Assembly (NCBI GenBank): GCA_002070275.1
Contig: MWCY01000001.1
Coordinates: 1 to 64,000 of the forward strand
Origin: Candidatus Hydrogenedentes bacterium ADurb.Bin170
GTDB lineage: Bacteria; Hydrogenedentota; Hydrogenedentia; Hydrogenedentales; CAITNO01
DNA length: 64,000 bases
Direction of reading: 5' to 3'
Position 1 is the first letter of the stretch; each line of letters starts with the position of its first letter. A program made the translations under genes and the position numbers. Shown here one piece after another: positions 1 through 64,000 of the stretch. A model generated the notes under the pieces. That model was not told the origin of the DNA, ran no database searches, and was given only the letters and a program-made list of their open reading frames with translations.

Positions 1-606
1 CGTATGCACAGCCGGATCCCGTACGACGCCGCCTTTTCCCACCTGATGCCGACCCGCTTCAAACTGAGGCTTTATCAGTACAATGCCTTCCACAACAGGC
101 GCAAGCAGATCGACGATACAGGGCAGCACCAGCTTCAACGAAATAAAAGAGCAGTCTACTGTGAAAAAAGTGGGAGAGAGCGGAATCTGCTCTTTTCTTA
201 GCGTTCGGATGTTGCAGCGTTCCAGTACCGTGACCCGTGAATCCTGACGGAGAGACCAGGCGAGCTGCCCGTAGCCTACGTCCACGGCATAAACATGCGC
301 AGCCCCATGCTGAAGCAGACAGTCCGTAAAGCCGCCCGTAGAGGCGCCCACATCCATGACAACACGGTTCTGGAGGGACACGGGAAAGACTTCCAGTGCA
401 CGGGCGAGTTTTTCGCCACCGCGACTTACAAAACGGGGACCTTCAGACAGAAAAAGCGCTGTGTCCGGATCCAGGCGAATGCCCGCTTTGTTCAGAATCT
501 CTCCCGCACTGTTGCGCACACAATTCGTCTGAATCAGCCCCTGTGCTTTACTGCGGGTCAGCTGAAAACGCTCCTGTACAAGGATATCCAGCCGCTCTTT
601 AGTCAT
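1..606 (-). CDS. tlyA: TlyA family rRNA 2'-O-methyltransferase (partial, 3' end outside window)
   Basis: TlyA proteins are SAM-dependent 2'-O-methyltransferases acting on ribosomal RNA cytidines, often misnamed hemolysin A. About 202 codons are visible, read from an ATG at 606 and running off the left edge. The first 60 residues look like an S4 RNA-binding domain (LDILVQERFQLTRSKAQGLI). The SAM loop DVGASTGGFTD is at about 85-95, followed by VDCSFISLK and IKPQFEAG, both typical of this family. The start overlaps the end of the upstream M20 peptidase gene by 8 nt, so the two are probably translationally coupled. The C-terminal part cannot be assessed. Confidence 0.9.
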   Translation of the reverse strand, partial: MTKERLDILVQERFQLTRSKAQGLIQTNCVRNSAGEILNKAGIRLDPDTALFLSEGPRFVSRGGEKLARALEVFPVSLQNRVVMDVGASTGGFTDCLLQHGAAHVYAVDVGYGQLAWSLRQDSRVTVLERCNIRTLRKEQIPLSPTFFTVDCSFISLKLVLPCIVDLLAPVVEGIVLIKPQFEAGRHQVGKGGVVRDPAVHT

Positions 607-1996
607 GGACACTCATCGGCTTCAGCCTGCCCACGTTGTAGAGGAAGCAGGCATAACTTTCCATGCCCTTATACAGAACCGGAAGTGACTGTTTTTCGTT
701 GGGGCCGTGAATGCCGTCGTCGGGCTGGCCGAACCCGAGCATGACAGAGTCCACGCCGAGCCGCTCCTGAAGCAGTCTGACCACCGGAACACTGGCGCCC
801 TCACGCCGGAGAAAAGGTTCTTTTCCGAAGACTTTTTTCAGGGCATCTGCAGCCGCCTGCATATAGGGAGATTTCCAGTGCATCACCGAACCCGGACCGA
901 TTGAATGGCAGGTCAGATTCCATTGGCAGCCCGCCGGAACCTTTGCTTCCAGGTAAGCGCGCAGTTGTTTTTCAACCATGTCCAGAGGCTGCCCCGGAAT
1001 AAGGCGCATGGACAGTTTAGCACCTGCCCGTGCAGGCAGAACTGTCTTGGCGCCTTCGCCCTGAAAGCCGCCCCAGATGCCATTCACATCCAGCGAAGGG
1101 CGCACACCCAGACGTTCCAGTGTGGTGAATCCTTCCTCACCGTACAGAGCAAAGGCACCGGCTGTTTTCAGAAAGGCCGCATCATTGTAGGGTGCTTTGG
1201 CGAGAAGCGCCCGCTCATCGTCTTCCGCAGTGGGAACATGGTCATAAAAACCCGGCAGTGTGATCCTTCCCGAAGCATCATGCATGCCGCTGAGCACTTC
1301 CGTGAGCACATGAATCGGGTTGCGGACGGCTCCGCCGAACATGCCGCTGTGCATGTCTTTTTCGGCTGTGCAGATTTCCAGTTCGAAATAGGCGAGACCG
1401 CGCAGCGCATAGGTGATTGACGGATTCTCCGCACTGTGGATCATGGCATCGCAGTTCAGGACAATATCGCATTCCAGCAGATCGGTATGGTCTCTGATGA
1501 AGTCATCGAGATAGGGCGATCCGATTTCTTCTTCGCCTTCAATCAGATACTTCAGATTGACAGGGCAAGTGCCTTGTGCAAGCCAGGCCTCCACCGCAGC
1601 AAGCTGTGCGAGAATTTGCCCTTTCATGTCGGAGGCGCCGCGCGCAAAAATATAGTCGTCGCGAATTTCCGCACCAAAGGGAGGACTCACCCATTCGTCC
1701 AGCGGATCAGCAGGCTGAACATCATAGTGCCCGTAAACCAGCACCGTCGGTCTGCCCGGAGCGTGAATCCAGTCTCCATAGACCATGGGCTGACCGGGCG
1801 TGGGGTATGCCTGCACATGCTCCAGCCCGATACGGCGCATTTCCGCCTGAAGCCATTGTGACATGCGCAGCATATCAGGCTGGTTTTCCGGGGCTGTAGA
1901 AATGCTTGGAATGCGCAGGCATTCCTGAAAACGCTCCAGAAATAACGGGATGCCGGTACGTATTGCTTGCAGAACTTCATCTAAAGATGCAGACAT
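599..1996 (-). CDS. M20 family metallopeptidase (dipeptidase)
   Basis: A 465-residue cytoplasmic dizinc peptidase of the M20/ArgE/DapE superfamily, of normal length for the M20 dipeptidase subgroup. Zinc-site motifs are visible: GHYDVQP (H90, D92), the bridging Asp in ARGASDMKG near 123, and EGEEEIGS at about 153-160 with the catalytic and ligand glutamates. A dimerisation (lid) domain follows, with the typical GGAVRNP segment. No signal peptide is seen, so it probably cleaves small peptides inside the cell. Its stop overlaps the tlyA start by 8 nt. The exact substrate cannot be told from sequence. Confidence 0.9.
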   Translation of the reverse strand: MSASLDEVLQAIRTGIPLFLERFQECLRIPSISTAPENQPDMLRMSQWLQAEMRRIGLEHVQAYPTPGQPMVYGDWIHAPGRPTVLVYGHYDVQPADPLDEWVSPPFGAEIRDDYIFARGASDMKGQILAQLAAVEAWLAQGTCPVNLKYLIEGEEEIGSPYLDDFIRDHTDLLECDIVLNCDAMIHSAENPSITYALRGLAYFELEICTAEKDMHSGMFGGAVRNPIHVLTEVLSGMHDASGRITLPGFYDHVPTAEDDERALLAKAPYNDAAFLKTAGAFALYGEEGFTTLERLGVRPSLDVNGIWGGFQGEGAKTVLPARAGAKLSMRLIPGQPLDMVEKQLRAYLEAKVPAGCQWNLTCHSIGPGSVMHWKSPYMQAAADALKKVFGKEPFLRREGASVPVVRLLQERLGVDSVMLGFGQPDDGIHGPNEKQSLPVLYKGMESYACFLYNVGRLKPMSVHD

Positions 1997-2082
1997 GGCT
2001 GAAAATTCCCGGAAAGTCTTTGAATGAAAGACAATGGTTCAAGGAAAGCAGTTGCTTCAAAACAGGCTATGCCAAAGTCCGG

Positions 2083-2520
2083 TTAAATACCGTCCACGCT
2101 CATGGAGCTGACCAGCCAGGTGCCGTTTTCTTTTTTCAGACCCAGCTCGACCGATACACTTCCGGCTGATCCCATGAGGTCGATGGGATAAATGAAGTAT
2201 TCACCGTCCTTCAGCTCATATTCCGCATCTTCAAAGCTGACTTCAGCATCATCCAGATATCCGGAATCAATAGCCTGCTGGATGAAGGTACCGAGCATGG
2301 CTTTGTCTGCAGATTCCATCTGGGGAGCAGCGAAGGATTCAGAAATAGTGGAGAGCAGTTTTTCTACGTTGTGCTCTACAAGTGCTTGTGCCCAGAGGCT
2401 GGCAGTTTCCTTCACCATTTCCTCATCACTTTTTCCTCCGGCAGTGGTGGCGCAGCCGGAAACGAGAAGGACGGCGATCAGCATCAGCACTGTAATGGCG
2501 GCACTCTGTTTGCAATACAT
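2083..2520 (-). CDS. small lipoprotein, NTF2/SnoaL-like
   Basis: A 145-residue predicted lipoprotein. The N-terminus has a hydrophobic stretch ending in VSGC, a lipobox with acylated Cys at about 23. The rest (WAQALVEHNVEKLLSTIS and, at the C-terminus, LGLKKENGTWLVSSMSVDG) resembles the alpha-plus-beta cone fold of NTF2/SnoaL-like proteins, where a final strand carries a KxxGxWLV pattern. No catalytic residues can be assigned. It is a monocistronic-looking minus-strand gene, divergent from the phasin-like gene. The fold assignment is by eye. Confidence 0.7.
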   Translation of the reverse strand: MYCKQSAAITVLMLIAVLLVSGCATTAGGKSDEEMVKETASLWAQALVEHNVEKLLSTISESFAAPQMESADKAMLGTFIQQAIDSGYLDDAEVSFEDAEYELKDGEYFIYPIDLMGSAGSVSVELGLKKENGTWLVSSMSVDGI

Positions 2521-2667
2521 TTAAAATCTCCTTTAGCGTTGGTCTTTTGATACTGAGAAGGGCTCTACATACGCTCAGGAATATACTATAACAAAAAAGA
2601 GCGGTGCAGGGTAAAGAGGCTTAAAATTCTTGCCTGCAGGAATTTTTAAAAATAACCGTTGTCTCTA

Positions 2668-2696
2668 TGGTCTTTTATACCGGCAGGGCGTATAAT
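2668..2696 (+). promoter_or_regulatory. candidate sigma70 promoter for the phasin-like gene
   Basis: A consensus TATAAT lies at 2691-2696. The hexamer 17 nt upstream is weak (tggtct at 2668-2673). The predicted leader would be about 55 nt. Confidence 0.4.
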
Positions 2697-2757
2697 AGAC
2701 ATTAAGTTATCTGATTGGAAACAAAGTGCCCGGTAGATCATCCAAAGGAGTATGCAA

Positions 2758-3297
2758 ATGAGTGCTGAAAAAACAAAAAAGTCGTCTGTTGGAATTTTTG
2801 ATACCGTAAACGATCTGGTGTCTCATTCCATGAAACTGGCAGGGGATCTGATTGACTCCGGCTCAACCGCATCCAAAGACATTTCATTGTCCAGCGCCAA
2901 GCATCTCCTTAAAATTCAGCAGGGCGCAATGAAGACCGGCTTGAGTCTTATCGGCAAAACAAATAAGCAAGTCGACAAAATTATCCGGGACCGCGTAAAA
3001 GAACAGGAGTGGATGCCTGAGGAAGGCAAAGAATGTCTGGACGAGTGGGCGGATATGCTGGATTCGGGATTAAAAGAGTTTACCCGTGTTGTGGATAGCA
3101 GTTTCGAAAAGATGTTGAAACTGGTTGAGCGCAGCGGCAAGAAAAAGACATCAGGAAAGTGCAAAGGGTCTGCGGCTGCGCCGTCATCATGTAAAGCAGA
3201 GAGCGCAGAAGCGCCGGCAAAAAAGACAACGGCGAAAAAAGCGACTACGAAAAAAGCGCCGGCAAAAAAGCCTGCAGCCAAAAAGAAAAACGCGTAA
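2758..3297 (+). CDS. phasin-like protein with histone H1-like Lys/Ala tail
   Basis: The product is 179 residues from the ATG at 2758. An ATG at 2752 is only 1 nt from the AAAGGAG site (2744-2750), whereas 2758 is 7 nt away, so 2758 is preferred. The first 125 residues are helical and amphipathic (DTVNDLVSHSMKLAGDLI, EEGKECLDEWADMLDSGLKEF), as in phasins and PHA granule-associated proteins. The last 30 residues are built from AKK/TKK repeats like the C-terminal tail of histone H1 and of the granule protein PhaF. Such tails bind DNA. No PHA synthase lies nearby, so the cargo is unknown. The unknown gene at 3421 follows on the same strand. Confidence 0.65.
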   Translation: MSAEKTKKSSVGIFDTVNDLVSHSMKLAGDLIDSGSTASKDISLSSAKHLLKIQQGAMKTGLSLIGKTNKQVDKIIRDRVKEQEWMPEEGKECLDEWADMLDSGLKEFTRVVDSSFEKMLKLVERSGKKKTSGKCKGSAAAPSSCKAESAEAPAKKTTAKKATTKKAPAKKPAAKKKNA

Positions 3298-3420
3298 CGG
3301 CCTCTCGTTTATAAAAGTGCTCATCTGCCGCTCCGGAAAGCTGGTGCCGCGCCGGCTTGTCTCTTTAATGTAAATGATCATCTCCGGTAGTTTTCTTTTC
3401 AATACTATGAGGATATCTCA

Positions 3421-4443
3421 GTGAAGTCCGATATTCCGCCTAAATACCCTGTCCGGCAGGGTGTGTCTAAAATTAAAATAAAATGGTCCGAAACTCTTCG
3501 CTATGCCGGACCGTATCCGAAAAAAAGCAAGCAGTTTTTTCGTATGGAAACTCTCCAGCGCGCCCTTGAAAAAAAACTGGAAGAAAAAGATTATTTTCTT
3601 TATCGCAGTTTTAAAGAGGGCCTGGACGGAAAAACACCGGACAGCCTTGCCGTTGATCTTGTTTACGAAAATAAAAGCAGGCTGATTTTTTCACTGCTTG
3701 CCGGGAGCCGTCAGGGGAAACGCACAAGTTTGTACCTTATGATGGCAAAAAACCATGAAGAATTTTCCGCAGCTCTGGAACAGGAATATGCTGCTTTTCA
3801 GGCACCGGGTATGAGCGGACACAACGGATTTATCCCCGTCCTTCGTCAGGGCCTCATCTATCTTCCCGACCGCCATCAGCGCCGGGATATCAACAGAGAA
3901 CTCTTTGCGTGGCTTTTCAGGCTGCCGGGAGAGTGGGCACCCCTGTATGTTGCTTCTTCAACACAGTGGGGACCCCGCGGCAGTGAAGTGCGGCGTTTTA
4001 CCGTACAGGAAACAGAGAAAATCAAATGTGAGTTAATACGGCATCTTGCCGCCGCTTATGATCCTGATCAGTTCGAAGGTGTAACGCCCCGGCTGTTGAG
4101 TTCAGATGATTTGTGGGTGAAAAAAAACAAGGATCGCTCCTTCTCTCTTGCAATCGCTTCGTGCCGTCGTCTTGATAAAAAACTGCGGCCGGGACAGTTC
4201 GTCGCCTCCCTTTTATTTGGAAGTTTCGGCGAAGGACAACATCGGCTGCCTTTGGCGCCCGCCCGTCCCGAGCACTTCAGGGATGCTTTAATGAAGGCTC
4301 TTCCGGCGGATCATGCTGCAGCCCTTCTTGCCGCTTTTTTCAGGCAGCGGTCCCTTCACGAGAAAAAACTTTCGCCGGAACTAAAACAATTGCTTCCGGG
4401 CGCAGACTATCTGGATGCGCTGGAGGCGTGCCTTCATCCGTAA
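3421..4443 (+). CDS. conserved-looking hypothetical protein
   Basis: A 340-residue protein with a GTG start preceded by a GAGG about 10 nt upstream. I do not recognise the family. It is basic in its first 120 residues, has no signal peptide or membrane segment, and has a central region with several aromatic pairs (LFAWLFRLPGEWAPLYVA). It lies about 120 nt after the phasin-like gene and may be co-transcribed with it. Its 3' end overlaps the converging lpxK gene by 10 nt. Codon use looks like that of its neighbours, which supports it being real. Confidence 0.6.
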   Translation: MKSDIPPKYPVRQGVSKIKIKWSETLRYAGPYPKKSKQFFRMETLQRALEKKLEEKDYFLYRSFKEGLDGKTPDSLAVDLVYENKSRLIFSLLAGSRQGKRTSLYLMMAKNHEEFSAALEQEYAAFQAPGMSGHNGFIPVLRQGLIYLPDRHQRRDINRELFAWLFRLPGEWAPLYVASSTQWGPRGSEVRRFTVQETEKIKCELIRHLAAAYDPDQFEGVTPRLLSSDDLWVKKNKDRSFSLAIASCRRLDKKLRPGQFVASLLFGSFGEGQHRLPLAPARPEHFRDALMKALPADHAAALLAAFFRQRSLHEKKLSPELKQLLPGADYLDALEACLHP

Positions 4444-5435
4444 GGTGCTAGCGCCACGGTCAGCGCATAGAGATTGGGGAGATCTGTTTTCCCCAGGCGC
4501 ACAGCATCTTTTTCAGTCATAACCACGGGCAGTTCCGAAGAAAAAGCCACCTGATCCAGCGCCTGATGATCAGCGAGAACGGTGGTCTGCTCCCGCCGCG
4601 CCCCCAGACTTTCCAGCGTCTGAAAAAAAGCATCCGGGTTGCCGATGCCGCATAGTGCCTGGACAGATTGCTGCTGCAGAAAGGAAAGAGGCAATGTGCT
4701 GCCGTCGCAAAGCCGCTGAATTTCCAGTGGTTTATGCACTGTATAAGAGAGCGGCGCCCGGCTGTTATATATCCGAATGGTTTCGGTGAGTTTACGCAGT
4801 GCCTCGTCTGTGGTCTGATCACACCGTGTTACCAGGATTTCTGTGGCACGGTTCATGGCTTGCAGAGGCTCTCTCAGCAGTCCGCGGGGAATGATGCAGC
4901 CATTCCCGAAAGGATTTGCCCCGTCAATGAGCAGGATGTTTTCGTCCCGTTCCAGCGAAACGGCCTGATATCCGTCGTCAAGAAGCAGTGTGTCACATCC
5001 CTGTTCAAGTGCTGCTTGTGCACCTTTAACCCGATTGGCGCTCCGCACTATCCAAACACCGGGAACCCGGCGTGCAATCAGAAGAGCCTCGTCGCCGAAT
5101 CTTTTTACAGCGTCCGGATCAGTGGCACCCGGTGGAAGGATTTGCACTTTCCGGGCGCGAGCGGCGCCATATCCCCGGGTGATTACTGCTACCTGATGCC
5201 CGAGGCTGATTTCACGGAGGGCGCGCTCGATGACGGCAGGCGTTTTGCCTGCGCCGCCGGCGGTGAGATTACCGAAGCTGATGACTCTGGCGGCCACGCG
5301 CACACGAGGGCAATGAAGGCGCTTCCACATGCCAAGACGCTGGAACACGGAACCTCCCCGCAGTAAAACCGAAAGCAGCAGCGGCAGTGTCTCGCCCTTT
5401 CGTATTTTGTGAGCCAGTGTATCAATATAGTTCAT
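4434..5435 (-). CDS. lpxK: tetraacyldisaccharide 4'-kinase
   Basis: LpxK phosphorylates the 4' position of the lipid A disaccharide at the inner membrane, a late step in lipid A synthesis. The 333-residue length is typical. A modified Walker A, GNLTAGGAGKT, is at about 55-65. Later family patterns include ITRGYG, FGDEALLIA, LLLDDGYQ and, near the end, VVMTEKDAVRLG. Its start overlaps the dprA stop by 4 nt. Its presence is the clearest evidence that the organism makes LPS. Confidence 0.93.
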   Translation of the reverse strand: MNYIDTLAHKIRKGETLPLLLSVLLRGGSVFQRLGMWKRLHCPRVRVAARVISFGNLTAGGAGKTPAVIERALREISLGHQVAVITRGYGAARARKVQILPPGATDPDAVKRFGDEALLIARRVPGVWIVRSANRVKGAQAALEQGCDTLLLDDGYQAVSLERDENILLIDGANPFGNGCIIPRGLLREPLQAMNRATEILVTRCDQTTDEALRKLTETIRIYNSRAPLSYTVHKPLEIQRLCDGSTLPLSFLQQQSVQALCGIGNPDAFFQTLESLGARREQTTVLADHQALDQVAFSSELPVVMTEKDAVRLGKTDLPNLYALTVALAPYG

Positions 5436-6625
5436 TTTCGTGCAAACCGTTTTCCGCTCATCTGCCTAACCACCCCTTTCATTTCCAGCATGGTCAGCGA
5501 GACCAGAATTTCCGGAACAGCAAGTCGTGTGGCAAGAGCAATCTCATCTACAAAAGAGCCTTCCTGATGCAGCACATCATAAACAGCCTGCTCTTCCTTT
5601 GAGAGGGAAAGCGCTTTTGGTGGTGCTTCGCTATTCGGAGAGGGGGCAGAAGGTTTTTCTTTTTTCGCTACAGGAGCAGGACTCATTTTTGGCGGAGACG
5701 GCTGTCGCACAGGTCTTTCAGGCAGCCCTTTAAAGGTCGAAAATTCGTTTTCAGCAAGCGGCAGCTCAAGAAGAATATCATCCACTTTTTCAACCAGCCG
5801 TGCACCGTCACGAATCAGATCATTGGGACCCTGGCTGTTGGAGAACCCGGCACTGCCGGGCACGGCAAAGACTTCTCTGCCCTGCTCTGCCGCATATTTT
5901 GCCGTAAGCAGGGATCCGCTGCCCAGAGGCGCTTCTACAACCAGCGTGCCCATGGTCAATCCGCTGATAATATGATTCCGGCGGGGAAAGTTGCCGCGAA
6001 TGGCACGGGTACCCATGACAAAGGGGCTCAAAAGACAGCCTTGCCGGCTGATTTCTTCGCTGAGTGTTTTGTTGGATGCCGGGTAAATGCTGTCCAGACC
6101 GCAGCCCAGCACAGCGATGGTTCTGCCACCCGCATCAAGGGCACCTTTATGTGCGGCTGTATCGATGCCCTCCGCCAGCCCGCTTACGACAGTGATGCCC
6201 CGGGCGGCAAGTTCATAAGCCAGCTGGTGAGCGGTCTTCAACCCGATGGAGGAGGGGCGTCGTGTACCGACAATGGCTATGCTTTTCTGGTCAGACTCAA
6301 GGAGTGTGCCTTTAATGAAGAACAGGACAGGGGCATCATAGGTCTCCGCCAGAGATACAGGATAAGCAGGATCATCCATGGTAACCATGGAGACGCCATG
6401 CGTCTTCATCTGGTATTGGTGGTATTCCATATCAACGGCGTCCGCATGCTGACGGATACGCTGAGCGACAGTTTTCCCGATTACATCGCTGAGCTCTTTT
6501 ACCGAAGCACGCAGCACCCTCCCGGGTTTCTGGAAGTGTGCCAGCAGTTTGAGAAATCGCACCGAGCCAATGCCGGGCACAAGAAAGAGCCTGAGCCAGT
6601 CCTGTTGATCAGGGGTCAGAATCAT
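5432..6625 (-). CDS. dprA: DNA-processing protein DprA/Smf
   Basis: DprA loads RecA on incoming single-stranded DNA during natural transformation. The 397-residue protein has an N-terminal helix-hairpin-helix-like region (LVPGIGSVRFLKLL). The Rossmann-like core carries VGTRRPSSIG at about 119-128, SGLAEGIDTAAH at about 148-159 and GCGLDSIYP. A proline-rich linker of about 40 residues leads to a C-terminal winged-helix domain (about 335-397). The gene is just upstream of lpxK and overlaps it by 4 nt. No other competence genes are visible in the window. Confidence 0.93.
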   Translation of the reverse strand: MILTPDQQDWLRLFLVPGIGSVRFLKLLAHFQKPGRVLRASVKELSDVIGKTVAQRIRQHADAVDMEYHQYQMKTHGVSMVTMDDPAYPVSLAETYDAPVLFFIKGTLLESDQKSIAIVGTRRPSSIGLKTAHQLAYELAARGITVVSGLAEGIDTAAHKGALDAGGRTIAVLGCGLDSIYPASNKTLSEEISRQGCLLSPFVMGTRAIRGNFPRRNHIISGLTMGTLVVEAPLGSGSLLTAKYAAEQGREVFAVPGSAGFSNSQGPNDLIRDGARLVEKVDDILLELPLAENEFSTFKGLPERPVRQPSPPKMSPAPVAKKEKPSAPSPNSEAPPKALSLSKEEQAVYDVLHQEGSFVDEIALATRLAVPEILVSLTMLEMKGVVRQMSGKRFARK

Positions 6626-6694
6626 AGATGTATATCACCCTTATCTCTATTTCTGAATGACTGCAGTCGATATGGGAACAAAAGAGTACGTACT

Positions 6695-7387
6695 TTATTG
6701 CTTCGGGCGTATTTTAAGATTACGAAACCAAACTTCATCGCCATGGTTCTGGAGAATGATATGCCCCTCTTTGGGCAATGAAGCCAGAGGCGTATCAAAT
6801 TTACCTATAGGCATGGTCATGAGCCCGAGATCCAGATCCAGCACTTTCCAGCCGTTATAGATTACTGTGACCTGATCACCGTCAACTGATATGTCATAAG
6901 CATTCCACTCGCCCGGAGGCAGCGCCATATTAAAGGCCGGTGTGGCAATGTCATAAAGAGCCGCGCTGCTATGCACGGACGGATGCCGCCCATGATCCCC
7001 GAAGACCTGAATTTCCATGCCGCGCTGTACCGGGTCGGCAGGATCGGTTCTGAAAAAAACACCGCTGTTGGCATCGGTGCCGCACTTGAATTCCACATGC
7101 AATTCAAAATCAGAAAAACTGCCGCCTGTCCACGCAATATAGCGCGTCCCTTTTTGCGGGTTCATTTTCATGCCGTTTTCCGTGAGGGTAAAGGCCGTAG
7201 AAGCAGAGTCGGTCACGTTTTTCCAGAGCGGTGCATTTTCTGCGGAAAACAAATCGATCCAGTCTTCGCCGGAAGGGGCTTCTGTTGCTTTGCCTGTTGG
7301 AAGACGAAGGACATCATCGGCACAGGATAAAAGAGACAGACTGGCTGTTGCCAGAACAAGCGCCGGAAAAACACTGATGATACGCAT
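6695..7387 (-). CDS. DUF1080 (3-keto-disaccharide hydrolase-like) lipoprotein
   Basis: A 230-residue protein with a lipobox (SLLSC, Cys about 22), so probably anchored to a membrane facing the periplasm. The rest is one concanavalin-like jelly-roll domain of the DUF1080 family: WIDLFSAENAPLWKN at its start, FELHVEFKCGTDANSGVFFR in the middle and HIILQNHGDEVWFRNLKI at the end. Characterised DUF1080 members hydrolyse or eliminate 3-keto-glycosides made by Gfo/Idh/MocA dehydrogenases. It stands alone here, but the Tat-exported Gfo/Idh/MocA genes at 28.8 and 33.3 kb are possible partners. Confidence 0.88.
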   Translation of the reverse strand: MRIISVFPALVLATASLSLLSCADDVLRLPTGKATEAPSGEDWIDLFSAENAPLWKNVTDSASTAFTLTENGMKMNPQKGTRYIAWTGGSFSDFELHVEFKCGTDANSGVFFRTDPADPVQRGMEIQVFGDHGRHPSVHSSAALYDIATPAFNMALPPGEWNAYDISVDGDQVTVIYNGWKVLDLDLGLMTMPIGKFDTPLASLPKEGHIILQNHGDEVWFRNLKIRPKQ

Positions 7388-7450
7388 TGTCAGACTCCTT
7401 GCTGGGTTGCTGCCGTTTATATTATGGGTGAGGCGGGCAGATAATTCAAT

Positions 7451-8500
7451 TTATTCGGAAGGTACAAGCGGCGGGGGCTGCGGCGTCAAAAGCGTATTCA
7501 TCCACTGGCGCCAGGGACCGGCCTGGGTGCCCAGATCCATACCCGCCTGCTTTCTCAGCATCCGGTGCGCCTGGGGGGCGAGTTCGGGGTTTTTCTCCAA
7601 TATTTCAATCAGTATGGGCAGCTGTCCTTCCGGCGGGTAGGATTCGACAGCGCTTAATGCACTCAGTTGGGCTGCCGTATTCCCCGGATGGATTACAAGT
7701 TGTCTGATCTTTTCCAGTGCGGCCGGACTGCGCAGTGCGGCGAGCGCCTGTACAGCGATTGGCCTGAAATAGACATTGTCGTGCTGCAGCAGCTGGATCC
7801 ACAAGTCCAGACTCTGCGGATCGTGGAGGGAACGGAGTGCTTCCACGCAGGTGCCTGCCAGCTCCATATCAGTGCTCCAGACGTGGCGGGTCAGCGTAGG
7901 CAGCGCAGCCCGATATTGCATGCGCCCGAGGACATAGGCGGCGATGCGCCGGTGAAGGGGCAATTCAATTTCCGTGTTCAGAGTTTCTAAAAAGTAGGTG
8001 CCTGCAGCAGCGGGCAGTGAAGGAAGCGCGACCTCAAGCCATGCGGTTTTCTGCGTGTCTAATGAAGTGAATGTCCGCATGACATAGGCAAAAAGGGTTG
8101 GGACCGGATATTCCGCAAGCCTGAGTTCCGCAGCGGAGCGCACTTGGGCACTTGGGTCGGATAATTGCCGTATAAGAGGCTCCAGAGTTTCCAGCGCATC
8201 AGGATCAAGTGGCCAGGCTTCAGAAGCGCGCCGTCGGAATTCCGGGTTATCGGCACGGCTCATCTGTTCCAGCACCCAGGCGGCACTTTTATGCGGCGGC
8301 GGAGGCATAGGCAACGCCTTGTCGGGCGCAGTGCTGTCAACCTTTTCAGGACTCGGAGCCTCCGAGAAAGAGTCTTTCTCCATTTGCCCGGACGCATGGG
8401 AGGGAGGCTTTAGGGGAGCGGGTGCTTTGGGTGCAGCTGTCGATACGGCGAAAAGCAAGGGAGACATGACAAGAAGAGTAGCCACTGTAACACGGTGCAT
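7451..8500 (-). CDS. exported HEAT-repeat protein
   Basis: A 349-residue protein with an N-terminal hydrophobic signal ending near AVSTAAP, then a proline-rich linker of about 60 residues. From about 80 to 330 it has repeated helical pairs of HEAT type (ALPTLTRHVWSTDMELAGTCVEALRSL, SPAALEKIRQLV). No catalytic motif is seen; HEAT repeats usually mediate protein contacts. It lies 51 nt downstream of the candidate anti-sigma gene and probably belongs to the same transcript, so it may be an envelope component of the sigma-controlled response. Confidence 0.75.
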   Translation of the reverse strand: MHRVTVATLLVMSPLLFAVSTAAPKAPAPLKPPSHASGQMEKDSFSEAPSPEKVDSTAPDKALPMPPPPHKSAAWVLEQMSRADNPEFRRRASEAWPLDPDALETLEPLIRQLSDPSAQVRSAAELRLAEYPVPTLFAYVMRTFTSLDTQKTAWLEVALPSLPAAAGTYFLETLNTEIELPLHRRIAAYVLGRMQYRAALPTLTRHVWSTDMELAGTCVEALRSLHDPQSLDLWIQLLQHDNVYFRPIAVQALAALRSPAALEKIRQLVIHPGNTAAQLSALSAVESYPPEGQLPILIEILEKNPELAPQAHRMLRKQAGMDLGTQAGPWRQWMNTLLTPQPPPLVPSE

Positions 8501-8551
8501 GCCGCTGGAAACCCTTTTGCGCCGGAATTTCGGCTGGCTGATTGGTGCGGA

Positions 8552-8974
8552 TCAGTCCGAATGAGGCATTTTATGGATCTGCAAAGCTGCAAGAATTGCA
8601 ACAGCGCTGATGCTGAAAAATAATCCGCCCGCAAGGCTGTAGCTGCCCTGGTACGATGAGAAGGACATGCGGAAAGCAGTCAGATAATAGTCAAACAGAC
8701 CTTTACCCCCGGAAACACCTTCACTGTACAGCACACTGAGATTGGTAAACCACAGACTGAGGCCGGCGACTGTAAGTGCCGCGACAAAAATAACCAGAAG
8801 AGAAGTCATGGAAATGCGGAAGCGCCTTTCTTCATGCGCACGCAGTTCCGCAATATCCAGACGTGCCTCGATGCTTTCAAGCAGCGAAGGCGGTGCCTGA
8901 AGCACAGGCTCTTCAGCGAGCGCCTGTGCAATCAAAAGGTCCAGATCGTCACGGCAGTCAAAGTGCTCATTCAT
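8552..8974 (-). CDS. candidate anti-sigma factor, membrane protein
   Basis: 140 residues from the ATG at 8974, which overlaps the sigma gene stop by 8 nt (ATGAATGA). A longer frame exists to 9022, but it would sit deep inside the sigma gene. The cytoplasmic N-terminus (about 55 residues) contains PSLLESIEARL, similar to the helical segment of short anti-sigma factors. Two membrane segments follow (TSLLVIFVAALTVAGLSLWF and a C-terminal one). The HxxxCxxC zinc motif of ZAS anti-sigmas is absent. The role is inferred from position and topology. Confidence 0.6.
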   Translation of the reverse strand: MNEHFDCRDDLDLLIAQALAEEPVLQAPPSLLESIEARLDIAELRAHEERRFRISMTSLLVIFVAALTVAGLSLWFTNLSVLYSEGVSGGKGLFDYYLTAFRMSFSSYQGSYSLAGGLFFSISAVAILAALQIHKMPHSD

Positions 8975-9569
8975 AGGAGCGCAATTCCTTCTCAACAATT
9001 TTACGCAATTGTCTGCGTGCACGGAACATCCAGGTTTTTAAGGTGCCCAGAGGAATTTCCAGTGCCTGAGCGATCTCGTCATAACTGACCCCTTTAAGAT
9101 AATAAAGAGTGATCGCTGTTGCGTAATGGTTTGGAAGACGGGTGACACACTTGCGGATTCTTTCCCGCATGTCCGTTTCCTCCGGAAGCGGCGCCTTGTC
9201 GGCGATCAAATCCGAATCCCGGGCTTCCAGTGCTATTTCATTGCGTTTTTTCTTTTTATTGATTTCGGTGAGGCAGGTCGTGGAGGTGACGCGGTACATC
9301 CAGGTGGCAAAACTGCAGTCACCACGAAAGCCTTTGAGCAGCCGATATGCCTTGATGAAGGCTTCCTGTGCCATGTCTTCAGCGGAGCTTGTATCCCGCA
9401 TGTACCGGTACGCAACGTTGTACACCAGATGCTGGTGCCGACGAACCAGTTCCGAAAAGGCTTCGCGACTGCCTGACTGGCAGCTGCGCACCAGCTCTAT
9501 GTCGCTGACTTCTTCGAGCGAATCGGCATTGACGGCTAATCCGGTATCTAACACTGCTTCACGAGTCAT
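8967..9569 (-). CDS. ECF RNA polymerase sigma factor (RpoE-like)
   Basis: A 200-residue group 4 sigma factor. Region 2 (about 29-100) carries AFSELVRRHQHLVYNVAYRY, DMAQEAFIKAY and FATWMYRVTSTTCLTEI. Region 4 (about 145-195) carries the helix-turn-helix GVSYDEIAQALEIPLGTLKT and the following WMFRARRQLRK. The ATG overlaps the stop of the DUF4097 gene by 4 nt, and its own end overlaps the candidate anti-sigma gene. It probably directs transcription of envelope genes, including its own operon. Confidence 0.93.
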   Translation of the reverse strand: MTREAVLDTGLAVNADSLEEVSDIELVRSCQSGSREAFSELVRRHQHLVYNVAYRYMRDTSSAEDMAQEAFIKAYRLLKGFRGDCSFATWMYRVTSTTCLTEINKKKKRNEIALEARDSDLIADKAPLPEETDMRERIRKCVTRLPNHYATAITLYYLKGVSYDEIAQALEIPLGTLKTWMFRARRQLRKIVEKELRSYE

Positions 9570-10474
9570 GGCGTATTCCTTTGTATGACAATGCTTCCGT
9601 TCATGGAATTCATTGACACATTTGTGTAGCCGTCTCCGAGGGTTCCGTAAAGCTCACGGCGTTTAGGTCCGCCCGCAAGAACCATCGGCAGATCGGCACG
9701 AATGATCCCGCGCAGAGTGACAGCATTCACTTCTGCAGAGGGATTTTCCGGCATGACTAGTGTAATACTTCCGTTCAGTGAGGTCAAGTCGCAGGTAGTG
9801 ATTTCATTATCAAGAAGCGTTGTGAGAATATTTCCGGTTGTGGTGGAGGCCTGCAAAGTGCCCGATGTCAGACTTGTCTGGATACTTCCGTTAATGGTTT
9901 CCAGCGTACTTTCACCGCAACTTTTTTCAGTGTGAATTCTGCCGTTAATGGTTTTTATGCTCAGATCACCCCGGGCTTCGAGTACTTGAATATCCGCATT
10001 GTTCGCGGTTATGGATACGTTCCGGACGCCAGGAGAAACCCAGATGTTGCCGTTCGAGACTTCAAGAGACAGATCGGTGTCCTGAGGGACTTCTATGGTG
10101 TAATCCACACGAAGATCAATAGGATCCGGCCGTTTAATGGGCTCAGTCGTAAAGGTCGTCAGTTCTGGCGTTTCCTGAATTTGAAAAAGGGATGACAGGT
10201 ATTTTTCCAGAAGAACCTGCCCTTCGGCGGTGGCGGTATAGGCACGGATCCGTGCTTTGACCGCTATTTTTTTTGCCGAAACCGAGGAAGAAATTTGAGC
10301 GCTGCCATCGGCGTTGATCAGGCGGAATGCGGTCGCCGGTTCAAGGGAGAAAAAACGCTCCGTAGCGGCTTCAGGGCGGCAGACTTCCCGGGGTAGTCGT
10401 GGCGCAAGAATGCCCACACTGAAAATCTGGATTGCCACGGCAATCATGACCGCTATGGTAAAGTTTTTTTTCAT
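9566..10474 (-). CDS. DUF4097 family exported protein
   Basis: A 302-residue protein with an N-terminal hydrophobic segment (TIAVMIAVAIQIFSVGIL), so membrane-anchored or exported. The C-terminal 170 residues are a run of short beta strands of DUF4097 (putative adhesin) type: LEVSNGNIWVSPG, LSIKTINGRIHTEKS, TLETINGSIQT, DLTSLNGSITL, repeating an x-NGxI pattern that predicts a right-handed beta helix. It is the first gene of the sigma operon. DUF4097 genes are often found next to ECF sigma and anti-sigma genes, but usually downstream. Confidence 0.8.
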   Translation of the reverse strand: MKKNFTIAVMIAVAIQIFSVGILAPRLPREVCRPEAATERFFSLEPATAFRLINADGSAQISSSVSAKKIAVKARIRAYTATAEGQVLLEKYLSSLFQIQETPELTTFTTEPIKRPDPIDLRVDYTIEVPQDTDLSLEVSNGNIWVSPGVRNVSITANNADIQVLEARGDLSIKTINGRIHTEKSCGESTLETINGSIQTSLTSGTLQASTTTGNILTTLLDNEITTCDLTSLNGSITLVMPENPSAEVNAVTLRGIIRADLPMVLAGGPKRRELYGTLGDGYTNVSMNSMNGSIVIQRNTP

Positions 10475-10650
10475 GGAGTTGTGCTTGCTTTGAAGAATAT
10501 AAATGGCGCTGCGCCCGGGTAATAAGAAAAAAGACGCTGCATTAAAACACCTGTTACCAATGATTTCAACTGCCCTGACCTGAACATAAGACTTCCGTGC
10601 GGGCTTTCAGGTTTCATTCAGGCAGTATGCATCCCGGCACGGCGCTCAAA

Positions 10651-11967
10651 CTAACGCCGGTTTCCGGAGCGTGGCGCATTCCGATCAAGGAAATCCACTT
10701 CGTAAGTGTCTTCGAAAAGATAGACTGAAAAGTCGGATAACAGGGCGGCAACGGGAATGCTTTGTCCCTGATGAAGGGTAAAAGGATCATTTTCGTTGAT
10801 AAAATAAACCTGATAGGTACCCTGACCGACTTTAGCGGAAGAATTTCTTCCGGGGGCAAGCCGCATTTCCAGGCCGCCTTCCTCGGAAATCAGGGCAACT
10901 TTTAAGTTTGACTGGGTCGTGTTGTGGATGCGGATTTCATAGACACCTTCCCGAAGCCGCCGCTTGAATTCCGGCAGTTTTACTTTAGGGTGATAAGAGC
11001 GTTCAGAAGCACGGGCACCGGCTTCCGAACCCTGCGTTCGACTCCGCCGTGTAGAGCCGGACACGCTGACCCGGGACGGTTTTTCCTGAGCAGGCGTTCC
11101 CTCCGTGTCTGAGCTGCTCACTTCTGCAGTGCTTTCCTCCTGTTCCTCATATGTCGAAACCGATTCTTTTTCAGAGATTCGGGCGGGTTCTTTATCCTCA
11201 TGCACTGCCCCGGCAGGAGGGGAAGGCTCAACCTCAATTTCTCCCTCTCCTTTGCCCGGCTCCAGAATCATTCCTGATTTTCGTTTTAAAATTGAGTTTT
11301 CGAAGCGCCCCGTGATGCTGGAACCGCGCTCATCTGTCCATTTGTAGATTTTTACAGGCCCGGAGTTACTTGTCAGCGGTTGCGCATCCATCCCAATAAT
11401 AGCGAGCACTTCGTCGTAGCTCATTCCCGGTTGAATTTTTTCATAAAGCACCTTGTCAAAAGAGACAATATCCTCATCCTGTAACCCGCGGTACTCGTCG
11501 TCATTTTGCACGGCTGTTTTTCGGACAAGGATGCCATTTTCAAAACGCCCCATGAAACTCATGCCCGCATAGCTCCAACGGTAAACTACATTGTCCTGAT
11601 CGGTCCCGGCTATCACTACGCCGGGAGAGCCAAGGATAGAATGGATATCCTCATAAGTCATACCCGGTTTAATGTCCCCAGCTGTCTGAATACTCAGCTC
11701 AGGGGTTTCGGGAAGCACTGCCGGCTCTACGGCAGGCACAGCGAGAGCGCCCGGTGCCTGCGGTGTCTGGCTGCGGGATGCGCGAGGCGAGACCGGCGAC
11801 TGGTTTCGTGCGCCACGGGGTGAGTGAGGGGTCTGGCTGGCAGGGTCGCCGGAAGTGCCTTTGGAGCCAAAACAGGATCCGCAGCCTTGCAAAGAGGCGC
11901 TCACCATGACAGCGAGACTTGCGATACCGCAAAAAAAGAGCAAAGGTCTGAGGCATCTGGTTCGCAT
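10651..11967 (-). CDS. lipoprotein with two BamE/SmpA-like repeats
   Basis: 438 residues from the ATG at 11967, which has AAGGATG 6-12 nt upstream; an in-frame ATG at 11985 has no good site. A lipobox (LQGC) follows the hydrophobic signal. After a Ser/Pro-rich linker come two tandem repeats of about 70 residues. Each has the PGM(T/S)Y(E/D)(D/E) signature of SmpA/OmlA-like folds and ends in GRFEN(G/S)IL(V/K)RK. A 100-residue low-complexity acidic/Ser linker leads to a C-terminal beta domain. It is not a normal BamE, which has one short domain, so its function is unknown. Confidence 0.75.
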   Translation of the reverse strand: MRTRCLRPLLFFCGIASLAVMVSASLQGCGSCFGSKGTSGDPASQTPHSPRGARNQSPVSPRASRSQTPQAPGALAVPAVEPAVLPETPELSIQTAGDIKPGMTYEDIHSILGSPGVVIAGTDQDNVVYRWSYAGMSFMGRFENGILVRKTAVQNDDEYRGLQDEDIVSFDKVLYEKIQPGMSYDEVLAIIGMDAQPLTSNSGPVKIYKWTDERGSSITGRFENSILKRKSGMILEPGKGEGEIEVEPSPPAGAVHEDKEPARISEKESVSTYEEQEESTAEVSSSDTEGTPAQEKPSRVSVSGSTRRSRTQGSEAGARASERSYHPKVKLPEFKRRLREGVYEIRIHNTTQSNLKVALISEEGGLEMRLAPGRNSSAKVGQGTYQVYFINENDPFTLHQGQSIPVAALLSDFSVYLFEDTYEVDFLDRNAPRSGNRR

Positions 11968-12317
11968 GATTGGCATCCTTACCATCTGTAATGCTGAGCC
12001 TGCGGGTATATGCTGCAGATTGCTGCCGGCAGTCTGTCCGAGGCAGGGAAAATTGACTTGTCAACCCGGATTATGACATACTACACGTAATAACCTAAGT
12101 TATTTTAGGTCTTGAAAGCAAGAATTTTGCTTCCGGGGGAAAATCCTGTCTCATGCAGTGATCTGTATAGCAGGTTTTTTTGAAATCTTTAGTGATGCCA
12201 CTTCATAACACATCGGAAGCGATGCGCAAAAAAGTGGTTTAATAAAAAGACTCCGGCACGTGGCAGCTGGACTCTTATGTGTTTGACTGTCCATACAAAT
12301 GAAAGGAAGAACAAGCC
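11968..12317. other. intergenic region between the BamE-like gene and gap
   Basis: About 350 nt between divergent genes. The only element I can support is a candidate plus-strand promoter at 12053-12082. The 40 nt before gap include the ribosome-binding site AAAGGAAG. I see no structured RNA or open frame worth calling. Confidence 0.5.
12053..12082 (+). promoter_or_regulatory. candidate sigma70 promoter upstream of gap
   Basis: TTGACT at 12053-12058 and CATACT at 12077-12082 are separated by 18 nt. The implied leader of about 230 nt is long, so a second promoter nearer to gap is possible. Confidence 0.35.
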
Positions 12318-13316
12318 ATGGCAACTAAAGTTGGTATCAATGGATTCGGGCGCATTGGCCGTAACGTGTTCAAACTGCTCCTTGCCGACCCCGCATTTGA
12401 AGTGGTGGCAATTAATGACCTGACCAATGCCAAGACGCTGGCGCACCTGCTCAAATACGACAGTGTCCACGGCGTGTACGGCAAAGAAGTCAGTGCGAAA
12501 GACGATGCCATCGTAGTCGATGGAAAAGAAATCAAAGTGCTGGCAGTCCGCAATCCTGCCGACCTTCCCTGGGGTGAACTTGGTGTGGAACTCGTGCTTG
12601 AATCTACCGGTATTTTCCGCAGCAAAGAACAGTGCAACATGCACATTCAGGCCGGTGCCAAAAAAGTACTTCTCAGCGTTCCGCCGAAGGATGCTATTGA
12701 CGCCGTTATCGTAGTCGGCGTGAATGATGATACGCTGAAGAGCACAGACTGTATCGTATCCAACGCCAGCTGCACCACCAACTGCCTTGCTCCCGTAGCC
12801 AAAGTTCTCCATGAGAACTTCGGAATCAAGCGCGGTCTCATGACCACTATCCACGCCTACACCAATGACCAGGCTGTTCTGGATCTGCCCCACAGCGACC
12901 TTCGCCGTGCCCGTGCCGCTGCGCATTCCATTATCCCCACCTCCACCGGTGCCGCCCGTGCCGTCGGTCAGGTTCTGCCCGCCCTTAACGGCAAACTTGA
13001 CGGTATGGCGATGCGTGTCCCCGTGATCAACGGCAGCGTTGTTGATCTGGTGGCTGAGCTCGAAAAACCGGCAACCAAAGATGAAATCAATGCGGCGATC
13101 AAGGCTGCTGCCGAAGGTGCGCTGAAAGGCGTGCTTCAGTACACCGCCGATCCCATCGTGTCCTGCGACATTATCGGCAATCCCCATTCCTCCATCTTCG
13201 ATTCGCTGGAAACGACTGTGATGGGTGGCGACTTCATTAAAATCGTGTCCTGGTACGACAACGAGTGGGGTTATTCCAACCGCTGTCTGGACCTCTTCAA
13301 AATGATGGCGTCCTGA
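12318..13316 (+). CDS. gap: glyceraldehyde-3-phosphate dehydrogenase, type I
   Basis: This enzyme oxidises glyceraldehyde 3-phosphate to 1,3-bisphosphoglycerate in glycolysis. The 332-residue protein begins with the NAD-binding loop [13 protein letters not shown] (8-20). The catalytic cysteine is C152 in [13 protein letters not shown]. The C-terminal [15 protein letters not shown] is the family signature. The ribosome-binding site AAGGAAG is 10 nt upstream. pgk follows after about 90 nt that contain a strong hairpin, so the two steps of lower glycolysis are adjacent and probably co-regulated. Confidence 0.97.
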
Positions 13317-13338
13317 TTCTGTTGTGATGTAATTTTCT

Positions 13339-13380
13339 ATCGAGGCCGCACAGCAATGGCGGCCTCGATTCTTACAAAAA
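13339..13380 (+). terminator. hairpin between gap and pgk
   Basis: A perfect 11-bp inverted repeat: 13339-13349 pairs with 13359-13369 around a 9-nt loop. Only two T residues follow, so it may be an attenuator or mRNA-stabilising element rather than a full terminator. Confidence 0.6.
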
Positions 13381-13403
13381 AGCATAGGGAAAGTGATACT
13401 GCA

Positions 13404-14684
13404 ATGAACAAACTTAGAATCGATGAAGTTGCTCATGCCGGAAAAACGGTTTTGATGCGTGTTGATTTTAATGTGCCGCAAAATGCGGATGGTTCGGTGC
13501 GAAATGATATGCGCATCCGTGCCGCACTCAAAAGTATCCAATATGTGCGGGATCAGGGCGGCAAACTCGTACTTATGTCCCATCTCGGCCGCCCCGGCGA
13601 TGTGGCAAAGGCGGAGACGCAGGAAGAAAAGGACGAGATTCAGCGCAAAAATGAGTTGCTGAAAATGGATCCTGTTGCAGCGAAACTGTCCGAATTGCTG
13701 GGTGCGCCGGTTAAAAAACTGGATGCCTGTGTGGGGCCTGAGGTGGAGGCAGCTATTGCCGCCATGAACCCCGGCGATGTGGTGCTTCTTGAAAACACAC
13801 GGTTCTACGGCAAAAAAGAAACGAAAAATGATCCGGAGTTTGCGCAGCAGCTGGCAAAACTCGGAGATCTTTATGTCTCTGATGCGTTTGGAACGGTGCA
13901 TCGTGCCCACGCATCTACCGAGGGCGTGGCGCATTACCTTCCCACAAGTGTTGCCGGTTTCCTGGTTGCCAAAGAAATTGAGTACTTCAGCAAGGTGCTG
14001 GACAATCCCGAACGCCCGCTCGTGGCTATTCTCGGCGGCGCAAAAGTGTCCGATAAAATCACTGTCATCGAAAATCTTTTAAATCTCGTCGATACGCTCC
14101 TCATCGGCGGTGGCATGGCTTATACCTTCCTCAAAGCCAAAGGTTATGAAATCGGCAAATCTATTCTGGACAAGGACGGAATTGATGTTGCGAAAAAAGT
14201 GCTCGCTCTTGCCGAAGAAAAAGGCGTGAAATTGCAGCTGCCTGTGGATATTGTTGTGGCGGATGCTTTTGCTGATAATGCCAACACACAGATTGTAGGC
14301 ATTGATGCCATTCCGGCAGATTGGGAAGGGCTTGATATCGGTCCGAAGACAATCGCTCTTTTCTGCGACGTCATTCAGCAAGCCAAAACAGTGGTATGGA
14401 ACGGGCCTCTGGGCGTTTTTGAAATGCCCTCCTTTGTAAAAGGAACCCGTGCTGTTGCAGATGCGCTGGCAGAGAGCCCCGACGTAACCAGCATTATTGG
14501 CGGCGGTGATACGGCCGCAGCGGTGATCCAATTCGGACTTGCCGAAAAAATGTCTCATGTGTCTACCGGCGGCGGTGCTTCTCTGGAGATGCTGGAAGGG
14601 AAAACGCTTCCCGGTCTGGCAGCTCTTTCCGATAAGCCCGAATCCGGGAGCTGTTCCGGCTGTTGCTCCTGTCAGAAATCGTAA
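13404..14684 (+). CDS. pgk: phosphoglycerate kinase
   Basis: PGK transfers the acyl phosphate of 1,3-bisphosphoglycerate to ADP. The protein has 426 residues from the ATG at 13404; a possible upstream ATG at 13356 lies in the loop of the gap-pgk hairpin and is rejected. Landmarks are [39 protein letters not shown] and, near the C-terminus, [11 protein letters not shown] and [13 protein letters not shown]. Two oddities: a charged insert after SHLGRPGD ([14 protein letters not shown]), and a C-terminal tail with four cysteines ([11 protein letters not shown]) that standard PGKs lack. Confidence 0.97.
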
Positions 14685-14699
14685 CAGACCGCGGAAACA

Positions 14700-14708
14700 T
14701 GGTATACT
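14700..14708 (+). promoter_or_regulatory. candidate extended -10 promoter for rpsO-pnp
   Basis: TGG followed by TATACT (14703-14708) forms an extended -10 element just after the pgk stop. No good -35 hexamer is seen. It would give a leader of about 137 nt. Confidence 0.4.
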
Positions 14709-14713
14709 TTACT

Positions 14714-14850
14714 TACTGAAAATAAAGGCATAAGGCCTGAATGCATAAAGAGATCTGAAAGGGTCTTCAAACAAGTTACCCGCGACTCGGCCGGACGGTT
14801 CACCGGCGCCGTGCCTGGAGCGGGCGGATTAACAGGAAAGGTGAATTTCA
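14714..14850 (+). promoter_or_regulatory. structured rpsO leader, possible S15 autoregulatory element
   Basis: The leader is GC-rich and foldable. CCCGC (14779-14783) pairs with GCGGG (14820-14824), enclosing a second stem in which GCCGG (14790-14794) pairs with CCGGC (14803-14807). The ribosome-binding site GGAAAGG lies 3' of the closed stem. S15 commonly represses its own mRNA by binding such leader folds. Function here is inferred. Confidence 0.45.
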
Positions 14851-15120
14851 ATGTCTCTGAAAAAAGAAGAAAAACAAACGCTTATTAAAGAACATGGCGG
14901 TTCTGATAAAGACACCGGCTCTGTGGAAGTGCAGGTGGCTATTTTTACCGAGAGGATTAATCAGCTGAACGAACATTTGCGCCAGCATCCCAAGGATCAT
15001 GCGTGCCGGCGCGGGCTGCTGCGCCTGGTCGGCAAGCGGCGGAATCTGCTGACCTATGTCGCCAATAATGACGTAGAGCGCTATCGTGCGCTGATTGCTA
15101 AATTGGGCCTGCGTAAGTAA
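14851..15120 (+). CDS. rpsO: 30S ribosomal protein S15
   Basis: A primary 16S rRNA-binding protein of the small subunit platform, at the usual 89 residues. Family residues are visible: [19 protein letters not shown] and [26 protein letters not shown], with a terminal [12 protein letters not shown]. The ribosome-binding site GGAAAGG is about 9 nt upstream. The order rpsO-pnp is conserved in many bacteria, and the structured leader suggests autogenous control. Confidence 0.98.
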
Positions 15121-15261
15121 CTCCTTCAGGAGAATGTGCGCAGCCGATGCGGGTATTGAATTGTACGGGGTCTCATGCGTCTCCTCCATGCCTCCGAAAC
15201 GGCGATTGGTTCAGCCGGTATTACTAAAGAAGCGATGAAGTCGCAAAAGGATGAAAAAAAG

Positions 15262-17559
15262 ATGTTAAAAACAGCATCAGTGGATGTTGGCACGGAAAAA
15301 ATGACGTTTGAGACAGGGCGTGTTGCCAAGCAGGCGCACGGCGCCGTAATCTGTCGCAGCGGTGATACGATGGTTCTTTCCGCCGTGACTGTGGCGCCGG
15401 ATATGCGGGATGGTCAGGACTTTTTCCCTCTAACGGTAGATTATCGTGAGAAATTCTATGCGGTAGGTCAGATTCCCGGAAATTTTTTCCGCCGGGAATC
15501 GCGTCCGTCAGAGCGGGAGATTTTGGTCTGCCGTATGACAGACCGCCCCTTACGCCCCCTCTTTCCTAAAAACTTCCTCAATGAGGTGATGGTTTGTCAG
15601 ACCGTCCTTTCCGCAGACAATGTTAACAATCCTGATGTGCTCTCTATTAATGCTGCCTCTGCAGCCCTGCACATTTCGAAAATCCCCCTTCTTGAGCCCG
15701 TGGGCGCTGTCAGGGTCGGTTGTCTGGATGGCGTGCTGACAGCAAATCCAGCCATGGAAGAGATGAAGAAGAGCACGCTTGATATTGTTGTTGCCGGAAC
15801 CCGTGATTCGATCTGCATGGTGGAAGGTCAGGCGAACGAAGTATCTGAGCTTTTCATGGTTGAGGCGCTCGAATTTGCACACGGGCATATTCGCAATATT
15901 ATCGCTGCCATCGATGCGCTTCGGGAAGCCGCCGGTGTGGAAAAAATGCCGGTGCCCGAGGATGAGCAGCCGCCGGAACTGGTCGCCGAAATTGAAACGC
16001 TTGCTGCGAAGAGACTGGGCGATGCCCTGGCCATCAAAGAAAAGCAAGTGCGGCTGGATACCATTGATGCTTTAAAATCTGAAATTGAAGCAACGCTTCT
16101 CGAAAAATACGGCGAAGAATGGGGTGCGACTTTTGGGGCTGCCGCCGGAGAAATTTTCAACGATCTGAAAAAACGGATCATGCGGCAGGCCGTAATCGAC
16201 ACCAATATCCGCATGGATGGTCGCCGGTTGGATGAAATCAGGCAGATTACCATTGAACTGGATATTCTGCCTCGCGCGCATGGCAGTGTGCTTTTTACAC
16301 GCGGGGAAACTCAGGCGCTCGTCGTTACCACACTGGGAACCAGTCGGGATGAAATGCGGCTGGATGAACTGACCGGAGATGAGTTCCGGCGGTTTTTCCT
16401 GCACTACAACTTTCCTGCCTGGTCGGTGGGCGAAGTGCGACGTATTTCCGGTCCCGGCCGCCGTGAAGTCGGGCACGGTAAACTTGCCGAGCGTGCTCTG
16501 GAACCCATGCTTCCTTTCCTGCAGGAAAAAGATGAGGAAACAGTCCAGGAAAATGAAATTCATTTTCCCTATACTGTCCGCATTGTCTCTGATATTACCG
16601 AAAGCAATGGCTCCAGCTCTATGGCAACGGTTTGCGGCGGCTCGCTCAGCATGATGGCAGCCGGCGTTCCTGTAACCAATTCGGTGGCGGGCATTGCTAT
16701 GGGCATGATCAAGGAAGGGAATGAAGTCCGTATTCTCTCTGACATTCTGGGTGACGAGGACCATTTGGGTGATATGGACTTTAAAGTCTGCGGAACCTCC
16801 AAAGGGATTACCGCTTTCCAAATGGACACCAAGATTAAAGGGCTGTCCCGGGAAGTGATGGAGCAGGCTCTTGAGCAGGCACGGGCAGGTCGCGCCCACA
16901 TATTGAGTATTATGGAATCAGCCCTGGCTGCTCCGCGTGAAGACATGTCGCCCTATGCGCCGCGGATTTTCACCATCACCATCCATCCCGACAAGATTCG
17001 CGAGGTGATTGGACCCGGTGGCAAGGTTATCAGGCAGATTCAGGCAGAAACCGGCGCCGAAATCGAAATCGAAGATGACGGTACAGTTAATATCGCCGCT
17101 ACCAACAAAGAAGATGCCGACGCCGCTATTGACTTTATCCGCGAGATCGTTGCTGAAGTCGAAGTAGGCAAGATTTATCACGGTCGTGTTACGCGCATCA
17201 TGAACTTTGGCGCTTTCTGTACCGTTATCGGAAGTAAAGAAGGCCTGGTTCATATTTCCGAGTTGGCAGATTATCGGGTTCACAATGTGACGGATGTGGT
17301 GAATGTGGGCGATGAAATTGATGTGAAAGTTCTCGAAATCGACTCCATGGGCAGAGTGAACTTGTCCAAAATCGCCGCAGATCGGGAATTGGATCAGGTG
17401 CAGCCTGCCCCCGAAGGCTATTTTGAGCAGCGCGGTGGCGGAGAACAGCGCGACAACCGCGGTGGTCGCGGGGGCGGCGATCGCCGTGACCGCAATGATG
17501 GCGGACGACGGGGCGGCCCTTCCAGAGGGCGCAGAAATGATCGTTCCGACCGTGATTGA
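15262..17559 (+). CDS. pnp: polyribonucleotide nucleotidyltransferase (PNPase)
   Basis: PNPase degrades RNA 3' to 5' using phosphate. An ATG at 15262 (765 residues), with AAAAGGA about 10 nt upstream, fits the family start near LKTASVDVGTEKMTFETGR; in-frame starts at 15235 and 15175 are possible. Order of domains: first RNase PH core, helical domain, second RNase PH core (DIVVAG to GTSKGITAFQMD), KH (IREVIGPGGKVIRQIQAETG) and S1 (GKIYHGRVTRIMNFGAF). The last 45 residues form an Arg/Gly-rich tail unusual in bacterial PNPases. A strong terminator follows. Confidence 0.96.
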   Translation: MLKTASVDVGTEKMTFETGRVAKQAHGAVICRSGDTMVLSAVTVAPDMRDGQDFFPLTVDYREKFYAVGQIPGNFFRRESRPSEREILVCRMTDRPLRPLFPKNFLNEVMVCQTVLSADNVNNPDVLSINAASAALHISKIPLLEPVGAVRVGCLDGVLTANPAMEEMKKSTLDIVVAGTRDSICMVEGQANEVSELFMVEALEFAHGHIRNIIAAIDALREAAGVEKMPVPEDEQPPELVAEIETLAAKRLGDALAIKEKQVRLDTIDALKSEIEATLLEKYGEEWGATFGAAAGEIFNDLKKRIMRQAVIDTNIRMDGRRLDEIRQITIELDILPRAHGSVLFTRGETQALVVTTLGTSRDEMRLDELTGDEFRRFFLHYNFPAWSVGEVRRISGPGRREVGHGKLAERALEPMLPFLQEKDEETVQENEIHFPYTVRIVSDITESNGSSSMATVCGGSLSMMAAGVPVTNSVAGIAMGMIKEGNEVRILSDILGDEDHLGDMDFKVCGTSKGITAFQMDTKIKGLSREVMEQALEQARAGRAHILSIMESALAAPREDMSPYAPRIFTITIHPDKIREVIGPGGKVIRQIQAETGAEIEIEDDGTVNIAATNKEDADAAIDFIREIVAEVEVGKIYHGRVTRIMNFGAFCTVIGSKEGLVHISELADYRVHNVTDVVNVGDEIDVKVLEIDSMGRVNLSKIAADRELDQVQPAPEGYFEQRGGGEQRDNRGGRGGGDRRDRNDGGRRGGPSRGRRNDRSDRD

Positions 17560-17580
17560 TTTCTGATTTCAAAATTATGT

Positions 17581-17614
17581 AAAGTTGCCGTTCCCATGCG
17601 GCAACTTTTTTTTG
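17581..17614 (+). terminator. rho-independent terminator after pnp
   Basis: A perfect 10-bp stem (17581-17590 with 17599-17608), an 8-nt loop and a run of eight T residues (17606-17613). This is a textbook intrinsic terminator that separates pnp from the M16 peptidase gene. Confidence 0.9.
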
Positions 17615-17629
17615 TAGGAAAAACAGGCT

Positions 17630-18898
17630 TTGACAAAAAATAATTTTGATGAAAACATCCGGGTCGTAACCCTCCCAAACGGCTTCAGGATTGCGATGGA
17701 GCATTTGCCGTATCTCCATTCCGCATCGCTGGGTGTCTGGATCAAAGCGGGTTCAGCGTCCGAAACGCAAAAACAATCCGGCCTCGCTCATTTTCTGGAG
17801 CATCTTTTTTTCAAGGGGACAAAAAACAGAAATGTCCACGAGATTATGGATGCTATCGAAAGCAAAGGCGGGTATTTCAACGCCGGAACTTCTCAGGAAT
17901 ATACGACATTTTATGTGCGTATGCTGGCGGAGCATGTGGAAATTGGGGCAGAGGTGCTTGGAGACCTTCTTCTGAATTCCCTTTTTTGTGACCTCGAAAA
18001 AGAACGCAATGTTGTACTCGAAGAAATTGCTTCTATCGAAGATACGCCCGATGAACTGGCAAGCGATCTGCTGGCAGAATTTCATTGGCCTGATCATCCC
18101 CTCGGGCGGCCTGTTTCAGGCTATGCTGAAACAGTGGCTGCTTTAAGCAGACAGGATCTGCTCCAGTTTTACGATGCCTGGTATAAGCCGGAGAATATGG
18201 TTTTTGCTATTGCGGGAAATTTTGATCAGGATCGCGTCCTGGCAAAGGTCGAAGAAATCTTCAGTGGGCTTCCTGCCGGTACTCCGGAAAGCGACCTGAG
18301 GGTTCCCCGTTTTCAGGCAGGGACCAAACTGGTAGAACGCCCGATTTCACAGGTTCATGTCGGTATAGCCACCCCTGCCCCCTCTATGGGAGATCAGGAA
18401 CGGTATGCAGGCAGCATGCTGTCCGGCATACTCGGCGGCAGCAGCACGTCCCGCCTTTTTGAAAAAATTAGGGAAGAAGAAGGCCTGGCATACAATGTCT
18501 GTGCCTACATAAGCAGCTACGTCCCGGCAGGTATGATGGGGATTTATGAAGCGGTTGCTCCCCAGAACTGTGCGCAGGCATTGGATCTGACCTTTAAAGA
18601 GCTGGATCTGATCCGTTCCTCTCCTGTGTCTCAGGAGGAGTTGAACCGCTGTCGGGAGCAGTTGAAAGGATCGCTTCTGATGGCGATGGAAAGCACCCAT
18701 TCCCGGATATCAAGGGTTGCCAAAAACCTTCTCTTCAGAAATGAGATTATTCCAATGGAGGAACTTGTCGCAGGGATAGAAGCGGTTACAGCGGAAGGTC
18801 TTCTTGACTTCGCAAACCGCTATATCCGGCAGGATGCCTGTGCGCTGCTTCTTCTTGGGCCGAAAGGTACCCATATACCGGACGGGATTCCCTTATGA
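17630..18898 (+). CDS. M16 family zinc peptidase (processing protease-like)
   Basis: A 422-residue member of the pitrilysin/MPP family. The inverted zinc motif HFLEH is at about 54-58, with the downstream glutamate in [18 protein letters not shown]. The C-terminal half includes the family's [15 protein letters not shown] and [10 protein letters not shown]. The start is TTG at 17630 with TAGGAA 9 nt upstream; the first ATG (17696) would remove the LPNGFRIA strand found in homologues. Its stop overlaps the dut start by 4 nt. M16 genes next to rpsO-pnp and dut are common. The substrate is unknown. Confidence 0.92.
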
Positions 18899-19350
18899 CG
18901 AGTCGGCAGATCCAGATACAGGTTCACCGCCTGCCCGGAACGGAAGATCTTCCAATGCCGGTTTACGCCACGGAGTTTTCCAGCGGTATGGATCTAGTCG
19001 CCGCAGTAGACAGTGACGCAACACTTCAACCCGGTGAACGCCGCGCCATCCCTACCGGCATGACTGTTGCCATTCCACCAGGATATGAAGCACAGGTGCG
19101 CCCACGCAGCGGCCTTGCCATTCGCCATGGCATAACCATGATCAATGCGCCCGGAACCATTGATGCTGATTATCGTGGGGAAATTCAGGTGCTTCTGATC
19201 AATCTGGGAACAGAACCCTTTGTGATTCATCGGGGAGATCGTATTGCGCAGCTGGTTATCGCACCGGTTGTGCAGGCTGTGTGGTGCCCCGTTGATGTGC
19301 TTTCTGAAACAGAGCGGGGGGAAGGCGGCTTCGGCCATACCGGAATTTGA
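18895..19350 (+). CDS. dut: dUTP diphosphatase
   Basis: Hydrolyses dUTP to dUMP, preventing uracil incorporation and feeding thymidylate synthesis. The 151-residue trimeric-type enzyme shows motif 1 SSGMDL, motif 2 RPRSGLA, motif 3 [15 protein letters not shown] with the catalytic Asp, motif 4 RGDRIAQLV and motif 5 [11 protein letters not shown]. It overlaps the upstream M16 gene by ATGA, so both are probably translated from one mRNA. Confidence 0.97.
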
Positions 19351-19381
19351 AGGCTTGCCAATGTTTTGCGGGACAAGAGGG

Positions 19382-20416
19382 TTACGGTTCTGCTCTTTCC
19401 CTCAGAAGAATACGGTTGTCCTGAACTTCATATCCGAAAGAGGGGAGTGGCCATTGCCGGATGAGCAGATTCAACGCTGTTCGAAGTGAGACGTCCGTGC
19501 ATACGAAAGGATTGATGGGGATGTCTGCGAGCGCACGCCTGCAGACGATTTCAATACCGGCCTGAGTGCTCAAGGGAAGCAGGGCATCTTTGAGGGGTAT
19601 GGATTCCGCACCGAAAAGCGCCGCCTCGTTGTCAGGACTGACCGGAGGTATTGCGAAGCGGGGAAGGCGCTTATCAAGAATTGCTGAGCTTTCTGCCGGA
19701 AGAGAACGGTCATTTAATAGAAGGTCTTTCGGCTGAATGTTTTCTTTGGCTTGAATAAACAGATATTCGTCCGACGCGTCCAGAGTCATTGAATCAGGAG
19801 CGATACGTGCCGACTGAAGCAAGGCTTCCAGCATAATGCCCAGTGGCAGGTCTTCAAGATGAAGTTCCCCGCAGGGGGATTCCGCAATAAAATTATCAGA
19901 CAGTATGGTAATGCCCAGCACCTGGCTGATGAGTGCAAAAGCGGTGTACAGCTTTGTTTTTGCGCCCAGAGTGAGGGAAGCGGTTAAAGTACGATATCGC
20001 TCAGGAAGCGCTGCGCTGAGCGAAACAGCCGCCAGAGATTCGTAGCCTTCCGGCGCAATAAAATAGTACCCGGAAGCCGGGAAAAGCAGACAGTCCAACT
20101 CCTGGGCATAAGTATTTACAACATCACCGTAGGGCTGTTTCTGCCAGTTGGCGGCAGGTACCGGACGTTCTTCGAGCCCAGCCATCAGCACGAAACCGCC
20201 ACCTGCCTTTTCACCGAGGAGGCGAAAGGCGTCGCTTGCAGGAAGAGGAGAGTGCTCCAGTGTGACCCGTGGAAAATGTGTATTGGCTGATACAGCGGGC
20301 GGAGAGGACTTGCGAACAGTTTTTTCAGACGCTGAGTTTGTGGAACAGCCGTACAGGCACAAAAGAAGTAAAGACAGAGTGAACGGCAGGGTAGTATGTA
20401 TTCGGGCAAAAAGCAT
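19382..20416 (-). CDS. lipoprotein with secretin/STN-like domains
   Basis: A 344-residue lipoprotein (lipobox LYGC, Cys about 24). Two regions resemble the short N-terminal STN fold of secretins and TonB receptors: LGITILSDNFIAESPCGELHLEDLPLGIMLEALLQ and, near the C-terminus, IPINPFVCTDVSLRTALNLLIRQW. Each has the usual strand, then a -L-xxL-xxLL helix. No secretin core is present, so it is not itself a channel. It is convergent with dut. Function unknown; perhaps a pilotin or periplasmic partner of a secretin-like system. Confidence 0.6.
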   Translation of the reverse strand: MLFARIHTTLPFTLSLLLLCLYGCSTNSASEKTVRKSSPPAVSANTHFPRVTLEHSPLPASDAFRLLGEKAGGGFVLMAGLEERPVPAANWQKQPYGDVVNTYAQELDCLLFPASGYYFIAPEGYESLAAVSLSAALPERYRTLTASLTLGAKTKLYTAFALISQVLGITILSDNFIAESPCGELHLEDLPLGIMLEALLQSARIAPDSMTLDASDEYLFIQAKENIQPKDLLLNDRSLPAESSAILDKRLPRFAIPPVSPDNEAALFGAESIPLKDALLPLSTQAGIEIVCRRALADIPINPFVCTDVSLRTALNLLIRQWPLPSFGYEVQDNRILLRERAEP

Positions 20417-20452
20417 AATTAGAAATCCACATCCGGAAGGTTCGCTGCAGTT

Positions 20453-22159
20453 TTAGGACAAGCTGAAGGAAAAGTCTTTTCCGGTCACTACTTCTTCACT
20501 GACGATCTCGGGCTCTTTATTTTCCGGAAGCAGAATCCGCATGCTACTTCTTTCTATGATGTCTTTTTGAATGTCGATGCCGGGCATGATGTGAGTCAGC
20601 TCCATGCCCCGTGCTGTTAAATGAAAAGCAGCCAGATGGGTAACATAGTATACCTTTTTTCCCTGCCGGAGTGCTTCTTCACCATTAAAGGTGATCTCAT
20701 CCACCTTGTCAATGAATTTCACCTTGCCCGGGTTGCCAACCCGGAGTTTTGCGCCCTGAACTGTCACATCGGAATGCTCACCGAAAGCGCAGCAGAACAG
20801 GATATTTTTTGCACAGGTGACCAGGTCGATAAAGCCGCCGGGACCTACATGGTTCATGGCACCTTTACCTCGCTGTGACACATTGACGTTCCCCCGGCTG
20901 TCCACCTGCAGCGCCCCGAGAATAGCCCAGTCCAGGCGTTTGTACAGCCGGTCGAAAGTTTCAGCCGTAGTTGTAATTTCATCGGGGTTGATGGAAGCGC
21001 CAAAAAAGATGCCCGGAGCGGAAATTCCGCCGAAAGCACCACTTTCATTAATCATCTGAAGTTTTTTCATGATGCCGCTCTCATAAAGAAGCCGCGCCAC
21101 TTCTTCCGGAAGACCGAAACCGATATCGACGTGGTCACCGGCATGCGCATGAGCGGCAAAAATGCGGGTCGCAAGGCGCGCCAGCACATCATCAACAGGA
21201 TAGCGTTTGGCGGTTATTTTGAGAATAGCGTTGATCTGGCGGACTCGTGCCAGAGCGTCTTCAGTAGACGTCCTGCTGTTTACAGTAAAAAAGTCCCAGT
21301 ATTTTTTCTGCTTCACGGTGCCGGTCTGCTCTGTTCCCGGCCAGTAAACAACCGCATCAATCATCTCTGCCGGGACAAAATTCGTGTCGTACCCCTCGTC
21401 TACAAGTGTGCCCACATTCACAATAACTTTTCCGCCCTGCCTTTTGACCGCTTTGGGCAGAGAAAATCCTTCACAGATGACCGACGAGTTTTTAAAGTAA
21501 ATGTTGCCATGCCGATCGGCGGCGTCAGCGTTAAATACAGCAGTGTCAATGAACGGAAGACTGTACTTCAATTTTCCGTCTTCGGTCACCTCCACAAACT
21601 GCCGCCCATCAGGGGGACAGATAGCGGTGCCGCCGCCGGTGCGCGGATCGACGAAGGTTCCGGCGCCCGTGTGATCCCGAATAATATAATTGATGCCTTC
21701 ATCGCCCTGTGCGCGCAGGATATGGGTTATGGCGCCCAGGATACTGCATTGCAGTTCCAACTGATTTTCCTGCGCCAGACGCAATTGCGCCTTGAACATT
21801 TCCGTATGGGATGTAATGAGGCAGGTATTCAGTCCGGGAATGCCCAGTTCCTCCACGGTCCCCGGAACGATCCCTCTTCCGCCCTGACCGCCAATGCCGA
21901 CGACGGTCAAATCCCGGGGATGCCCCGTTTTCAGAAAACGCTCTCTTATCGCCCGGTACAATACGGAAGGGCGCTGATTGGATCCGATTCCTGAAGTGCC
22001 GACTATGGCACCGTCGGCGATAAGTCCGGCGGCATCCCAGGCTGTCATGAATTTCGGATTGTCAAAGTCGGGCGGCGGAAAATGAGTATTGAAACGATTC
22101 CACATCAGGCGCCAGCGCAGCACATGGGCATAAAGAGCAATTTTGCTGAACAGATTCAT
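20453..22159 (-). CDS. family I CoA-transferase, fused alpha/beta
   Basis: A 568-residue fusion of the two halves of an acyl-CoA:carboxylate CoA-transferase. The N-terminal half has GTSGIGSNQRPS and GGQGGRG. The C-terminal half has VDIGFGLPEEVARLL and NESGAFGG, whose glutamate (E372) is the likely one to form the glutamyl-CoA thioester. Members of this type include propionate and acetoacetate CoA-transferases. The paralogue at 22261 is immediately upstream and clearly similar along its length. AGGAG precedes the ATG. Substrate not predictable. Confidence 0.88.
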   Translation of the reverse strand: MNLFSKIALYAHVLRWRLMWNRFNTHFPPPDFDNPKFMTAWDAAGLIADGAIVGTSGIGSNQRPSVLYRAIRERFLKTGHPRDLTVVGIGGQGGRGIVPGTVEELGIPGLNTCLITSHTEMFKAQLRLAQENQLELQCSILGAITHILRAQGDEGINYIIRDHTGAGTFVDPRTGGGTAICPPDGRQFVEVTEDGKLKYSLPFIDTAVFNADAADRHGNIYFKNSSVICEGFSLPKAVKRQGGKVIVNVGTLVDEGYDTNFVPAEMIDAVVYWPGTEQTGTVKQKKYWDFFTVNSRTSTEDALARVRQINAILKITAKRYPVDDVLARLATRIFAAHAHAGDHVDIGFGLPEEVARLLYESGIMKKLQMINESGAFGGISAPGIFFGASINPDEITTTAETFDRLYKRLDWAILGALQVDSRGNVNVSQRGKGAMNHVGPGGFIDLVTCAKNILFCCAFGEHSDVTVQGAKLRVGNPGKVKFIDKVDEITFNGEEALRQGKKVYYVTHLAAFHLTARGMELTHIMPGIDIQKDIIERSSMRILLPENKEPEIVSEEVVTGKDFSFSLS

Positions 22160-22260
22160 GGCGGACTCCTGTTATATTTGTAATCCGCAACCTGTTGTGG
22201 TTCATAACCACAAAGGTGAAATAAAAGTGCTGTTCTGCAGGAGCAGAGGTCAGTTCCCGG

Positions 22261-23964
22261 TTATTGCTGTAACTGGAACTGGAAGTTTTTGCCTGTGATT
22301 ACATCTTCGCCAACAACAGGTACTTCACCGTTTTCCGGCAGCACAATCTTCATTTCACATGCGTCAATGATATCTTTTTGAATGTCTATGCCCGGCATCA
22401 CGTAAAAAAGTTCCATTCCCCGTTCCGTCAGCCGAAATGCGCCGACTTGCGTCACATAATAGACCTTTTTCCCGTGTTTGAGCGCTTCTTTGCCGTTGAA
22501 AGTGATTTCGTCCACTTTGGCAACAAACTTGGGTTTCCCCGGATTCAGGATGGTAATTTTATTGTCTTTAATTTCAAAGCGGGCACGGGCGCCCCACGCT
22601 GTGCAGAAGAGAATCGAGTTGGCACAGGTCACCAAATCAATGAAACCGCCCGGACCCACATGGTTGAGGGGACCTTCCCCCCGTTTGGAGACATTGACAT
22701 TCCCTTCACTGTCAGCCTGAAGCATGCCCAGGATCACCCAGTCGAGCCGGTTGTACATCCGCTCAAAAGCGGTTACAGAGGGTATCAGATCGCGGGGGTT
22801 TACCGCTGCACCGAAGAAGACACCGGGAGCTGCCACACCGCCGATAGCTCCCGCCTCGGTCATCATGTTCAGCTCTTTCATCACGCCGCTTTCATAGAGC
22901 AGCCGCGCCACCTCTTCCGGCAGCCCGATACCGATATCAACAATATCCCCTTTACGGGCATGCGCGGCAAAAACTTTGGTCGCAAGACGGGCAAGCACAT
23001 CATCAATAGGCGTCCGCGTCGACATGACACGCAGAGTCTTATTGACCAGCCGCACGCGCTTCAGACCTTCTTCTGTGGACATAGTGCTGTGGGGTGTAAG
23101 GCAGTTCCAGTACTTTTTATGCTTGATAGTGGCTGCCTGTTCGGTGCCGGGCCAGTAAACGACAGCGTCCACATACTCAGCGGGAAGAAATTGGTCGTCG
23201 TATCCTTCTTCAACCATACGCCCCACATTAACCAGAGTGCGTCCCCCATTATATTTTGCCGCTTTGGCGATACTTTCACTTTCACCTAAAACACTCGATC
23301 CTTTGAAGTAAATATTACCTTTACGATCGGCAGCAGGGGCGCTGAAAATGGCAGTGTCAATAAGCGGAAGCGTGTATTTCAAACGTCCGTCTTCCAGCAC
23401 TTCCACAAACTGTTCGGCATCAGGCGGCCAGACCGGGGTGCCGTGGCCTGTCCGGGGATCCACAAAAGTTCCGGTTCCCGTTTCCGCAATAAAATAATTG
23501 CGCCCTTCTGACTGAGCCTTAAAAATCTGCGTGATCATTCCAATCAGCGAACATTGCAGTTCAATTTTTCCCTCGTGAGCGAGTTTCAACTGCCCTTTGA
23601 AGGTTTCTGTGTGGCCTGTAATCAAACGGGTATTCAGGCCTTCAATGGCAAGTTCTTCAATGGTGCCCGGCACTTTGCCCCGTCCGCCCTGGCCACCCAG
23701 GCACAAAACAGTGAGATCTTTGGGAGAACCCTCCGCCCGAAACATGTCGCGGATGCCCCATAGCAGCAGAGAGCAGCGCTGATTGCCCGCCATGCCTGAA
23801 ATGGCGATGGTGGCACCGTCAGGAATCATTTTGACCGCTTCCCAGGCAGTCATGAATTTGGGGTTGTCTTTTACGGGAGGCGGATAATGCAGATCCTTTT
23901 TATTCCAGGTTGCTATCCAGTAATATACACGTGCGCGAAGTGCCAAAGCCTGAAGAAAATTCAT
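22261..23964 (-). CDS. family I CoA-transferase, fused alpha/beta (tandem paralogue)
   Basis: A 567-residue paralogue of the gene at 20453, sharing FGLPEE/IGLPEE, GPGGFIDLVTCA and almost the same end (PGIDIQKDII). The presumed active-site glutamate is E370 in TEAGAIGG. The two genes are 101 nt apart and probably form one operon from the promoter near 24009. Because they are similar throughout but not identical, they probably differ in acyl acceptor or assemble as a mixed complex; neither can be settled from sequence. Confidence 0.88.
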   Translation of the reverse strand: MNFLQALALRARVYYWIATWNKKDLHYPPPVKDNPKFMTAWEAVKMIPDGATIAISGMAGNQRCSLLLWGIRDMFRAEGSPKDLTVLCLGGQGGRGKVPGTIEELAIEGLNTRLITGHTETFKGQLKLAHEGKIELQCSLIGMITQIFKAQSEGRNYFIAETGTGTFVDPRTGHGTPVWPPDAEQFVEVLEDGRLKYTLPLIDTAIFSAPAADRKGNIYFKGSSVLGESESIAKAAKYNGGRTLVNVGRMVEEGYDDQFLPAEYVDAVVYWPGTEQAATIKHKKYWNCLTPHSTMSTEEGLKRVRLVNKTLRVMSTRTPIDDVLARLATKVFAAHARKGDIVDIGIGLPEEVARLLYESGVMKELNMMTEAGAIGGVAAPGVFFGAAVNPRDLIPSVTAFERMYNRLDWVILGMLQADSEGNVNVSKRGEGPLNHVGPGGFIDLVTCANSILFCTAWGARARFEIKDNKITILNPGKPKFVAKVDEITFNGKEALKHGKKVYYVTQVGAFRLTERGMELFYVMPGIDIQKDIIDACEMKIVLPENGEVPVVGEDVITGKNFQFQLQQ

Positions 23965-24328
23965 AACTTGTCCTGTTATCTAAAAAACTGAATAAATTTG
24001 AAAATACGATTATAGCAAATTACGAGTATAGAACATTCAATCCCTTTTTTTGCAGGCAATTCCGAGCAGCGAACCAGACTTGAAATATACCGGGCTGGCG
24101 AAAAGTGAGTTTTCCTTCCGCGCGCAATGCACCCGATGCTCATCAGCATATGCATTTATGCCGATGAGTTTTCATGTCACGCCCACTTCACGGACACTAC
24201 TGTTTTGAACAGCTCTGAGAGAAAATAAATTCCGTGCAGGGAAGAAGCCGCTTCTTTCTATTGTTTTTCCTTATTGTTCTTCACGAGAGCACTTTACTGA
24301 TGATAAAAACTATAAGGAGACCGGAGCA
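23965..24328. other. intergenic region between CoA-transferase and ilvD genes
   Basis: A 364-nt divergent control region. It holds the minus-strand extended -10 promoter at 24009-24017 and the ilvD ribosome-binding site (AAGGAGACCGGAG at 24314-24326). A short dyad at 24242-24256 followed by a T-rich run could attenuate ilvD, but it is weak. No gene is seen. Confidence 0.5.
24009..24017 (-). promoter_or_regulatory. extended -10 promoter for the CoA-transferase operon
   Basis: On the minus strand TGC then TATAAT forms a consensus extended -10. A TTGAAT hexamer lies 20 nt upstream, which is longer than ideal. The predicted leader to the ATG at 23964 is about 38 nt. Confidence 0.5.
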
Positions 24329-26032
24329 ATGAGTATCAAAAACCCAAGCGGTCACAGGCAGTTTTCAAAATCTGTAACGGAAAGCAGCGAAAGAGCGCCC
24401 AGCCGCGCCATGCTCCGTGCCGTTGGTTTTTCTGATGAAGACTTTAAAAAAAGCCAGGTGGGCATCGCTTCGACCTGGAGCATGGTAACACCCTGCAATA
24501 TGCATATAGACGCCCTTGCAAGAGAGGCGGAAGCCGGCGTGAATGAAGCAGGCGGAAAAGGCGTTATTTTCGGTACCATCACCATTTCCGACGGCATTTC
24601 CATGGGCACGGAAGGGATGAAATATTCTCTGGTTTCCCGGGAAGTAATTGCCGACTCTATCGAGACTGTTGTCGGCTGCGAGCAGTTCGACGGACTGGTC
24701 GCCATCGGCGGATGCGATAAAAATATGCCCGGCGCTGTCATGGCAATGATTCGCCTCAACCGGCCTTCCGTATTTGTTTATGGCGGCACGATCAAACCGG
24801 GCTGCGTGAATGGCTGTGCTGCGGACATTGTGTCTGTATTTGAGGCGGTCGGCCGCCATGCCCGCGGCGAAATTACGGATGCGGAACTGCTTGACATCGA
24901 GAAGAAAGCCATTCCCGGACCCGGAGCCTGCGGCGGTATGTATACTGCCAACACAATGGCATGTGCCATCGAAACAATGGGTCTAAGCCTTCCGAACAGC
25001 TCAGCACAGGCTGCCGTGTCTCCCGAGAAAAACGAAGACTGCCGTCGTGCCGGTGCGGCTGTAATGGAATGCATCAAACGCAACCTGCGCCCCAAAGATA
25101 TTTTAACGAAGAAATCTTTTGAAAACGCCATTACAGTGGTTATGGCGCTTGGAGGCTCGACCAATGCTGTGCTGCACCTGCTCGCCATTGCGCACACTGC
25201 CGGGATCAAGCTGACCCTCGATGACTTCACCCGTATTGGGAAAAAGACGCCTGTACTTGCGGATCTGAAGCCAAGCGGCCATTATGTGATGCAGTCTTTA
25301 GTGGATATTGGCGGATTGACACCGCTGCTGAAAGAACTGCTGAAAGCGGGGTTGCTGCATGGCGACTGCATGACGGTGACCGGTAAGACGCTGGCGCAGA
25401 ACTTGCGCGGAACAAAGTCCTATCCGAAAAACCAGCAGATTATTCAACCCCTTAAAAAGCCCATCAAACCAGAAGGACATCTCACCATCCTCTACGGAAA
25501 TCTGGCGGAAGAAGGGGCAGTCGCAAAGATTTCCGGTCATGAAGGACTGCGTTTTACAGGCAAGGCACGGGTGTACGACAGCGAAGAAAAAGCACTTGCC
25601 AATATTCTGAATGGAACTGTGAAAGCAGGGGACGTGGTTGTGATCCGCTATGAAGGCCCGAAAGGCGGGCCGGGCATGCGGGAAATGCTGGCGCCTACTT
25701 CCGCCGTGATCGGACGCGGGCTCGGAAAAGAGGTCGCTCTTATTACGGATGGACGCTTTTCCGGCGGCAGCCACGGTTTTGTGGTCGGACATATTACCCC
25801 GGAGGCGCAGACAGGCGGACTGATTGCGCTGGTTAAAAACGGAGATACCATCACCATAGATGCCGTGAAACATTCCATTACGCTGGAAGTGGATCAGGAA
25901 GAAATTGCCAGACGCCGGGCTGCCTGGAAAGCGCCCAAACCCCGCTATACCTCCGGGGTACTGGCAAAATACGCTGCCCTGTGCGCTTCAGCATCGGAAG
26001 GTGCTGTTACCGATAAAAATCTTTCGCTCTGA
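24329..26032 (+). CDS. ilvD: dihydroxy-acid dehydratase
   Basis: Dehydrates 2,3-dihydroxy-3-methylbutanoate and its homologue in isoleucine/valine synthesis. The 567-residue protein has the three iron-sulfur cysteines: C56 in TPCNMHID, C129 in GGCDKNMPG and C201 in [16 protein letters not shown]. The C-terminal [22 protein letters not shown] is the IlvD rather than Edd type. It stands alone, with no other ilv genes adjacent. The reading frame is intact, with a strong ribosome-binding site. Confidence 0.96.
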
Positions 26033-26045
26033 CAGAACGACCTGA

Positions 26046-27656
26046 TCAGGCGTTCAGCGGAACCGGAACCAGCTCCAGACCGCTCGCATTAACCCGGTAC
26101 TCCCTGCCCTGATAGGCAAGCGTCAGGGGCTGGGCATTTTCACTGAGATTCCACAGGGCTGCCAGGTTTGCCGTCGGATACCACGCGCAGATCACCGGCA
26201 GATCTTCCACTACATAAGGGAAGTCCCGGTTTTTTTCCAGAAGCTCCCGCTTGAAAGCAAAAAGAGCATCGAGCTCCTCCGGTATGTACCGGAGGACGTC
26301 AGCCGGCGCTTCCGCTTTTTCTCTGGTGATGCATAAGCCTTTTCCCGGCTTTAACCTTCCGTCCTGCAAGGCCTTCGCATCCCCATCTCCCAGAAAGGTG
26401 AATCCGTCATCTGCCGGAATTTCTGTCACTTCAAAAGGAACGCCCGTCGCCAGAAAAAGGCTGTACGGCTTGGAATCGCCGACCCATCGCCCGGCGTCTC
26501 CCCAATAATGCTTCAAGGGACCAGTCGGTTTGTGTCCCGCTAGTGTTTCATGAAGGGCTCTGTGCTTTTTCATTGCCGGAGCGAGCGTGTCCCAGTAGAA
26601 AAGAGGGTACGGCTCCAGACCGCTCATAAGCATTGTATTTCGTACATCAGCAATGGTGGAAATGGCGAGTTTTGCCGCCAAATTTTCAGGAGATAGCCCA
26701 TCGGGTGGCCAGGCGGTGCTTTCGCTGTAGCTGTTTTCAGGCAGGGTAAAACGACGATGAAAGAGGACACTGAAAAGTTCATCCGTTTTCCCCTTGACCC
26801 GACTGAAAGCCTGATCATTAAACTGCAGTTCGCCAACTCTGAAAGGGACATCCCGATAATCATCCAGACGGATCCCTGCTTTTTCAGAGCCCATGTACAT
26901 GACCATGATCCCCAGGCTTTTTTCCGGCAACATTGCCTGCTGCGCCTTGAAACAACCGGAAAGCTCGGTGCAGGCATCCTCCAGCCAGTTACGCAGTGGC
27001 GCTGTCAGCCTGCGGTCTTTCACCGCTGCCAGCATTTCTTCCCACGTGTTTTCGCTATAGCCGTGTTTTTCGAGAAATGCCGCCTTGTGTGCCGGGCAGA
27101 AACAGCCGCCGATATCGTGGGGAGACGGCGCAAGTCTGAAATCATCGTCCAGAAAAATCATGCCGGGCGCTGCGTCGTGCAGAATTTTGACTCCTTCTGC
27201 GTTTACATCGCACGCCGGAGGGTGAATGCAGACGCCGTAGCACGCCCTGCCGTCCGGAAGGATGCCTCGCTGCCATGGTTGATAAGAAAGTTCTCCCATA
27301 TAATCAGGAGCGGCTTCGGTAAAGCTCGGATGGCCGAGAGGAACCGTAATGTGATGCACTTCCAGCCCCGCCGTTTCAATACGTTTTTTCCAAACTCCGA
27401 CGGTTTCAGGAGGATACTGCCAGATTCCCTGCAAAAATGCCGCCACCCAGACAGCATCCACACCGGCATTGACCACGGTCGGCAGCAGATCGGGATAACG
27501 TTCCAAGGCATCAATAGAAAGACTGGCATGGAAGCGCCTGTTGTTTTTGGACGCACTTAGGGCGAAGTCTGAATTTCCGGCAGCATAGAGCCCTGCACCT
27601 AACAGGGCACCGGTTTTGATAAAAGTCCTTCGGGAGATGATTCCTGCAGTGTTCAT
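26046..27656 (-). CDS. Tat-exported protein with TIM-barrel features, unknown function
   Basis: A 536-residue protein with twin arginines at 9-10 (SRRTFIK) and a hydrophobic stretch, so exported folded. The N-terminal 300 residues look like a glycoside-hydrolase-type TIM barrel (VDAVWVAAFLQGIWQYP, APGMIFLDDDFRLAP, CFCPAHKAAFLEKHGYS), the last resembling GH-like proteins that hold a CxC cluster. The C-terminal 180 residues form a beta-rich domain, ending with a WNLSENAQPLTL strand. I do not recognise the family by name. It is just downstream of, and convergent with, ilvD; transcription is likely independent. Confidence 0.65.
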   Translation of the reverse strand: MNTAGIISRRTFIKTGALLGAGLYAAGNSDFALSASKNNRRFHASLSIDALERYPDLLPTVVNAGVDAVWVAAFLQGIWQYPPETVGVWKKRIETAGLEVHHITVPLGHPSFTEAAPDYMGELSYQPWQRGILPDGRACYGVCIHPPACDVNAEGVKILHDAAPGMIFLDDDFRLAPSPHDIGGCFCPAHKAAFLEKHGYSENTWEEMLAAVKDRRLTAPLRNWLEDACTELSGCFKAQQAMLPEKSLGIMVMYMGSEKAGIRLDDYRDVPFRVGELQFNDQAFSRVKGKTDELFSVLFHRRFTLPENSYSESTAWPPDGLSPENLAAKLAISTIADVRNTMLMSGLEPYPLFYWDTLAPAMKKHRALHETLAGHKPTGPLKHYWGDAGRWVGDSKPYSLFLATGVPFEVTEIPADDGFTFLGDGDAKALQDGRLKPGKGLCITREKAEAPADVLRYIPEELDALFAFKRELLEKNRDFPYVVEDLPVICAWYPTANLAALWNLSENAQPLTLAYQGREYRVNASGLELVPVPLNA

Positions 27657-27769
27657 TATATTTCCCTTTTATTTCCGATTCTTTCACCTTCACGGCGGCA
27701 GGCATTTATTATACCTGTTTTAAGCAGCCGGAACTCCGGATGTTTGAATGCCCTGCTTTTATTCGGGCA

Positions 27770-27798
27770 TTGTTTCATGATAAAAGTACTGGTACAAT
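27770..27798 (+). promoter_or_regulatory. sigma70 promoter for the TIM-barrel/Gfo pair
   Basis: TTGTTT (27770-27775) and TACAAT (27793-27798) are 17 nt apart, with an extended TGG before the -10. The leader to the ATG at 27889 is about 85 nt. Confidence 0.5.
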
Positions 27799-27888
27799 GG
27801 AGACCATGATGTGTCGGAACAGCGCCGTGCTTGGGAAGCGAAGATTCCAATACCAATCAGCAAATCCAAACCCTGGAGGAAATAGTAA

Positions 27889-28749
27889 ATGAAAAAGCAA
27901 AGTGCGGAACAGATAGGCGTGTGCAGCTGGTCACTTCAGGCGACAGGCCCCGAAGATCTGGCGGAAAAAGTGAATGCCCTGGGGCTGAAAAAAGTACAGA
28001 TGGGTCTTACGCCGCATCGGGGCGACGTCGGAGTGTGGGACAATGTTCAGGAAATTCTGGCGGCTTCCGGTATTTCCATTGTCTCCGGCATGTACTCCAC
28101 GGTAGGAGAGGATTACACGACGCCTGCAACCATTCAGGTGACCGGAGGTGTGGTGCCGGATCAGCATTGGGAAGAGAATCAGGAGCTGGCAAAAGTGACA
28201 GCGGCTCTTGCTGAAAAGATGGGACTGACCTCCGCCAATGCCCACGCCGGCTTCCTGCCTCATGATAAAAATGATCCGGCTTATGACAAGCTGTGCGGCA
28301 GAGTGGAAACGCTTGCCAAAATTTTCAAAACTCATGGTGTGACGCTCATGATGGAAACAGGGCAGGAGAGTGCCGAATCGCTCCTGGCTTTTCTTGAGGA
28401 GATGAAAAAACGGGGCGTTGATAATGTGTCGGTGAATTTTGACCCTGCCAACATGATCCTTTACGATATGGATGAACCGATAGAAGCCCTGCGCCGCCTC
28501 GTGCCCTATGTGCAGCAGGTGCATGTGAAAGATGCCCGCCGTACGAAAGTGAAAGGCGACTGGGGCGAGGAAGTTGTCGTTGGTACCGGCGAAGTCGACT
28601 GGGTGGAGTTTGTACGCATTCTGGCAGAAGCGGGCTTCACAGGGGACTACATTTTCGAACGTGAAGCCGGAGCGGATCGTGTGGGAGATATTGCCAAAGG
28701 CATTGAGCATCTTAAAAAAGCGATGGATGAAGTGTCCCTGGCTTTTTAA
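27889..28749 (+). CDS. sugar phosphate isomerase/epimerase-like TIM barrel
   Basis: A 286-residue xylose-isomerase-like protein with no signal peptide, so cytoplasmic. Metal-site motifs: METGQESAES (Glu), SVNFDPANMILY (Asp), VQQVHVKDA (His/Asp) and the final GEVDWVEFVRIL, EREAG. These match the AP_endonuc_2 fold, whose members isomerise, epimerise or lyse sugars. GGAGG lies about 10 nt upstream of the ATG. The Gfo/Idh/MocA gene starts 36 nt downstream, so the pair probably act in one pathway: oxidation to a keto-sugar and its rearrangement. Confidence 0.85.
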   Translation: MKKQSAEQIGVCSWSLQATGPEDLAEKVNALGLKKVQMGLTPHRGDVGVWDNVQEILAASGISIVSGMYSTVGEDYTTPATIQVTGGVVPDQHWEENQELAKVTAALAEKMGLTSANAHAGFLPHDKNDPAYDKLCGRVETLAKIFKTHGVTLMMETGQESAESLLAFLEEMKKRGVDNVSVNFDPANMILYDMDEPIEALRRLVPYVQQVHVKDARRTKVKGDWGEEVVVGTGEVDWVEFVRILAEAGFTGDYIFEREAGADRVGDIAKGIEHLKKAMDEVSLAF

Positions 28750-28785
28750 TAAAACAAAGCAGAAATATTCTGAAGGAATTCATTG

Positions 28786-30120
28786 ATGAGTATCACTAGA
28801 CGTAGATTTCTGACGCAGCTCTCTGTGCTGGGTGCTGCTCCGTTTGTTCTTCCATCCCGGATATGGTCAGCGGCGCACAAGCCCAATGACCGGATCAATA
28901 TTGCCGTGATCGGTGCCGGAAAGCAGGGGCGCTATCTGCTCGAAGCGTTTATGAACCATAAACGCGCCCGTGTCGTGGCTGTTTGTGATGTGGATACGAC
29001 GCGGCGGCTGGACATCCAGCGGATGGTGAATGAGTTTTACACCGGACATCCGGAGGCAGGTTCCCCCGATTGTGCCGCTTACAACGACTTTCGGGCCGTT
29101 ATCAACAGGCGTGATATTGATGCTGTCTGCGTGACCACTCCGGATCATTGGCATGCCTATATTGCCATTGCCGCCATGCGCTCCGGCAAGGACGTATATT
29201 GCGAGAAGCCTCTTGCTCATAATGTCCATGAGATCAAAGAAATGATGAAGACCGTTGCTCTGACCGGTCGCGTTCTGCAGACGGGTTCCATGCAGCGCTC
29301 CATGAAAGAATTTCGTATTGCCTGCGAACTGGTGCGAAACGGCATGATTGGAAAAATCAGTCGGGTGGAATGCAGTTTCGGTGGACCGGCAGTTCTCTGT
29401 GATCTTCCGGAAGAAACACTGGAACCCGGTCTCGACTGGGATATGTGGCTTGGTCCGGCGCCCTTGCGCCCCTACAGTTCCGTGCTCAGTCCCCGGGGCA
29501 TTCACAAACATTTCCCGGACTGGCGCGAGTATAGAGAATATGGCGGCGGCATGGTGACCGACTGGGGCGCTCATCATATGGATATTGCTCAGTGGGGGCT
29601 TGATATGGATAAAAGCGGTCCGGTTGAGATCATTCCGCCGGACAATCCCGAAGCTGTAGATGGCGGTATCCTCATTTATGACAATGGTATCCGTGTGATT
29701 CATCAAAAAGGCTTTGGCGTGCATTTCTACGGAAGCGATGGCGAAGTGAAAGTGAACCGGGGTAAATTTGAGTTCTGGCTGCAGGGCAAAAAGATCGCCG
29801 GATTCGCAGGGAAGGGTGACGAAGGATCGCTGGGTGCTGCACTTTCAAAGGTAGAAGAAGAATTCCTGAAAGATCCCAAAATTAAACTGTATGTCAGTGT
29901 GGATCATGTCCGGAATTTCCTGGACTGTATGGAATCCCGCAAAAAGCCCATCACCGATGTGGAAGTGGGCGGACGCAGTGCCACGGTGTGCCACCTTCTT
30001 AATCAGGCGTATTACCACAGGCAAGTACTGAAATGGAGCCCCAGGAGAATGCAGTTTGCCCGTGGCGGCGGAGATGAAGCCTGGGTGACCCGGGAGTTCA
30101 GAAGTCCCTGGGTGGTCTGA
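28786..30120 (+). CDS. Tat-exported Gfo/Idh/MocA family oxidoreductase
   Basis: 444 residues from the ATG at 28786; a TTG at 28783 is in frame but AAGGAA fits the ATG. The twin-arginine signal SITRRRFLT and hydrophobic stretch predict export as a folded, cofactor-loaded protein. The Rossmann loop is IAVIGAGKQGR and the family EKP motif is CEKPLAHN. The C-terminal domain has GGGMVTDWGAHHMDIAQWG with the catalytic-type histidines. Members with Tat signals retain NAD(P) tightly. Likely role: sugar oxidation or a hydride-cycling reaction outside the cytoplasm. Confidence 0.9.
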   Translation: MSITRRRFLTQLSVLGAAPFVLPSRIWSAAHKPNDRINIAVIGAGKQGRYLLEAFMNHKRARVVAVCDVDTTRRLDIQRMVNEFYTGHPEAGSPDCAAYNDFRAVINRRDIDAVCVTTPDHWHAYIAIAAMRSGKDVYCEKPLAHNVHEIKEMMKTVALTGRVLQTGSMQRSMKEFRIACELVRNGMIGKISRVECSFGGPAVLCDLPEETLEPGLDWDMWLGPAPLRPYSSVLSPRGIHKHFPDWREYREYGGGMVTDWGAHHMDIAQWGLDMDKSGPVEIIPPDNPEAVDGGILIYDNGIRVIHQKGFGVHFYGSDGEVKVNRGKFEFWLQGKKIAGFAGKGDEGSLGAALSKVEEEFLKDPKIKLYVSVDHVRNFLDCMESRKKPITDVEVGGRSATVCHLLNQAYYHRQVLKWSPRRMQFARGGGDEAWVTREFRSPWVV

Positions 30121-30146
30121 TCGTTTTTATTGCGGGTCAAAAACTG

Positions 30147-30187
30147 ACTGCGGTGTGTCTGTGCGACATGCCGCAGTTTTCTTTTTT
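30147..30187 (+). terminator. rho-independent terminator after the Gfo gene
   Basis: ACTGCGG (30147-30153) pairs with CCGCAGT (30171-30177), with an 17-nt loop, followed by TTTTCTTTTTT. It closes the plus-strand TIM-barrel/Gfo unit. Confidence 0.75.
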
Positions 30188-30211
30188 GGAGGAAGTGCCG
30201 CAAAAGGCAGA

Positions 30212-30793
30212 TCAGGAAGGCTGCTCCTGCTGCTTCCTTTTTCGTTGCGCGATGAACGCATTGACGATGGCGGTGCGAACCTGCCCGCCCATAGGACTGC
30301 CCGTATAACCGTCCAAAACTTTCAGATCAATTTTAGAGCCGCGCCGGTAATAATATACCCATACAGGGGCGTAGTAAAGCAGCGAATCTTCCGTTTTACC
30401 GATGAGAGGTTTCGAACCGCGCCGCCGGAGAAAGTAACGAAGGAGACCATGCCTTCCTTTTTTATCCGCTTCATCCGGAGAGAGGATTACTGGAAGGCAT
30501 TCGCCTTTTTCTTCACGTTCTTCCAGAATGTCAACACGCTCAAACAGCGCAAAGCCCCCGAAGTTTGCATCTACAGAAACCCAGCCCTGGCTTTGTATTT
30601 CCCCGAGAGAGAGAGCAAAGCGGACGGCATAGGCAGGAAGCCAGAGCAATTCTACGGAAGCAGGCAGTCCGTCTGTACCCATTTTGGCGGGACGCCTGCG
30701 GATGAGACCATAGAGATTCCTGATCCCGGTGCGATAAAACAGACGGCGCGCTTCATCCCGGGGGATACGCAGCGGAAGGAAAAGACCGGTCAC
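30212..30793 (-). CDS. unknown protein with a duplicated module, SSS-operon gene 4
   Basis: A 193-residue protein, GTG start, 6 nt after the stop of the 101-residue gene. I do not know its family. It contains two similar modules: LLWLPAYAVRFALSLG followed by WVSVDANFG, and LLYYAPVWVYYYRRG followed by LKVLDGYTG. The pattern (L-W/Y-x-P-x-aromatic, then V-D-x-x-x-G) resembles the repeat seen in some membrane-associated zinc-ribbon and PepSY-like proteins. The ends are strongly basic (QRKRKQQEQPS). No obvious membrane helix. It closes the symporter operon. Confidence 0.6.
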   Translation of the reverse strand: MTGLFLPLRIPRDEARRLFYRTGIRNLYGLIRRRPAKMGTDGLPASVELLWLPAYAVRFALSLGEIQSQGWVSVDANFGGFALFERVDILEEREEKGECLPVILSPDEADKKGRHGLLRYFLRRRGSKPLIGKTEDSLLYYAPVWVYYYRRGSKIDLKVLDGYTGSPMGGQVRTAIVNAFIAQRKRKQQEQPS

Positions 30794-30799
30794 AACAGA

Positions 30800-31105
30800 T
30801 TATCTGCGTGTGGCTTGCTTGAACTGGCGCCAGCCGTACGCGACCCAGCCTCCGCCGATACTCAGCAGGGTTAGTCCGCACACAGCATTAACAGTTGCGG
30901 CACGCACATTCCCTTCAATCCCCAATGTGCCCAGCAGAACAGGAATTCCCAGCGCAAAAAGGAAAAGCCCCACTGCAATATTGGTTTCCCCGTCCCGCTT
31001 TTTCATACATTTAGGATCATCGGCAGGCGCTGTCCCTTCGCAGCTACAACAGGTGTCTTTGCTTACTTTCGCATCAGATTCAATAGTGTCCGGTGTGTTG
31101 TTCAT
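30800..31105 (-). CDS. small membrane protein with Cys cluster, SSS-operon gene 3
   Basis: A 101-residue protein with two predicted membrane helices (IAVGLFLFALGIPVLLGTLG and VNAVCGLTLLSIGGGWVAYG). The N-terminal hydrophilic part holds four cysteines in CCSC and a later PKC, which could bind a metal or be redox active. GGGAATT lies just upstream of the ATG. It is 9 nt after the 94-residue gene, consistent with one transcript. No family recognised. Confidence 0.6.
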   Translation of the reverse strand: MNNTPDTIESDAKVSKDTCCSCEGTAPADDPKCMKKRDGETNIAVGLFLFALGIPVLLGTLGIEGNVRAATVNAVCGLTLLSIGGGWVAYGWRQFKQATRR

Positions 31106-31114
31106 ATCAATTCC

Positions 31115-31399
31115 CTATCTGAAATACCAGTAAACAAAAACGTGGGGGAGCATGGAAACGACAGTCCACAGGCGGAGATCTGTCCAGATGGATTTATTGG
31201 GCCGCCCTTCATTCACATAAGATTCCTTGAGAATAACACCGACCCAGATCATGGTACCCACAAAGAATGACATGGCGGCGATAGTTGCCCAGGGTTTGTA
31301 AATAGGTGCTAGCAGATGGTTGATGGGGTGGAAAATTTTGCTTAAGATCGGATAAAAAATAATGGCGCAGTATTTTTGCAGCAGCGTTTCTAAATGCAT
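31115..31399 (-). CDS. small two-helix membrane protein, SSS-operon gene 2
   Basis: A 94-residue protein whose start overlaps the symporter stop by 1 nt (TGATG). Two hydrophobic segments are visible: IAAMSFFVGTMIWVGVIL and, at the end, LWTVVSMLPHVFVYWYF. In SGLT-type symporters of related length a last membrane helix follows an LxGLTWG-type sequence. Here that sequence ends the symporter polypeptide, so this small protein may supply the missing helix or act as an accessory subunit. That role is inferred. Confidence 0.65.
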   Translation of the reverse strand: MHLETLLQKYCAIIFYPILSKIFHPINHLLAPIYKPWATIAAMSFFVGTMIWVGVILKESYVNEGRPNKSIWTDLRLWTVVSMLPHVFVYWYFR

Positions 31400-32961
31400 C
31401 AGGAATTCCTTTCCTCAAGGGCGGCTTGCGCTTCGGAGCTGTGAACCACAGAACCCCAGGTAAGACCTCTGAGTTTTTCTTCCGGTTCAGCCGGGGTAAG
31501 CAGGCTGACCACAACCGTTACGACAAGGGAAAAGACAAATGACCACCAGGCAACAAAGAGGAAAGGTTCACTCGAAGTGAAAAGCCCGGGGGTGTAATTA
31601 AGAATAAAGCAGAAGATTACGCCCAATGCCAGCCCGGCAAGACCGCCCCACTGGGTTGCCCGGGGCCAGGTGATGCCAAGCAGAAGAATCGCAAGGGTCG
31701 GTCCCTGAAACATGCTCAGAATTGTTTGGGTGAAAACGTAAATGCTTTCCCGGTCGGCAATGGGCTTTGCCAGAATCGCCGTCGTGATGATCAGAAAAGC
31801 GGTAAAGCCACGCCCCATGTTAAGCGCGCCTTTCTCGCTCAGCGGCTTGCACTTGAAAAGTCGCAGCCCCTGACCCCAGATATCGGTGATAAAGATCGTG
31901 CTTGCCGAGTTCAATGTTCCGGAGATGCTCGACATAAGCGCTGCAAAAAGGGCGGCAAACATGAGTCCGCGCAGTCCTGTCGGAAGGAGCAGACGGATCA
32001 TTTCAGGTACGGCGCGGTCGGCTTCTTCAACGGGAAGGTGCGGAACCAGAATCAATGCACACAGACCGGGAAGTGCCACCATCAGCGGAATCATGGATTT
32101 CAGAAATCCGCCCAGAAGCATACCGCCTTTCGCATCCCACTCTGTCCGGGCACCGAGGGTACGCTGAACAATGACCTGATTTCCGCTCATGTATGCTATG
32201 GCAAGAACAATTCCCAGACCGAAGATTATGCCAGTCCAGGGGAAGGGACCTGTCGTGTCGTGCTCAAGCAGAAGGGTGAAATGCTGCTGGAATTCCGGGC
32301 CCTTTGCCAGTACCTGTTCACGCAGTGCGCTCCAGCCGCCGACTTCCCAAAGTGACAGGGCGAGAAGTCCGAAACCGCCAACATACATAACGACCAGCTG
32401 AACTACGTCGGTAAACACGACTGCCGTAAGTCCGCCGGAAAACGTGTACAGACCGGTGACGATTGCCATCAGCCATACCGACCACTTGGCGTTCCACCCA
32501 AGAACGGTATGCATTAGCTTGTCTGCTGTAACCCACAGCATGATGGCGAGCATAAGGAAAAGCACCACCGCCCAGATAGCAGCGTTCAGGAACTGTACTC
32601 CGGCATTGTAGCGGCGTCCCAGAAACTCGGGGATCGTGAAGACACCGGTACGCCAGAAATAAGGCACAAAGACAAAGGCGGCAAAGACCATGGCGGGCAT
32701 GGAGCCCATCCAGTCGAAGTTGGCGGCCGATACACCATGCCGGAAAGTTGCACCGGCAACAGCGACAAAGTCTGTGGCACCGATATCACTGACAACGATG
32801 GAGAAGCCGATTGCCCAGAAGGGCAATGCCTTGCCGGAGATGAAAAAGTCTTCCGCATTACCGATATAGCGTGTGCAGAAGAGACCCAGGAGGAGCGTGC
32901 CGAGCATATAGACAAAAATAATGGAAACGTCTATATTGCTCAGTCCGATGATGTTTTCCAT
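31399..32961 (-). CDS. sodium:solute symporter (SSS/SGLT family)
   Basis: 520 residues from the ATG at 32961 (site GGAAGG); the frame stays open to 33099 but this adds a non-membrane extension. About 13 membrane helices are visible. Family signatures: FFISGKALPFWAIGFSIVVSDIGATDFVAVAG near helix 1-2, GFGLLALSLWEVGGW, and GLRGLMFAALFAALMSSISGTLNS. It imports a solute, probably a sugar or sugar acid, with sodium. It is the first gene of a four-gene minus-strand operon and lies between two Gfo/Idh/MocA genes. The C-terminus lacks the final helix seen in longer relatives. Confidence 0.92.
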   Translation of the reverse strand: MENIIGLSNIDVSIIFVYMLGTLLLGLFCTRYIGNAEDFFISGKALPFWAIGFSIVVSDIGATDFVAVAGATFRHGVSAANFDWMGSMPAMVFAAFVFVPYFWRTGVFTIPEFLGRRYNAGVQFLNAAIWAVVLFLMLAIMLWVTADKLMHTVLGWNAKWSVWLMAIVTGLYTFSGGLTAVVFTDVVQLVVMYVGGFGLLALSLWEVGGWSALREQVLAKGPEFQQHFTLLLEHDTTGPFPWTGIIFGLGIVLAIAYMSGNQVIVQRTLGARTEWDAKGGMLLGGFLKSMIPLMVALPGLCALILVPHLPVEEADRAVPEMIRLLLPTGLRGLMFAALFAALMSSISGTLNSASTIFITDIWGQGLRLFKCKPLSEKGALNMGRGFTAFLIITTAILAKPIADRESIYVFTQTILSMFQGPTLAILLLGITWPRATQWGGLAGLALGVIFCFILNYTPGLFTSSEPFLFVAWWSFVFSLVVTVVVSLLTPAEPEEKLRGLTWGSVVHSSEAQAALEERNS

Positions 32962-33116
32962 AATACCTTCCACTTCCTGAACGAAGAAACACAAAACAGA
33001 AAAAACAGGGCAAAGCGCCCAAAGCGGTATTATTGCACAAGACCGGGAGTCATTCAAAACCCCGAAAAATGAAATGTTTTTCTTTTTTGCCCCCTCCATG
33101 AAATCTCCAGGTGGGA

Positions 33117-33178
33117 GACAAACGAATCGCCCCCTTTTCGGGGTTGTCTTGAATTAGCCACCCTTTTTTAACTATTGT
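33117..33178 (+). promoter_or_regulatory. divergent control region with dyad and promoter
   Basis: A dyad (AGACAA at 33116-33121 with TTGTCT at 33144-33149, and CCCC/GGGG inside) sits between symporter and second Gfo gene. TTGAAT (33149-33154) and TATTGT (33173-33178), 18 nt apart, are a candidate plus-strand promoter. The dyad could be a regulator site or terminator relic. Confidence 0.3.
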
Positions 33179-33259
33179 GAAGTCTTTTAGAGATAGACCA
33201 CGGGGCAGGGTCGCCCCTGTTACGTCAGAATGCCTACGGGCGTATGGAAAGAGTTTTTA

Positions 33260-34594
33260 ATGAGCAGGAAAATATCACGTCGGTCTTTTATCACCCGCAG
33301 TGCCGCTTGTGCGGTGGCAGTTCCGTTAATCCTGAGCAGAAAAACGCCTGCCTCCGCTTCCACGCAAGTACTCAATCATGCCGCCATCGGTGTGACGGGG
33401 CAGGGCACTTCTGATCTGGAACAGATTTTTTCAAGCGGCAAAGTACATGTCCGGGCATTATGTGATATTGATGCGAACAACCTGGAAAAAGCTGCCGTCC
33501 GCTATCCGGGTGCAAAGCTTTATCGCGACTGGCGCGAAATGCTGGCAAAAGAAGGGGAGTATCTTGATTCCATCAATATTGCCACCCCGGATCATATTCA
33601 TGCTCCGAGCGCTATGGCTGCCATCCGCAAGAAGCTGCATGTCTTCTGTGAAAAGCCTCTGACTCATGAGGTTTATGAAGCCCGGCGCCTTACGGAAGCG
33701 GCCAAGGAATACGGTGTTGCCACTCAGATGGGCATTCAGATTCATTCTCACGACTATTACCGCACTGCTGTTCACTGGGTGAAAGAAGGTGCCATCGGTA
33801 AAGTGAAAAACTGGTATTCCTGGTCCGCTGCCGTGTATACGACGGACGATAAGAAACGGCCCGCCCACAGAGATCCCGTGCCAGCCCATGTGGATTGGGA
33901 TCTCTGGGTTGGCGTTGCGCCCATGCGCCCTTATGTCCGTGAGGTATACCATCCTTTCTACTGGCGCTGCTGGCGCGATTTCGGCGGCGGTGCCACCGGT
34001 GATTTCGGCTGCCATATTTTTGATCCTGTATTCACGGCCCTCAACATTGGTGCACCGCTCACTATTGAATGTGATGCGGAATGCTATTCCGAAGAAGTGT
34101 ATCCGGCCTGGACGATCGCCAACTATCTTTTCAACGGCTCCGATCTGACCGTGGGGAAAACGATAGAAGCGGTCTGGATGGATGGTGGAAAGATGCCTGA
34201 AAAATCAGTCTCTCCCCATTTGTCGGAAGCGTATCAGCTTCCGAAGAGCGGTTCTCTGCTGATTGGTGAAGAAGGCAGTCTGGTTATTCCGCATGTAGGG
34301 CCGCCGAAACTTTTCCCTGAAGAAAAATTCGCAAATTATCCCGCGCCCGAACTGGAACCGATGAACCACTACCATGATTTTGTGGAGGCGGCTCTGGGCA
34401 ACCGGACGGCAGGTGCCCATTTCGGTTTTTCCGGACCCATGACCGAAGCAGTCCTTCTGGCGAACATTGCCAATCGCTTTATCGGCGAAAAACTGGAGTG
34501 GGATGCAGGTGCACTGAAATTCACAAACAATAAAAAAGCCAACCGGTACGTCAAGCGGCGTTATCGCACCGGATGGCATGTAAAAGGGCTGTAA
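33260..34594 (+). CDS. Tat-exported Gfo/Idh/MocA family oxidoreductase (second copy)
   Basis: 444 residues from the ATG at 33260, with GGAAAGAG upstream; the frame to 33230 is not supported. The Tat signal is KISRRSFITRS. Unlike the first copy, the N-terminal strand reads HAAIGVTGQGTSDLEQI, a variant of the usual GxGxxG loop. EKP motif: CEKPLTHE. The second domain has DFGGGATGDFGCHIFDP, where the usual HxxD pair is represented by CHIFD. The SGNH hydrolase gene starts 6 nt downstream, so both probably act on the same glycan outside the cytoplasm. Confidence 0.88.
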   Translation: MSRKISRRSFITRSAACAVAVPLILSRKTPASASTQVLNHAAIGVTGQGTSDLEQIFSSGKVHVRALCDIDANNLEKAAVRYPGAKLYRDWREMLAKEGEYLDSINIATPDHIHAPSAMAAIRKKLHVFCEKPLTHEVYEARRLTEAAKEYGVATQMGIQIHSHDYYRTAVHWVKEGAIGKVKNWYSWSAAVYTTDDKKRPAHRDPVPAHVDWDLWVGVAPMRPYVREVYHPFYWRCWRDFGGGATGDFGCHIFDPVFTALNIGAPLTIECDAECYSEEVYPAWTIANYLFNGSDLTVGKTIEAVWMDGGKMPEKSVSPHLSEAYQLPKSGSLLIGEEGSLVIPHVGPPKLFPEEKFANYPAPELEPMNHYHDFVEAALGNRTAGAHFGFSGPMTEAVLLANIANRFIGEKLEWDAGALKFTNNKKANRYVKRRYRTGWHVKGL

Positions 34595-34600
34595 AAGTTA

Positions 34601-35773
34601 ATGACAAGGAAAATGAGCCTCATGAACAGATATACAGCGGTACAGTCGCTGCTGATTCTTTTTGCAATCGCTCTGCTGATTTCCCCTCCGGTTATTTTTG
34701 CAGAATCCATCGAAAAACTTGACCCCAATATGGCAGTGGCCGATCCCGACGGAGAATGGATCTGGTACGATGCACTGCTCCTGGGCATTGAAGGGAAGGT
34801 CTGGGGAGAGACAGAAAAACCTTACGACCGTCTTCCTGCAAAAGCGGAAGGGGTTGTAACCGATTCTGTATGGAAGTTAAGCAAACATTCTGCCGGAATG
34901 GCGGTGCATTTTGTGAGCGATGCGGAGAAGATTTCAGCCAAATGGGAAGTGACCAACGACAATCTTGCCATGCCCCATATGCCTGCCACCGGTGTGAGCG
35001 GTCTGGATCTGTATGTGCGTCTGGATAAAGGATGGCACTGGATCGGAAACGGGCGTCCTTCTCAAAAAGAAACGCAGGCAGTGCTCGCTTCCGGGATTCC
35101 TGCGGGCAGTCATGAATATCTTCTGTATCTGCCTCTTTATAACGGCACCGCCTCGCTTGCGATCGGTGTGCCCAAAGAAGCCTCTCTTGCCAAAGCACCC
35201 GCGCGACCTGAAGGGAAACAGAAACCGCTGGTGTTTTACGGCACCTCCATTACCCATGGCGGTTGTGCCTCCCGGCCCGGCATGGCGTACCCGGCTATTC
35301 TCGGCAGACGTTTTGACAGACCTGTGGTTAACCTCGGTTTTTCCGGCAATGGGAAAATGGAAGCCGCCATGGGCGAGCTGCTGCAGGAAATTGACGCTGC
35401 CGCTTATATTCTGGATTGTATCCCGAACATGACGCCGGAGCTGATTGCGGAGCGGGTTGTTCCGTTGGTAAAGGCATTGCGTGCCGCAAGGCCGGGCATT
35501 CCCATTCTGCTGGTTGAAAATATCCAGTACCAGAGCGGCGCTTTTCTGGAGGCGTCCCGCATTGCTTATGAAGAAAAGAACGAGGCACTTCAGGAAAGTT
35601 ACGGTACGCTGCTGGGCAGCGAGTATATCAGCGATCTTTATTACCTTCCCGGCGACACCCTTCTCGGATCGGACGGCGAGGCGACGGTAGACGGTGTGCA
35701 TCCCACCGATCTTGGATTCCAGCGGATGGCGGATGCATTTGAGCCTGTTCTGAAGTCCTTCCTTTCTGAATAA
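34601..35773 (+). CDS. exported SGNH/GDSL hydrolase
   Basis: A 390-residue protein with a signal peptide (hydrophobic about 15-34; start could be 34601, 34613 or 34622). A beta-sandwich N-terminal domain runs to about 200. The SGNH core has the catalytic serine in FYGTSITHGG (S216), NLGFSGNGKM (Gly block II), LDCIPNM (Asn block III) and DGVHPTDLGF (Asp/His block V). Such proteins remove acyl groups, often acetate, from polysaccharides. It follows the second Gfo gene by 6 nt and probably deacetylates the same substrate. Confidence 0.9.
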   Translation: MTRKMSLMNRYTAVQSLLILFAIALLISPPVIFAESIEKLDPNMAVADPDGEWIWYDALLLGIEGKVWGETEKPYDRLPAKAEGVVTDSVWKLSKHSAGMAVHFVSDAEKISAKWEVTNDNLAMPHMPATGVSGLDLYVRLDKGWHWIGNGRPSQKETQAVLASGIPAGSHEYLLYLPLYNGTASLAIGVPKEASLAKAPARPEGKQKPLVFYGTSITHGGCASRPGMAYPAILGRRFDRPVVNLGFSGNGKMEAAMGELLQEIDAAAYILDCIPNMTPELIAERVVPLVKALRAARPGIPILLVENIQYQSGAFLEASRIAYEEKNEALQESYGTLLGSEYISDLYYLPGDTLLGSDGEATVDGVHPTDLGFQRMADAFEPVLKSFLSE

Positions 35774-35785
35774 GGGCGCCGCGAT

Positions 35786-36754
35786 TTATTCTGCAGAAAA
35801 TGCCTGCTGTGCCACCCGGACGGCGTCAATGCCTTTCTGGGTGGTGTAGTAGGCATCTTCAGTCATCCAGGCATCAATCATGATCCAACCTTTATACCCG
35901 CCTTCATGCAGCAGATGAAGAGAAGCCTGAATGTCGCAGTGCCCTTCACCGCAGGGCAGATGGGTTGATGTGCCGTTAAACTGGGTGCCGTCCGTGTCCG
36001 TCAGATGGACATGCCCGATATGCTGCACGCCAAGCCGTTTCAGCATATCCTCAGGCTTTCCCTTGCTTCCGGACATGACATCAAAGTGGCTGGGATCATA
36101 GTTGGTTCTGCAGGCAGGATGATCCGCCGCCTCCAGAATTCCGATCAGATGCTCATAGGTATTGAAAAGGAAAGGCGGTTCAATCTCAAAAGACATATGC
36201 ATGCCCAGATCTGCACAGATCTTTGATGCTTCCCGGTAACTGCTGCCCAAATGTTTAATCGCCTCATCCACAGTCTTATTTCCCTCAAGACCGCCGCCCG
36301 GCCAATGGCCGATGAAGTCACCTCCCAGGGCTTTGCAAAGAGTAGCCAGCCTCCGGAAACGTGCCAGCCATTCCCGGCGTGCTTCTGCACTGGAAGCATA
36401 GGAGTCTGCCCCGCCTGTCTGCATCGTATAGATCTGCAGGCCGTACTGGTTATAGAGCCGGCGCAATGCGGCGACCCGTTTCTCTTCCTCATAATCCGGA
36501 TAACCGCCCATGGGCCAGCCTTCAACCAACTCGACACCATTAAAGCCCGCCTGTGCAGCATAATCCAGTATTTCCCAAAGCGGATAGGTCTTTTTAAAAT
36601 GGTCGCCTGACGACATGAATCCGTTCAGCCCGACACCGCATTTCCACGGCGCATCTGCAGATGCAGCTGCTGCGGTAAGGGGAGAAGATTTTGCCAGAAC
36701 GACAGCACCGGCAAGAAGGCTTCCGGCAAGAAAATGTCTGCGTGACGACTGCAT
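35786..36754 (-). CDS. Tat-exported sugar phosphate isomerase/epimerase-like TIM barrel
   Basis: 322 residues from the ATG at 36754 with GAGAGGAAA upstream; the longer frame to 36802 lacks a site and would put the Tat motif inside. Signal: SSRRHFLAG. AP_endonuc_2 fold: VELVEG, FIGHWPGGG, SFEIEPPF, TNYDPSHF, HVHLTDTDG. Metal residues Glu, Asp and His are present. A Tat signal on such an isomerase indicates periplasmic action. It converges with the SGNH gene and belongs to the same island. Confidence 0.85.
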   Translation of the reverse strand: MQSSRRHFLAGSLLAGAVVLAKSSPLTAAAASADAPWKCGVGLNGFMSSGDHFKKTYPLWEILDYAAQAGFNGVELVEGWPMGGYPDYEEEKRVAALRRLYNQYGLQIYTMQTGGADSYASSAEARREWLARFRRLATLCKALGGDFIGHWPGGGLEGNKTVDEAIKHLGSSYREASKICADLGMHMSFEIEPPFLFNTYEHLIGILEAADHPACRTNYDPSHFDVMSGSKGKPEDMLKRLGVQHIGHVHLTDTDGTQFNGTSTHLPCGEGHCDIQASLHLLHEGGYKGWIMIDAWMTEDAYYTTQKGIDAVRVAQQAFSAE

Positions 36755-36838
36755 TGCGATTTCCTCTCGAGGTAAAGGGGTCAGTAAAAGGATTCTGCAC
36801 AAGCGTGCTGGTTTCTGTCTATTATGCCTGCCTGCCGC

Positions 36839-39800
36839 CTACTGCTCAAATTGCATGCAGTTCAGGGAACGGTTGTCTCCCGGGAAAAAGACGGCTTCCC
36901 TGTCTGAAAAAGCATGAACCCGGCTGCACGCCTCCAAAGGAAGCATTTCATCCGAATAGATAAGCCACATTCCTTTGCTTTGAACCACTGGTATGCCGTT
37001 TACAGAAAGGGAGCCGCATCCGGACAACGCCAGAATTTTATTCTCCGGGTTCAGCAGAAGAGCGGAGGGCGCCGCATATGTATATTCAAATTGAAACTGC
37101 AGGCCATCGTAAGCAACGCTGACTGTTCCCGGCGTATTTTCCCCTGTAACAGGAAAAAGACTGATCAGCCTGTTTTCCCCGGAAGGAACAAGGGATGTCC
37201 GCCAGATTCCAGAGGTGTTGGAGACAGGCAGAGGGCTGGAGAAGCCAAGCATTTTCAGAAAGGGGAGATAGAGGTTTTGACGGGGATCAGCAGTCAGGTG
37301 CCGGTCTTTTCCGAAGAGATCGGCGGAGACGGCACTTTCCCAAAGAAGGGGTGACCAGTAAATTGCCCCGGCGCCGCACGGAATTGCATAAAGCGTAACA
37401 GTGCCTTCAGTCAGGCATAAAGTCGCCGTCTCCGTCTTTATCCGGGGAACAGGTAGTCCCTTTGCGTCTCCTGTTTCTGCCAGAAACGTGGAGCCCAGAA
37501 ATTGCCTGTACCGTTCCTGATTTCTTTGTCCCTGCGGATTTATGCCGGGATCACCGGAAAGAAGAACTGCCGCTCCCCGTATCGCATAGCCTTGCATCAG
37601 AGACAGTGTTTCATCTGAAAGCGCATAGGCTGCCGGAAAAATAATAGCCTTCGGCAGATTGTCCTGAAGGGTGGTGAGGGCGTTTTCGCTGACAACGTCA
37701 AAGGGTATATTTGCAGCAAGAAGGCAGTCCAGTGCATTCAACATAACTTCCAGCGAAAAGCTTTCAGGCGCCCCGCTGCGCCAGCCGTCCGACAATACAA
37801 ATACGATATCGGCCGGTTCATGCTGCACCGTAATCATTCGGTTCATACCCGCCAGACGCGACCAGAGGGAAAGAACCGGCTTCGGCCGTGACGGATTTGC
37901 CCATACAACGCCCCAGGGAAAGATGCGATCCGGATCATCCCGCCAGCACCAGTTTTGTATCTGGCTGAATCCCAGTGCCCAGGCATGATGCACAATATCC
38001 CAGAAAAAACGAAGCTGTTCCTCTTCGCTCCGTCGGATGTGGTAATGAGTACCGCCCCGTTCCTCAGCCCAGGCATCATGGGTTTTTACACCGAACTCAC
38101 CCACATGCAGTGCTTTGCCTTCCCGGCGCATGTCATACATGCGTGCGGTAGCGGCAAACCGTGCCCTGTCGAGATTAGGACGGTCAAAATATCCGAAATT
38201 GGAAGCATACTGCCCGCCCAGACTGTTACGAAGATCAATACCGGAAAAAGGATGCTGGTAGTATTCACTGGTGATGGGGTGGTGCGGATCCTCTTCCCGG
38301 ATGGCAACGATGAGCGCCTGAATCCAGCGATTCATCAGAAGGGCTTTAAATTCGTTCAGATCTCTGGCATGCAGGTCATACCAGCCCTGCGCCGCATACT
38401 CCTGTACAGGCACAGCGCCAGGAGCCGGGAATCCTTCGCTTTTCCACGCCTCATTCAGACTTGCAGCATCGGCATAACGTGTCGCCAGAAACTGGTTCCA
38501 AAGGGCACGTATATCTTCCGTATCCGCCAGATCCAGCCTGAAATCACCGTTCAGATAATAAATCAGATCAGGTACATTCTTGTATCTTTCGGCAAAACTG
38601 CGACAAAGAGCCTGTTGCTTTTTTAAAGTATCGTTGTCGATGCACACATTCTTGCCAATGAGCAGTCCTGCCATATAGGTCAGCCTCTGATCCGCACAGA
38701 GTTGGATAAATCCGTCGAAAAAGCGCCAGTGCTCTTCGGTATACTCATAATCTGCCGGACAAAGTTGAAGCATTTCAGCAACCGTTAACCCGGACTGCTT
38801 CATCAGTTTCAGGTCCTCGCTCCAACTGACCGGCGAATGAGAGGGCGAAAGGAAAACAGAAGACCAGAGGTCGGTGCCGAAACGACAGGACTCCGGCGCG
38901 TTACGGCAGGCAGCAGGGAGGCGGTTCAGGCGGTTTACCACAAAACCTGTTGTTCTTTCGTCGCACAAAAGAGTTCCTTCATAGACACGAAGGACAATGC
39001 TGCACAAAGCGGGAAGGGAATCGCTTTCCGGCAGGGTAAATGCCCAGCTGGTCGTTACAACCTCTCCCGGTGCGAGAGCGACCTCCTGTTCAGGACGATC
39101 CGTCAGTGCCGCGCAGAACAGGTCATCAACTGCCAGAGAAACTCTCAGAACACGCTTCTCCTTTGATGTGTTGCGGACTGATGCACTGAGGGATCCTGAC
39201 TCTCCCGGCTGATAGGAGACATAAGCAGTGCGTAGCTCGGAGATCGTGACGCCGGCACGGAGGCGCAGAAGCGCTTCTCTGTAGGCATCAGGTGCCAGCG
39301 CAGGAAAATTCAGATTGTCCACGCCAAAAAGCGCCCAATGCGAGTCTTTGAAAAAGCCCTGATGATTGAAAACAAGTGTGCCCGGGCAGGGAAGGTATTC
39401 TTCCGGAGTTGCGAAGGTCGCCAGAGGACTGATATGCCCATTACCCGACAACTGCGCCGTGGCTTCGAAACCATGGAGTGCGGGGGGAGGCTCGGAGTTT
39501 CTGCCTGACTCTGTTTGTGCATAAAAAGCATAGGCATCGGCAGAAGACGTAAAGCGGCGATCAGGACTGAAGATTTGTAACTGTTCTTTTCTGACAACGA
39601 GTCCGTCGCCCGGTTTGCCGTAGTGTGCATTGATGCGGATTTCTTCGGGAATTGCCGCACAGGTAACGGAATCAAACCACATGGTACCCTGAATATGATG
39701 CAGCCCCGCCTGAAATACGGTTCTGTCTGTTTGCGGATGAATTGTCACTGCGGCTTCATGCCGCATCCAGTCCGACGCCTTGCCGACCTGTGCGAAATCA

Positions 39801-40522
39801 GTAAAATCGAGGATGGCTCCTTCCCGGTCGTATTGGTAAACAGCAAGATAGGCATAGCCTCTGCCCAGAAGCGCATCCGTTTTCAAATGGGCTCCGATGA
39901 GATAATGGTTGCCCGGTTGACAGCCCAGAACGCATTCCCAGCTGCCGGTTCCGCCGTCGAGACTGCTGAGTGCATAAGCACAGGCTGCTCCGGTGTAAGA
40001 TACTTCGGTAGTGATGTCTGCATATGCCGGGTTATGACTGATCCAGCAGGAGACCGGCGATTCGAAATCACCGCCCGGCACAGCGGAATGTTCCGGATTT
40101 CTGGCGATGGACGCCGCATTCTCCAGAAAATCTGTCTGTGTTTTCCAGGCACCCTGATTTTCAATCACCAGCGCATCAAAAGCATAGCCGCCTGAGGTCA
40201 AGAGGTCACCACCTTTGTGCAGAAAGGAAATGAGCGCATCCGCTGCCGCAGCCGGAAAAGAGGCGCCTGTTGGAATCAGCAGAAGATCGAAGTGGTCCCT
40301 TGAAAAGCGAGTCGGGTTATTCAGGTCTTTTAAGCCTCTACGTTCCATCTGAAATCCGGGCAGCCCGGCGACCATGTTTTCCCAGAAATCCGGTTCCGGA
40401 GTAATGGCAGGCGCAGGCATGCCGGGTTCATGAAAGAGAGCAATTCTATATGGTTCTGCATAAGTGCCTGATGATAGCAGCAGAAGCACGGCGATAAAAG
40501 AAAATTGGTATTTTAAAAGCAT
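36839..40522 (-). CDS. large exported GH42-like multidomain protein
   Basis: 1227 residues from the ATG at 40522, where the signal peptide LLKYQFSFIAVLLLLSSGT begins. The frame stays open to 41047, but that part overlaps the plus-strand TIM-barrel gene. Layout: amidotransferase-like domain (25-118), carbohydrate-binding-like domain (150-300), Ig-like domain (430-530), GH42-like barrel (about 548-890), a beta-galactosidase trimerisation-type domain (about 903-1090), and a beta domain. The catalytic region has LNGDF at 658-662 and GEFG (E809). The acid/base Glu of GH42 is replaced by Asp660. Substrate unknown. Confidence 0.78.
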   Translation of the reverse strand: MLLKYQFSFIAVLLLLSSGTYAEPYRIALFHEPGMPAPAITPEPDFWENMVAGLPGFQMERRGLKDLNNPTRFSRDHFDLLLIPTGASFPAAAADALISFLHKGGDLLTSGGYAFDALVIENQGAWKTQTDFLENAASIARNPEHSAVPGGDFESPVSCWISHNPAYADITTEVSYTGAACAYALSSLDGGTGSWECVLGCQPGNHYLIGAHLKTDALLGRGYAYLAVYQYDREGAILDFTDFAQVGKASDWMRHEAAVTIHPQTDRTVFQAGLHHIQGTMWFDSVTCAAIPEEIRINAHYGKPGDGLVVRKEQLQIFSPDRRFTSSADAYAFYAQTESGRNSEPPPALHGFEATAQLSGNGHISPLATFATPEEYLPCPGTLVFNHQGFFKDSHWALFGVDNLNFPALAPDAYREALLRLRAGVTISELRTAYVSYQPGESGSLSASVRNTSKEKRVLRVSLAVDDLFCAALTDRPEQEVALAPGEVVTTSWAFTLPESDSLPALCSIVLRVYEGTLLCDERTTGFVVNRLNRLPAACRNAPESCRFGTDLWSSVFLSPSHSPVSWSEDLKLMKQSGLTVAEMLQLCPADYEYTEEHWRFFDGFIQLCADQRLTYMAGLLIGKNVCIDNDTLKKQQALCRSFAERYKNVPDLIYYLNGDFRLDLADTEDIRALWNQFLATRYADAASLNEAWKSEGFPAPGAVPVQEYAAQGWYDLHARDLNEFKALLMNRWIQALIVAIREEDPHHPITSEYYQHPFSGIDLRNSLGGQYASNFGYFDRPNLDRARFAATARMYDMRREGKALHVGEFGVKTHDAWAEERGGTHYHIRRSEEEQLRFFWDIVHHAWALGFSQIQNWCWRDDPDRIFPWGVVWANPSRPKPVLSLWSRLAGMNRMITVQHEPADIVFVLSDGWRSGAPESFSLEVMLNALDCLLAANIPFDVVSENALTTLQDNLPKAIIFPAAYALSDETLSLMQGYAIRGAAVLLSGDPGINPQGQRNQERYRQFLGSTFLAETGDAKGLPVPRIKTETATLCLTEGTVTLYAIPCGAGAIYWSPLLWESAVSADLFGKDRHLTADPRQNLYLPFLKMLGFSSPLPVSNTSGIWRTSLVPSGENRLISLFPVTGENTPGTVSVAYDGLQFQFEYTYAAPSALLLNPENKILALSGCGSLSVNGIPVVQSKGMWLIYSDEMLPLEACSRVHAFSDREAVFFPGDNRSLNCMQFEQ

Positions 40523-40648
40523 GTTGTTTGTTCCGAAAAGAACTTTGAAATAAAATGGCGGGCAGGATGCCCGAAGCGGTATTATCTTACATGAAAAGAA
40601 CGGTTCCTTTAATCTTGCCAGTGAACAGCGACAAAAAAGGAAATATGC

Positions 40649-41539
40649 ATGGACACACAGCAGAAGAGAAGTCGACGGGAATTCATAGGACAAACCATTG
40701 CTGCAGGTACCGCATTGGGACTGATGCCAGCTGTTGCGCGCTTCGTGCAGGCGGAAGAAGAAAAAGTCGCACCGAAAATTTCTTTCGTCACTGCTAATCT
40801 GGTGGCGCAAGTGACCGGTTTTCGGTTTAAACTGGAGAACTGGGGCGATCAGCACAACAAAACTGTTGCCGCCACAGATGCCGCTGCCTGGGAAAAGATC
40901 TGTAAGGAAATTGCCGGTCTGGGTTTTACTGCAGTGGAAGTATGGGAAGCGCATGCAGCCCCTGAATCCATGGACAGAGAGAAAGGGCGGGTCTGGAAAG
41001 CTATTCTTGATGATCATGGATTGAAAGCCATCGGGTATGGCGGTCATTTATCGCCGGAAACAGTGGAAATTTGCCACTGGCTGGATATCCCGCAGATTAA
41101 CGGAGGGATCGGAAAGAATACACCCGAGGAAGCTACGGCACTTTGCGAAAGATCGGGCATCCGTTTCAATACGGAAAATCATCCGGAAAAAACCGCGGAC
41201 GAAATCCTGAAAGCCGTTGGCGGCGGCAATGAATGGCTGGGTGTGTGCATTGATACGGGATGGCTCGGTACGCAGGGAGCCGCCGGCCCGCAGATCATAC
41301 GGGAATGTGGTGCTTTCGTGCGCCACACCCACATTAAAGATGTGGAAGCACCGGGCGCACATTTGACCTGTCTGTTGGGCGATGGAACGGCTCAGGTGGA
41401 AGCCTGTATGGCGGCTCTCGCTGAAATAGGCTATGACGGGTGGTATTCCTGGGAAGATGAACCCGAAGACCGGAATCCCCTGCTGTCGGCACGGCGGAAT
41501 TATGAATGGATCTTGTCACGCATCGGACAAAAGAGCTGA
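40649..41539 (+). CDS. Tat-exported sugar phosphate isomerase/epimerase-like TIM barrel
   Basis: A 296-residue protein with the Tat motif SRREFIG, followed by TAIAAGTALGLMPAV-type hydrophobic residues, and GGAAATATGC upstream of the ATG. Barrel motifs: VEVWEAH, ENHPEKTADE (Glu), VCIDTGWLGTQG (Asp), VRHTHIKDVEA (His/Asp) and YDGWYSWEDEP. It is divergent from the GH42-like gene and only 7 nt upstream of the M15 peptidase gene. With the 35.8 and 51.1 kb copies it makes three exported relatives in the window. Confidence 0.85.
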   Translation: MDTQQKRSRREFIGQTIAAGTALGLMPAVARFVQAEEEKVAPKISFVTANLVAQVTGFRFKLENWGDQHNKTVAATDAAAWEKICKEIAGLGFTAVEVWEAHAAPESMDREKGRVWKAILDDHGLKAIGYGGHLSPETVEICHWLDIPQINGGIGKNTPEEATALCERSGIRFNTENHPEKTADEILKAVGGGNEWLGVCIDTGWLGTQGAAGPQIIRECGAFVRHTHIKDVEAPGAHLTCLLGDGTAQVEACMAALAEIGYDGWYSWEDEPEDRNPLLSARRNYEWILSRIGQKS

Positions 41540-41546
41540 TTGCTTC

Positions 41547-42371
41547 ATGAGATCTTTTTTGACAACAACGGCAGTTTTTCTGCTGATGTCCTTTATGCTA
41601 TGTCTTGCTGCCGATGTGGCAGGCAATACAGCGGAACCGCAACCCGCGCCCTTGGGACTTTATGCGCTGGCGGCTGCCTATGCGCCGTACTGCCGGATTT
41701 GTGAGGAAGAGAAAGCGCTTTGCTGGGACGACGGCACCGTTCTGTATTATGACGACGAAATAGAAAAAGAAAGTTTTGAGGTGCTGCTCGATCAGGCTTC
41801 CCTGAAAGATCAGATGGCGCAGCCCTATCCGAGACATTGGCGTGACGGGGCGCCCGGCGTTAATGAAGATCCAGGACGGATACGGAATGAGTCCTTTTTC
41901 AGAAAAATATATGGAGAGTCAGCAGATGCCGTGCGGGCGCAGCTGACAGATGTCCCCTGGCTTAACGGAACAGTCATTTCTTTTACCCGCGTCAATGGAG
42001 CGGATCAGGCACTGGCGCGGGTAAGGGAAAAGATGATGCAGCTGCCCCCTGCGGCACAGCGCTATATAATGAATCCGTCGGGCAGTTTTAACTGGCGCGA
42101 AATCGCTGGAACCCGACGCTTAAGCATGCACTCTTTCGGTATAGCTGTAGATTTTCAACTGCCGCCCCGTCTTTATCGCTACTGGCTCTGGGATCAGAAA
42201 GGGACACAGGAAGGTTCGGTTTATCCGGAAGGCATCTTATCGGATGACCGGCTTCGCTGTATTGTAGAGATCTTCGAAAGTGAGGGCTTCATCTGGGGCG
42301 GGAAATGGCACCACTATGACACCATGCATTTTGAATATCGACCGGAGCTGTTGATTCAAGAAAAGAGATAA
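41547..42371 (+). CDS. exported M15-type D-Ala-D-Ala carboxypeptidase/endopeptidase
   Basis: 274 residues from the ATG at 41547, which begins a signal peptide (SFLTTTAVFLLMSFMLCLAAD); the frame extends upstream inside the TIM-barrel gene and is rejected. Zinc-peptidase motifs: SMHSFGIAVDF (His and Asp) and WHHYDTMHFEYRPEL (HxH-type ending). This is the VanY/M15 fold that trims peptidoglycan stem peptides. A catalytic Glu lies in the later segment. Close spacing to the upstream gene suggests co-transcription, but the roles look unrelated. Confidence 0.82.
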   Translation: MRSFLTTTAVFLLMSFMLCLAADVAGNTAEPQPAPLGLYALAAAYAPYCRICEEEKALCWDDGTVLYYDDEIEKESFEVLLDQASLKDQMAQPYPRHWRDGAPGVNEDPGRIRNESFFRKIYGESADAVRAQLTDVPWLNGTVISFTRVNGADQALARVREKMMQLPPAAQRYIMNPSGSFNWREIAGTRRLSMHSFGIAVDFQLPPRLYRYWLWDQKGTQEGSVYPEGILSDDRLRCIVEIFESEGFIWGGKWHHYDTMHFEYRPELLIQEKR

Positions 42372-42423
42372 GCGACTTGATCTTTTTTTGCAGAAATTGC
42401 TGTCGCCGACACCGGAAAAAGTT

Positions 42424-42452
42424 TTGATAGATAGAGAAGGAACCTATATAAT
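42424..42452 (+). promoter_or_regulatory. near-consensus sigma70 promoter for bacterioferritin
   Basis: TTGATA (42424-42429) and TATAAT (42447-42452) are exactly 17 nt apart. The leader to the ATG at 42507 is about 48 nt, with AAGGAG (42494-42499) as ribosome-binding site. This is one of the strongest promoters in the window. Confidence 0.75.
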
Positions 42453-42506
42453 CAAAAAAATAAATCGGGCCATGCGTGTATAAACAAAATCAAAAGGAGA
42501 TCTACC

Positions 42507-43010
42507 ATGCACGAAAAGAGTATTGATTTGCTGAACAGAGCCATTGCCGACGAACTGACAGCGGTTCACCAGTACATGTATTTCCATTTCCGGTGTGATG
42601 ACCAGAGCCTGGACATGCTTGCCAATCTTTTCCGCCGCATTGCCATTGAAGAAATGCTGCATATCGAAACCCTCGCAGAGCGTATCTTTTTTCTGGGCGG
42701 CGAAGTCGAACTGGCAGCATCAGCGGAAGTGCAGAAGATTGCTGACGTGAAAGAAATGCTGAAACTGGCGTCCCATCTGGAAGAACAGTCGGTGCGCGAT
42801 TACAATAATTTTGCTATTGAATGTGGCAGTCATGCAGATTCAGTGTCCAAAAAACTGTTCGAAAAACTCGTGGAAGACGAGGAACGGCATTTCGACCTTT
42901 TCGACACGGAACTGGGTCATCTGAAACGCTTCGGCGATCAGTATCTGGCATTGCAGTCCATTGAACGCACAAAAGTAATCGGTGCTGAAAACGAGCCAAC
43001 CGAGGCCTGA
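42507..43010 (+). CDS. bfr: bacterioferritin
   Basis: A 167-residue ferritin-like protein that stores iron and detoxifies it by oxidation. Di-iron residues are visible: E16 (ADELTAVHQY), E49 with H52 (IEEMLHIE), E82/E93-type positions in the third helix, and VEDEERHFD in the fourth. M50 corresponds to the haem-binding methionine of E. coli Bfr (IDEMKHAD). It has its own strong promoter and is followed by a hairpin, so it is probably monocistronic. It fits with the Feo iron-uptake operon at 57-60 kb. Confidence 0.93.
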   Translation: MHEKSIDLLNRAIADELTAVHQYMYFHFRCDDQSLDMLANLFRRIAIEEMLHIETLAERIFFLGGEVELAASAEVQKIADVKEMLKLASHLEEQSVRDYNNFAIECGSHADSVSKKLFEKLVEDEERHFDLFDTELGHLKRFGDQYLALQSIERTKVIGAENEPTEA

Positions 43011-43049
43011 TTTTCAACGCCGTCAAATGAAGAACAGCGTCTGAAATAC

Positions 43050-43100
43050 CGGAAGCCGTATCTGTTTTACTTGAGTTGTGCAAGAAACGTGCGGCTTCCG
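43050..43100 (+). terminator. long-loop hairpin after bfr
   Basis: CGGAAGCCG (43050-43058) pairs perfectly with CGGCTTCCG (43092-43100) across a 33-nt loop. The following T-run is weak. It may separate bfr from the phosphoesterase gene. Confidence 0.4.
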
Positions 43101-43124
43101 CTTTGTGACAGAAGGAGTCCGTGA

Positions 43125-44105
43125 ATGAATAAAGTAGTCTTGATGACAGCAGTGCTCAGCCTGAGTTTGGGTGCCTTTGCAGAAAATGAACAGAAAATCC
43201 CGCTGAAGTTTCGTGATAACGGCACTTTCAGAATCGTACAGTTCGCAGATCTTCATTGGACGTACGGGTACGGCGAAGACAAATTGACTGCAAAGCTCAT
43301 ACGCACCGTTCTGAATGAGGAAGACCCGGATCTGGTTGTTTTTTCCGGAGACAATATTACAGGCGGCACCCTGCTTCCGAACCGTTCGCTGCGCCAGGTA
43401 ACATCGTTCTGTGCTGAAAGAAAAATCCCCTGGGCGGCTGTGTTCGGCAATCATGACGATGAAGGCAACGCAAGCCGTGAACGGCTGATGTCCATCATGA
43501 GCGGGCTTCCGTATTCCCTGTCTGTCGCCGGACCGGAAGACATTGACGGGGTGAGCAATTACAGTCTGGTTATCGGTTCCTCAAAAAATCCCGAGAAGCC
43601 TGCAGCTAATATCTTCCTCATTGATTCTCTGTCCTACATGATCTGGGAAGGGCAATCGCGTTATGCTCACATAAAAGAATCCCAGCTGGAATGGTTCAAG
43701 CAGGAATCAACCCGGCGTCGTGAAGCTGCCGGAGGTGCAGCGCTTCCTTCTCTGGCATTCTTTCATATTCCGCTTCCCGAATTCCGCAAAGCCTGGGAGT
43801 CCGGAAACGCCATCGGCGTGAAACAGGAAGACATTTGCGACTCGCCCGTGAATTCCGGACTCTTTGATGTTTTCAAAGAAACGGGTGACGTTGTCGGTAT
43901 TTTTTGCGGTCATGACCATACCAATGATTTCATCGGTGAAGTGGACGGCATTTACCTTGGCTACGGCAGAGGCGGCGGACACGGAACGTACGGCAAAGCA
44001 GGGTTTCCCAGAGGCGGGCGTGTTATTGAATTGATAGAAGGGGAACGCAAGTTCCGTACCTGGCACCGCCTGGAAACAGGCGAGCAGGTCATGCAGATTC
44101 CCTGA
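43125..44105 (+). CDS. exported metallophosphoesterase (calcineurin-like)
   Basis: A 326-residue protein with a short Sec signal peptide (VVLMTAVLSLSLGAFA). The five metallophosphoesterase blocks are present: FADLHW, VVFSGDNI, FGNHDDEG, FFHIPLPE and CGHDHTND. These bind two metals. Length and spacing are like the DCR2/purple-acid-phosphatase-like branch that hydrolyses phosphate esters outside the cell. It is upstream of the alpha/beta hydrolase gene (58 nt) and may form an operon with it. Confidence 0.9.
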   Translation: MNKVVLMTAVLSLSLGAFAENEQKIPLKFRDNGTFRIVQFADLHWTYGYGEDKLTAKLIRTVLNEEDPDLVVFSGDNITGGTLLPNRSLRQVTSFCAERKIPWAAVFGNHDDEGNASRERLMSIMSGLPYSLSVAGPEDIDGVSNYSLVIGSSKNPEKPAANIFLIDSLSYMIWEGQSRYAHIKESQLEWFKQESTRRREAAGGAALPSLAFFHIPLPEFRKAWESGNAIGVKQEDICDSPVNSGLFDVFKETGDVVGIFCGHDHTNDFIGEVDGIYLGYGRGGGHGTYGKAGFPRGGRVIELIEGERKFRTWHRLETGEQVMQIP

Positions 44106-44163
44106 GGACAAAGGCACAAAATAAAACATACCGGAATAACCGGCTTTCGGGAGAGGATGCACC

Positions 44164-45198
44164 GTGAAATATCTGCGCTCCCTGATCAAGTGGACAGGCA
44201 TTATTCTGCTGCTGCTTTTATCGCTCGGCATGGTGTTCATCTGTGCCTACGGTAGTGCTCCGGCAAAACGTCCTGATCTCGTGACCAGGCTTCCTGCCGG
44301 TGTAGTACCACCGCCTGGCGGGTATCCCAGCGAGATCACCGCTTTTCTTGCGGGCTATCTTTTTTATGATCTGATCCCCATTGAGAATGGTCCGCCTGTG
44401 CCCGGCGTTCATATGCAGGAAGATATTGAATACGGTAGAGGCGGTGATACACCGCTGTTTCTGGATCTCTATACACCGGAAAACCGGCAGGGCGTACTTC
44501 CGGGTATTCTCCTGTTTTTCGGCGGCAGCTGGAAATACGGACGGAAGGATCAGCTGCGTGTGTACGCCCAGTATTTAGCTGCCAACGGGTATGTGGTCGG
44601 TGCCGTACAGTATCGGCTTCGCGAAGCCGGGCAATGGCCCAATTCCATTCAGGATGCGAAATGTGCCGTGCGCTGGATGCGTGCCCATGCTGCTGAATTC
44701 GGCATTGACCCCGGGCATATCGGTGTTCTGGGGAATTCAGCGGGCGGGTATCTTTCGCTGATGACAGCATACACCGCCGGACAGCCTGAGTTTGAAGGCG
44801 ATGGCGGCTGGGCGGATGAAGATAGCTCAGTTCAGGCTGTGGTGGATATTTACGGGCCCACGGATTTCACGGAGCCGATCCGGCGCGATCACAATGCCGT
44901 GGTGTCTTATATGGGCGGACGCTATGAAGAAATGCCGGAACGTTTCGCAAAAGCCTCGCCTATTTTGCAGCTATCCGAAAAGTCACCGCCTACCTGCGTG
45001 ATTCATGGAACGGTGGATCAGCTGGTGCCCGTGACCCAGAGTGACCGTCTCGTGGAAAAATTACAGGACTTCGGGATCCCCTATGAGTACAGCCGGATAA
45101 ACGGCTGGCCCCATGCCATGGATGCAGCCGTGGCGGTGAGCAATCATACCAAATCGCTTGCATTGCATTTTTTCAACCGTTACCTGAAGCAAAAGTGA
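44164..45198 (+). CDS. membrane-anchored alpha/beta hydrolase (carbohydrate esterase-like)
   Basis: A 344-residue protein with one N-terminal membrane segment (GIILLLLLSLGMVFICAYG). The hydrolase core of BD-FAE type has FFGGSWKYG (oxyanion hole), GNSAGGYLSLM (nucleophile Ser), HGTVDQLVPV (Asp) and NGWPHAMD (His). BD-FAE proteins act on acylated plant xylans and related esters. It precedes the GH3 gene by 55 nt, so it could deacylate a glycan before GH3 action. Confidence 0.88.
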   Translation: MKYLRSLIKWTGIILLLLLSLGMVFICAYGSAPAKRPDLVTRLPAGVVPPPGGYPSEITAFLAGYLFYDLIPIENGPPVPGVHMQEDIEYGRGGDTPLFLDLYTPENRQGVLPGILLFFGGSWKYGRKDQLRVYAQYLAANGYVVGAVQYRLREAGQWPNSIQDAKCAVRWMRAHAAEFGIDPGHIGVLGNSAGGYLSLMTAYTAGQPEFEGDGGWADEDSSVQAVVDIYGPTDFTEPIRRDHNAVVSYMGGRYEEMPERFAKASPILQLSEKSPPTCVIHGTVDQLVPVTQSDRLVEKLQDFGIPYEYSRINGWPHAMDAAVAVSNHTKSLALHFFNRYLKQK

Positions 45199-45253
45199 AG
45201 ACCACTGTCCGTCGATAGTGCGCTTCAATCCGTAGTTTCGGAAAGGAATAACC

Positions 45254-47650
45254 ATGTTTTCTGACAATCGAAGTGTATTCAGGCTGCTGACAGGCAGCAT
45301 TCTTTTTGCAGGACTTCTGGCTTTCTTCTGCTGGTATTCTCCTTGCAGCCATGCCATGAGCGTAGAGGAAGAAGCAGCATATATCGTGTCTCAGATGACA
45401 CTGGAAGAAAAAATCGGTGTCCTCGTCGGAGACGGTCGCTATGTGCCGGACTTTGAAAAAAATACCAATGACGCCGGGCAGGGCATGATTATTGAAGACA
45501 TGCGTTCGCAGGTCATTATCCCCCGGCTGCCGAGACTGCGGACAACCGCCATGTCGGACGGTCCGGCAGGATTGAACAGGGAAGCGAAGAAAGATGGCGA
45601 AGAAAACTTCGAATATACCACTGCCTTTCCGACAGGTACCTGTCTTGCCGCCAGTTGGAATATGGAGCTGGTGAAGCGGATTGGCGATGCCTTCGGAAAC
45701 GAAGTGCGGGAATACGGATATGAACTGATTTTGGCGCCGGGTGTGAATCTGCATCGCAATCCTAACGATGGCAGGGTTTTCGAATATTATTCGGAAGATC
45801 CGCTCCTGTCCGGTAAATCGGCGGCAGCCATGGTGCAGGGGATGCAGCAGCATGGGATCGGTGCCACGCTGAAGCATTTTATGGCACATAATCAGCAGGC
45901 GAATAGGCATCATTTCAATGCCGTTATCAGCCAGCGGGCTTTGCGGGAGCTGTACCTGCGCTCCTTTGAAATCGCTGTCCGTGAGGGGCATCCCAAAAGC
46001 ATCATGACTTCCTACAACAGGATGAACGGTCTTTACACGGATGAAAATGTGGAGCTGCTGCAGCTGCTGACCCGGCAGGAATGGGGATTTGACGGTTTTT
46101 ATATTACAGACTTTGACGGAAAGGGAAGTGCTCTCGGGAAAGTCCGTGCAGGTATAAATCTACTGATGAGCGGCAGTCCCGAAGAATTCGACGAATTGCT
46201 GACTGCTGTAAAAAATCAGAAACTGGATGAAAAACTTCTGGATGAACGCCTGACCAAATATATTGAATTCAAATTGAGCTGCCCCTATGCGCTGGGCGAG
46301 GAAATCAGTGCAAATCCGGATCTGGAAGCTCATGCGGCACTTGCAAGAGAAGCCGCTGCGGAAGGGCTCGTCCTGCTTAAAAACGATAACAGCTGCCTTC
46401 CTCTGGAAAAGGCGGAAAGGGTTGCTTTATTCGGAAAAACAGCATATAGCCTCATACCCTATGGTACAGGAAGCGGAGAAGTGCGAAGCCATAAAAGAAG
46501 CCTGTCCATGCATGACGGCATGAAGGAACTCGGTTTCCAACTGGTGGAGGGCATGGACAAGGACTATCTCGATTATGTTGAAAAAATTAAAAGAGAGAAC
46601 AAGGTTCCCGATTACTTCAATAATCCCAAAATGCGTGCGGATAACGGCATTGTCGGAGATCAGGCACCCAAACATTTTAAAGGAAGACTGGTTGCCTTCA
46701 GCCGGGAGCGGGTACTGAGCCGTGAGGAAGTGGAAGGCTATGCGGGCCGCTCCGATGTGGCAGTTATCTGTTTCGGGCGCAGTTCCGGCGAAAACTATGA
46801 GAATGGCTACCTGCCTATTACGGATATAGAGCGAACACTCCTGGAAACCGTATGTGATGTGTACCACAGTGCAGGGAAAAAAGTGGTTGTTGTGCTGAAT
46901 GTGAGCGGTGTTTGGGAAACTGCATCCTGGAGCGATCTGCCTGATGCCATACTGATGGCGTGGCTGCCGGGACAGGAAGGGGGCGGTGCCATTGCCGACG
47001 TGCTCAGCGGAAAGGCGAACCCTTCCGGAAAGCTGCCCGACACCATCCCGGTAAAATATGACGACCTGCCGTCTGCTCCCTATTATCCGGGAACGCCCAA
47101 AGAAGAGCCCCTCAATTCCTTGTATAACGAGGGTATTTATGTGGGCTATCGTTACTTCAATACCTTTGATGTACCTGTTGCCTATGCCTTCGGTCACGGA
47201 CTTTCTTATACCACCTTTGAATATTCCGATCTGAAAGGAGACAAAGAAATCTTTGACGGATCCATCACCTTTTCAGTAAAGGTGACTAATACGGGCGACA
47301 GGGCAGGCAAAGAAGCAGTACAGCTGTATCTGACAGCGCCGATGGACAAACTGGAAAAACCGGAGCAGGAATTGAAGGGTTTTGCCAAAACGCAGCTGCT
47401 TCAGCCCGGAGAAAGCGAGACGCTGCAGTTCGTTCTGGACGGCCGTGCGCTGGCATCTTACTGGAGCGGTATCAGTGCCTGGGTCGCCGATGCCGGTGTA
47501 TATGTGGTCTCTGTCGGGGCTTCATCAAGGGATATCCGTCAGACAAAAACCTTTCAGGTTCCCGACGGGCTGGTCGTTGAAAAAACGCACGATATTCTTT
47601 TTCCTGATTACCTGTTAAATGAATTGTCGCGGAACAGGAAAGCCTTCTGA
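45254..47650 (+). CDS. exported GH3 beta-glycosidase
   Basis: A 798-residue family 3 glycoside hydrolase with a signal/anchor (GSILFAGLLAFFCWYSP). The barrel has LKHFMAHNQQ and MTSYNRMNGLYT. The nucleophile is probably D286 in GFYITDFDG, where family members often have SDW. The second alpha/beta sandwich domain and a C-terminal fibronectin III-like domain follow (VTNTGDRAGKEAVQLYL). It releases terminal beta-linked sugars outside the cytoplasm. A long inverted repeat follows the gene. Substrate specificity is not determinable. Confidence 0.92.
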   Translation: MFSDNRSVFRLLTGSILFAGLLAFFCWYSPCSHAMSVEEEAAYIVSQMTLEEKIGVLVGDGRYVPDFEKNTNDAGQGMIIEDMRSQVIIPRLPRLRTTAMSDGPAGLNREAKKDGEENFEYTTAFPTGTCLAASWNMELVKRIGDAFGNEVREYGYELILAPGVNLHRNPNDGRVFEYYSEDPLLSGKSAAAMVQGMQQHGIGATLKHFMAHNQQANRHHFNAVISQRALRELYLRSFEIAVREGHPKSIMTSYNRMNGLYTDENVELLQLLTRQEWGFDGFYITDFDGKGSALGKVRAGINLLMSGSPEEFDELLTAVKNQKLDEKLLDERLTKYIEFKLSCPYALGEEISANPDLEAHAALAREAAAEGLVLLKNDNSCLPLEKAERVALFGKTAYSLIPYGTGSGEVRSHKRSLSMHDGMKELGFQLVEGMDKDYLDYVEKIKRENKVPDYFNNPKMRADNGIVGDQAPKHFKGRLVAFSRERVLSREEVEGYAGRSDVAVICFGRSSGENYENGYLPITDIERTLLETVCDVYHSAGKKVVVVLNVSGVWETASWSDLPDAILMAWLPGQEGGGAIADVLSGKANPSGKLPDTIPVKYDDLPSAPYYPGTPKEEPLNSLYNEGIYVGYRYFNTFDVPVAYAFGHGLSYTTFEYSDLKGDKEIFDGSITFSVKVTNTGDRAGKEAVQLYLTAPMDKLEKPEQELKGFAKTQLLQPGESETLQFVLDGRALASYWSGISAWVADAGVYVVSVGASSRDIRQTKTFQVPDGLVVEKTHDILFPDYLLNELSRNRKAF

Positions 47651-47678
47651 CAGGAAAGATCCCTCCTTTTTGAACAGA

Positions 47679-47752
47679 AGCCTGCATGATAATCCAGCGG
47701 GAATCATCGGTTTTTGCCATTGGTTTTATGGCATTATCATGCAGGCTGTTTT
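47679..47752. terminator. long inverted repeat, probable terminator between GH3 and hpf
   Basis: AGCCTGCATGATAAT (47679-47693) is a perfect inverted match of 47733-47747. A second small hairpin (GCCAT 47716-47720 with ATGGC 47728-47732) lies inside. GTTTT follows on the plus strand, consistent with an intrinsic terminator of the GH3 gene. Confidence 0.6.
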
Positions 47753-47774
47753 CATAAAACGCTGTTCGGGCGTT

Positions 47775-47803
47775 TTGAATAAACAGAAGATGCGTGGTAT
47801 GCT
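47775..47803 (+). promoter_or_regulatory. sigma70 promoter for hpf-hprK
   Basis: TTGAAT (47775-47780) and TATGCT (47798-47803) are 17 nt apart, with TGG just before the -10 (extended -10). The leader to 47852 is about 43 nt. Confidence 0.6.
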
Positions 47804-47851
47804 TTTATGGTAGTGTAAGCATTGGAAAGTAACAACATTTGGAGTTTCATC

Positions 47852-48421
47852 ATGAATGTCACCATTACTGGCCGCCGAATGGAAGTAACCGATGCGCTCA
47901 AATCTTACGTGGAAAACGGCATCAAAAAACTGAAGATCCACTTTGATAAAGTGGTGGATATCAATGTCGTTCTTGATGTCGAAAAACATCGGCATATTGT
48001 GGATGTGAACTTGTATGCAAACGGTGTGCGCATTCACGGTCGGGAATCTACTGCCGATATGTATGCTTCTGTTGATGCGGTACTGACAAAGCTCGATAGG
48101 CAAATCCGTAAATACAAAGGAAGAATTAACCGGCACAAGCAGCGGACTGGCCCGGAAAATATCAGTTACAGCCATGCCATTCTTGCGCTGGATGCCATGG
48201 ATGCGGAAACAGATGTTGAGCCGGTGGAAGAAGAACACCACCGGATTATCAACAGAGAAAAAAGGCCACTCCAGCCCATGTCCATCGATGAGGCAATTAT
48301 GCAGCTGAATCTGCTGGAAGATTCCTTTTTCGTTTTCCTCAATGCAGATACGGCACAAGTGAATGTTGTGTATGCCTGTGAAGACAACACCTATGGATTG
48401 ATTGAGCCGGAAGTCGGATGA
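47852..48421 (+). CDS. hpf: ribosome hibernation promoting factor, long form
   Basis: 189 residues from the ATG at 47852 with TTTGGAG upstream; the frame from 47822 lacks a site. The N-terminal S30AE domain (TITGRRMEVTDALKSYVENG, LDRQIRKYKGR) binds the decoding region. The C-terminal domain (KRPLQPMSIDEAIMQLNLL, FFVFLNADTAQVNVVY, YGLIEPEVG) dimerises ribosomes into 100S particles in the long form. hprK follows, as in many Gram-negative rpoN-hpf-ptsN-hprK clusters; rpoN and ptsN are not here. Confidence 0.94.
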   Translation: MNVTITGRRMEVTDALKSYVENGIKKLKIHFDKVVDINVVLDVEKHRHIVDVNLYANGVRIHGRESTADMYASVDAVLTKLDRQIRKYKGRINRHKQRTGPENISYSHAILALDAMDAETDVEPVEEEHHRIINREKRPLQPMSIDEAIMQLNLLEDSFFVFLNADTAQVNVVYACEDNTYGLIEPEVG

Positions 48422-48472
48422 CTGAAAAACCATGACAGCACACAGGCAAAAAAATAAAGGGTTCATACCGTG

Positions 48473-49444
48473 ATGGATTTTGCCCGTCTGCCTGTGAAGC
48501 GCAAGCGTTTTGTGCCTGTTTCCAGACTTCTCGACCGGGAAGATCATGGCATGGACTTCGAGTTGCTTGCCGGATTTCAGGGCATTGATCGACCAGTCTT
48601 CACCTGGGACGTAAACCGACCGGGACTGGCGCTGAGCGGTTATCTGGATTATTTTGCCAATGACCGTGTGCAGATTTTAGGCAATACAGAAATCCACTAC
48701 ATGGAGCGCGTGGAACCTGCAGAGCTGGCGAACCGCATCGCCAACATGTTTGCTTTTGAGATTCCGGCCTTTATTCTTTCAAGAAATCTCATGCCGCAGC
48801 CCATATTTCTCGACATGTGCAACCGATACGGCATTCCCGTTCTGCGATCGACCATGAGTACCGATGAGGCGATCAGCCGCATCATTCTTTTCCTGGCACA
48901 GGAGTTCGCCCCCGAAAGTAACCTCCATGGGACAGCGGTGGATGTCTACGGTGTCGGCTGTCTTATTGTCGGTAAACCCGGTATCGGCAAAAGTGAATCT
49001 GCCCTCGAACTGGTGGAGCGGGGACATCGTCTGGTGGCGGATGATTATGTGGAGATTCAGCGTAGAGAGAACTCCATTCATGCGAAAACCAATCATGTGC
49101 TCAAACATTTTATTGAGATTCGCGGGCTGGGCATGATAGATCTTCGCTCCGTTTTCGGTGTCGGCAGTGTTCGCGATTTTAAACGGATCGGGCTGGTGCT
49201 GGAACTGGCGGAATGGAGCACCGTAACAGAATTTGACCGGCTTGGACTGACAACCAGTTTTACTGAAATTCTGGGAGTGCGGATTCCCTATCTTCGTATT
49301 CCGGTCCGGCCCGGGCGGAATATCGCCATCATCATTGAAGTGGCGGCACTTAACTGGCGGTTGAAGGAACTCGGCATCGAGTCAGCAAGCCTCCTCGACG
49401 AATATGCACGCGCCAATAACAGGCGGGGCGGACGCCGTTTCTGA
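48473..49444 (+). CDS. hprK: HPr kinase/phosphorylase
   Basis: HprK phosphorylates HPr on serine and can reverse it, linking sugar metabolism to PTS or regulatory functions. 323 residues from the ATG at 48473 (a GTG at 48470 is 3 nt upstream and better spaced from AAGG). Walker A is GKPGIGKSESALELV at about 167. The K3 loop/catalytic region is IRGLGMIDLRSVFG. No HPr gene is seen. It is 51 nt from hpf and rsgA follows at 37 nt, so the three are probably co-transcribed. Confidence 0.95.
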   Translation: MDFARLPVKRKRFVPVSRLLDREDHGMDFELLAGFQGIDRPVFTWDVNRPGLALSGYLDYFANDRVQILGNTEIHYMERVEPAELANRIANMFAFEIPAFILSRNLMPQPIFLDMCNRYGIPVLRSTMSTDEAISRIILFLAQEFAPESNLHGTAVDVYGVGCLIVGKPGIGKSESALELVERGHRLVADDYVEIQRRENSIHAKTNHVLKHFIEIRGLGMIDLRSVFGVGSVRDFKRIGLVLELAEWSTVTEFDRLGLTTSFTEILGVRIPYLRIPVRPGRNIAIIIEVAALNWRLKELGIESASLLDEYARANNRRGGRRF

Positions 49445-49481
49445 TTTTTGATAACAGACAGGTAAAAGAAAAGCATACTGC

Positions 49482-50582
49482 ATGGCACGACGTAAAGGAC
49501 TGGGCAGAAAAAAGCGGAGTACTGTCCGGGAGAAAATGTGGGAGGAAAAGCATGAGGATTCCTTCACCCATGATCTTGCCCGGCACCGGCGGGGTCGGCT
49601 CAGGCTGAGCGAAGCCGTTGACGCTGTGCCCGGGCAGCCGGAGGGCAAATGTCTGCCCAATGCCACAGTGATTACCCATTCCCGACGTTGGGCATTTGTA
49701 AGCTATGATGATGGTCTCTCCGATGCGCCAGAAAACCCCGGCCCTCTCTGCCGCATTGATGAACGGCTTCGTGAAGAAGAGGAAAGCCTGCTGGCACCGG
49801 GTGATCGGGTACAAGTGCAGTTTGAAAAAGGGGAAGGGGTGGTTGTCGCGGCAGCACCACGAAAAACAAGACTTATGCGACTGGGCGGTGTTCACTCCAG
49901 AATTAAACAGCAGGTTCTTGCCGCCAATATTGACGAACTGGTTATCGTTGCTTCCGTGAAAAAACCTCTTTTCAGTCCTGGACTGGTAGACCGGTTTCTG
50001 ATTGCCGCTCAGCAGGGCGGAGTTGAACCGGTACTATGTTTCAATAAAATTGACCTGGATGCGCCCCCTGCAGCCTTTCTCGGGTTGTATCAGGAACTGG
50101 GCATTCCTGTCTTTTGTACCAGCTGTATAACAGGTGAAGGTATTCAGGAACTGGAAGACTGCCTGGCCGGAAAACTCTGTGTTTTTGCAGGACATAGTGG
50201 CGTGGGAAAATCGTCTCTGCTGAATGCCATGGATCCGGAACTGAAACTTGTTACGCGCGAAGTCAGTGAAGCGACTTTAAAGGGCAGGCATGCGACAACG
50301 GCAGGCGTGTTGTATATGCTGCACCGGGATATTCGGGTGATTGATACGCCCGGAATTCGTGCGCTGGGACTCTGGGGATTGTCCGCTGAGGAAGTTTCTT
50401 TATATTTCCCGGAAATAGCGACGGAGAGCCTGTATTGTAAATTCAGGAATTGCACTCATATTCATGAGAAAAACTGCGCTGTGCAGAAAGCAGTGCAACA
50501 GGGCGTAATCGCCCGAGCACGTTACGAATCCTATCGGCGTATTCGCAGCGGCATTGAGGCGATGAAGCCTGACTGGCTGTAA
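49482..50582 (+). CDS. rsgA: ribosome small-subunit GTPase RsgA
   Basis: A late 30S biogenesis checkpoint GTPase. The 366-residue protein has an OB fold in the first 130 residues, then the circularly permuted GTPase: G4 FNKID, then G1 GHSGVGKSS at about 235 and G3 DTPG. The C-terminal zinc finger C-x5-C-x-H-x5-C is in the segment about 318-332 (FRNCTHIHEKNC). Start ATG at 49482. It lies at the end of the hpf-hprK unit, giving a small cluster for ribosome and stationary-phase control. Confidence 0.95.
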   Translation: MARRKGLGRKKRSTVREKMWEEKHEDSFTHDLARHRRGRLRLSEAVDAVPGQPEGKCLPNATVITHSRRWAFVSYDDGLSDAPENPGPLCRIDERLREEEESLLAPGDRVQVQFEKGEGVVVAAAPRKTRLMRLGGVHSRIKQQVLAANIDELVIVASVKKPLFSPGLVDRFLIAAQQGGVEPVLCFNKIDLDAPPAAFLGLYQELGIPVFCTSCITGEGIQELEDCLAGKLCVFAGHSGVGKSSLLNAMDPELKLVTREVSEATLKGRHATTAGVLYMLHRDIRVIDTPGIRALGLWGLSAEEVSLYFPEIATESLYCKFRNCTHIHEKNCAVQKAVQQGVIARARYESYRRIRSGIEAMKPDWL

Positions 50583-50612
50583 GAGGGACAGAGGAGGAGG
50601 CAGAAAGCTGTT

Positions 50613-50990
50613 TTATACCAGAAGATCCAGCCCGTAGATGTCACAGGCTGTTTCGTACCATTCCCGCCAAAGGGAGGCATACAGGAAAACCCAGTTGTGG
50701 GCAGCCCAATCGCCAAGATCATAACCGGCTTTTTCGGATAGTATCCATTTATGGCGTGCAATTTCATCGCGCTGCATTGCCATGGCCTGAACATGATCGA
50801 AGACGTGCCATTTGGCAGCATAATGCCGCTGCCAGTGCCGTGCCATTTCTTCAAAAGTGCTGGGACGAGTTTCGGTGTTAAAGACTTGCTCGTAAAATTT
50901 CTGAATGGCTCGTACTTCACGCCTGGTGAGGCTGCTGGGCATACATTCTTCGGAACTAACTTGCATGGATCCCGACCCTTTTGTAGTCAT
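50613..50990 (-). CDS. small cytoplasmic protein with HxWxxSEKAG-type motif
   Basis: A 125-residue soluble protein, Trp- and His-rich. The segment RHKWILSEKAGYDLGDWAAH resembles the HxWxxSExAGxDxG motif at the C-terminus of DUF4032-type and some small uncharacterised bacterial proteins; this is from memory. No other domain is recognised. AAAAGGAAA lies 4 nt upstream of the ATG, and a second ATG at 50966 also has an AAAGGG. It has its own promoter (51010-51038), with a leader of only about 12 nt. It converges with rsgA. Confidence 0.6.
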   Translation of the reverse strand: MTTKGSGSMQVSSEECMPSSLTRREVRAIQKFYEQVFNTETRPSTFEEMARHWQRHYAAKWHVFDHVQAMAMQRDEIARHKWILSEKAGYDLGDWAAHNWVFLYASLWREWYETACDIYGLDLLV

Positions 50991-51009
50991 TTTCCTTTTT
51001 CACATACAA

Positions 51010-51038
51010 ATTATAACGCTGCTTTTTTCAAAAGTCAA
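51010..51038 (-). promoter_or_regulatory. near-consensus sigma70 promoter for the 50.6 kb small gene
   Basis: On the minus strand TTGACT and TATAAT are exactly 17 nt apart. The predicted transcription start (near 51003) leaves about 12 nt before the ATG at 50990. Expression is likely strong and constitutive. Confidence 0.75.
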
Positions 51039-51047
51039 GATAAATGT

Positions 51048-51087
51048 AAAAAAAATGCCCCGAAGCGATGGGTATAACGCTCCGGGG
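51048..51087 (-). terminator. rho-independent terminator of the 51.1 kb TIM-barrel gene
   Basis: On the minus strand a 10-bp stem (51078-51087 with 51058-51067, one mismatch) with a 10-nt loop is followed by CAT and a run of eight T residues. It separates this gene from the small gene downstream. Confidence 0.75.
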
Positions 51088-51110
51088 CGGGTAAACAGGG
51101 TTAAACGGAC

Positions 51111-52007
51111 TTATTTTGCTGCGCCCAGATTTTCAGCGATTTGATTGAAATAGGCAACGCATGCTGCGATGTCAGGCAGGTTATTGTCCCAATTGTACTC
51201 ATATTCAATAAAAAACTGAGGCTCTTTGATGCCTTGTCTGGCGATTTCAGTCAGAATTCCTTCCACGTCACACACGCCCGTGCCCCAAATAACATCGTGG
51301 GCATCTTTTACGCCAAATTCATTAATATCTTTCAGATGGAAAGAAATCAGCCTGCCTTGCAACGCTTTGACTGCCTCCAACGCATTGATGCCGGATCGGG
51401 GCCAGTGACCGGTGTCAGCGCAGGCGCCAATTCGTTCCGAGAGTCCATTTACAGCTTCCAGAACAGTCTCGTAGTTGGCATACAGCGAGGGCTGCGGGTG
51501 ATTGTGGATTGCCACCTTGATATCATATTCGTCGGCAAGTTTGGCAACGAGGGGCAGGTTTTTCTTCAGGGGTTCGGAAGCAATCGTTTTGATGCCCATG
51601 TCTTTTGCAAATTCGAAAACCTGTCGCGCTTTCTCTTCGTTGGACGGAAGAGAAACCACGCCGTAGGACAGGAGTGTAATGCCGGCTTTTGCCAGTTTTT
51701 CTTTCGCCTGGGCACGATGCTCATCACTCATGGTGTGTTCAAATTTAATGTCTTCAGGCAGATCAGCACAAAAACGCTGACCGGGGAACGCTTCCGCATA
51801 CTTGAGTCCCAGAGACGCTGTCTTATCGATGGCCTCAGTAAAACTGAATTTATTGAAGCTCCATAATTGACAGCCGATGCGCCAGCCTAAAGCTTCAGCC
51901 GCGGGCGCACCAGGCCCGGGTGTATCCGCCAGGGCGGTGAAAGACATACTGACCATAATTGCCATTGCAATACAGGGAAGTAGTACCCAAAGAGATTTGA
52001 CACGCAT
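51111..52007 (-). CDS. Sec-exported sugar phosphate isomerase/epimerase-like TIM barrel
   Basis: A 298-residue protein with a Sec-type signal peptide (LWVLLPCIAMAIMVSMSFTALA), not a Tat motif. AP_endonuc_2 barrel features: WRIGCQLWSFN, VAIHNHPQPS (His pair), IGACADTGHWPRSG (Asp, His) and LISFHLKDINEF (His, Asp), with a final FFIEYEYNWD (Glu). AAAGGAAAG precedes the ATG. It is not adjacent to the other carbohydrate genes, so its partner is unknown. It probably acts on a keto-sugar in the periplasm. Confidence 0.85.
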   Translation of the reverse strand: MRVKSLWVLLPCIAMAIMVSMSFTALADTPGPGAPAAEALGWRIGCQLWSFNKFSFTEAIDKTASLGLKYAEAFPGQRFCADLPEDIKFEHTMSDEHRAQAKEKLAKAGITLLSYGVVSLPSNEEKARQVFEFAKDMGIKTIASEPLKKNLPLVAKLADEYDIKVAIHNHPQPSLYANYETVLEAVNGLSERIGACADTGHWPRSGINALEAVKALQGRLISFHLKDINEFGVKDAHDVIWGTGVCDVEGILTEIARQGIKEPQFFIEYEYNWDNNLPDIAACVAYFNQIAENLGAAK

Positions 52008-52586
52008 TATTCTTTCCTTTTTTTTGAGTTGCGGACTGCAAACACAAGTAAACGCTGTTCTACAGGCTATTGTCTGCTCTGCAGGTAACCTGACACTATC
52101 GCTTAATCATAGCATTACACCGCTGAAGCATCAAAATCACCTGAACCTTCATCGACGGAAAAGAAGACTTTGAAGCGCTGCGTCTGGAAGCAATTGAATT
52201 TTGAAGTTTTTTTCGGCGACTTTCTTCGTTTTTTTAAAAAGTTTGCACATATTTTCTGAAAGTGCGGTATAATCTTCATAAAGTAAAAGGATTATAAAAA
52301 AAAAGAAACCTGTTAAAAAGTGCTATTGAAGAAGGTTGTTTAAAGGAAACAGGATCAAGCCAGTGCCTGTATTTTCTGAAATGCCATTCATATTCCGACC
52401 ACGGATCAAGTCGGTTTTTCTCAAATAAGGATAAATAAAATGACCCGGGCGCAGTGTATTCACTTTCCGGGAAATTGACAGAAGAAACAGTAATGCAATA
52501 CTCGGCAGCCGCGGTAAAGCTAACCCGGCAAAACTGCTGCTTCGGGCTTTTCATCCCGATGCATGCGGATTTCAGGAGAGTAAGTT
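52008..52586. other. intergenic region upstream of the response regulator
   Basis: A 579-nt divergent intergenic space. It is AT-rich in its middle (52201-52300) and has a consensus TATAAT at 52268-52273. A TTGCAC lies 19 nt upstream of it, a spacing longer than ideal, so a promoter for the response regulator is possible with a leader of about 310 nt. The sequence attttctgaaa occurs twice (52250-52260 and 52372-52382). No protein or RNA gene is supported. Confidence 0.4.
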
Positions 52587-53510
52587 GTGAGCGACATAAC
52601 GATTTGTATTGTGGAAGACTATGAGGACGAGGCACTCTCGTTGAGTCATCAGATGGCTTTAGTTGGATACAAAACAGTCATAGCCGGATCTGGTGAAGAA
52701 GCGTTGCGGTTGTGCCGTGAAGGAAATATCCATCTTGTGCTGCTTGATGTGGGATTGCCGGACATGGATGGGTACGAAGTGTGCCGCCGGTTAAAAGCTG
52801 ATCCCGCTACTGTGGATATTCCCGTCATTTTTGTTACGGCGCGCGGGGACGCTGTCGACGTGGAGCTGGGGCATGCTCTCGGCGCTGTGGATTATGTTCC
52901 GAAGCCCTATAATCTGCCCATGATTGTGGTGCATGTGGATGCCGCACTTCGTACACGGCAGAGCCAGCTGGATCTTGTGTCCGGTCCTTTTATGCTGGTG
53001 GACCCTGCTTACACGGATCAGTTGACCGGATTGCGAAACAGGCGTTTTCTTATGGAGCGTCTTCAGGAAGAATCGGAAAAATCACAACGATATCATTATC
53101 CCGTGTCCTGCCTCATACTTGAAGTGGAAGACGGCGTTCAGGAAGAGCCTGAAGAAGACCTTTCTGATGAGCTGCTTGTCGAAATTGCCATGACCTTGCG
53201 GAAAAACTCACGGGCTTTTGATATTATAGCCCGCTATGACGAAACGCTGTTTGCTGCCGTCCTGCCTCATGCGCGGATGGACGACGCTGTCGCTTACGGG
53301 AAAAAAATCAAGCAGGAGTTGATTCAAATGGCTTCGCGCAGTTCCTGCGTCCTCAAAGATCCCCGTATCTCCATGGGCATTACCGCATGTTTGAATGGAG
53401 AGCGCCCGGGAAGCGCTGAAGAGTTTCTTGGCTCTTCTATGAATAAACTTCTTCTCGCAAAGAGCAATGCTCCCGAGCATATCGTTGCAGGCGAGTACAG
53501 CGGCGGCTGA
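52587..53510 (+). CDS. response regulator with degenerate GGDEF domain
   Basis: A 307-residue protein, GTG start with CAGGAGAG 6 nt upstream. The receiver domain is complete: acidic E10/D11, phosphorylation site D54 (VLLDVGLPDMDGYE), T84 and K106. The C-terminal 160 residues align with diguanylate cyclases (DQLTGLRNRRFLMERL at about 144), but the signature loop is RYDET instead of GGDEF, so no cyclase activity is expected. It may act as a sensor-linked binding module. The cognate kinase is not in the window. DUF72 follows at 17 nt. Confidence 0.88.
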   Translation: MSDITICIVEDYEDEALSLSHQMALVGYKTVIAGSGEEALRLCREGNIHLVLLDVGLPDMDGYEVCRRLKADPATVDIPVIFVTARGDAVDVELGHALGAVDYVPKPYNLPMIVVHVDAALRTRQSQLDLVSGPFMLVDPAYTDQLTGLRNRRFLMERLQEESEKSQRYHYPVSCLILEVEDGVQEEPEEDLSDELLVEIAMTLRKNSRAFDIIARYDETLFAAVLPHARMDDAVAYGKKIKQELIQMASRSSCVLKDPRISMGITACLNGERPGSAEEFLGSSMNKLLLAKSNAPEHIVAGEYSGG

Positions 53511-53527
53511 CAAGGCCGACACTCCTT

Positions 53528-54418
53528 ATGGAACTTTCTTTTTTGCCGGAAGAAGGTGTTTTGAATCGGGAAACCTCATCTGTCTGGCATATCGGCACGG
53601 CAGGATGGAGCTATCCCGATTGGAAAGGAATCGTATATCCTCCGTCCGGCGTCCGGGGCAATCAGAATCTTGCCGCCCTCAGCCGTCTCGTGGATGCTGT
53701 CGAAATTAACGTGACTTTTTACCGCCCTGTGTCGCCCGGCATGGTGCACTCCTGGCTGAAAGCAGTGGTATCCAGACCGGCGTTTAAATTTACGGCGAAA
53801 GCGCCCTCTCTGCTGACCCATACGCGTTCCGCAGTTCCCGACAAAAAAGTGGCATGCACATTTTCTGAAAGTATGCGCCCTTTGCGGGAGTCCGGAAAAC
53901 TGGGTGCATTGCTTTTTCAGTTTCCCTGGAGCTTTAAGCGAACCCGGGAAAACCGCAGTTATTTGAGTCGGCTTCTGGATCTTTTTGAAGAATTGCCTCT
54001 GTGTGTGGAGGTGCGGCACAGTTCCTGGGATCATCCCGATTTTTTCAGAGGACTTTCCGAGAGAAAAGTCGCTTTCTGTAATATTGATCAGCCTCTTCTG
54101 GATGCATGTATTGCGCCGTCGGCGCATGTTACCGCAGATTTTGGATATGTGCGGCTTCACGGACGAAATACAGCACAGTGGTTTGACGGGACAGCCGGAC
54201 GGGACGGGCGCTACAATTATCTCTATACGCAGGAGGAGCTGGCGGAGTGGGTGGAACGCATTCTTGTTCTGGGTAAAAAAGTGAATGACCTTTATGTGAT
54301 CACCAATAACCATTACCGGGGACAGTCGGTGGTGAATGCTCTGGAAATACAGCAGGCGCTGGATTTGCCTGCCCGTCCTGTTCCGGAAACGCTCCGTTTC
54401 CTCTATATGCGCCCGTAA
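53528..54418 (+). CDS. DUF72 (YecE-like) protein
   Basis: A 296-residue soluble protein of the DUF72 family, a TIM-barrel-like fold of unknown biochemical function. Typical features: IGTAGWSYPDWKGIVYP near the N-terminus, VEINVTFYRPVS, FKFTAKAPSLLTHT, GALLFQFPWSF and, at the end, YVITNNHYRGQSVVNALEI. It starts 17 nt after the response regulator, so the two could be co-transcribed, though a functional link is not evident. Confidence 0.9.
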   Translation: MELSFLPEEGVLNRETSSVWHIGTAGWSYPDWKGIVYPPSGVRGNQNLAALSRLVDAVEINVTFYRPVSPGMVHSWLKAVVSRPAFKFTAKAPSLLTHTRSAVPDKKVACTFSESMRPLRESGKLGALLFQFPWSFKRTRENRSYLSRLLDLFEELPLCVEVRHSSWDHPDFFRGLSERKVAFCNIDQPLLDACIAPSAHVTADFGYVRLHGRNTAQWFDGTAGRDGRYNYLYTQEELAEWVERILVLGKKVNDLYVITNNHYRGQSVVNALEIQQALDLPARPVPETLRFLYMRP

Positions 54419-54505
54419 CGCCTGCGCCTGTCCTCCACAGCAGTGCCGGGGCTTTGCATTCACCGTCGCCCCCGTGGCAAAATGCGCTGAGAGGCAGGGG
54501 ATAGA

Positions 54506-54523
54506 ATGGAAAATACCGCATGA
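54506..54523 (+). CDS. leader mini-ORF (MENTA) before the FAD/CCG gene
   Basis: Five codons (ATG GAA AAT ACC GCA TGA), whose stop overlaps the start of the 54520 gene by ATGA. AGGGGATAG precedes it, whereas the main gene has no good ribosome-binding site of its own. It may load ribosomes for the main gene by coupling. Whether it is translated is unknown. Confidence 0.3.
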   Translation: MENTA

Positions 54524-57375
54524 CCATCCTTGAAAAGCTCCAGCAGAACTGTCGCTGCCCGATTTTTCTGGACGATTTTACCAGACAGCTCTATGCCACA
54601 GACGCATCGATTTATCAATGTGTTCCCAGGGGTGTTGCTTTCCCGCGGTCTGCAGCGGAAACGGCTGAGCTGATGAGGGCGGCGGCCGCTGAAAATATAC
54701 CTCTTATTCCTCGGGGGGCGGGGAGCGGGCTGGCAGGCGGTGCTGTGGGTGACGGGTTGGTCATTGACCTGTCCCGATACAACCATTTCATTTCAGATTT
54801 TAATCAGGATGCGCAGACTGTCCGTGTCGGTGCTGGTGTCGTGCTGGATCAGCTCAATGAGCATGTGGCGCCTTATGGACTGACCTTCGGTGCCGATGTT
54901 GCCACCAGTTCCCGTGCAACGCTGGGCGGCATGATTGCCAATAACAGCTCCGGTGCCCGTGCTCCGCTGTATGGCGTTACAATGGATCATGTTGAGTCGT
55001 TGGAAGTGGTAACGGCGGACGGCAGGGTACACACGCTTTCTGCTTCATCCGGAGATATGCGGGAAAAACTTGCCCGACTGCAGGGCAGGGTGCTTCAGGA
55101 GCGTGCGGAAATAGAGGCGCGCTTTCATCGTGAAATCTGCAAACGCTGGCCGGGCTACGGGCTCGATCGGTACCTTCGCAGCATCCTGGCAGATGCCGCT
55201 GACCCGGCGTATCTGGTCGGGGGCAGCGAGGGTACTCTCTGTACAGTTTTTTCCGCCACATTGAAACTGGTGCCCCTTCCGCCGGGTACAGGGCTGATTC
55301 TTCTTTTTTTTGACACTGTGCAGGAGGCGATGGAGGCTACCGCTGCGCTTCTTGATCTGAAGCCGGCAAGTGTGGAGCACATCGACCGCCTTCTTTTTGA
55401 TCAGACCCGTGGAAACCGCGCTTTCGAGCAGGCGCGTGCTTTGCTCGAGCTGGATGAAAAGCCCTGTGAGGGAATCCTGCTGGTCGAATTTTATGATCAT
55501 ATCGAAGAGAAGCTCCAGCAGGTGCAGCAACGGAAGCTGGGATGCCGGAGTCTCCTTTGTAAAACTGAAAAGGAAAAGGCGCTTGTCTGGCATTTGCGCA
55601 AGGCAGGGTTATCGCTCCTGACGGGGTGTGCCGGTGATAAAAAGCCCGTGGCGGGTATTGAAGACGTTGCGGTACCTCCCGCACAGCTTCCTCGTTATGT
55701 CGAAGCGCTTCGCTCTGTTATCGACAGGCTCGGTCTGAAAGCATCGTTCTACGGGCACGCCGCCGCCGGACTGCTTCATGTGCGTCCCGTGCTTAACCTG
55801 CGCCGTGCAGAAGACATCCGTGCCTTCCGTACTTTGGCGGAAGAGGTTTCCGCTCTGACCTTGGCATTCAAAGGATCCCTGACTGCCGAGCATGGAGTCG
55901 GCATCAACCGTACTGAATTTGTCAAAGAACATATCGGCGCTCCTCTTTTGAAAATAATGGAAGAAGTGAAAGAAGCCTTTGATCCCGGCGGCCTTATGAA
56001 TCCCGGAAAAATTATTGATACCGGGCGCTGGCGGCTTGATGCGGATTTGCGCATGGGCGCGGATTATGCCCTTCCTGTACCCTTTGAGCCGGTGCTGTTA
56101 TTTCGTGCGAAAGATCACTCTTTTTCGGGGAATCTGGAACAATGCAACGGCTGCGGAGGATGCCGCAAGGCACCGCCGGCGATGTGCCCGACCTTTCAGG
56201 CGACAGGTGAGGAATATTTGTCCACCCGGGGGAGAGCCAATATTATCCGTGCCGTGCTGGAAGGCAGGCTGGATCCGGGGAATGCGCCGCTCCTCAGTGA
56301 ATCACTGGAGGCGGCATTAAGCAGCTGCCTTTCCTGTAAGGCATGCACGACGGAATGCCCTTCCAATGTGAACATGTCGCTTTTAAAAGCAGAACTCATG
56401 CATGCCAGACAAAGGCGGCATGGGGTTCCCTTTCATGCCCGCCTTCTGAGTCGTGTCGACCTTCTGGGCAAGATCGGAAGCGCTTTCCCCGGCACTGCCA
56501 ATGCATTTCTTTCCTTTGCACCCTTTCGGCAGCTGCTGCGTAAGGTCGCTCACATTGCGCCGGAGCGTCCGCTTCCTCTTTATGCCCCGGAACGCTTCGA
56601 CCGGTGGTTTAAAAAACGCACCGCACAGAAGCCGAAGGGATACAGAGGCACCATCCTGCTTTGGGACGATTGTTTTGTCCGGCATAACGAGCCGCATATA
56701 GGGCATGCGGCTGTCAGGATTCTGGAGGCCGCCGGTTTCGTGCCGCAGCTGATCGAAGGACATGCCTGTTGTGGTCGGCCTGCTTTCAGCATGGGACGCC
56801 TTGATCTGGCACGGAAGTTCGGCAGAAAAAATCTCGATCTGCTGAAAAAAACAGACGGACCTATACTCTTTCTGGAGCCGTCCTGCTATGCCATGTTCCG
56901 TGAGGAATACGGAGAGCTTGGACTGGATGGGGCGCTGCAGGTCGCGGAACGGGCTGTCCTCTTTGAGCAGTTTATCGAACAGCTGCTGGAAAAAGAACCG
57001 GAGGCAATTCCGTTGAAAGCCCTGCCTTTCGGTTTGGCAATTCACGCCCACTGCCATGCGAAAATGCTTGCCGACACGCAGATTCATGCCCGGCTGGCAC
57101 AGCGTCTCACCGAGCAGAATGCCGCTATGCTCAACAGCGGCTGCTGCGGTATGGCGGGATCATTCGGAGTGCTGGAAGATAAGTACGCATTGAGCCTCGC
57201 CGTGGCAGACCCTCTTCTGGCAATGATCGACGCACTGCCGGGCGATACGAAAGTAATTGCTTCCGGCGCCAGCTGCCGCCATCAGCTGGCGGAACTGTCT
57301 GCCCGGCCGCCCTTGCATTTTGCCGAAGTATTGGAGCAGGCATTACGCACCTCTTCGGAAAAGGAACTCAGATAA
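54520..57375 (+). CDS. FAD-linked oxidoreductase with 4Fe-4S and CCG domains
   Basis: A 951-residue fusion of a D-lactate/2-hydroxyglutarate dehydrogenase-like flavoprotein with an iron-sulfur and heterodisulfide-reductase-like domain. The N-terminal half has PRGAGSGLAGGAVGDGLVID (FAD loop), SRATLGGMIANNSSGARAP and the FAD-oxidase C domain ending HGVGINRTEF. Two 4Fe-4S motifs follow (CNGCGGC near 542, CLSCKACTTEC near 600), then CCG motifs (HACCGRP near 748 and SGCCG near 875). It likely passes electrons from a 2-hydroxy acid to the respiratory chain. Its 3' end overlaps feoB by 8 nt. Confidence 0.9.
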   Translation: MTILEKLQQNCRCPIFLDDFTRQLYATDASIYQCVPRGVAFPRSAAETAELMRAAAAENIPLIPRGAGSGLAGGAVGDGLVIDLSRYNHFISDFNQDAQTVRVGAGVVLDQLNEHVAPYGLTFGADVATSSRATLGGMIANNSSGARAPLYGVTMDHVESLEVVTADGRVHTLSASSGDMREKLARLQGRVLQERAEIEARFHREICKRWPGYGLDRYLRSILADAADPAYLVGGSEGTLCTVFSATLKLVPLPPGTGLILLFFDTVQEAMEATAALLDLKPASVEHIDRLLFDQTRGNRAFEQARALLELDEKPCEGILLVEFYDHIEEKLQQVQQRKLGCRSLLCKTEKEKALVWHLRKAGLSLLTGCAGDKKPVAGIEDVAVPPAQLPRYVEALRSVIDRLGLKASFYGHAAAGLLHVRPVLNLRRAEDIRAFRTLAEEVSALTLAFKGSLTAEHGVGINRTEFVKEHIGAPLLKIMEEVKEAFDPGGLMNPGKIIDTGRWRLDADLRMGADYALPVPFEPVLLFRAKDHSFSGNLEQCNGCGGCRKAPPAMCPTFQATGEEYLSTRGRANIIRAVLEGRLDPGNAPLLSESLEAALSSCLSCKACTTECPSNVNMSLLKAELMHARQRRHGVPFHARLLSRVDLLGKIGSAFPGTANAFLSFAPFRQLLRKVAHIAPERPLPLYAPERFDRWFKKRTAQKPKGYRGTILLWDDCFVRHNEPHIGHAAVRILEAAGFVPQLIEGHACCGRPAFSMGRLDLARKFGRKNLDLLKKTDGPILFLEPSCYAMFREEYGELGLDGALQVAERAVLFEQFIEQLLEKEPEAIPLKALPFGLAIHAHCHAKMLADTQIHARLAQRLTEQNAAMLNSGCCGMAGSFGVLEDKYALSLAVADPLLAMIDALPGDTKVIASGASCRHQLAELSARPPLHFAEVLEQALRTSSEKELR

Positions 57376-59470
57376 GCAGAGAGCCGATCCGGTAGAATGC
57401 GATTGCCAGAATGAAGGCAAAAGCAGTAGAGTAGACTGTGGAAAAGAGCGCCCATTTCCAGGAGCCGCTTTCCCGCCGGATTACGGCAATGGTGACCAGA
57501 CAGGGAGCATAAAGCATGACGAATACCATAAGTGCGAAGGCACGTACCGGATTCCAGTCAGATCGCTTTGCCAGCTGCTCGGAAAGAGACAGGTAATTTT
57601 CTTCGTCTGTGTTTTCAAGGGAATAAGCCGTTCCCAGAACGCCCAGCACCACTTCTTTTGCGGCGAAGCCCCCGATAAGCGCTATATTGGTGCGCCAGTC
57701 AAAGCCTGCTGCCCGGCTGATCGGCTCCAGTGCTTTGCCCGCACGTCCGGCATAACTGTACGCCAGTTTTTCTTCCGGATTCGTTTCTTCGGCAGGGTGT
57801 GGAAAATACATGAGCGCCCAGAGCACAAGATTGATGGCGAGAATAACGGTTCCCGCTTTTTTCATGTACATCCAGGTGCGTTCCCAGGTATGCCGTAAAA
57901 CGCCACGCAGTACGGGCATGTGATAGGGAGGCAGCTCCATGACAAAGGGCATCTGCTCGCCCCGCACCAGCGTGCGCCGCAGTATCCACGCTGCCGCCAG
58001 TGCTGTCAGCCAGGAAAGAGCCCAGAGAATCATCATGACCAGCGTGCGGTTATTCGGGAAAAAAGCCGCTATCAGCATGGCATAGACGGGCATCTTCGCA
58101 CCGCAGTTCATAAAGGGGGTCACCAGCATGGTCACCAGGCGATCCCTGTCTTCGCGCATGGTTCTGGTGGACATAATTCCCGGGACAGCACATCCTCCGG
58201 CACCCAATCCTCCAGCAACAATAAAAGCCAGGATACTTTTCCCCTGAAGTCCGAAAATGCGCAGAGGACGATCAAGAATAAAAGCAACCCGGGCAATATA
58301 GCCACTATCTTCCAGCGCAGCCACGAACAGAAACATGGAAAAAATCAGTGGCACAAAACTCATGACACCGCCCACACCACCGATAATCCCGTCATTTAAA
58401 AGAGAGTGCAGCATAGGCATGCTGTTTTTCAGCGGAGCGATCAAAGCGGCAAGAGAGAGAAACAGAGATTCCATGAAATGGGTAGGGCTTTGAAAACCGC
58501 CGAACCAGGGAATCCACTTCCATTCGTCGGATACTTTGAAGACCCAGAAAAAAAGTGCCGCCACCACCAGCAGCAATATAATCGGTCCGATAATGCGGTT
58601 GCAGATAATCAGATCAAGCTGCTCGGTAATATCCCGGCGTGCTTTTGCGTTAAAAGTAACGCACCTTTTTACCAGCCCCGAAGCAATACCATAACGGTGT
58701 TCGGCTACCAATGTGGAGGCATCGGCATTGAAATGCCGTTCAATCCTGCGGACGGCATCTTCTATTTTTAAGAAGAGTTCTGCTGTTTCTTCCGGCGCAC
58801 GTTTTTTTATTTCTTCAACAGCGCGCTCGTCTTTCTCCAGTACTTTTACAGCAAGCCACGCCGGCGACAGATGGGTGTTCAGAGCGGGAATTTTCCGGAT
58901 CTCTTCCGTGAGCGCCAGTACTTCATCATCGACGCCATGCCCGTAGGATAAAGGGGCGGGACGGGCCTGTTCTTTGTCCAGAAGAATCGCCATACTCGCC
59001 GCAGCAATTTCATCGATCCCCTTGCCGCGACAGGCGATGGTGGGAATGACAGGAACGCCGAGAAGGCGGGACAGAGTTTCCGCATCGATTTTATAGCCGC
59101 GACGTTCGGCCGTATCCACCATGTTCAGAGCGATTACCATGGGAATACCGATTTCCATCAGCTGGATGGACAGATACAGGTTACGCTCAAGATTGGACGC
59201 ATCCACGACGTTGACGATGACAGCCGGGTGCTCGTCCAGAATGTAGTTGCGTGCAACAAGCTCTTCCTGGCTGTACGCAGTGAGTGAATAAGTGCCGGGC
59301 AGATCAACAACAGTGACACGATGCCCCTGCCAGCGCATGACACTGCTTTTAAACTCGACAGTCACACCCGGATAATTGCTGACCTGCTGTGCCGAGCCGG
59401 TAAGCGCATTGAACAGGCAGGTTTTCCCTGCATTCGGATTGCCTGCTATAACTATTTTCCCGGGAGACAT
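57368..59470 (-). CDS. feoB: ferrous iron transport protein B
   Basis: A 700-residue inner-membrane Fe(II) transporter. The cytoplasmic G domain has G1 GNPNAGKT (9-16), a G2 region, G3 VDLPGTYSL and G4 NMVD. A helical GDI-like spacer leads to a membrane domain with the gate motif GCAVPGIMSTRT and GFAAKEVVLGVLG. It shares the feo operon with feoA and a Cys-rich protein. It converges with the FAD/CCG gene, overlapping by 8 nt. Confidence 0.96.
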   Translation of the reverse strand: MSPGKIVIAGNPNAGKTCLFNALTGSAQQVSNYPGVTVEFKSSVMRWQGHRVTVVDLPGTYSLTAYSQEELVARNYILDEHPAVIVNVVDASNLERNLYLSIQLMEIGIPMVIALNMVDTAERRGYKIDAETLSRLLGVPVIPTIACRGKGIDEIAAASMAILLDKEQARPAPLSYGHGVDDEVLALTEEIRKIPALNTHLSPAWLAVKVLEKDERAVEEIKKRAPEETAELFLKIEDAVRRIERHFNADASTLVAEHRYGIASGLVKRCVTFNAKARRDITEQLDLIICNRIIGPIILLLVVAALFFWVFKVSDEWKWIPWFGGFQSPTHFMESLFLSLAALIAPLKNSMPMLHSLLNDGIIGGVGGVMSFVPLIFSMFLFVAALEDSGYIARVAFILDRPLRIFGLQGKSILAFIVAGGLGAGGCAVPGIMSTRTMREDRDRLVTMLVTPFMNCGAKMPVYAMLIAAFFPNNRTLVMMILWALSWLTALAAAWILRRTLVRGEQMPFVMELPPYHMPVLRGVLRHTWERTWMYMKKAGTVILAINLVLWALMYFPHPAEETNPEEKLAYSYAGRAGKALEPISRAAGFDWRTNIALIGGFAAKEVVLGVLGTAYSLENTDEENYLSLSEQLAKRSDWNPVRAFALMVFVMLYAPCLVTIAVIRRESGSWKWALFSTVYSTAFAFILAIAFYRIGSLLI

Positions 59471-59536
59471 GGAGAAGAACTATCCTTCAGATACAAGATG
59501 GGTAAGTAAAAAAGGCAGGGAAGAGAGGGGAAGGAC

Positions 59537-59809
59537 TCAGTCCAGAGAACTTTCTGATGCTGCCAGAAGAGATTCGGAGCTGCTTTTAATCTGCTCAACT
59601 TCAATCGTCCGGGCTTCACTCATGCGAAGCGCCAGAAAATACCCTTTCACAAAAATCTCGACCGGGTCGCCCAGCGGCGCATGGCGTTCCACGCGCAGTT
59701 CTGCACCTTTTGTAATGCCCATATCAAGAAGACGACGCCGTAAACTCAGCGGAGTATCGGTGCCGATGCCCAGAATTTTAGCAGTGTCACCTGTTTTTAA
59801 ATCAAACAA
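59537..59809 (-). CDS. feoA: ferrous iron transport protein A
   Basis: A 90-residue SH3-like cytoplasmic partner of FeoB if read from TTG at 59809: FDLKTGDTAKILGIG, RRRLLDMGITKGAELRV and GYFLALRMSEARTIEV are typical. The frame stays open to 59938, but that extension coincides with the Cys-rich gene in another frame and is rejected. A non-standard ATA at 59821, 7 nt from AAGGAG, is an alternative start. feoB begins 66 nt downstream. Confidence 0.88.
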   Translation of the reverse strand: MFDLKTGDTAKILGIGTDTPLSLRRRLLDMGITKGAELRVERHAPLGDPVEIFVKGYFLALRMSEARTIEVEQIKSSSESLLAASESSLD

Positions 59810-59817
59810 TGTATGTT

Positions 59818-60039
59818 TTATGACCTGTCTCCTTGTACCATCCCGGACGTGCCCAATGGAAGGGCGGACTTGGGATCCGCCTTCTGTGCCGAAGCACACT
59901 GCTCCTTCAATTCTTCCGGGAGCGAGCATGTGGAGCACCCGCAGCAGGGGGACTGGTCCCGGCGCATTGAACGGATGCCATGGCGCACCAGAAGGGTGAA
60001 AGCGAGGAGCACAATAAAAAGAACAATGAGTAATTCCAC
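59818..60039 (-). CDS. FeoB-associated Cys-rich membrane protein
   Basis: About 73 residues from a GTG at 60039 (TTG at 60078 would give 86). One membrane helix (ELLIVLFIVLLAFTLLVRHG) is followed by a cytoplasmic segment with CCGCSTC and a later C. This matches the small FeoB-associated proteins with a helix and Cys motif, thought to aid Fe(II) transfer. It is the first gene of the feo operon; its TAA overlaps a candidate feoA start region. Confidence 0.75.
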   Translation of the reverse strand: MELLIVLFIVLLAFTLLVRHGIRSMRRDQSPCCGCSTCSLPEELKEQCASAQKADPKSALPLGTSGMVQGDRS

Positions 60040-60079
60040 GATAAACACTACCTTATGTTTGACCGCTGCCTCCCACAAG

Positions 60080-60133
60080 GTTCACGAATGTGTTCACAAG
60101 TTAACTATACTATACAAACACTGCCAAAACCAA
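60080..60133 (-). promoter_or_regulatory. feo promoter and candidate operator repeats
   Basis: On the minus strand TTGGTT (60128-60133) is 18 nt from TATAGT (60104-60109). Two GTTCAC direct repeats on the plus strand, 12 nt apart, fall over the start region and could bind an iron regulator. They do not match the usual Fur or DtxR consensus. Confidence 0.4.
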
Positions 60134-60175
60134 ATAATTCCCCCTAAAACCATGCCTTTTCCTTCGGAGCAAGCG

Positions 60176-60322
60176 ATGTCTGCATCGAAAAACAACAGTA
60201 CAGATCCGAAGTGTAAAAGCCCGGGGAAGCAGAACCGGGCACCGTTCGGGCTGTACAAAGGAGACCGGGCCGTCATCCGGGCAGATGGCACGTTCCTTCA
60301 AAAAACAGCACAGGCGCTTTAA
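60176..60322 (+). CDS. possible small protein (48 aa), low support
   Basis: An ATG with GGAG about 7 nt upstream opens a 48-residue frame that is basic and Ser/Lys-rich (MSASKNNSTDPKCKSPGKQN). No family or helix is recognised. The frame is short enough to arise by chance; the site and uninterrupted reading are the only support. Confidence 0.2.
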   Translation: MSASKNNSTDPKCKSPGKQNRAPFGLYKGDRAVIRADGTFLQKTAQAL

Positions 60323-60334
60323 TGCCCGGATAAA

Positions 60335-60364
60335 TTGACCTTCTTGGGATGCGACAGGTAAAAT
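60335..60364 (+). promoter_or_regulatory. sigma70 promoter for the 60.4 kb gene
   Basis: TTGACC (60335-60340) and TAAAAT (60359-60364) are 18 nt apart. The leader to 60430 is about 58 nt. Confidence 0.5.
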
Positions 60365-60429
60365 AACATCTGTAATTTCCCTGTCTTTTCAGTGCTTCAA
60401 TTTAACGATCTGGCGAAAGCATATCTATC

Positions 60430-62700
60430 TTGGCTCGTATTTCTTCTTTTGCGGTGCTGTTGCGCATCGCCCTATTCGCTGTATTTCTCAGTTGTGCCTT
60501 TATTGCCGGTTCCTATCTGGGGAAAAAATCCGTGCCGGAAATGCCGTCGCTGACAGCGCTTCCTGCACATCAGGATACATTGCCGGAAGGGGGCGAGCAG
60601 AGCGGAGAGCATGCACTTCCCCTGCTTCACAGCAGTGCACAGGCGCCACAACTGTTCTTTTTTGCCGGTAAAGCCTCAGATGACGTGTGGCCGGTGGTTG
60701 CGGAAGAGGTGACCTTGGCCAAGGAAGCGGGGATTTCCAATTATGTGGTTCCTGTTGCGCTGGACTGGTCGGAGCCTTACCAGCCCGAAAAAGCGTCCGC
60801 CATTGAGAAGCAGTTGCAGCAGTATCTGGATATTAACAGCCGCGCGCAGCTCCTTCTTTGGATCAATCTGAATCCGCCCGCCTCCTGGCTGACCCTTTAT
60901 CCGGATGCCGCACTGCGCTTTCAGTCGGGGCTGCAGGCTTATCCCTCCATCGGGTCTGAATTGTGGCGGAACCGTGCACTGGAAATCCTTGCCGGTGAAA
61001 TAGATAAACTGGAAAAGAGCGGCCTTGCGGATCATATACGGGGATATGTTTTAGGCGCTTTGGGAGAGCAGCGCTGGCGGCTTCCGGGCGAGCACGATCT
61101 ATCTGAGGCAAACCAGAGTGCGTTTCGGCGCTGGCTGCAAAATCATTATGGAACTGAAGAGGAACTGGCGAAGGCGTGGGGCGTGGATGCACAGACTTTT
61201 GATCGATGTGCTGTGCCTGTTTTTAGCCAGCAGGAGGGACAGGAAAAACAAGCTCCTGTTTTTCTTGTGCTGCCGCAGATGCAGCCCATGATGGATTATT
61301 ACCGCTACTGTTCAGATCAGGTGGCGGATACGTTAATTAGTGCTGTTACTCGGATAAAAGAAATTGCCCGGGACAATGTGCTTGTTCTGGCGCCTTATGG
61401 GTTTACTTATGAACTCACTGAACCATCTTCCGGTCATTATGCGCTGGAGCGGCTTCTGCACAGTGATCTGGATGGCGTCATTCTCCCTGTGTCTTATGTT
61501 GACCGCGGGCTTGGCGGTACCGGCGGGCCTGTCGGTCCTGTGGACAGCCTGCTTGCCCGGGGCAAAACCTGCTTCATTATGGATGACACCCGAACCGGTG
61601 TGGAGCGTGACGAAAGCACGGGGCTATTCGGCAGAGTCAAAGGTATCCGCCCCGATGACATTTTTGAAGTTCAGAAACGAAATTTCGCATTGGCGCTCAG
61701 CTGTGGCATGGGGCTGATCTGGACTGATCCGGAATCGCAGGGCTGGCTGAATATCCCTGATCAGTGGAAACAGTTTGCCAGATTAAAAACACTTTACGCG
61801 GACTACCAGAACAAAGAATTGCAGGGACAGACACCGGAATCTCCGGCGACTTTGACTGTGGTGGTTGATGAGCGGGCAAACTTCTGTCTTGCTTCCGGCG
61901 ACAGAATTAACAATGCGCTTCTGCTGAAAGGGCGGGAGATGGCATTGCGGGCAGGCGTGAGCACCCGTTTTCATCTTTTAAAAGATGTGGTGGACGGCGT
62001 GGCGCCGCCTTCACCTGTATACCTTTTTCTGAACCCTTTCATGATCACAGAAGAAGAACGCAATCTGTTGCACGCCCGACTGGCAGGCGAAGAAGCGTGT
62101 GCCATCTGGCTTTATGCGCCGGGGTACTTCGGAGCGGAGTCCGGGATGGAAGGTATGTCCAGACTGGTGGGAATGGATATCCAGCCCTTTAAAGAGCCTG
62201 CTTCCGGTGAATCCGTGTATATTCTGTCGGGCCTGTATATGCCGCCTGATCAGCCTTTCGGCTCGAAGACCCTGTGGAACCCGCTTTTCTTTATACCGCC
62301 CCATGACGATCTGGATCTTCTGGCACACTACACCTCGGATAAAGATAAGGGCAGCATTGCCATAAGGACTTTTCCGGAGAACTGGACATCTCTTTTTATC
62401 GCTACTCCCGAGCTGAGCCCCGCACTGCTGAGGGAATTGATGGTGCTGCTGGAACAGCCGATCTTAACCAATGACGCTGAAGATATCTGGTATGACACCG
62501 TTTATGCACGAAATAATCTTATGACCATCCACAGCAATCAGGCCGGGCGCCGTTCTTTCTCTTTCGGTCAGTATTATGATATCGAAGATCTTTTTGATTC
62601 ATCCATGTCCTGGTTTCAAAAAGACACAATTCTGCTGACCATGCGTACGGGCGAGACGCGTGTTCTTCAGAAAAAAATAATAGAGACCGAAAAACGATGA
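60430..62700 (+). CDS. exported GH42-like glycosidase-related protein
   Basis: A 756-residue protein, TTG start, with an N-terminal membrane anchor (VLLRIALFAVFLSCAFIAGS). The middle resembles a GH42/GH-A type barrel (LLLWINLNPPASWL, RGYVLGALGEQRW, HYGTEEELAKAWG, DGVILPVSYVDRGLGG). The last third resembles a trimerisation-like alpha/beta domain (VYLFLNPFMITEEERNLLHAR). The typical NE acid/base pair is replaced by ALGEQ, and no second catalytic Glu is obvious. It may be inactive or a different class. Related in layout to the 36.8 kb protein. Confidence 0.7.
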   Translation: MARISSFAVLLRIALFAVFLSCAFIAGSYLGKKSVPEMPSLTALPAHQDTLPEGGEQSGEHALPLLHSSAQAPQLFFFAGKASDDVWPVVAEEVTLAKEAGISNYVVPVALDWSEPYQPEKASAIEKQLQQYLDINSRAQLLLWINLNPPASWLTLYPDAALRFQSGLQAYPSIGSELWRNRALEILAGEIDKLEKSGLADHIRGYVLGALGEQRWRLPGEHDLSEANQSAFRRWLQNHYGTEEELAKAWGVDAQTFDRCAVPVFSQQEGQEKQAPVFLVLPQMQPMMDYYRYCSDQVADTLISAVTRIKEIARDNVLVLAPYGFTYELTEPSSGHYALERLLHSDLDGVILPVSYVDRGLGGTGGPVGPVDSLLARGKTCFIMDDTRTGVERDESTGLFGRVKGIRPDDIFEVQKRNFALALSCGMGLIWTDPESQGWLNIPDQWKQFARLKTLYADYQNKELQGQTPESPATLTVVVDERANFCLASGDRINNALLLKGREMALRAGVSTRFHLLKDVVDGVAPPSPVYLFLNPFMITEEERNLLHARLAGEEACAIWLYAPGYFGAESGMEGMSRLVGMDIQPFKEPASGESVYILSGLYMPPDQPFGSKTLWNPLFFIPPHDDLDLLAHYTSDKDKGSIAIRTFPENWTSLFIATPELSPALLRELMVLLEQPILTNDAEDIWYDTVYARNNLMTIHSNQAGRRSFSFGQYYDIEDLFDSSMSWFQKDTILLTMRTGETRVLQKKIIETEKR

Positions 62701-62793
62701 TGGCAGGCAGCGCCATGCCGACGCCTGTTCTTCAATATTTCTGAATGCCTGATTTCAATTTACCCGGATGAACAGAGAAAGAAGAGAGGAACC

Positions 62794-64000
62794 ATGCTGA
62801 ATGTGGACCGCAGATCCGCTCTCTGCCGTTTCATTTTTTACGGCTGGCTCTTTTTTCTGGTTCTTGCGCTGATTCCCTGGACCGCAAATCCTGTCAAGCC
62901 GATTAAAGACCTGGTCACAGCAGCAGCAGCTCTTGCCGTCTGTGCTGCCGGGATCGGGCTGCTGCCCCGCACTGTCGGTGATATGCGGAAAAAACTCTCG
63001 CCGCCCCTCTGTATTCTGGGACTGTGGCTTTGCTGGTCTGTCGTTTCGGCATTGGCGTCACGGCATCACTGGCTTGCGGTGGATGAACTCCGCATTCTTA
63101 TACCGTGGCTTGTTCTGTCATTTTATGCTTCTTTTCTGTTTCACAGTGGGCAAAGCAGAAAGACGCTTGCGCTGGTGATTTGCCTGGCTGTCTGCCTTTC
63201 CAGTTTATATGGACTCTGCCAGTATCTGGGCTTCGATCCATTTCCCTGGGTTACCCGGGACATAGAGGAGTACCGGGGGCTTCCCGCCACCTTCGGCAAC
63301 CCGAATTTTGCAGGACACAGCCTTATTCTCGTTATCATAGTGGCGGCGGGTCTTATCGCTGCGGCACCCCGCAGTGCGGCCTGGCTGCTTCTTCCGCTGC
63401 CGTTGTTTCACCTTTACCAGACGCATATGCGCGGCGCATTGCTTGCTTTGGGCGCAGCCGTTCTGCTGGTTCTTCTCTATGTCTTTTTCCGCAACAGACC
63501 GGGCAGCTCCCTGAAGAAAATATCGTGCCTTTTTGCTGTACTGCTGCTGATTGCTCTGGCAGGGCTCGCCTTTCTGCTGCCTCTCTCCAAAAAGATGTCC
63601 GGATACTATTTTCCAACGGGTGGCTCTCTGATTCTGCGCTACAACGGCTATTACGGTGCTGCCCGTATGGCACTCGATCATCCGATTTTAGGTGTAGGCC
63701 CCGGGAATTACAGCCCGGAGAATATACCTTACTGGACTTTTTATGAAAGACGGTGGTTCGCCGACCAGAACAAGCGGAATACACACGTGCACTGTGATTT
63801 GCTTGAAAGCGCTGTGGAGACCGGGTTTCCCGGCATGATTCTTCATCTTCTTCTTTTTATTCTCCTGATTGTGCAATCGTTATACGTTGCTTTTGAATCC
63901 GGAGAGCTCGAAAAACGGCGGTGGGGAGTGATTTTTGCAGCATTTTTCCTGGCATTTTTGGTGGATGGACTTTTTGGATTCAACCTGCGCATCCCTGTTT
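62794..64000 (+). CDS. O-antigen ligase/polymerase family membrane protein (partial)
   Basis: The gene begins at the ATG 62794 (AGAGAGGA upstream) and is open through the right edge (about 402 codons). About ten membrane helices are seen. WaaL/Wzy-type features: GLPATFGNPNFAGHSL, the large periplasmic loop with LDHPILGVGPGNY, and THVHCDLLESAVETGFPGM. The (N)THVH motif and GPGNY are typical of O-antigen ligases. It follows the GH-like gene by 93 nt. The remainder lies outside the window. Confidence 0.88.
   Translation, partial: MLNVDRRSALCRFIFYGWLFFLVLALIPWTANPVKPIKDLVTAAAALAVCAAGIGLLPRTVGDMRKKLSPPLCILGLWLCWSVVSALASRHHWLAVDELRILIPWLVLSFYASFLFHSGQSRKTLALVICLAVCLSSLYGLCQYLGFDPFPWVTRDIEEYRGLPATFGNPNFAGHSLILVIIVAAGLIAAAPRSAAWLLLPLPLFHLYQTHMRGALLALGAAVLLVLLYVFFRNRPGSSLKKISCLFAVLLLIALAGLAFLLPLSKKMSGYYFPTGGSLILRYNGYYGAARMALDHPILGVGPGNYSPENIPYWTFYERRWFADQNKRNTHVHCDLLESAVETGFPGMILHLLLFILLIVQSLYVAFESGELEKRRWGVIFAAFFLAFLVDGLFGFNLRIPV

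Follow-up and report, generated by a model that had tools for sequence, protein, structure and literature searches.

Gene organization of the locus

Four genes on the minus strand (Table 1), referred to here as SSF, S94, S101 and S193, lie together in the window, which is the whole 64,000-nucleotide stretch of DNA that was analysed and lies on a contig in a metagenome-assembled Hydrogenedentota genome (G000). When the open reading frames were re-found, all four genes were recovered at the coordinates and spacings given in the initial annotation, with the SSF stop overlapping the S94 start by a single nucleotide (TGATG), 9 nt between S94 and S101, and 6 nt between S101 and S193. The 520-residue version of SSF fits the start of its relatives while a longer ORF of 566 residues does not. 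The terminator-like hairpin in Table 1 was identified as a consensus match only.

Table 1. Positions of the four genes and associated features in the window
Feature	Position	Strand	Description
SSF	31399-32961	minus	520 aa; putative SGLT-type sodium:solute symporter with 13 predicted helices, without the 14th
SSF codons D59, D64, D83	32713-32787	minus	Invariant aspartates, aligned with hSGLT1 N78, H83 and E102
SSF cytosolic C-terminal tail	31402-31497	minus	Residues 489-520 conserved; K496, Q512 and L515 invariant
S94	31115-31399	minus	94 aa; two-helix membrane protein of an unnamed family
S94 last helix	31121-31177	minus	Residues 75-93; matches the 14th helix of SGLT-type paralogs
S101	30800-31105	minus	101 aa; two-helix membrane protein with an invariant R-D-x-E ahead of helix 1
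S193	30212-30793	minus	193 aa, GTG start; soluble, two hairpin-plus-helix modules
Terminator-like hairpin	30146-30178		14-bp hairpin and T-run past the S193 end, between convergent genes

About a dozen SSF matches were found in the window genome by profile search, and none of the small proteins S94, S101 and S193 had a family match above cut-off. PADLOC returned no match for the operon and a defence system was thereby ruled out as its identity. An ORF of 1402 residues that is without annotation here (36839-41047, minus strand) is also located near the operon in the window.

Conservation of the four genes

Across the candidate phylum Hydrogenedentota the four genes are conserved together as a unit. 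About 45 loci share the order SSF-S94-S101-S193, a recurrence far beyond chance; the loci compared were the window, 40 that were fetched and four more (L103, L216, L219 and L220). SSF, S94 and S101 were adjacent and in constant order at all loci with contigs that extend over the three, and S193 was next in line, contig permitting, in all loci except L069 (G052), where it was relocated to another contig, as it was in the sister genome G055. Among 68 Hydrogenedentota genomes, S94 and S101 were present in an identical set of 54 and S193 in 53, nearly always as single copies, and the rare double matches look like fragments of one gene. Identity to the window proteins ranged across relatives from 94 to 57% for SSF, 77 to 38% for S94, 71 to 27% for S101 and 76 to 26% for S193. 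The small genes therefore co-occur and are co-linear with the symporter, and the opposite pattern of small genes mostly located without it was looked for across the 68 genomes and is not what is seen.

The 14 genomes that lacked S94 were searched with SSF. Two of these (G009 and G047) contain an SSF ortholog that ends at or beside a contig end, and two others (G044 and G037) contain a divergent ortholog of 46-47% identity followed by a different small gene (L212 3435-5524 and L213 2091-4085, respectively). The small gene of G044 encodes two hydrophobic stretches and the C-terminal end ...MIVIYLIF, the G037 gene begins in a similar way, and neither S101 nor S193 was found in these two genomes. 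No SSF above 36% identity was present in the remaining ten. Wherever the contig reaches far enough, the SSF clade was thus seen only with an adjoining small gene.

Distribution outside the phylum was assessed by a scan of 84,980 species genomes with one pattern and by a plasmid search. The scan indicated a distribution nearly confined to Hydrogenedentota, with one of its 34 loci labelled Omnitrophota, and neither S193 nor S94 was found in 72,556 plasmid records. A complete four-gene operon is located in a genome labelled Candidatus Omnitrophota (L103 3080-6107), which reflects either a mislabelled bin or transfer.

The symporter

SSF is by sequence an SGLT-type sodium symporter of the SSS family, with matches to PF00474 (E 1e-61, 209 bits against a cut-off of 22.8) and TIGR00813 (253 bits against 184), and it is predicted to be sodium-coupled. 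It aligned with vSGLT and with hSGLT1 (profile residues 9-504, E 7e-89), the latter alignment reaching hSGLT1 residue 563 just ahead of the loop to the last helix. SGLT-type transporters have 14 helices in one chain, and SSF has 13 hydrophobic segments followed by a conserved tail of about 30 residues; its C-terminus consists of LRGLTWG, about 18 further residues and then the stop. The expectation that the protein would end at this sequence, where its paralogs run on into a last helix, was thus borne out. In a tree set against 14-helix paralogs from Hydrogenedentota, the operon SSFs and those of G044, G037, G047 and G009 formed one clade (36 of 36, support 1.0).

The residues N78, H83, E102, Y290, K321 and Q457 are those to which the sugar moiety binds in SGLT2, and SGLT1 conserves them (PMC10803289). 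SSF has D, D, D, Y, K and Q at these positions, and both the three aspartates and the retained tyrosine, lysine and glutamine were found throughout the 32 aligned SSFs as well as in four further ones, while most of the paralog sequences keep N/H/E/Y/K/Q. The Na2-site region (I60, S344 and S345) is largely conserved. In SSF only the symporter domain was found, without the STAC and kinase domains that are fused to it in SLC5/STAC sensor kinases. Orthologs in L077, L071, L073 and L217 contain 70-170 additional residues, which in L077 form an insertion within the loop that follows the sixth hydrophobic segment, with no Pfam domain match.

S94 and the terminal helix

Two hydrophobic segments were predicted in S94, which ends in ...WTDLRLWTVVSMLPHVFVYWYFR, so that two helices are encoded directly after SSF as had been proposed. 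In SGLT-type paralogs from the same genomes, the chain runs on beyond the SSF end point into a loop and a 14th helix, for example ...SWNYWDVIHTAAVLLLILSVYLYFTG or ...ASLKLWFIIFGAVFLVLYWHFW. When the S94 profile was compared with a 596-column profile of these paralogs, the best site was the 14th helix, C-terminus on C-terminus, with a score of 34.2 and a probability of 40%, and the next best site scored 16.4. Against the 13-helix operon SSF profile the best S94 score was 17.0, and S101, used as a control against the 14-helix paralog profile, scored 21.6 at another site. One in 1000 column shuffles scored 34.2, elsewhere on the profile, and with trimmed columns the S94 score was 27.1, with one in 400 shuffles higher. 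The inter-helix loop of S94 is basic and would face the cytosol by the positive-inside rule, and we infer that the last helix has the same direction as in SGLT.

It is therefore plausible, with moderate support from these profile comparisons but not proven, that S94 supplies the 14th helix in trans. The part of the initial annotation that described a detached helix holds in that the helix of the paralogs is absent from SSF and the S94 profile fits it, and falls short in that a plain HMM built on the 14th helix failed to distinguish S94 (best 10.1 bits) from other helices (best control 9.4 bits). A model of the pair was obtained from L101, where SSF and S94 are in frame across one TAA that was read as Gln, and relatives entered the alignment with SSF and S94 in separate rows; the read-through was a modelling device and makes no claim on the organism. 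The joined model was poor (pLDDT 57.3, pTM 0.59). S94 had no sequence match in the PDB.

A serious possibility, although we place it short of even odds, is that S94 is an accessory protein that stabilises or inserts SSF in the manner of MAP17 or the DUF485, DUF4212 and DUF3311 proteins and replaces no 14th helix, its likeness to that helix being a convergence of membrane anchors that end in Tyr-x-Phe. The plain HMM result at noise level fits this explanation, as do the small genes already known beside SSS genes (DUF3311-mctP, PMC9100948), the presence of DUF4212 in 11 of the 68 Hydrogenedentota genomes and the existence of SSS domains with 13 helices (PMC7918813). Convergence would account less readily for a profile match that falls uniquely on the terminal helix, ends where that helix ends and is absent against the 13-helix SSF profile, and DUF4212 is itself unrelated to S94.

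S101 and S193

Two hydrophobic segments were also predicted in S101, in agreement with the two helices first assigned to it. A CCSC/C cysteine cluster is present in the window protein as described, although it is confined to this genus and was ruled out as a metal site for that reason; the conserved residues are R37, D38 and E40, ahead of the first helix. A relative of 244 residues (L067 3873-4604, G058) contains PASTA (PF03793, E 6e-21, three stretches) between its two helices. PASTA domains act outside the cytoplasm, and the inter-helix loop of S101 is therefore probably periplasmic with both ends cytosolic.

S193 has no hydrophobic segment. Its halves align in register, sharing W-P-x-Y ... 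VD-x-x-(T/S)-G, with a half-to-half score of 19.7 compared to a maximum of 16.7 in 100 shuffles, and the AlphaFold model consists of a long hairpin and a helix, twice (pLDDT 92.9, pTM 0.86). Both the repeat score and the doubled fold agree with the duplicated module read earlier from the sequence. In the predicted structure, conserved arginines are located on a helix. No relative of S193 was found in Pfam, NCBIfam or the PDB, and no PDB fold matched with an E value below 0.001, the top TM-scores near 0.15 being meaningless.

A soluble S193 with conserved arginines on a helix would also suit a regulatory function, for sensing and not for feeding, in which SSF, S94 and S101 would respond to the solute or to sodium, with S193 as the cytosolic relay of the signal. 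SSS domains do act as sensors in CbrA and MxtR (PMC7918813), and the PASTA domains of the S101 relative could sense cell-wall fragments. We consider such a function unlikely, as the unit includes no kinase, response regulator or DNA-binding domain, sigma-54 activators make up only five of 64 neighbour genes, and SSF keeps the Y, K and Q of the SGLT sugar site.

Genomic neighborhood and substrate

The immediate neighbour genes of the operon vary among loci. In the window the flanking genes encode two Gfo/Idh/MocA proteins with twin-arginine-like N-termini, as the initial annotation had noted, although relatives of these were near the operon in only five of the 40 other loci; they are not conserved neighbours and were ruled out as partners.

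In eight genomes (G020, G027, G042, G051, G057, G058, G063 and G067) the next gene after S193, with no change of strand, encodes a carbohydrate deacetylase of the YdjC family (PF04794), and G052 and G055 have one adjoining their relocated S193, giving ten genomes in total, each with one to four YdjC genes. These cases fall mostly within one family and are related by descent rather than independent, and most operon loci, including the window, have no adjoining YdjC. The relocated S193 is also beside a sulfatase in two species of one genus (L214 1094-4669 and L215 4586-8090), in addition to YdjC, and the sulfatase has an SGSH-like C-terminus as tested in L214. In G044 the small gene is followed by a GH84 beta-N-acetylglucosaminidase.

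The YdjC neighbour, the GH84 gene of G044 and the three aspartates of SSF together suggest, as a lead, that the substrate is an N-acetylated or amino sugar or a close derivative. The YdjC family member ChbG deacetylates diacetylchitobiose (PMC9402603).

Proposed function

The reading that we prefer, at a probability of about 0.5, is that the four genes specify a sodium-driven transporter of several parts that takes up an amino or N-acetyl sugar, in which SSF transports and S94, S101 and S193 are its partners. SSF would be the transporting subunit, its chain stopping after the 13th helix, and S94 would dock beside it and supply in trans the terminal helix that the paralogs hold in-chain. S101 would be a further membrane subunit, its two ends cytosolic, and S193 a cytosolic partner, perhaps bound to the conserved SSF tail or to the S101 N-terminus. 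A sugar with an N-acetyl group or an amine would be imported and then handled by a YdjC-type deacetylase.

A stronger form, which is tentative and which we regard as doubtful, is that an SLC5-type symporter has here turned into a machine in which several subunits are obligatory. In this form its terminal helix would be split off into S94, two further subunits would couple SSF to the membrane surface and the cytosol, and the three-aspartate site would be remodelled for an amino or N-acetyl sugar.

Ordinary operon conservation by vertical descent, with products that do not interact, would fit the near confinement to Hydrogenedentota in the one-pattern scan and is improbable given that the flanks are reshuffled while the four genes hold together and that S94, S101 and the SSF clade are jointly present or absent.

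Comparison with known systems

SSF resembles SGLT1 and SGLT2 (SLC5A1 and SLC5A2) and vSGLT in its alignment and in the retained Tyr, Lys and Gln, and differs in that it is without the 14th helix, has Asp in place of Asn78, His83 and Glu102, and is linked to three small genes.

Gene pairing of an SSS transporter with a small protein is found in several systems. VC_2705 symporters consist of an SSS gene with an adjoining small two-helix gene, and the ActP gene is paired with YjcH (DUF485). SSF scored 57 bits against the TIGR03648 (VC_2705) cut-off of 320.75, and DUF4212 (PF13937) was ruled out for S94 by the absence of a match among S94 members and a profile comparison score of 12.7. A separate set of DUF4212 small subunits, of VC_2705 type, is encoded in 11 of the 68 Hydrogenedentota genomes (L252-L262). 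The ActP-YjcH pair is alike in the idea of gene pairing, with SSF far below the ActP cut-offs (5-32 bits against 750-1099), and DUF485 was ruled out since no S94 member matches it. The same idea applies to MctP, where a DUF3311 gene adjoins mctP (PMC9100948). DUF3311 (PF11755) matched one of 41 S94 members weakly (E 0.002, below cut-off), no Hydrogenedentota genome had a match above cut-off, and the best match to an S94 gene reached 19.9 of the 30 bits required, so that this family was also ruled out. The operon differs from these small-gene pairs in its three unnamed partners phylum-wide, its missing terminal helix and its altered sugar site.

It counts against the preferred reading that 13 helices and no known partner are common among SSS proteins; a number of 13 is described for CbrA and MxtR (PMC7918813). 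The usual description of prokaryotic SSS transporters is that of a single polypeptide, and the word 'subunit' is absent from a 2021 review of them (PMC7918813). With the four-gene unit, three unnamed protein families would gain an initial functional context, and a natural split of a LeuT-fold transporter would provide a way to ask what the terminal helix does.

In the literature SGLT2 needs MAP17, whose binding site on human SGLT2 is the last helix (PMC10203128, PMC10803289). The two cases are alike in pairing a small membrane protein with an SGLT-type transporter, which in SGLT2 occurs at the last helix. MAP17 has one helix and is located beside an intact last helix, whereas S94 has two and may replace it, and the four-gene unit would be a bacterial parallel to SGLT2-MAP17.
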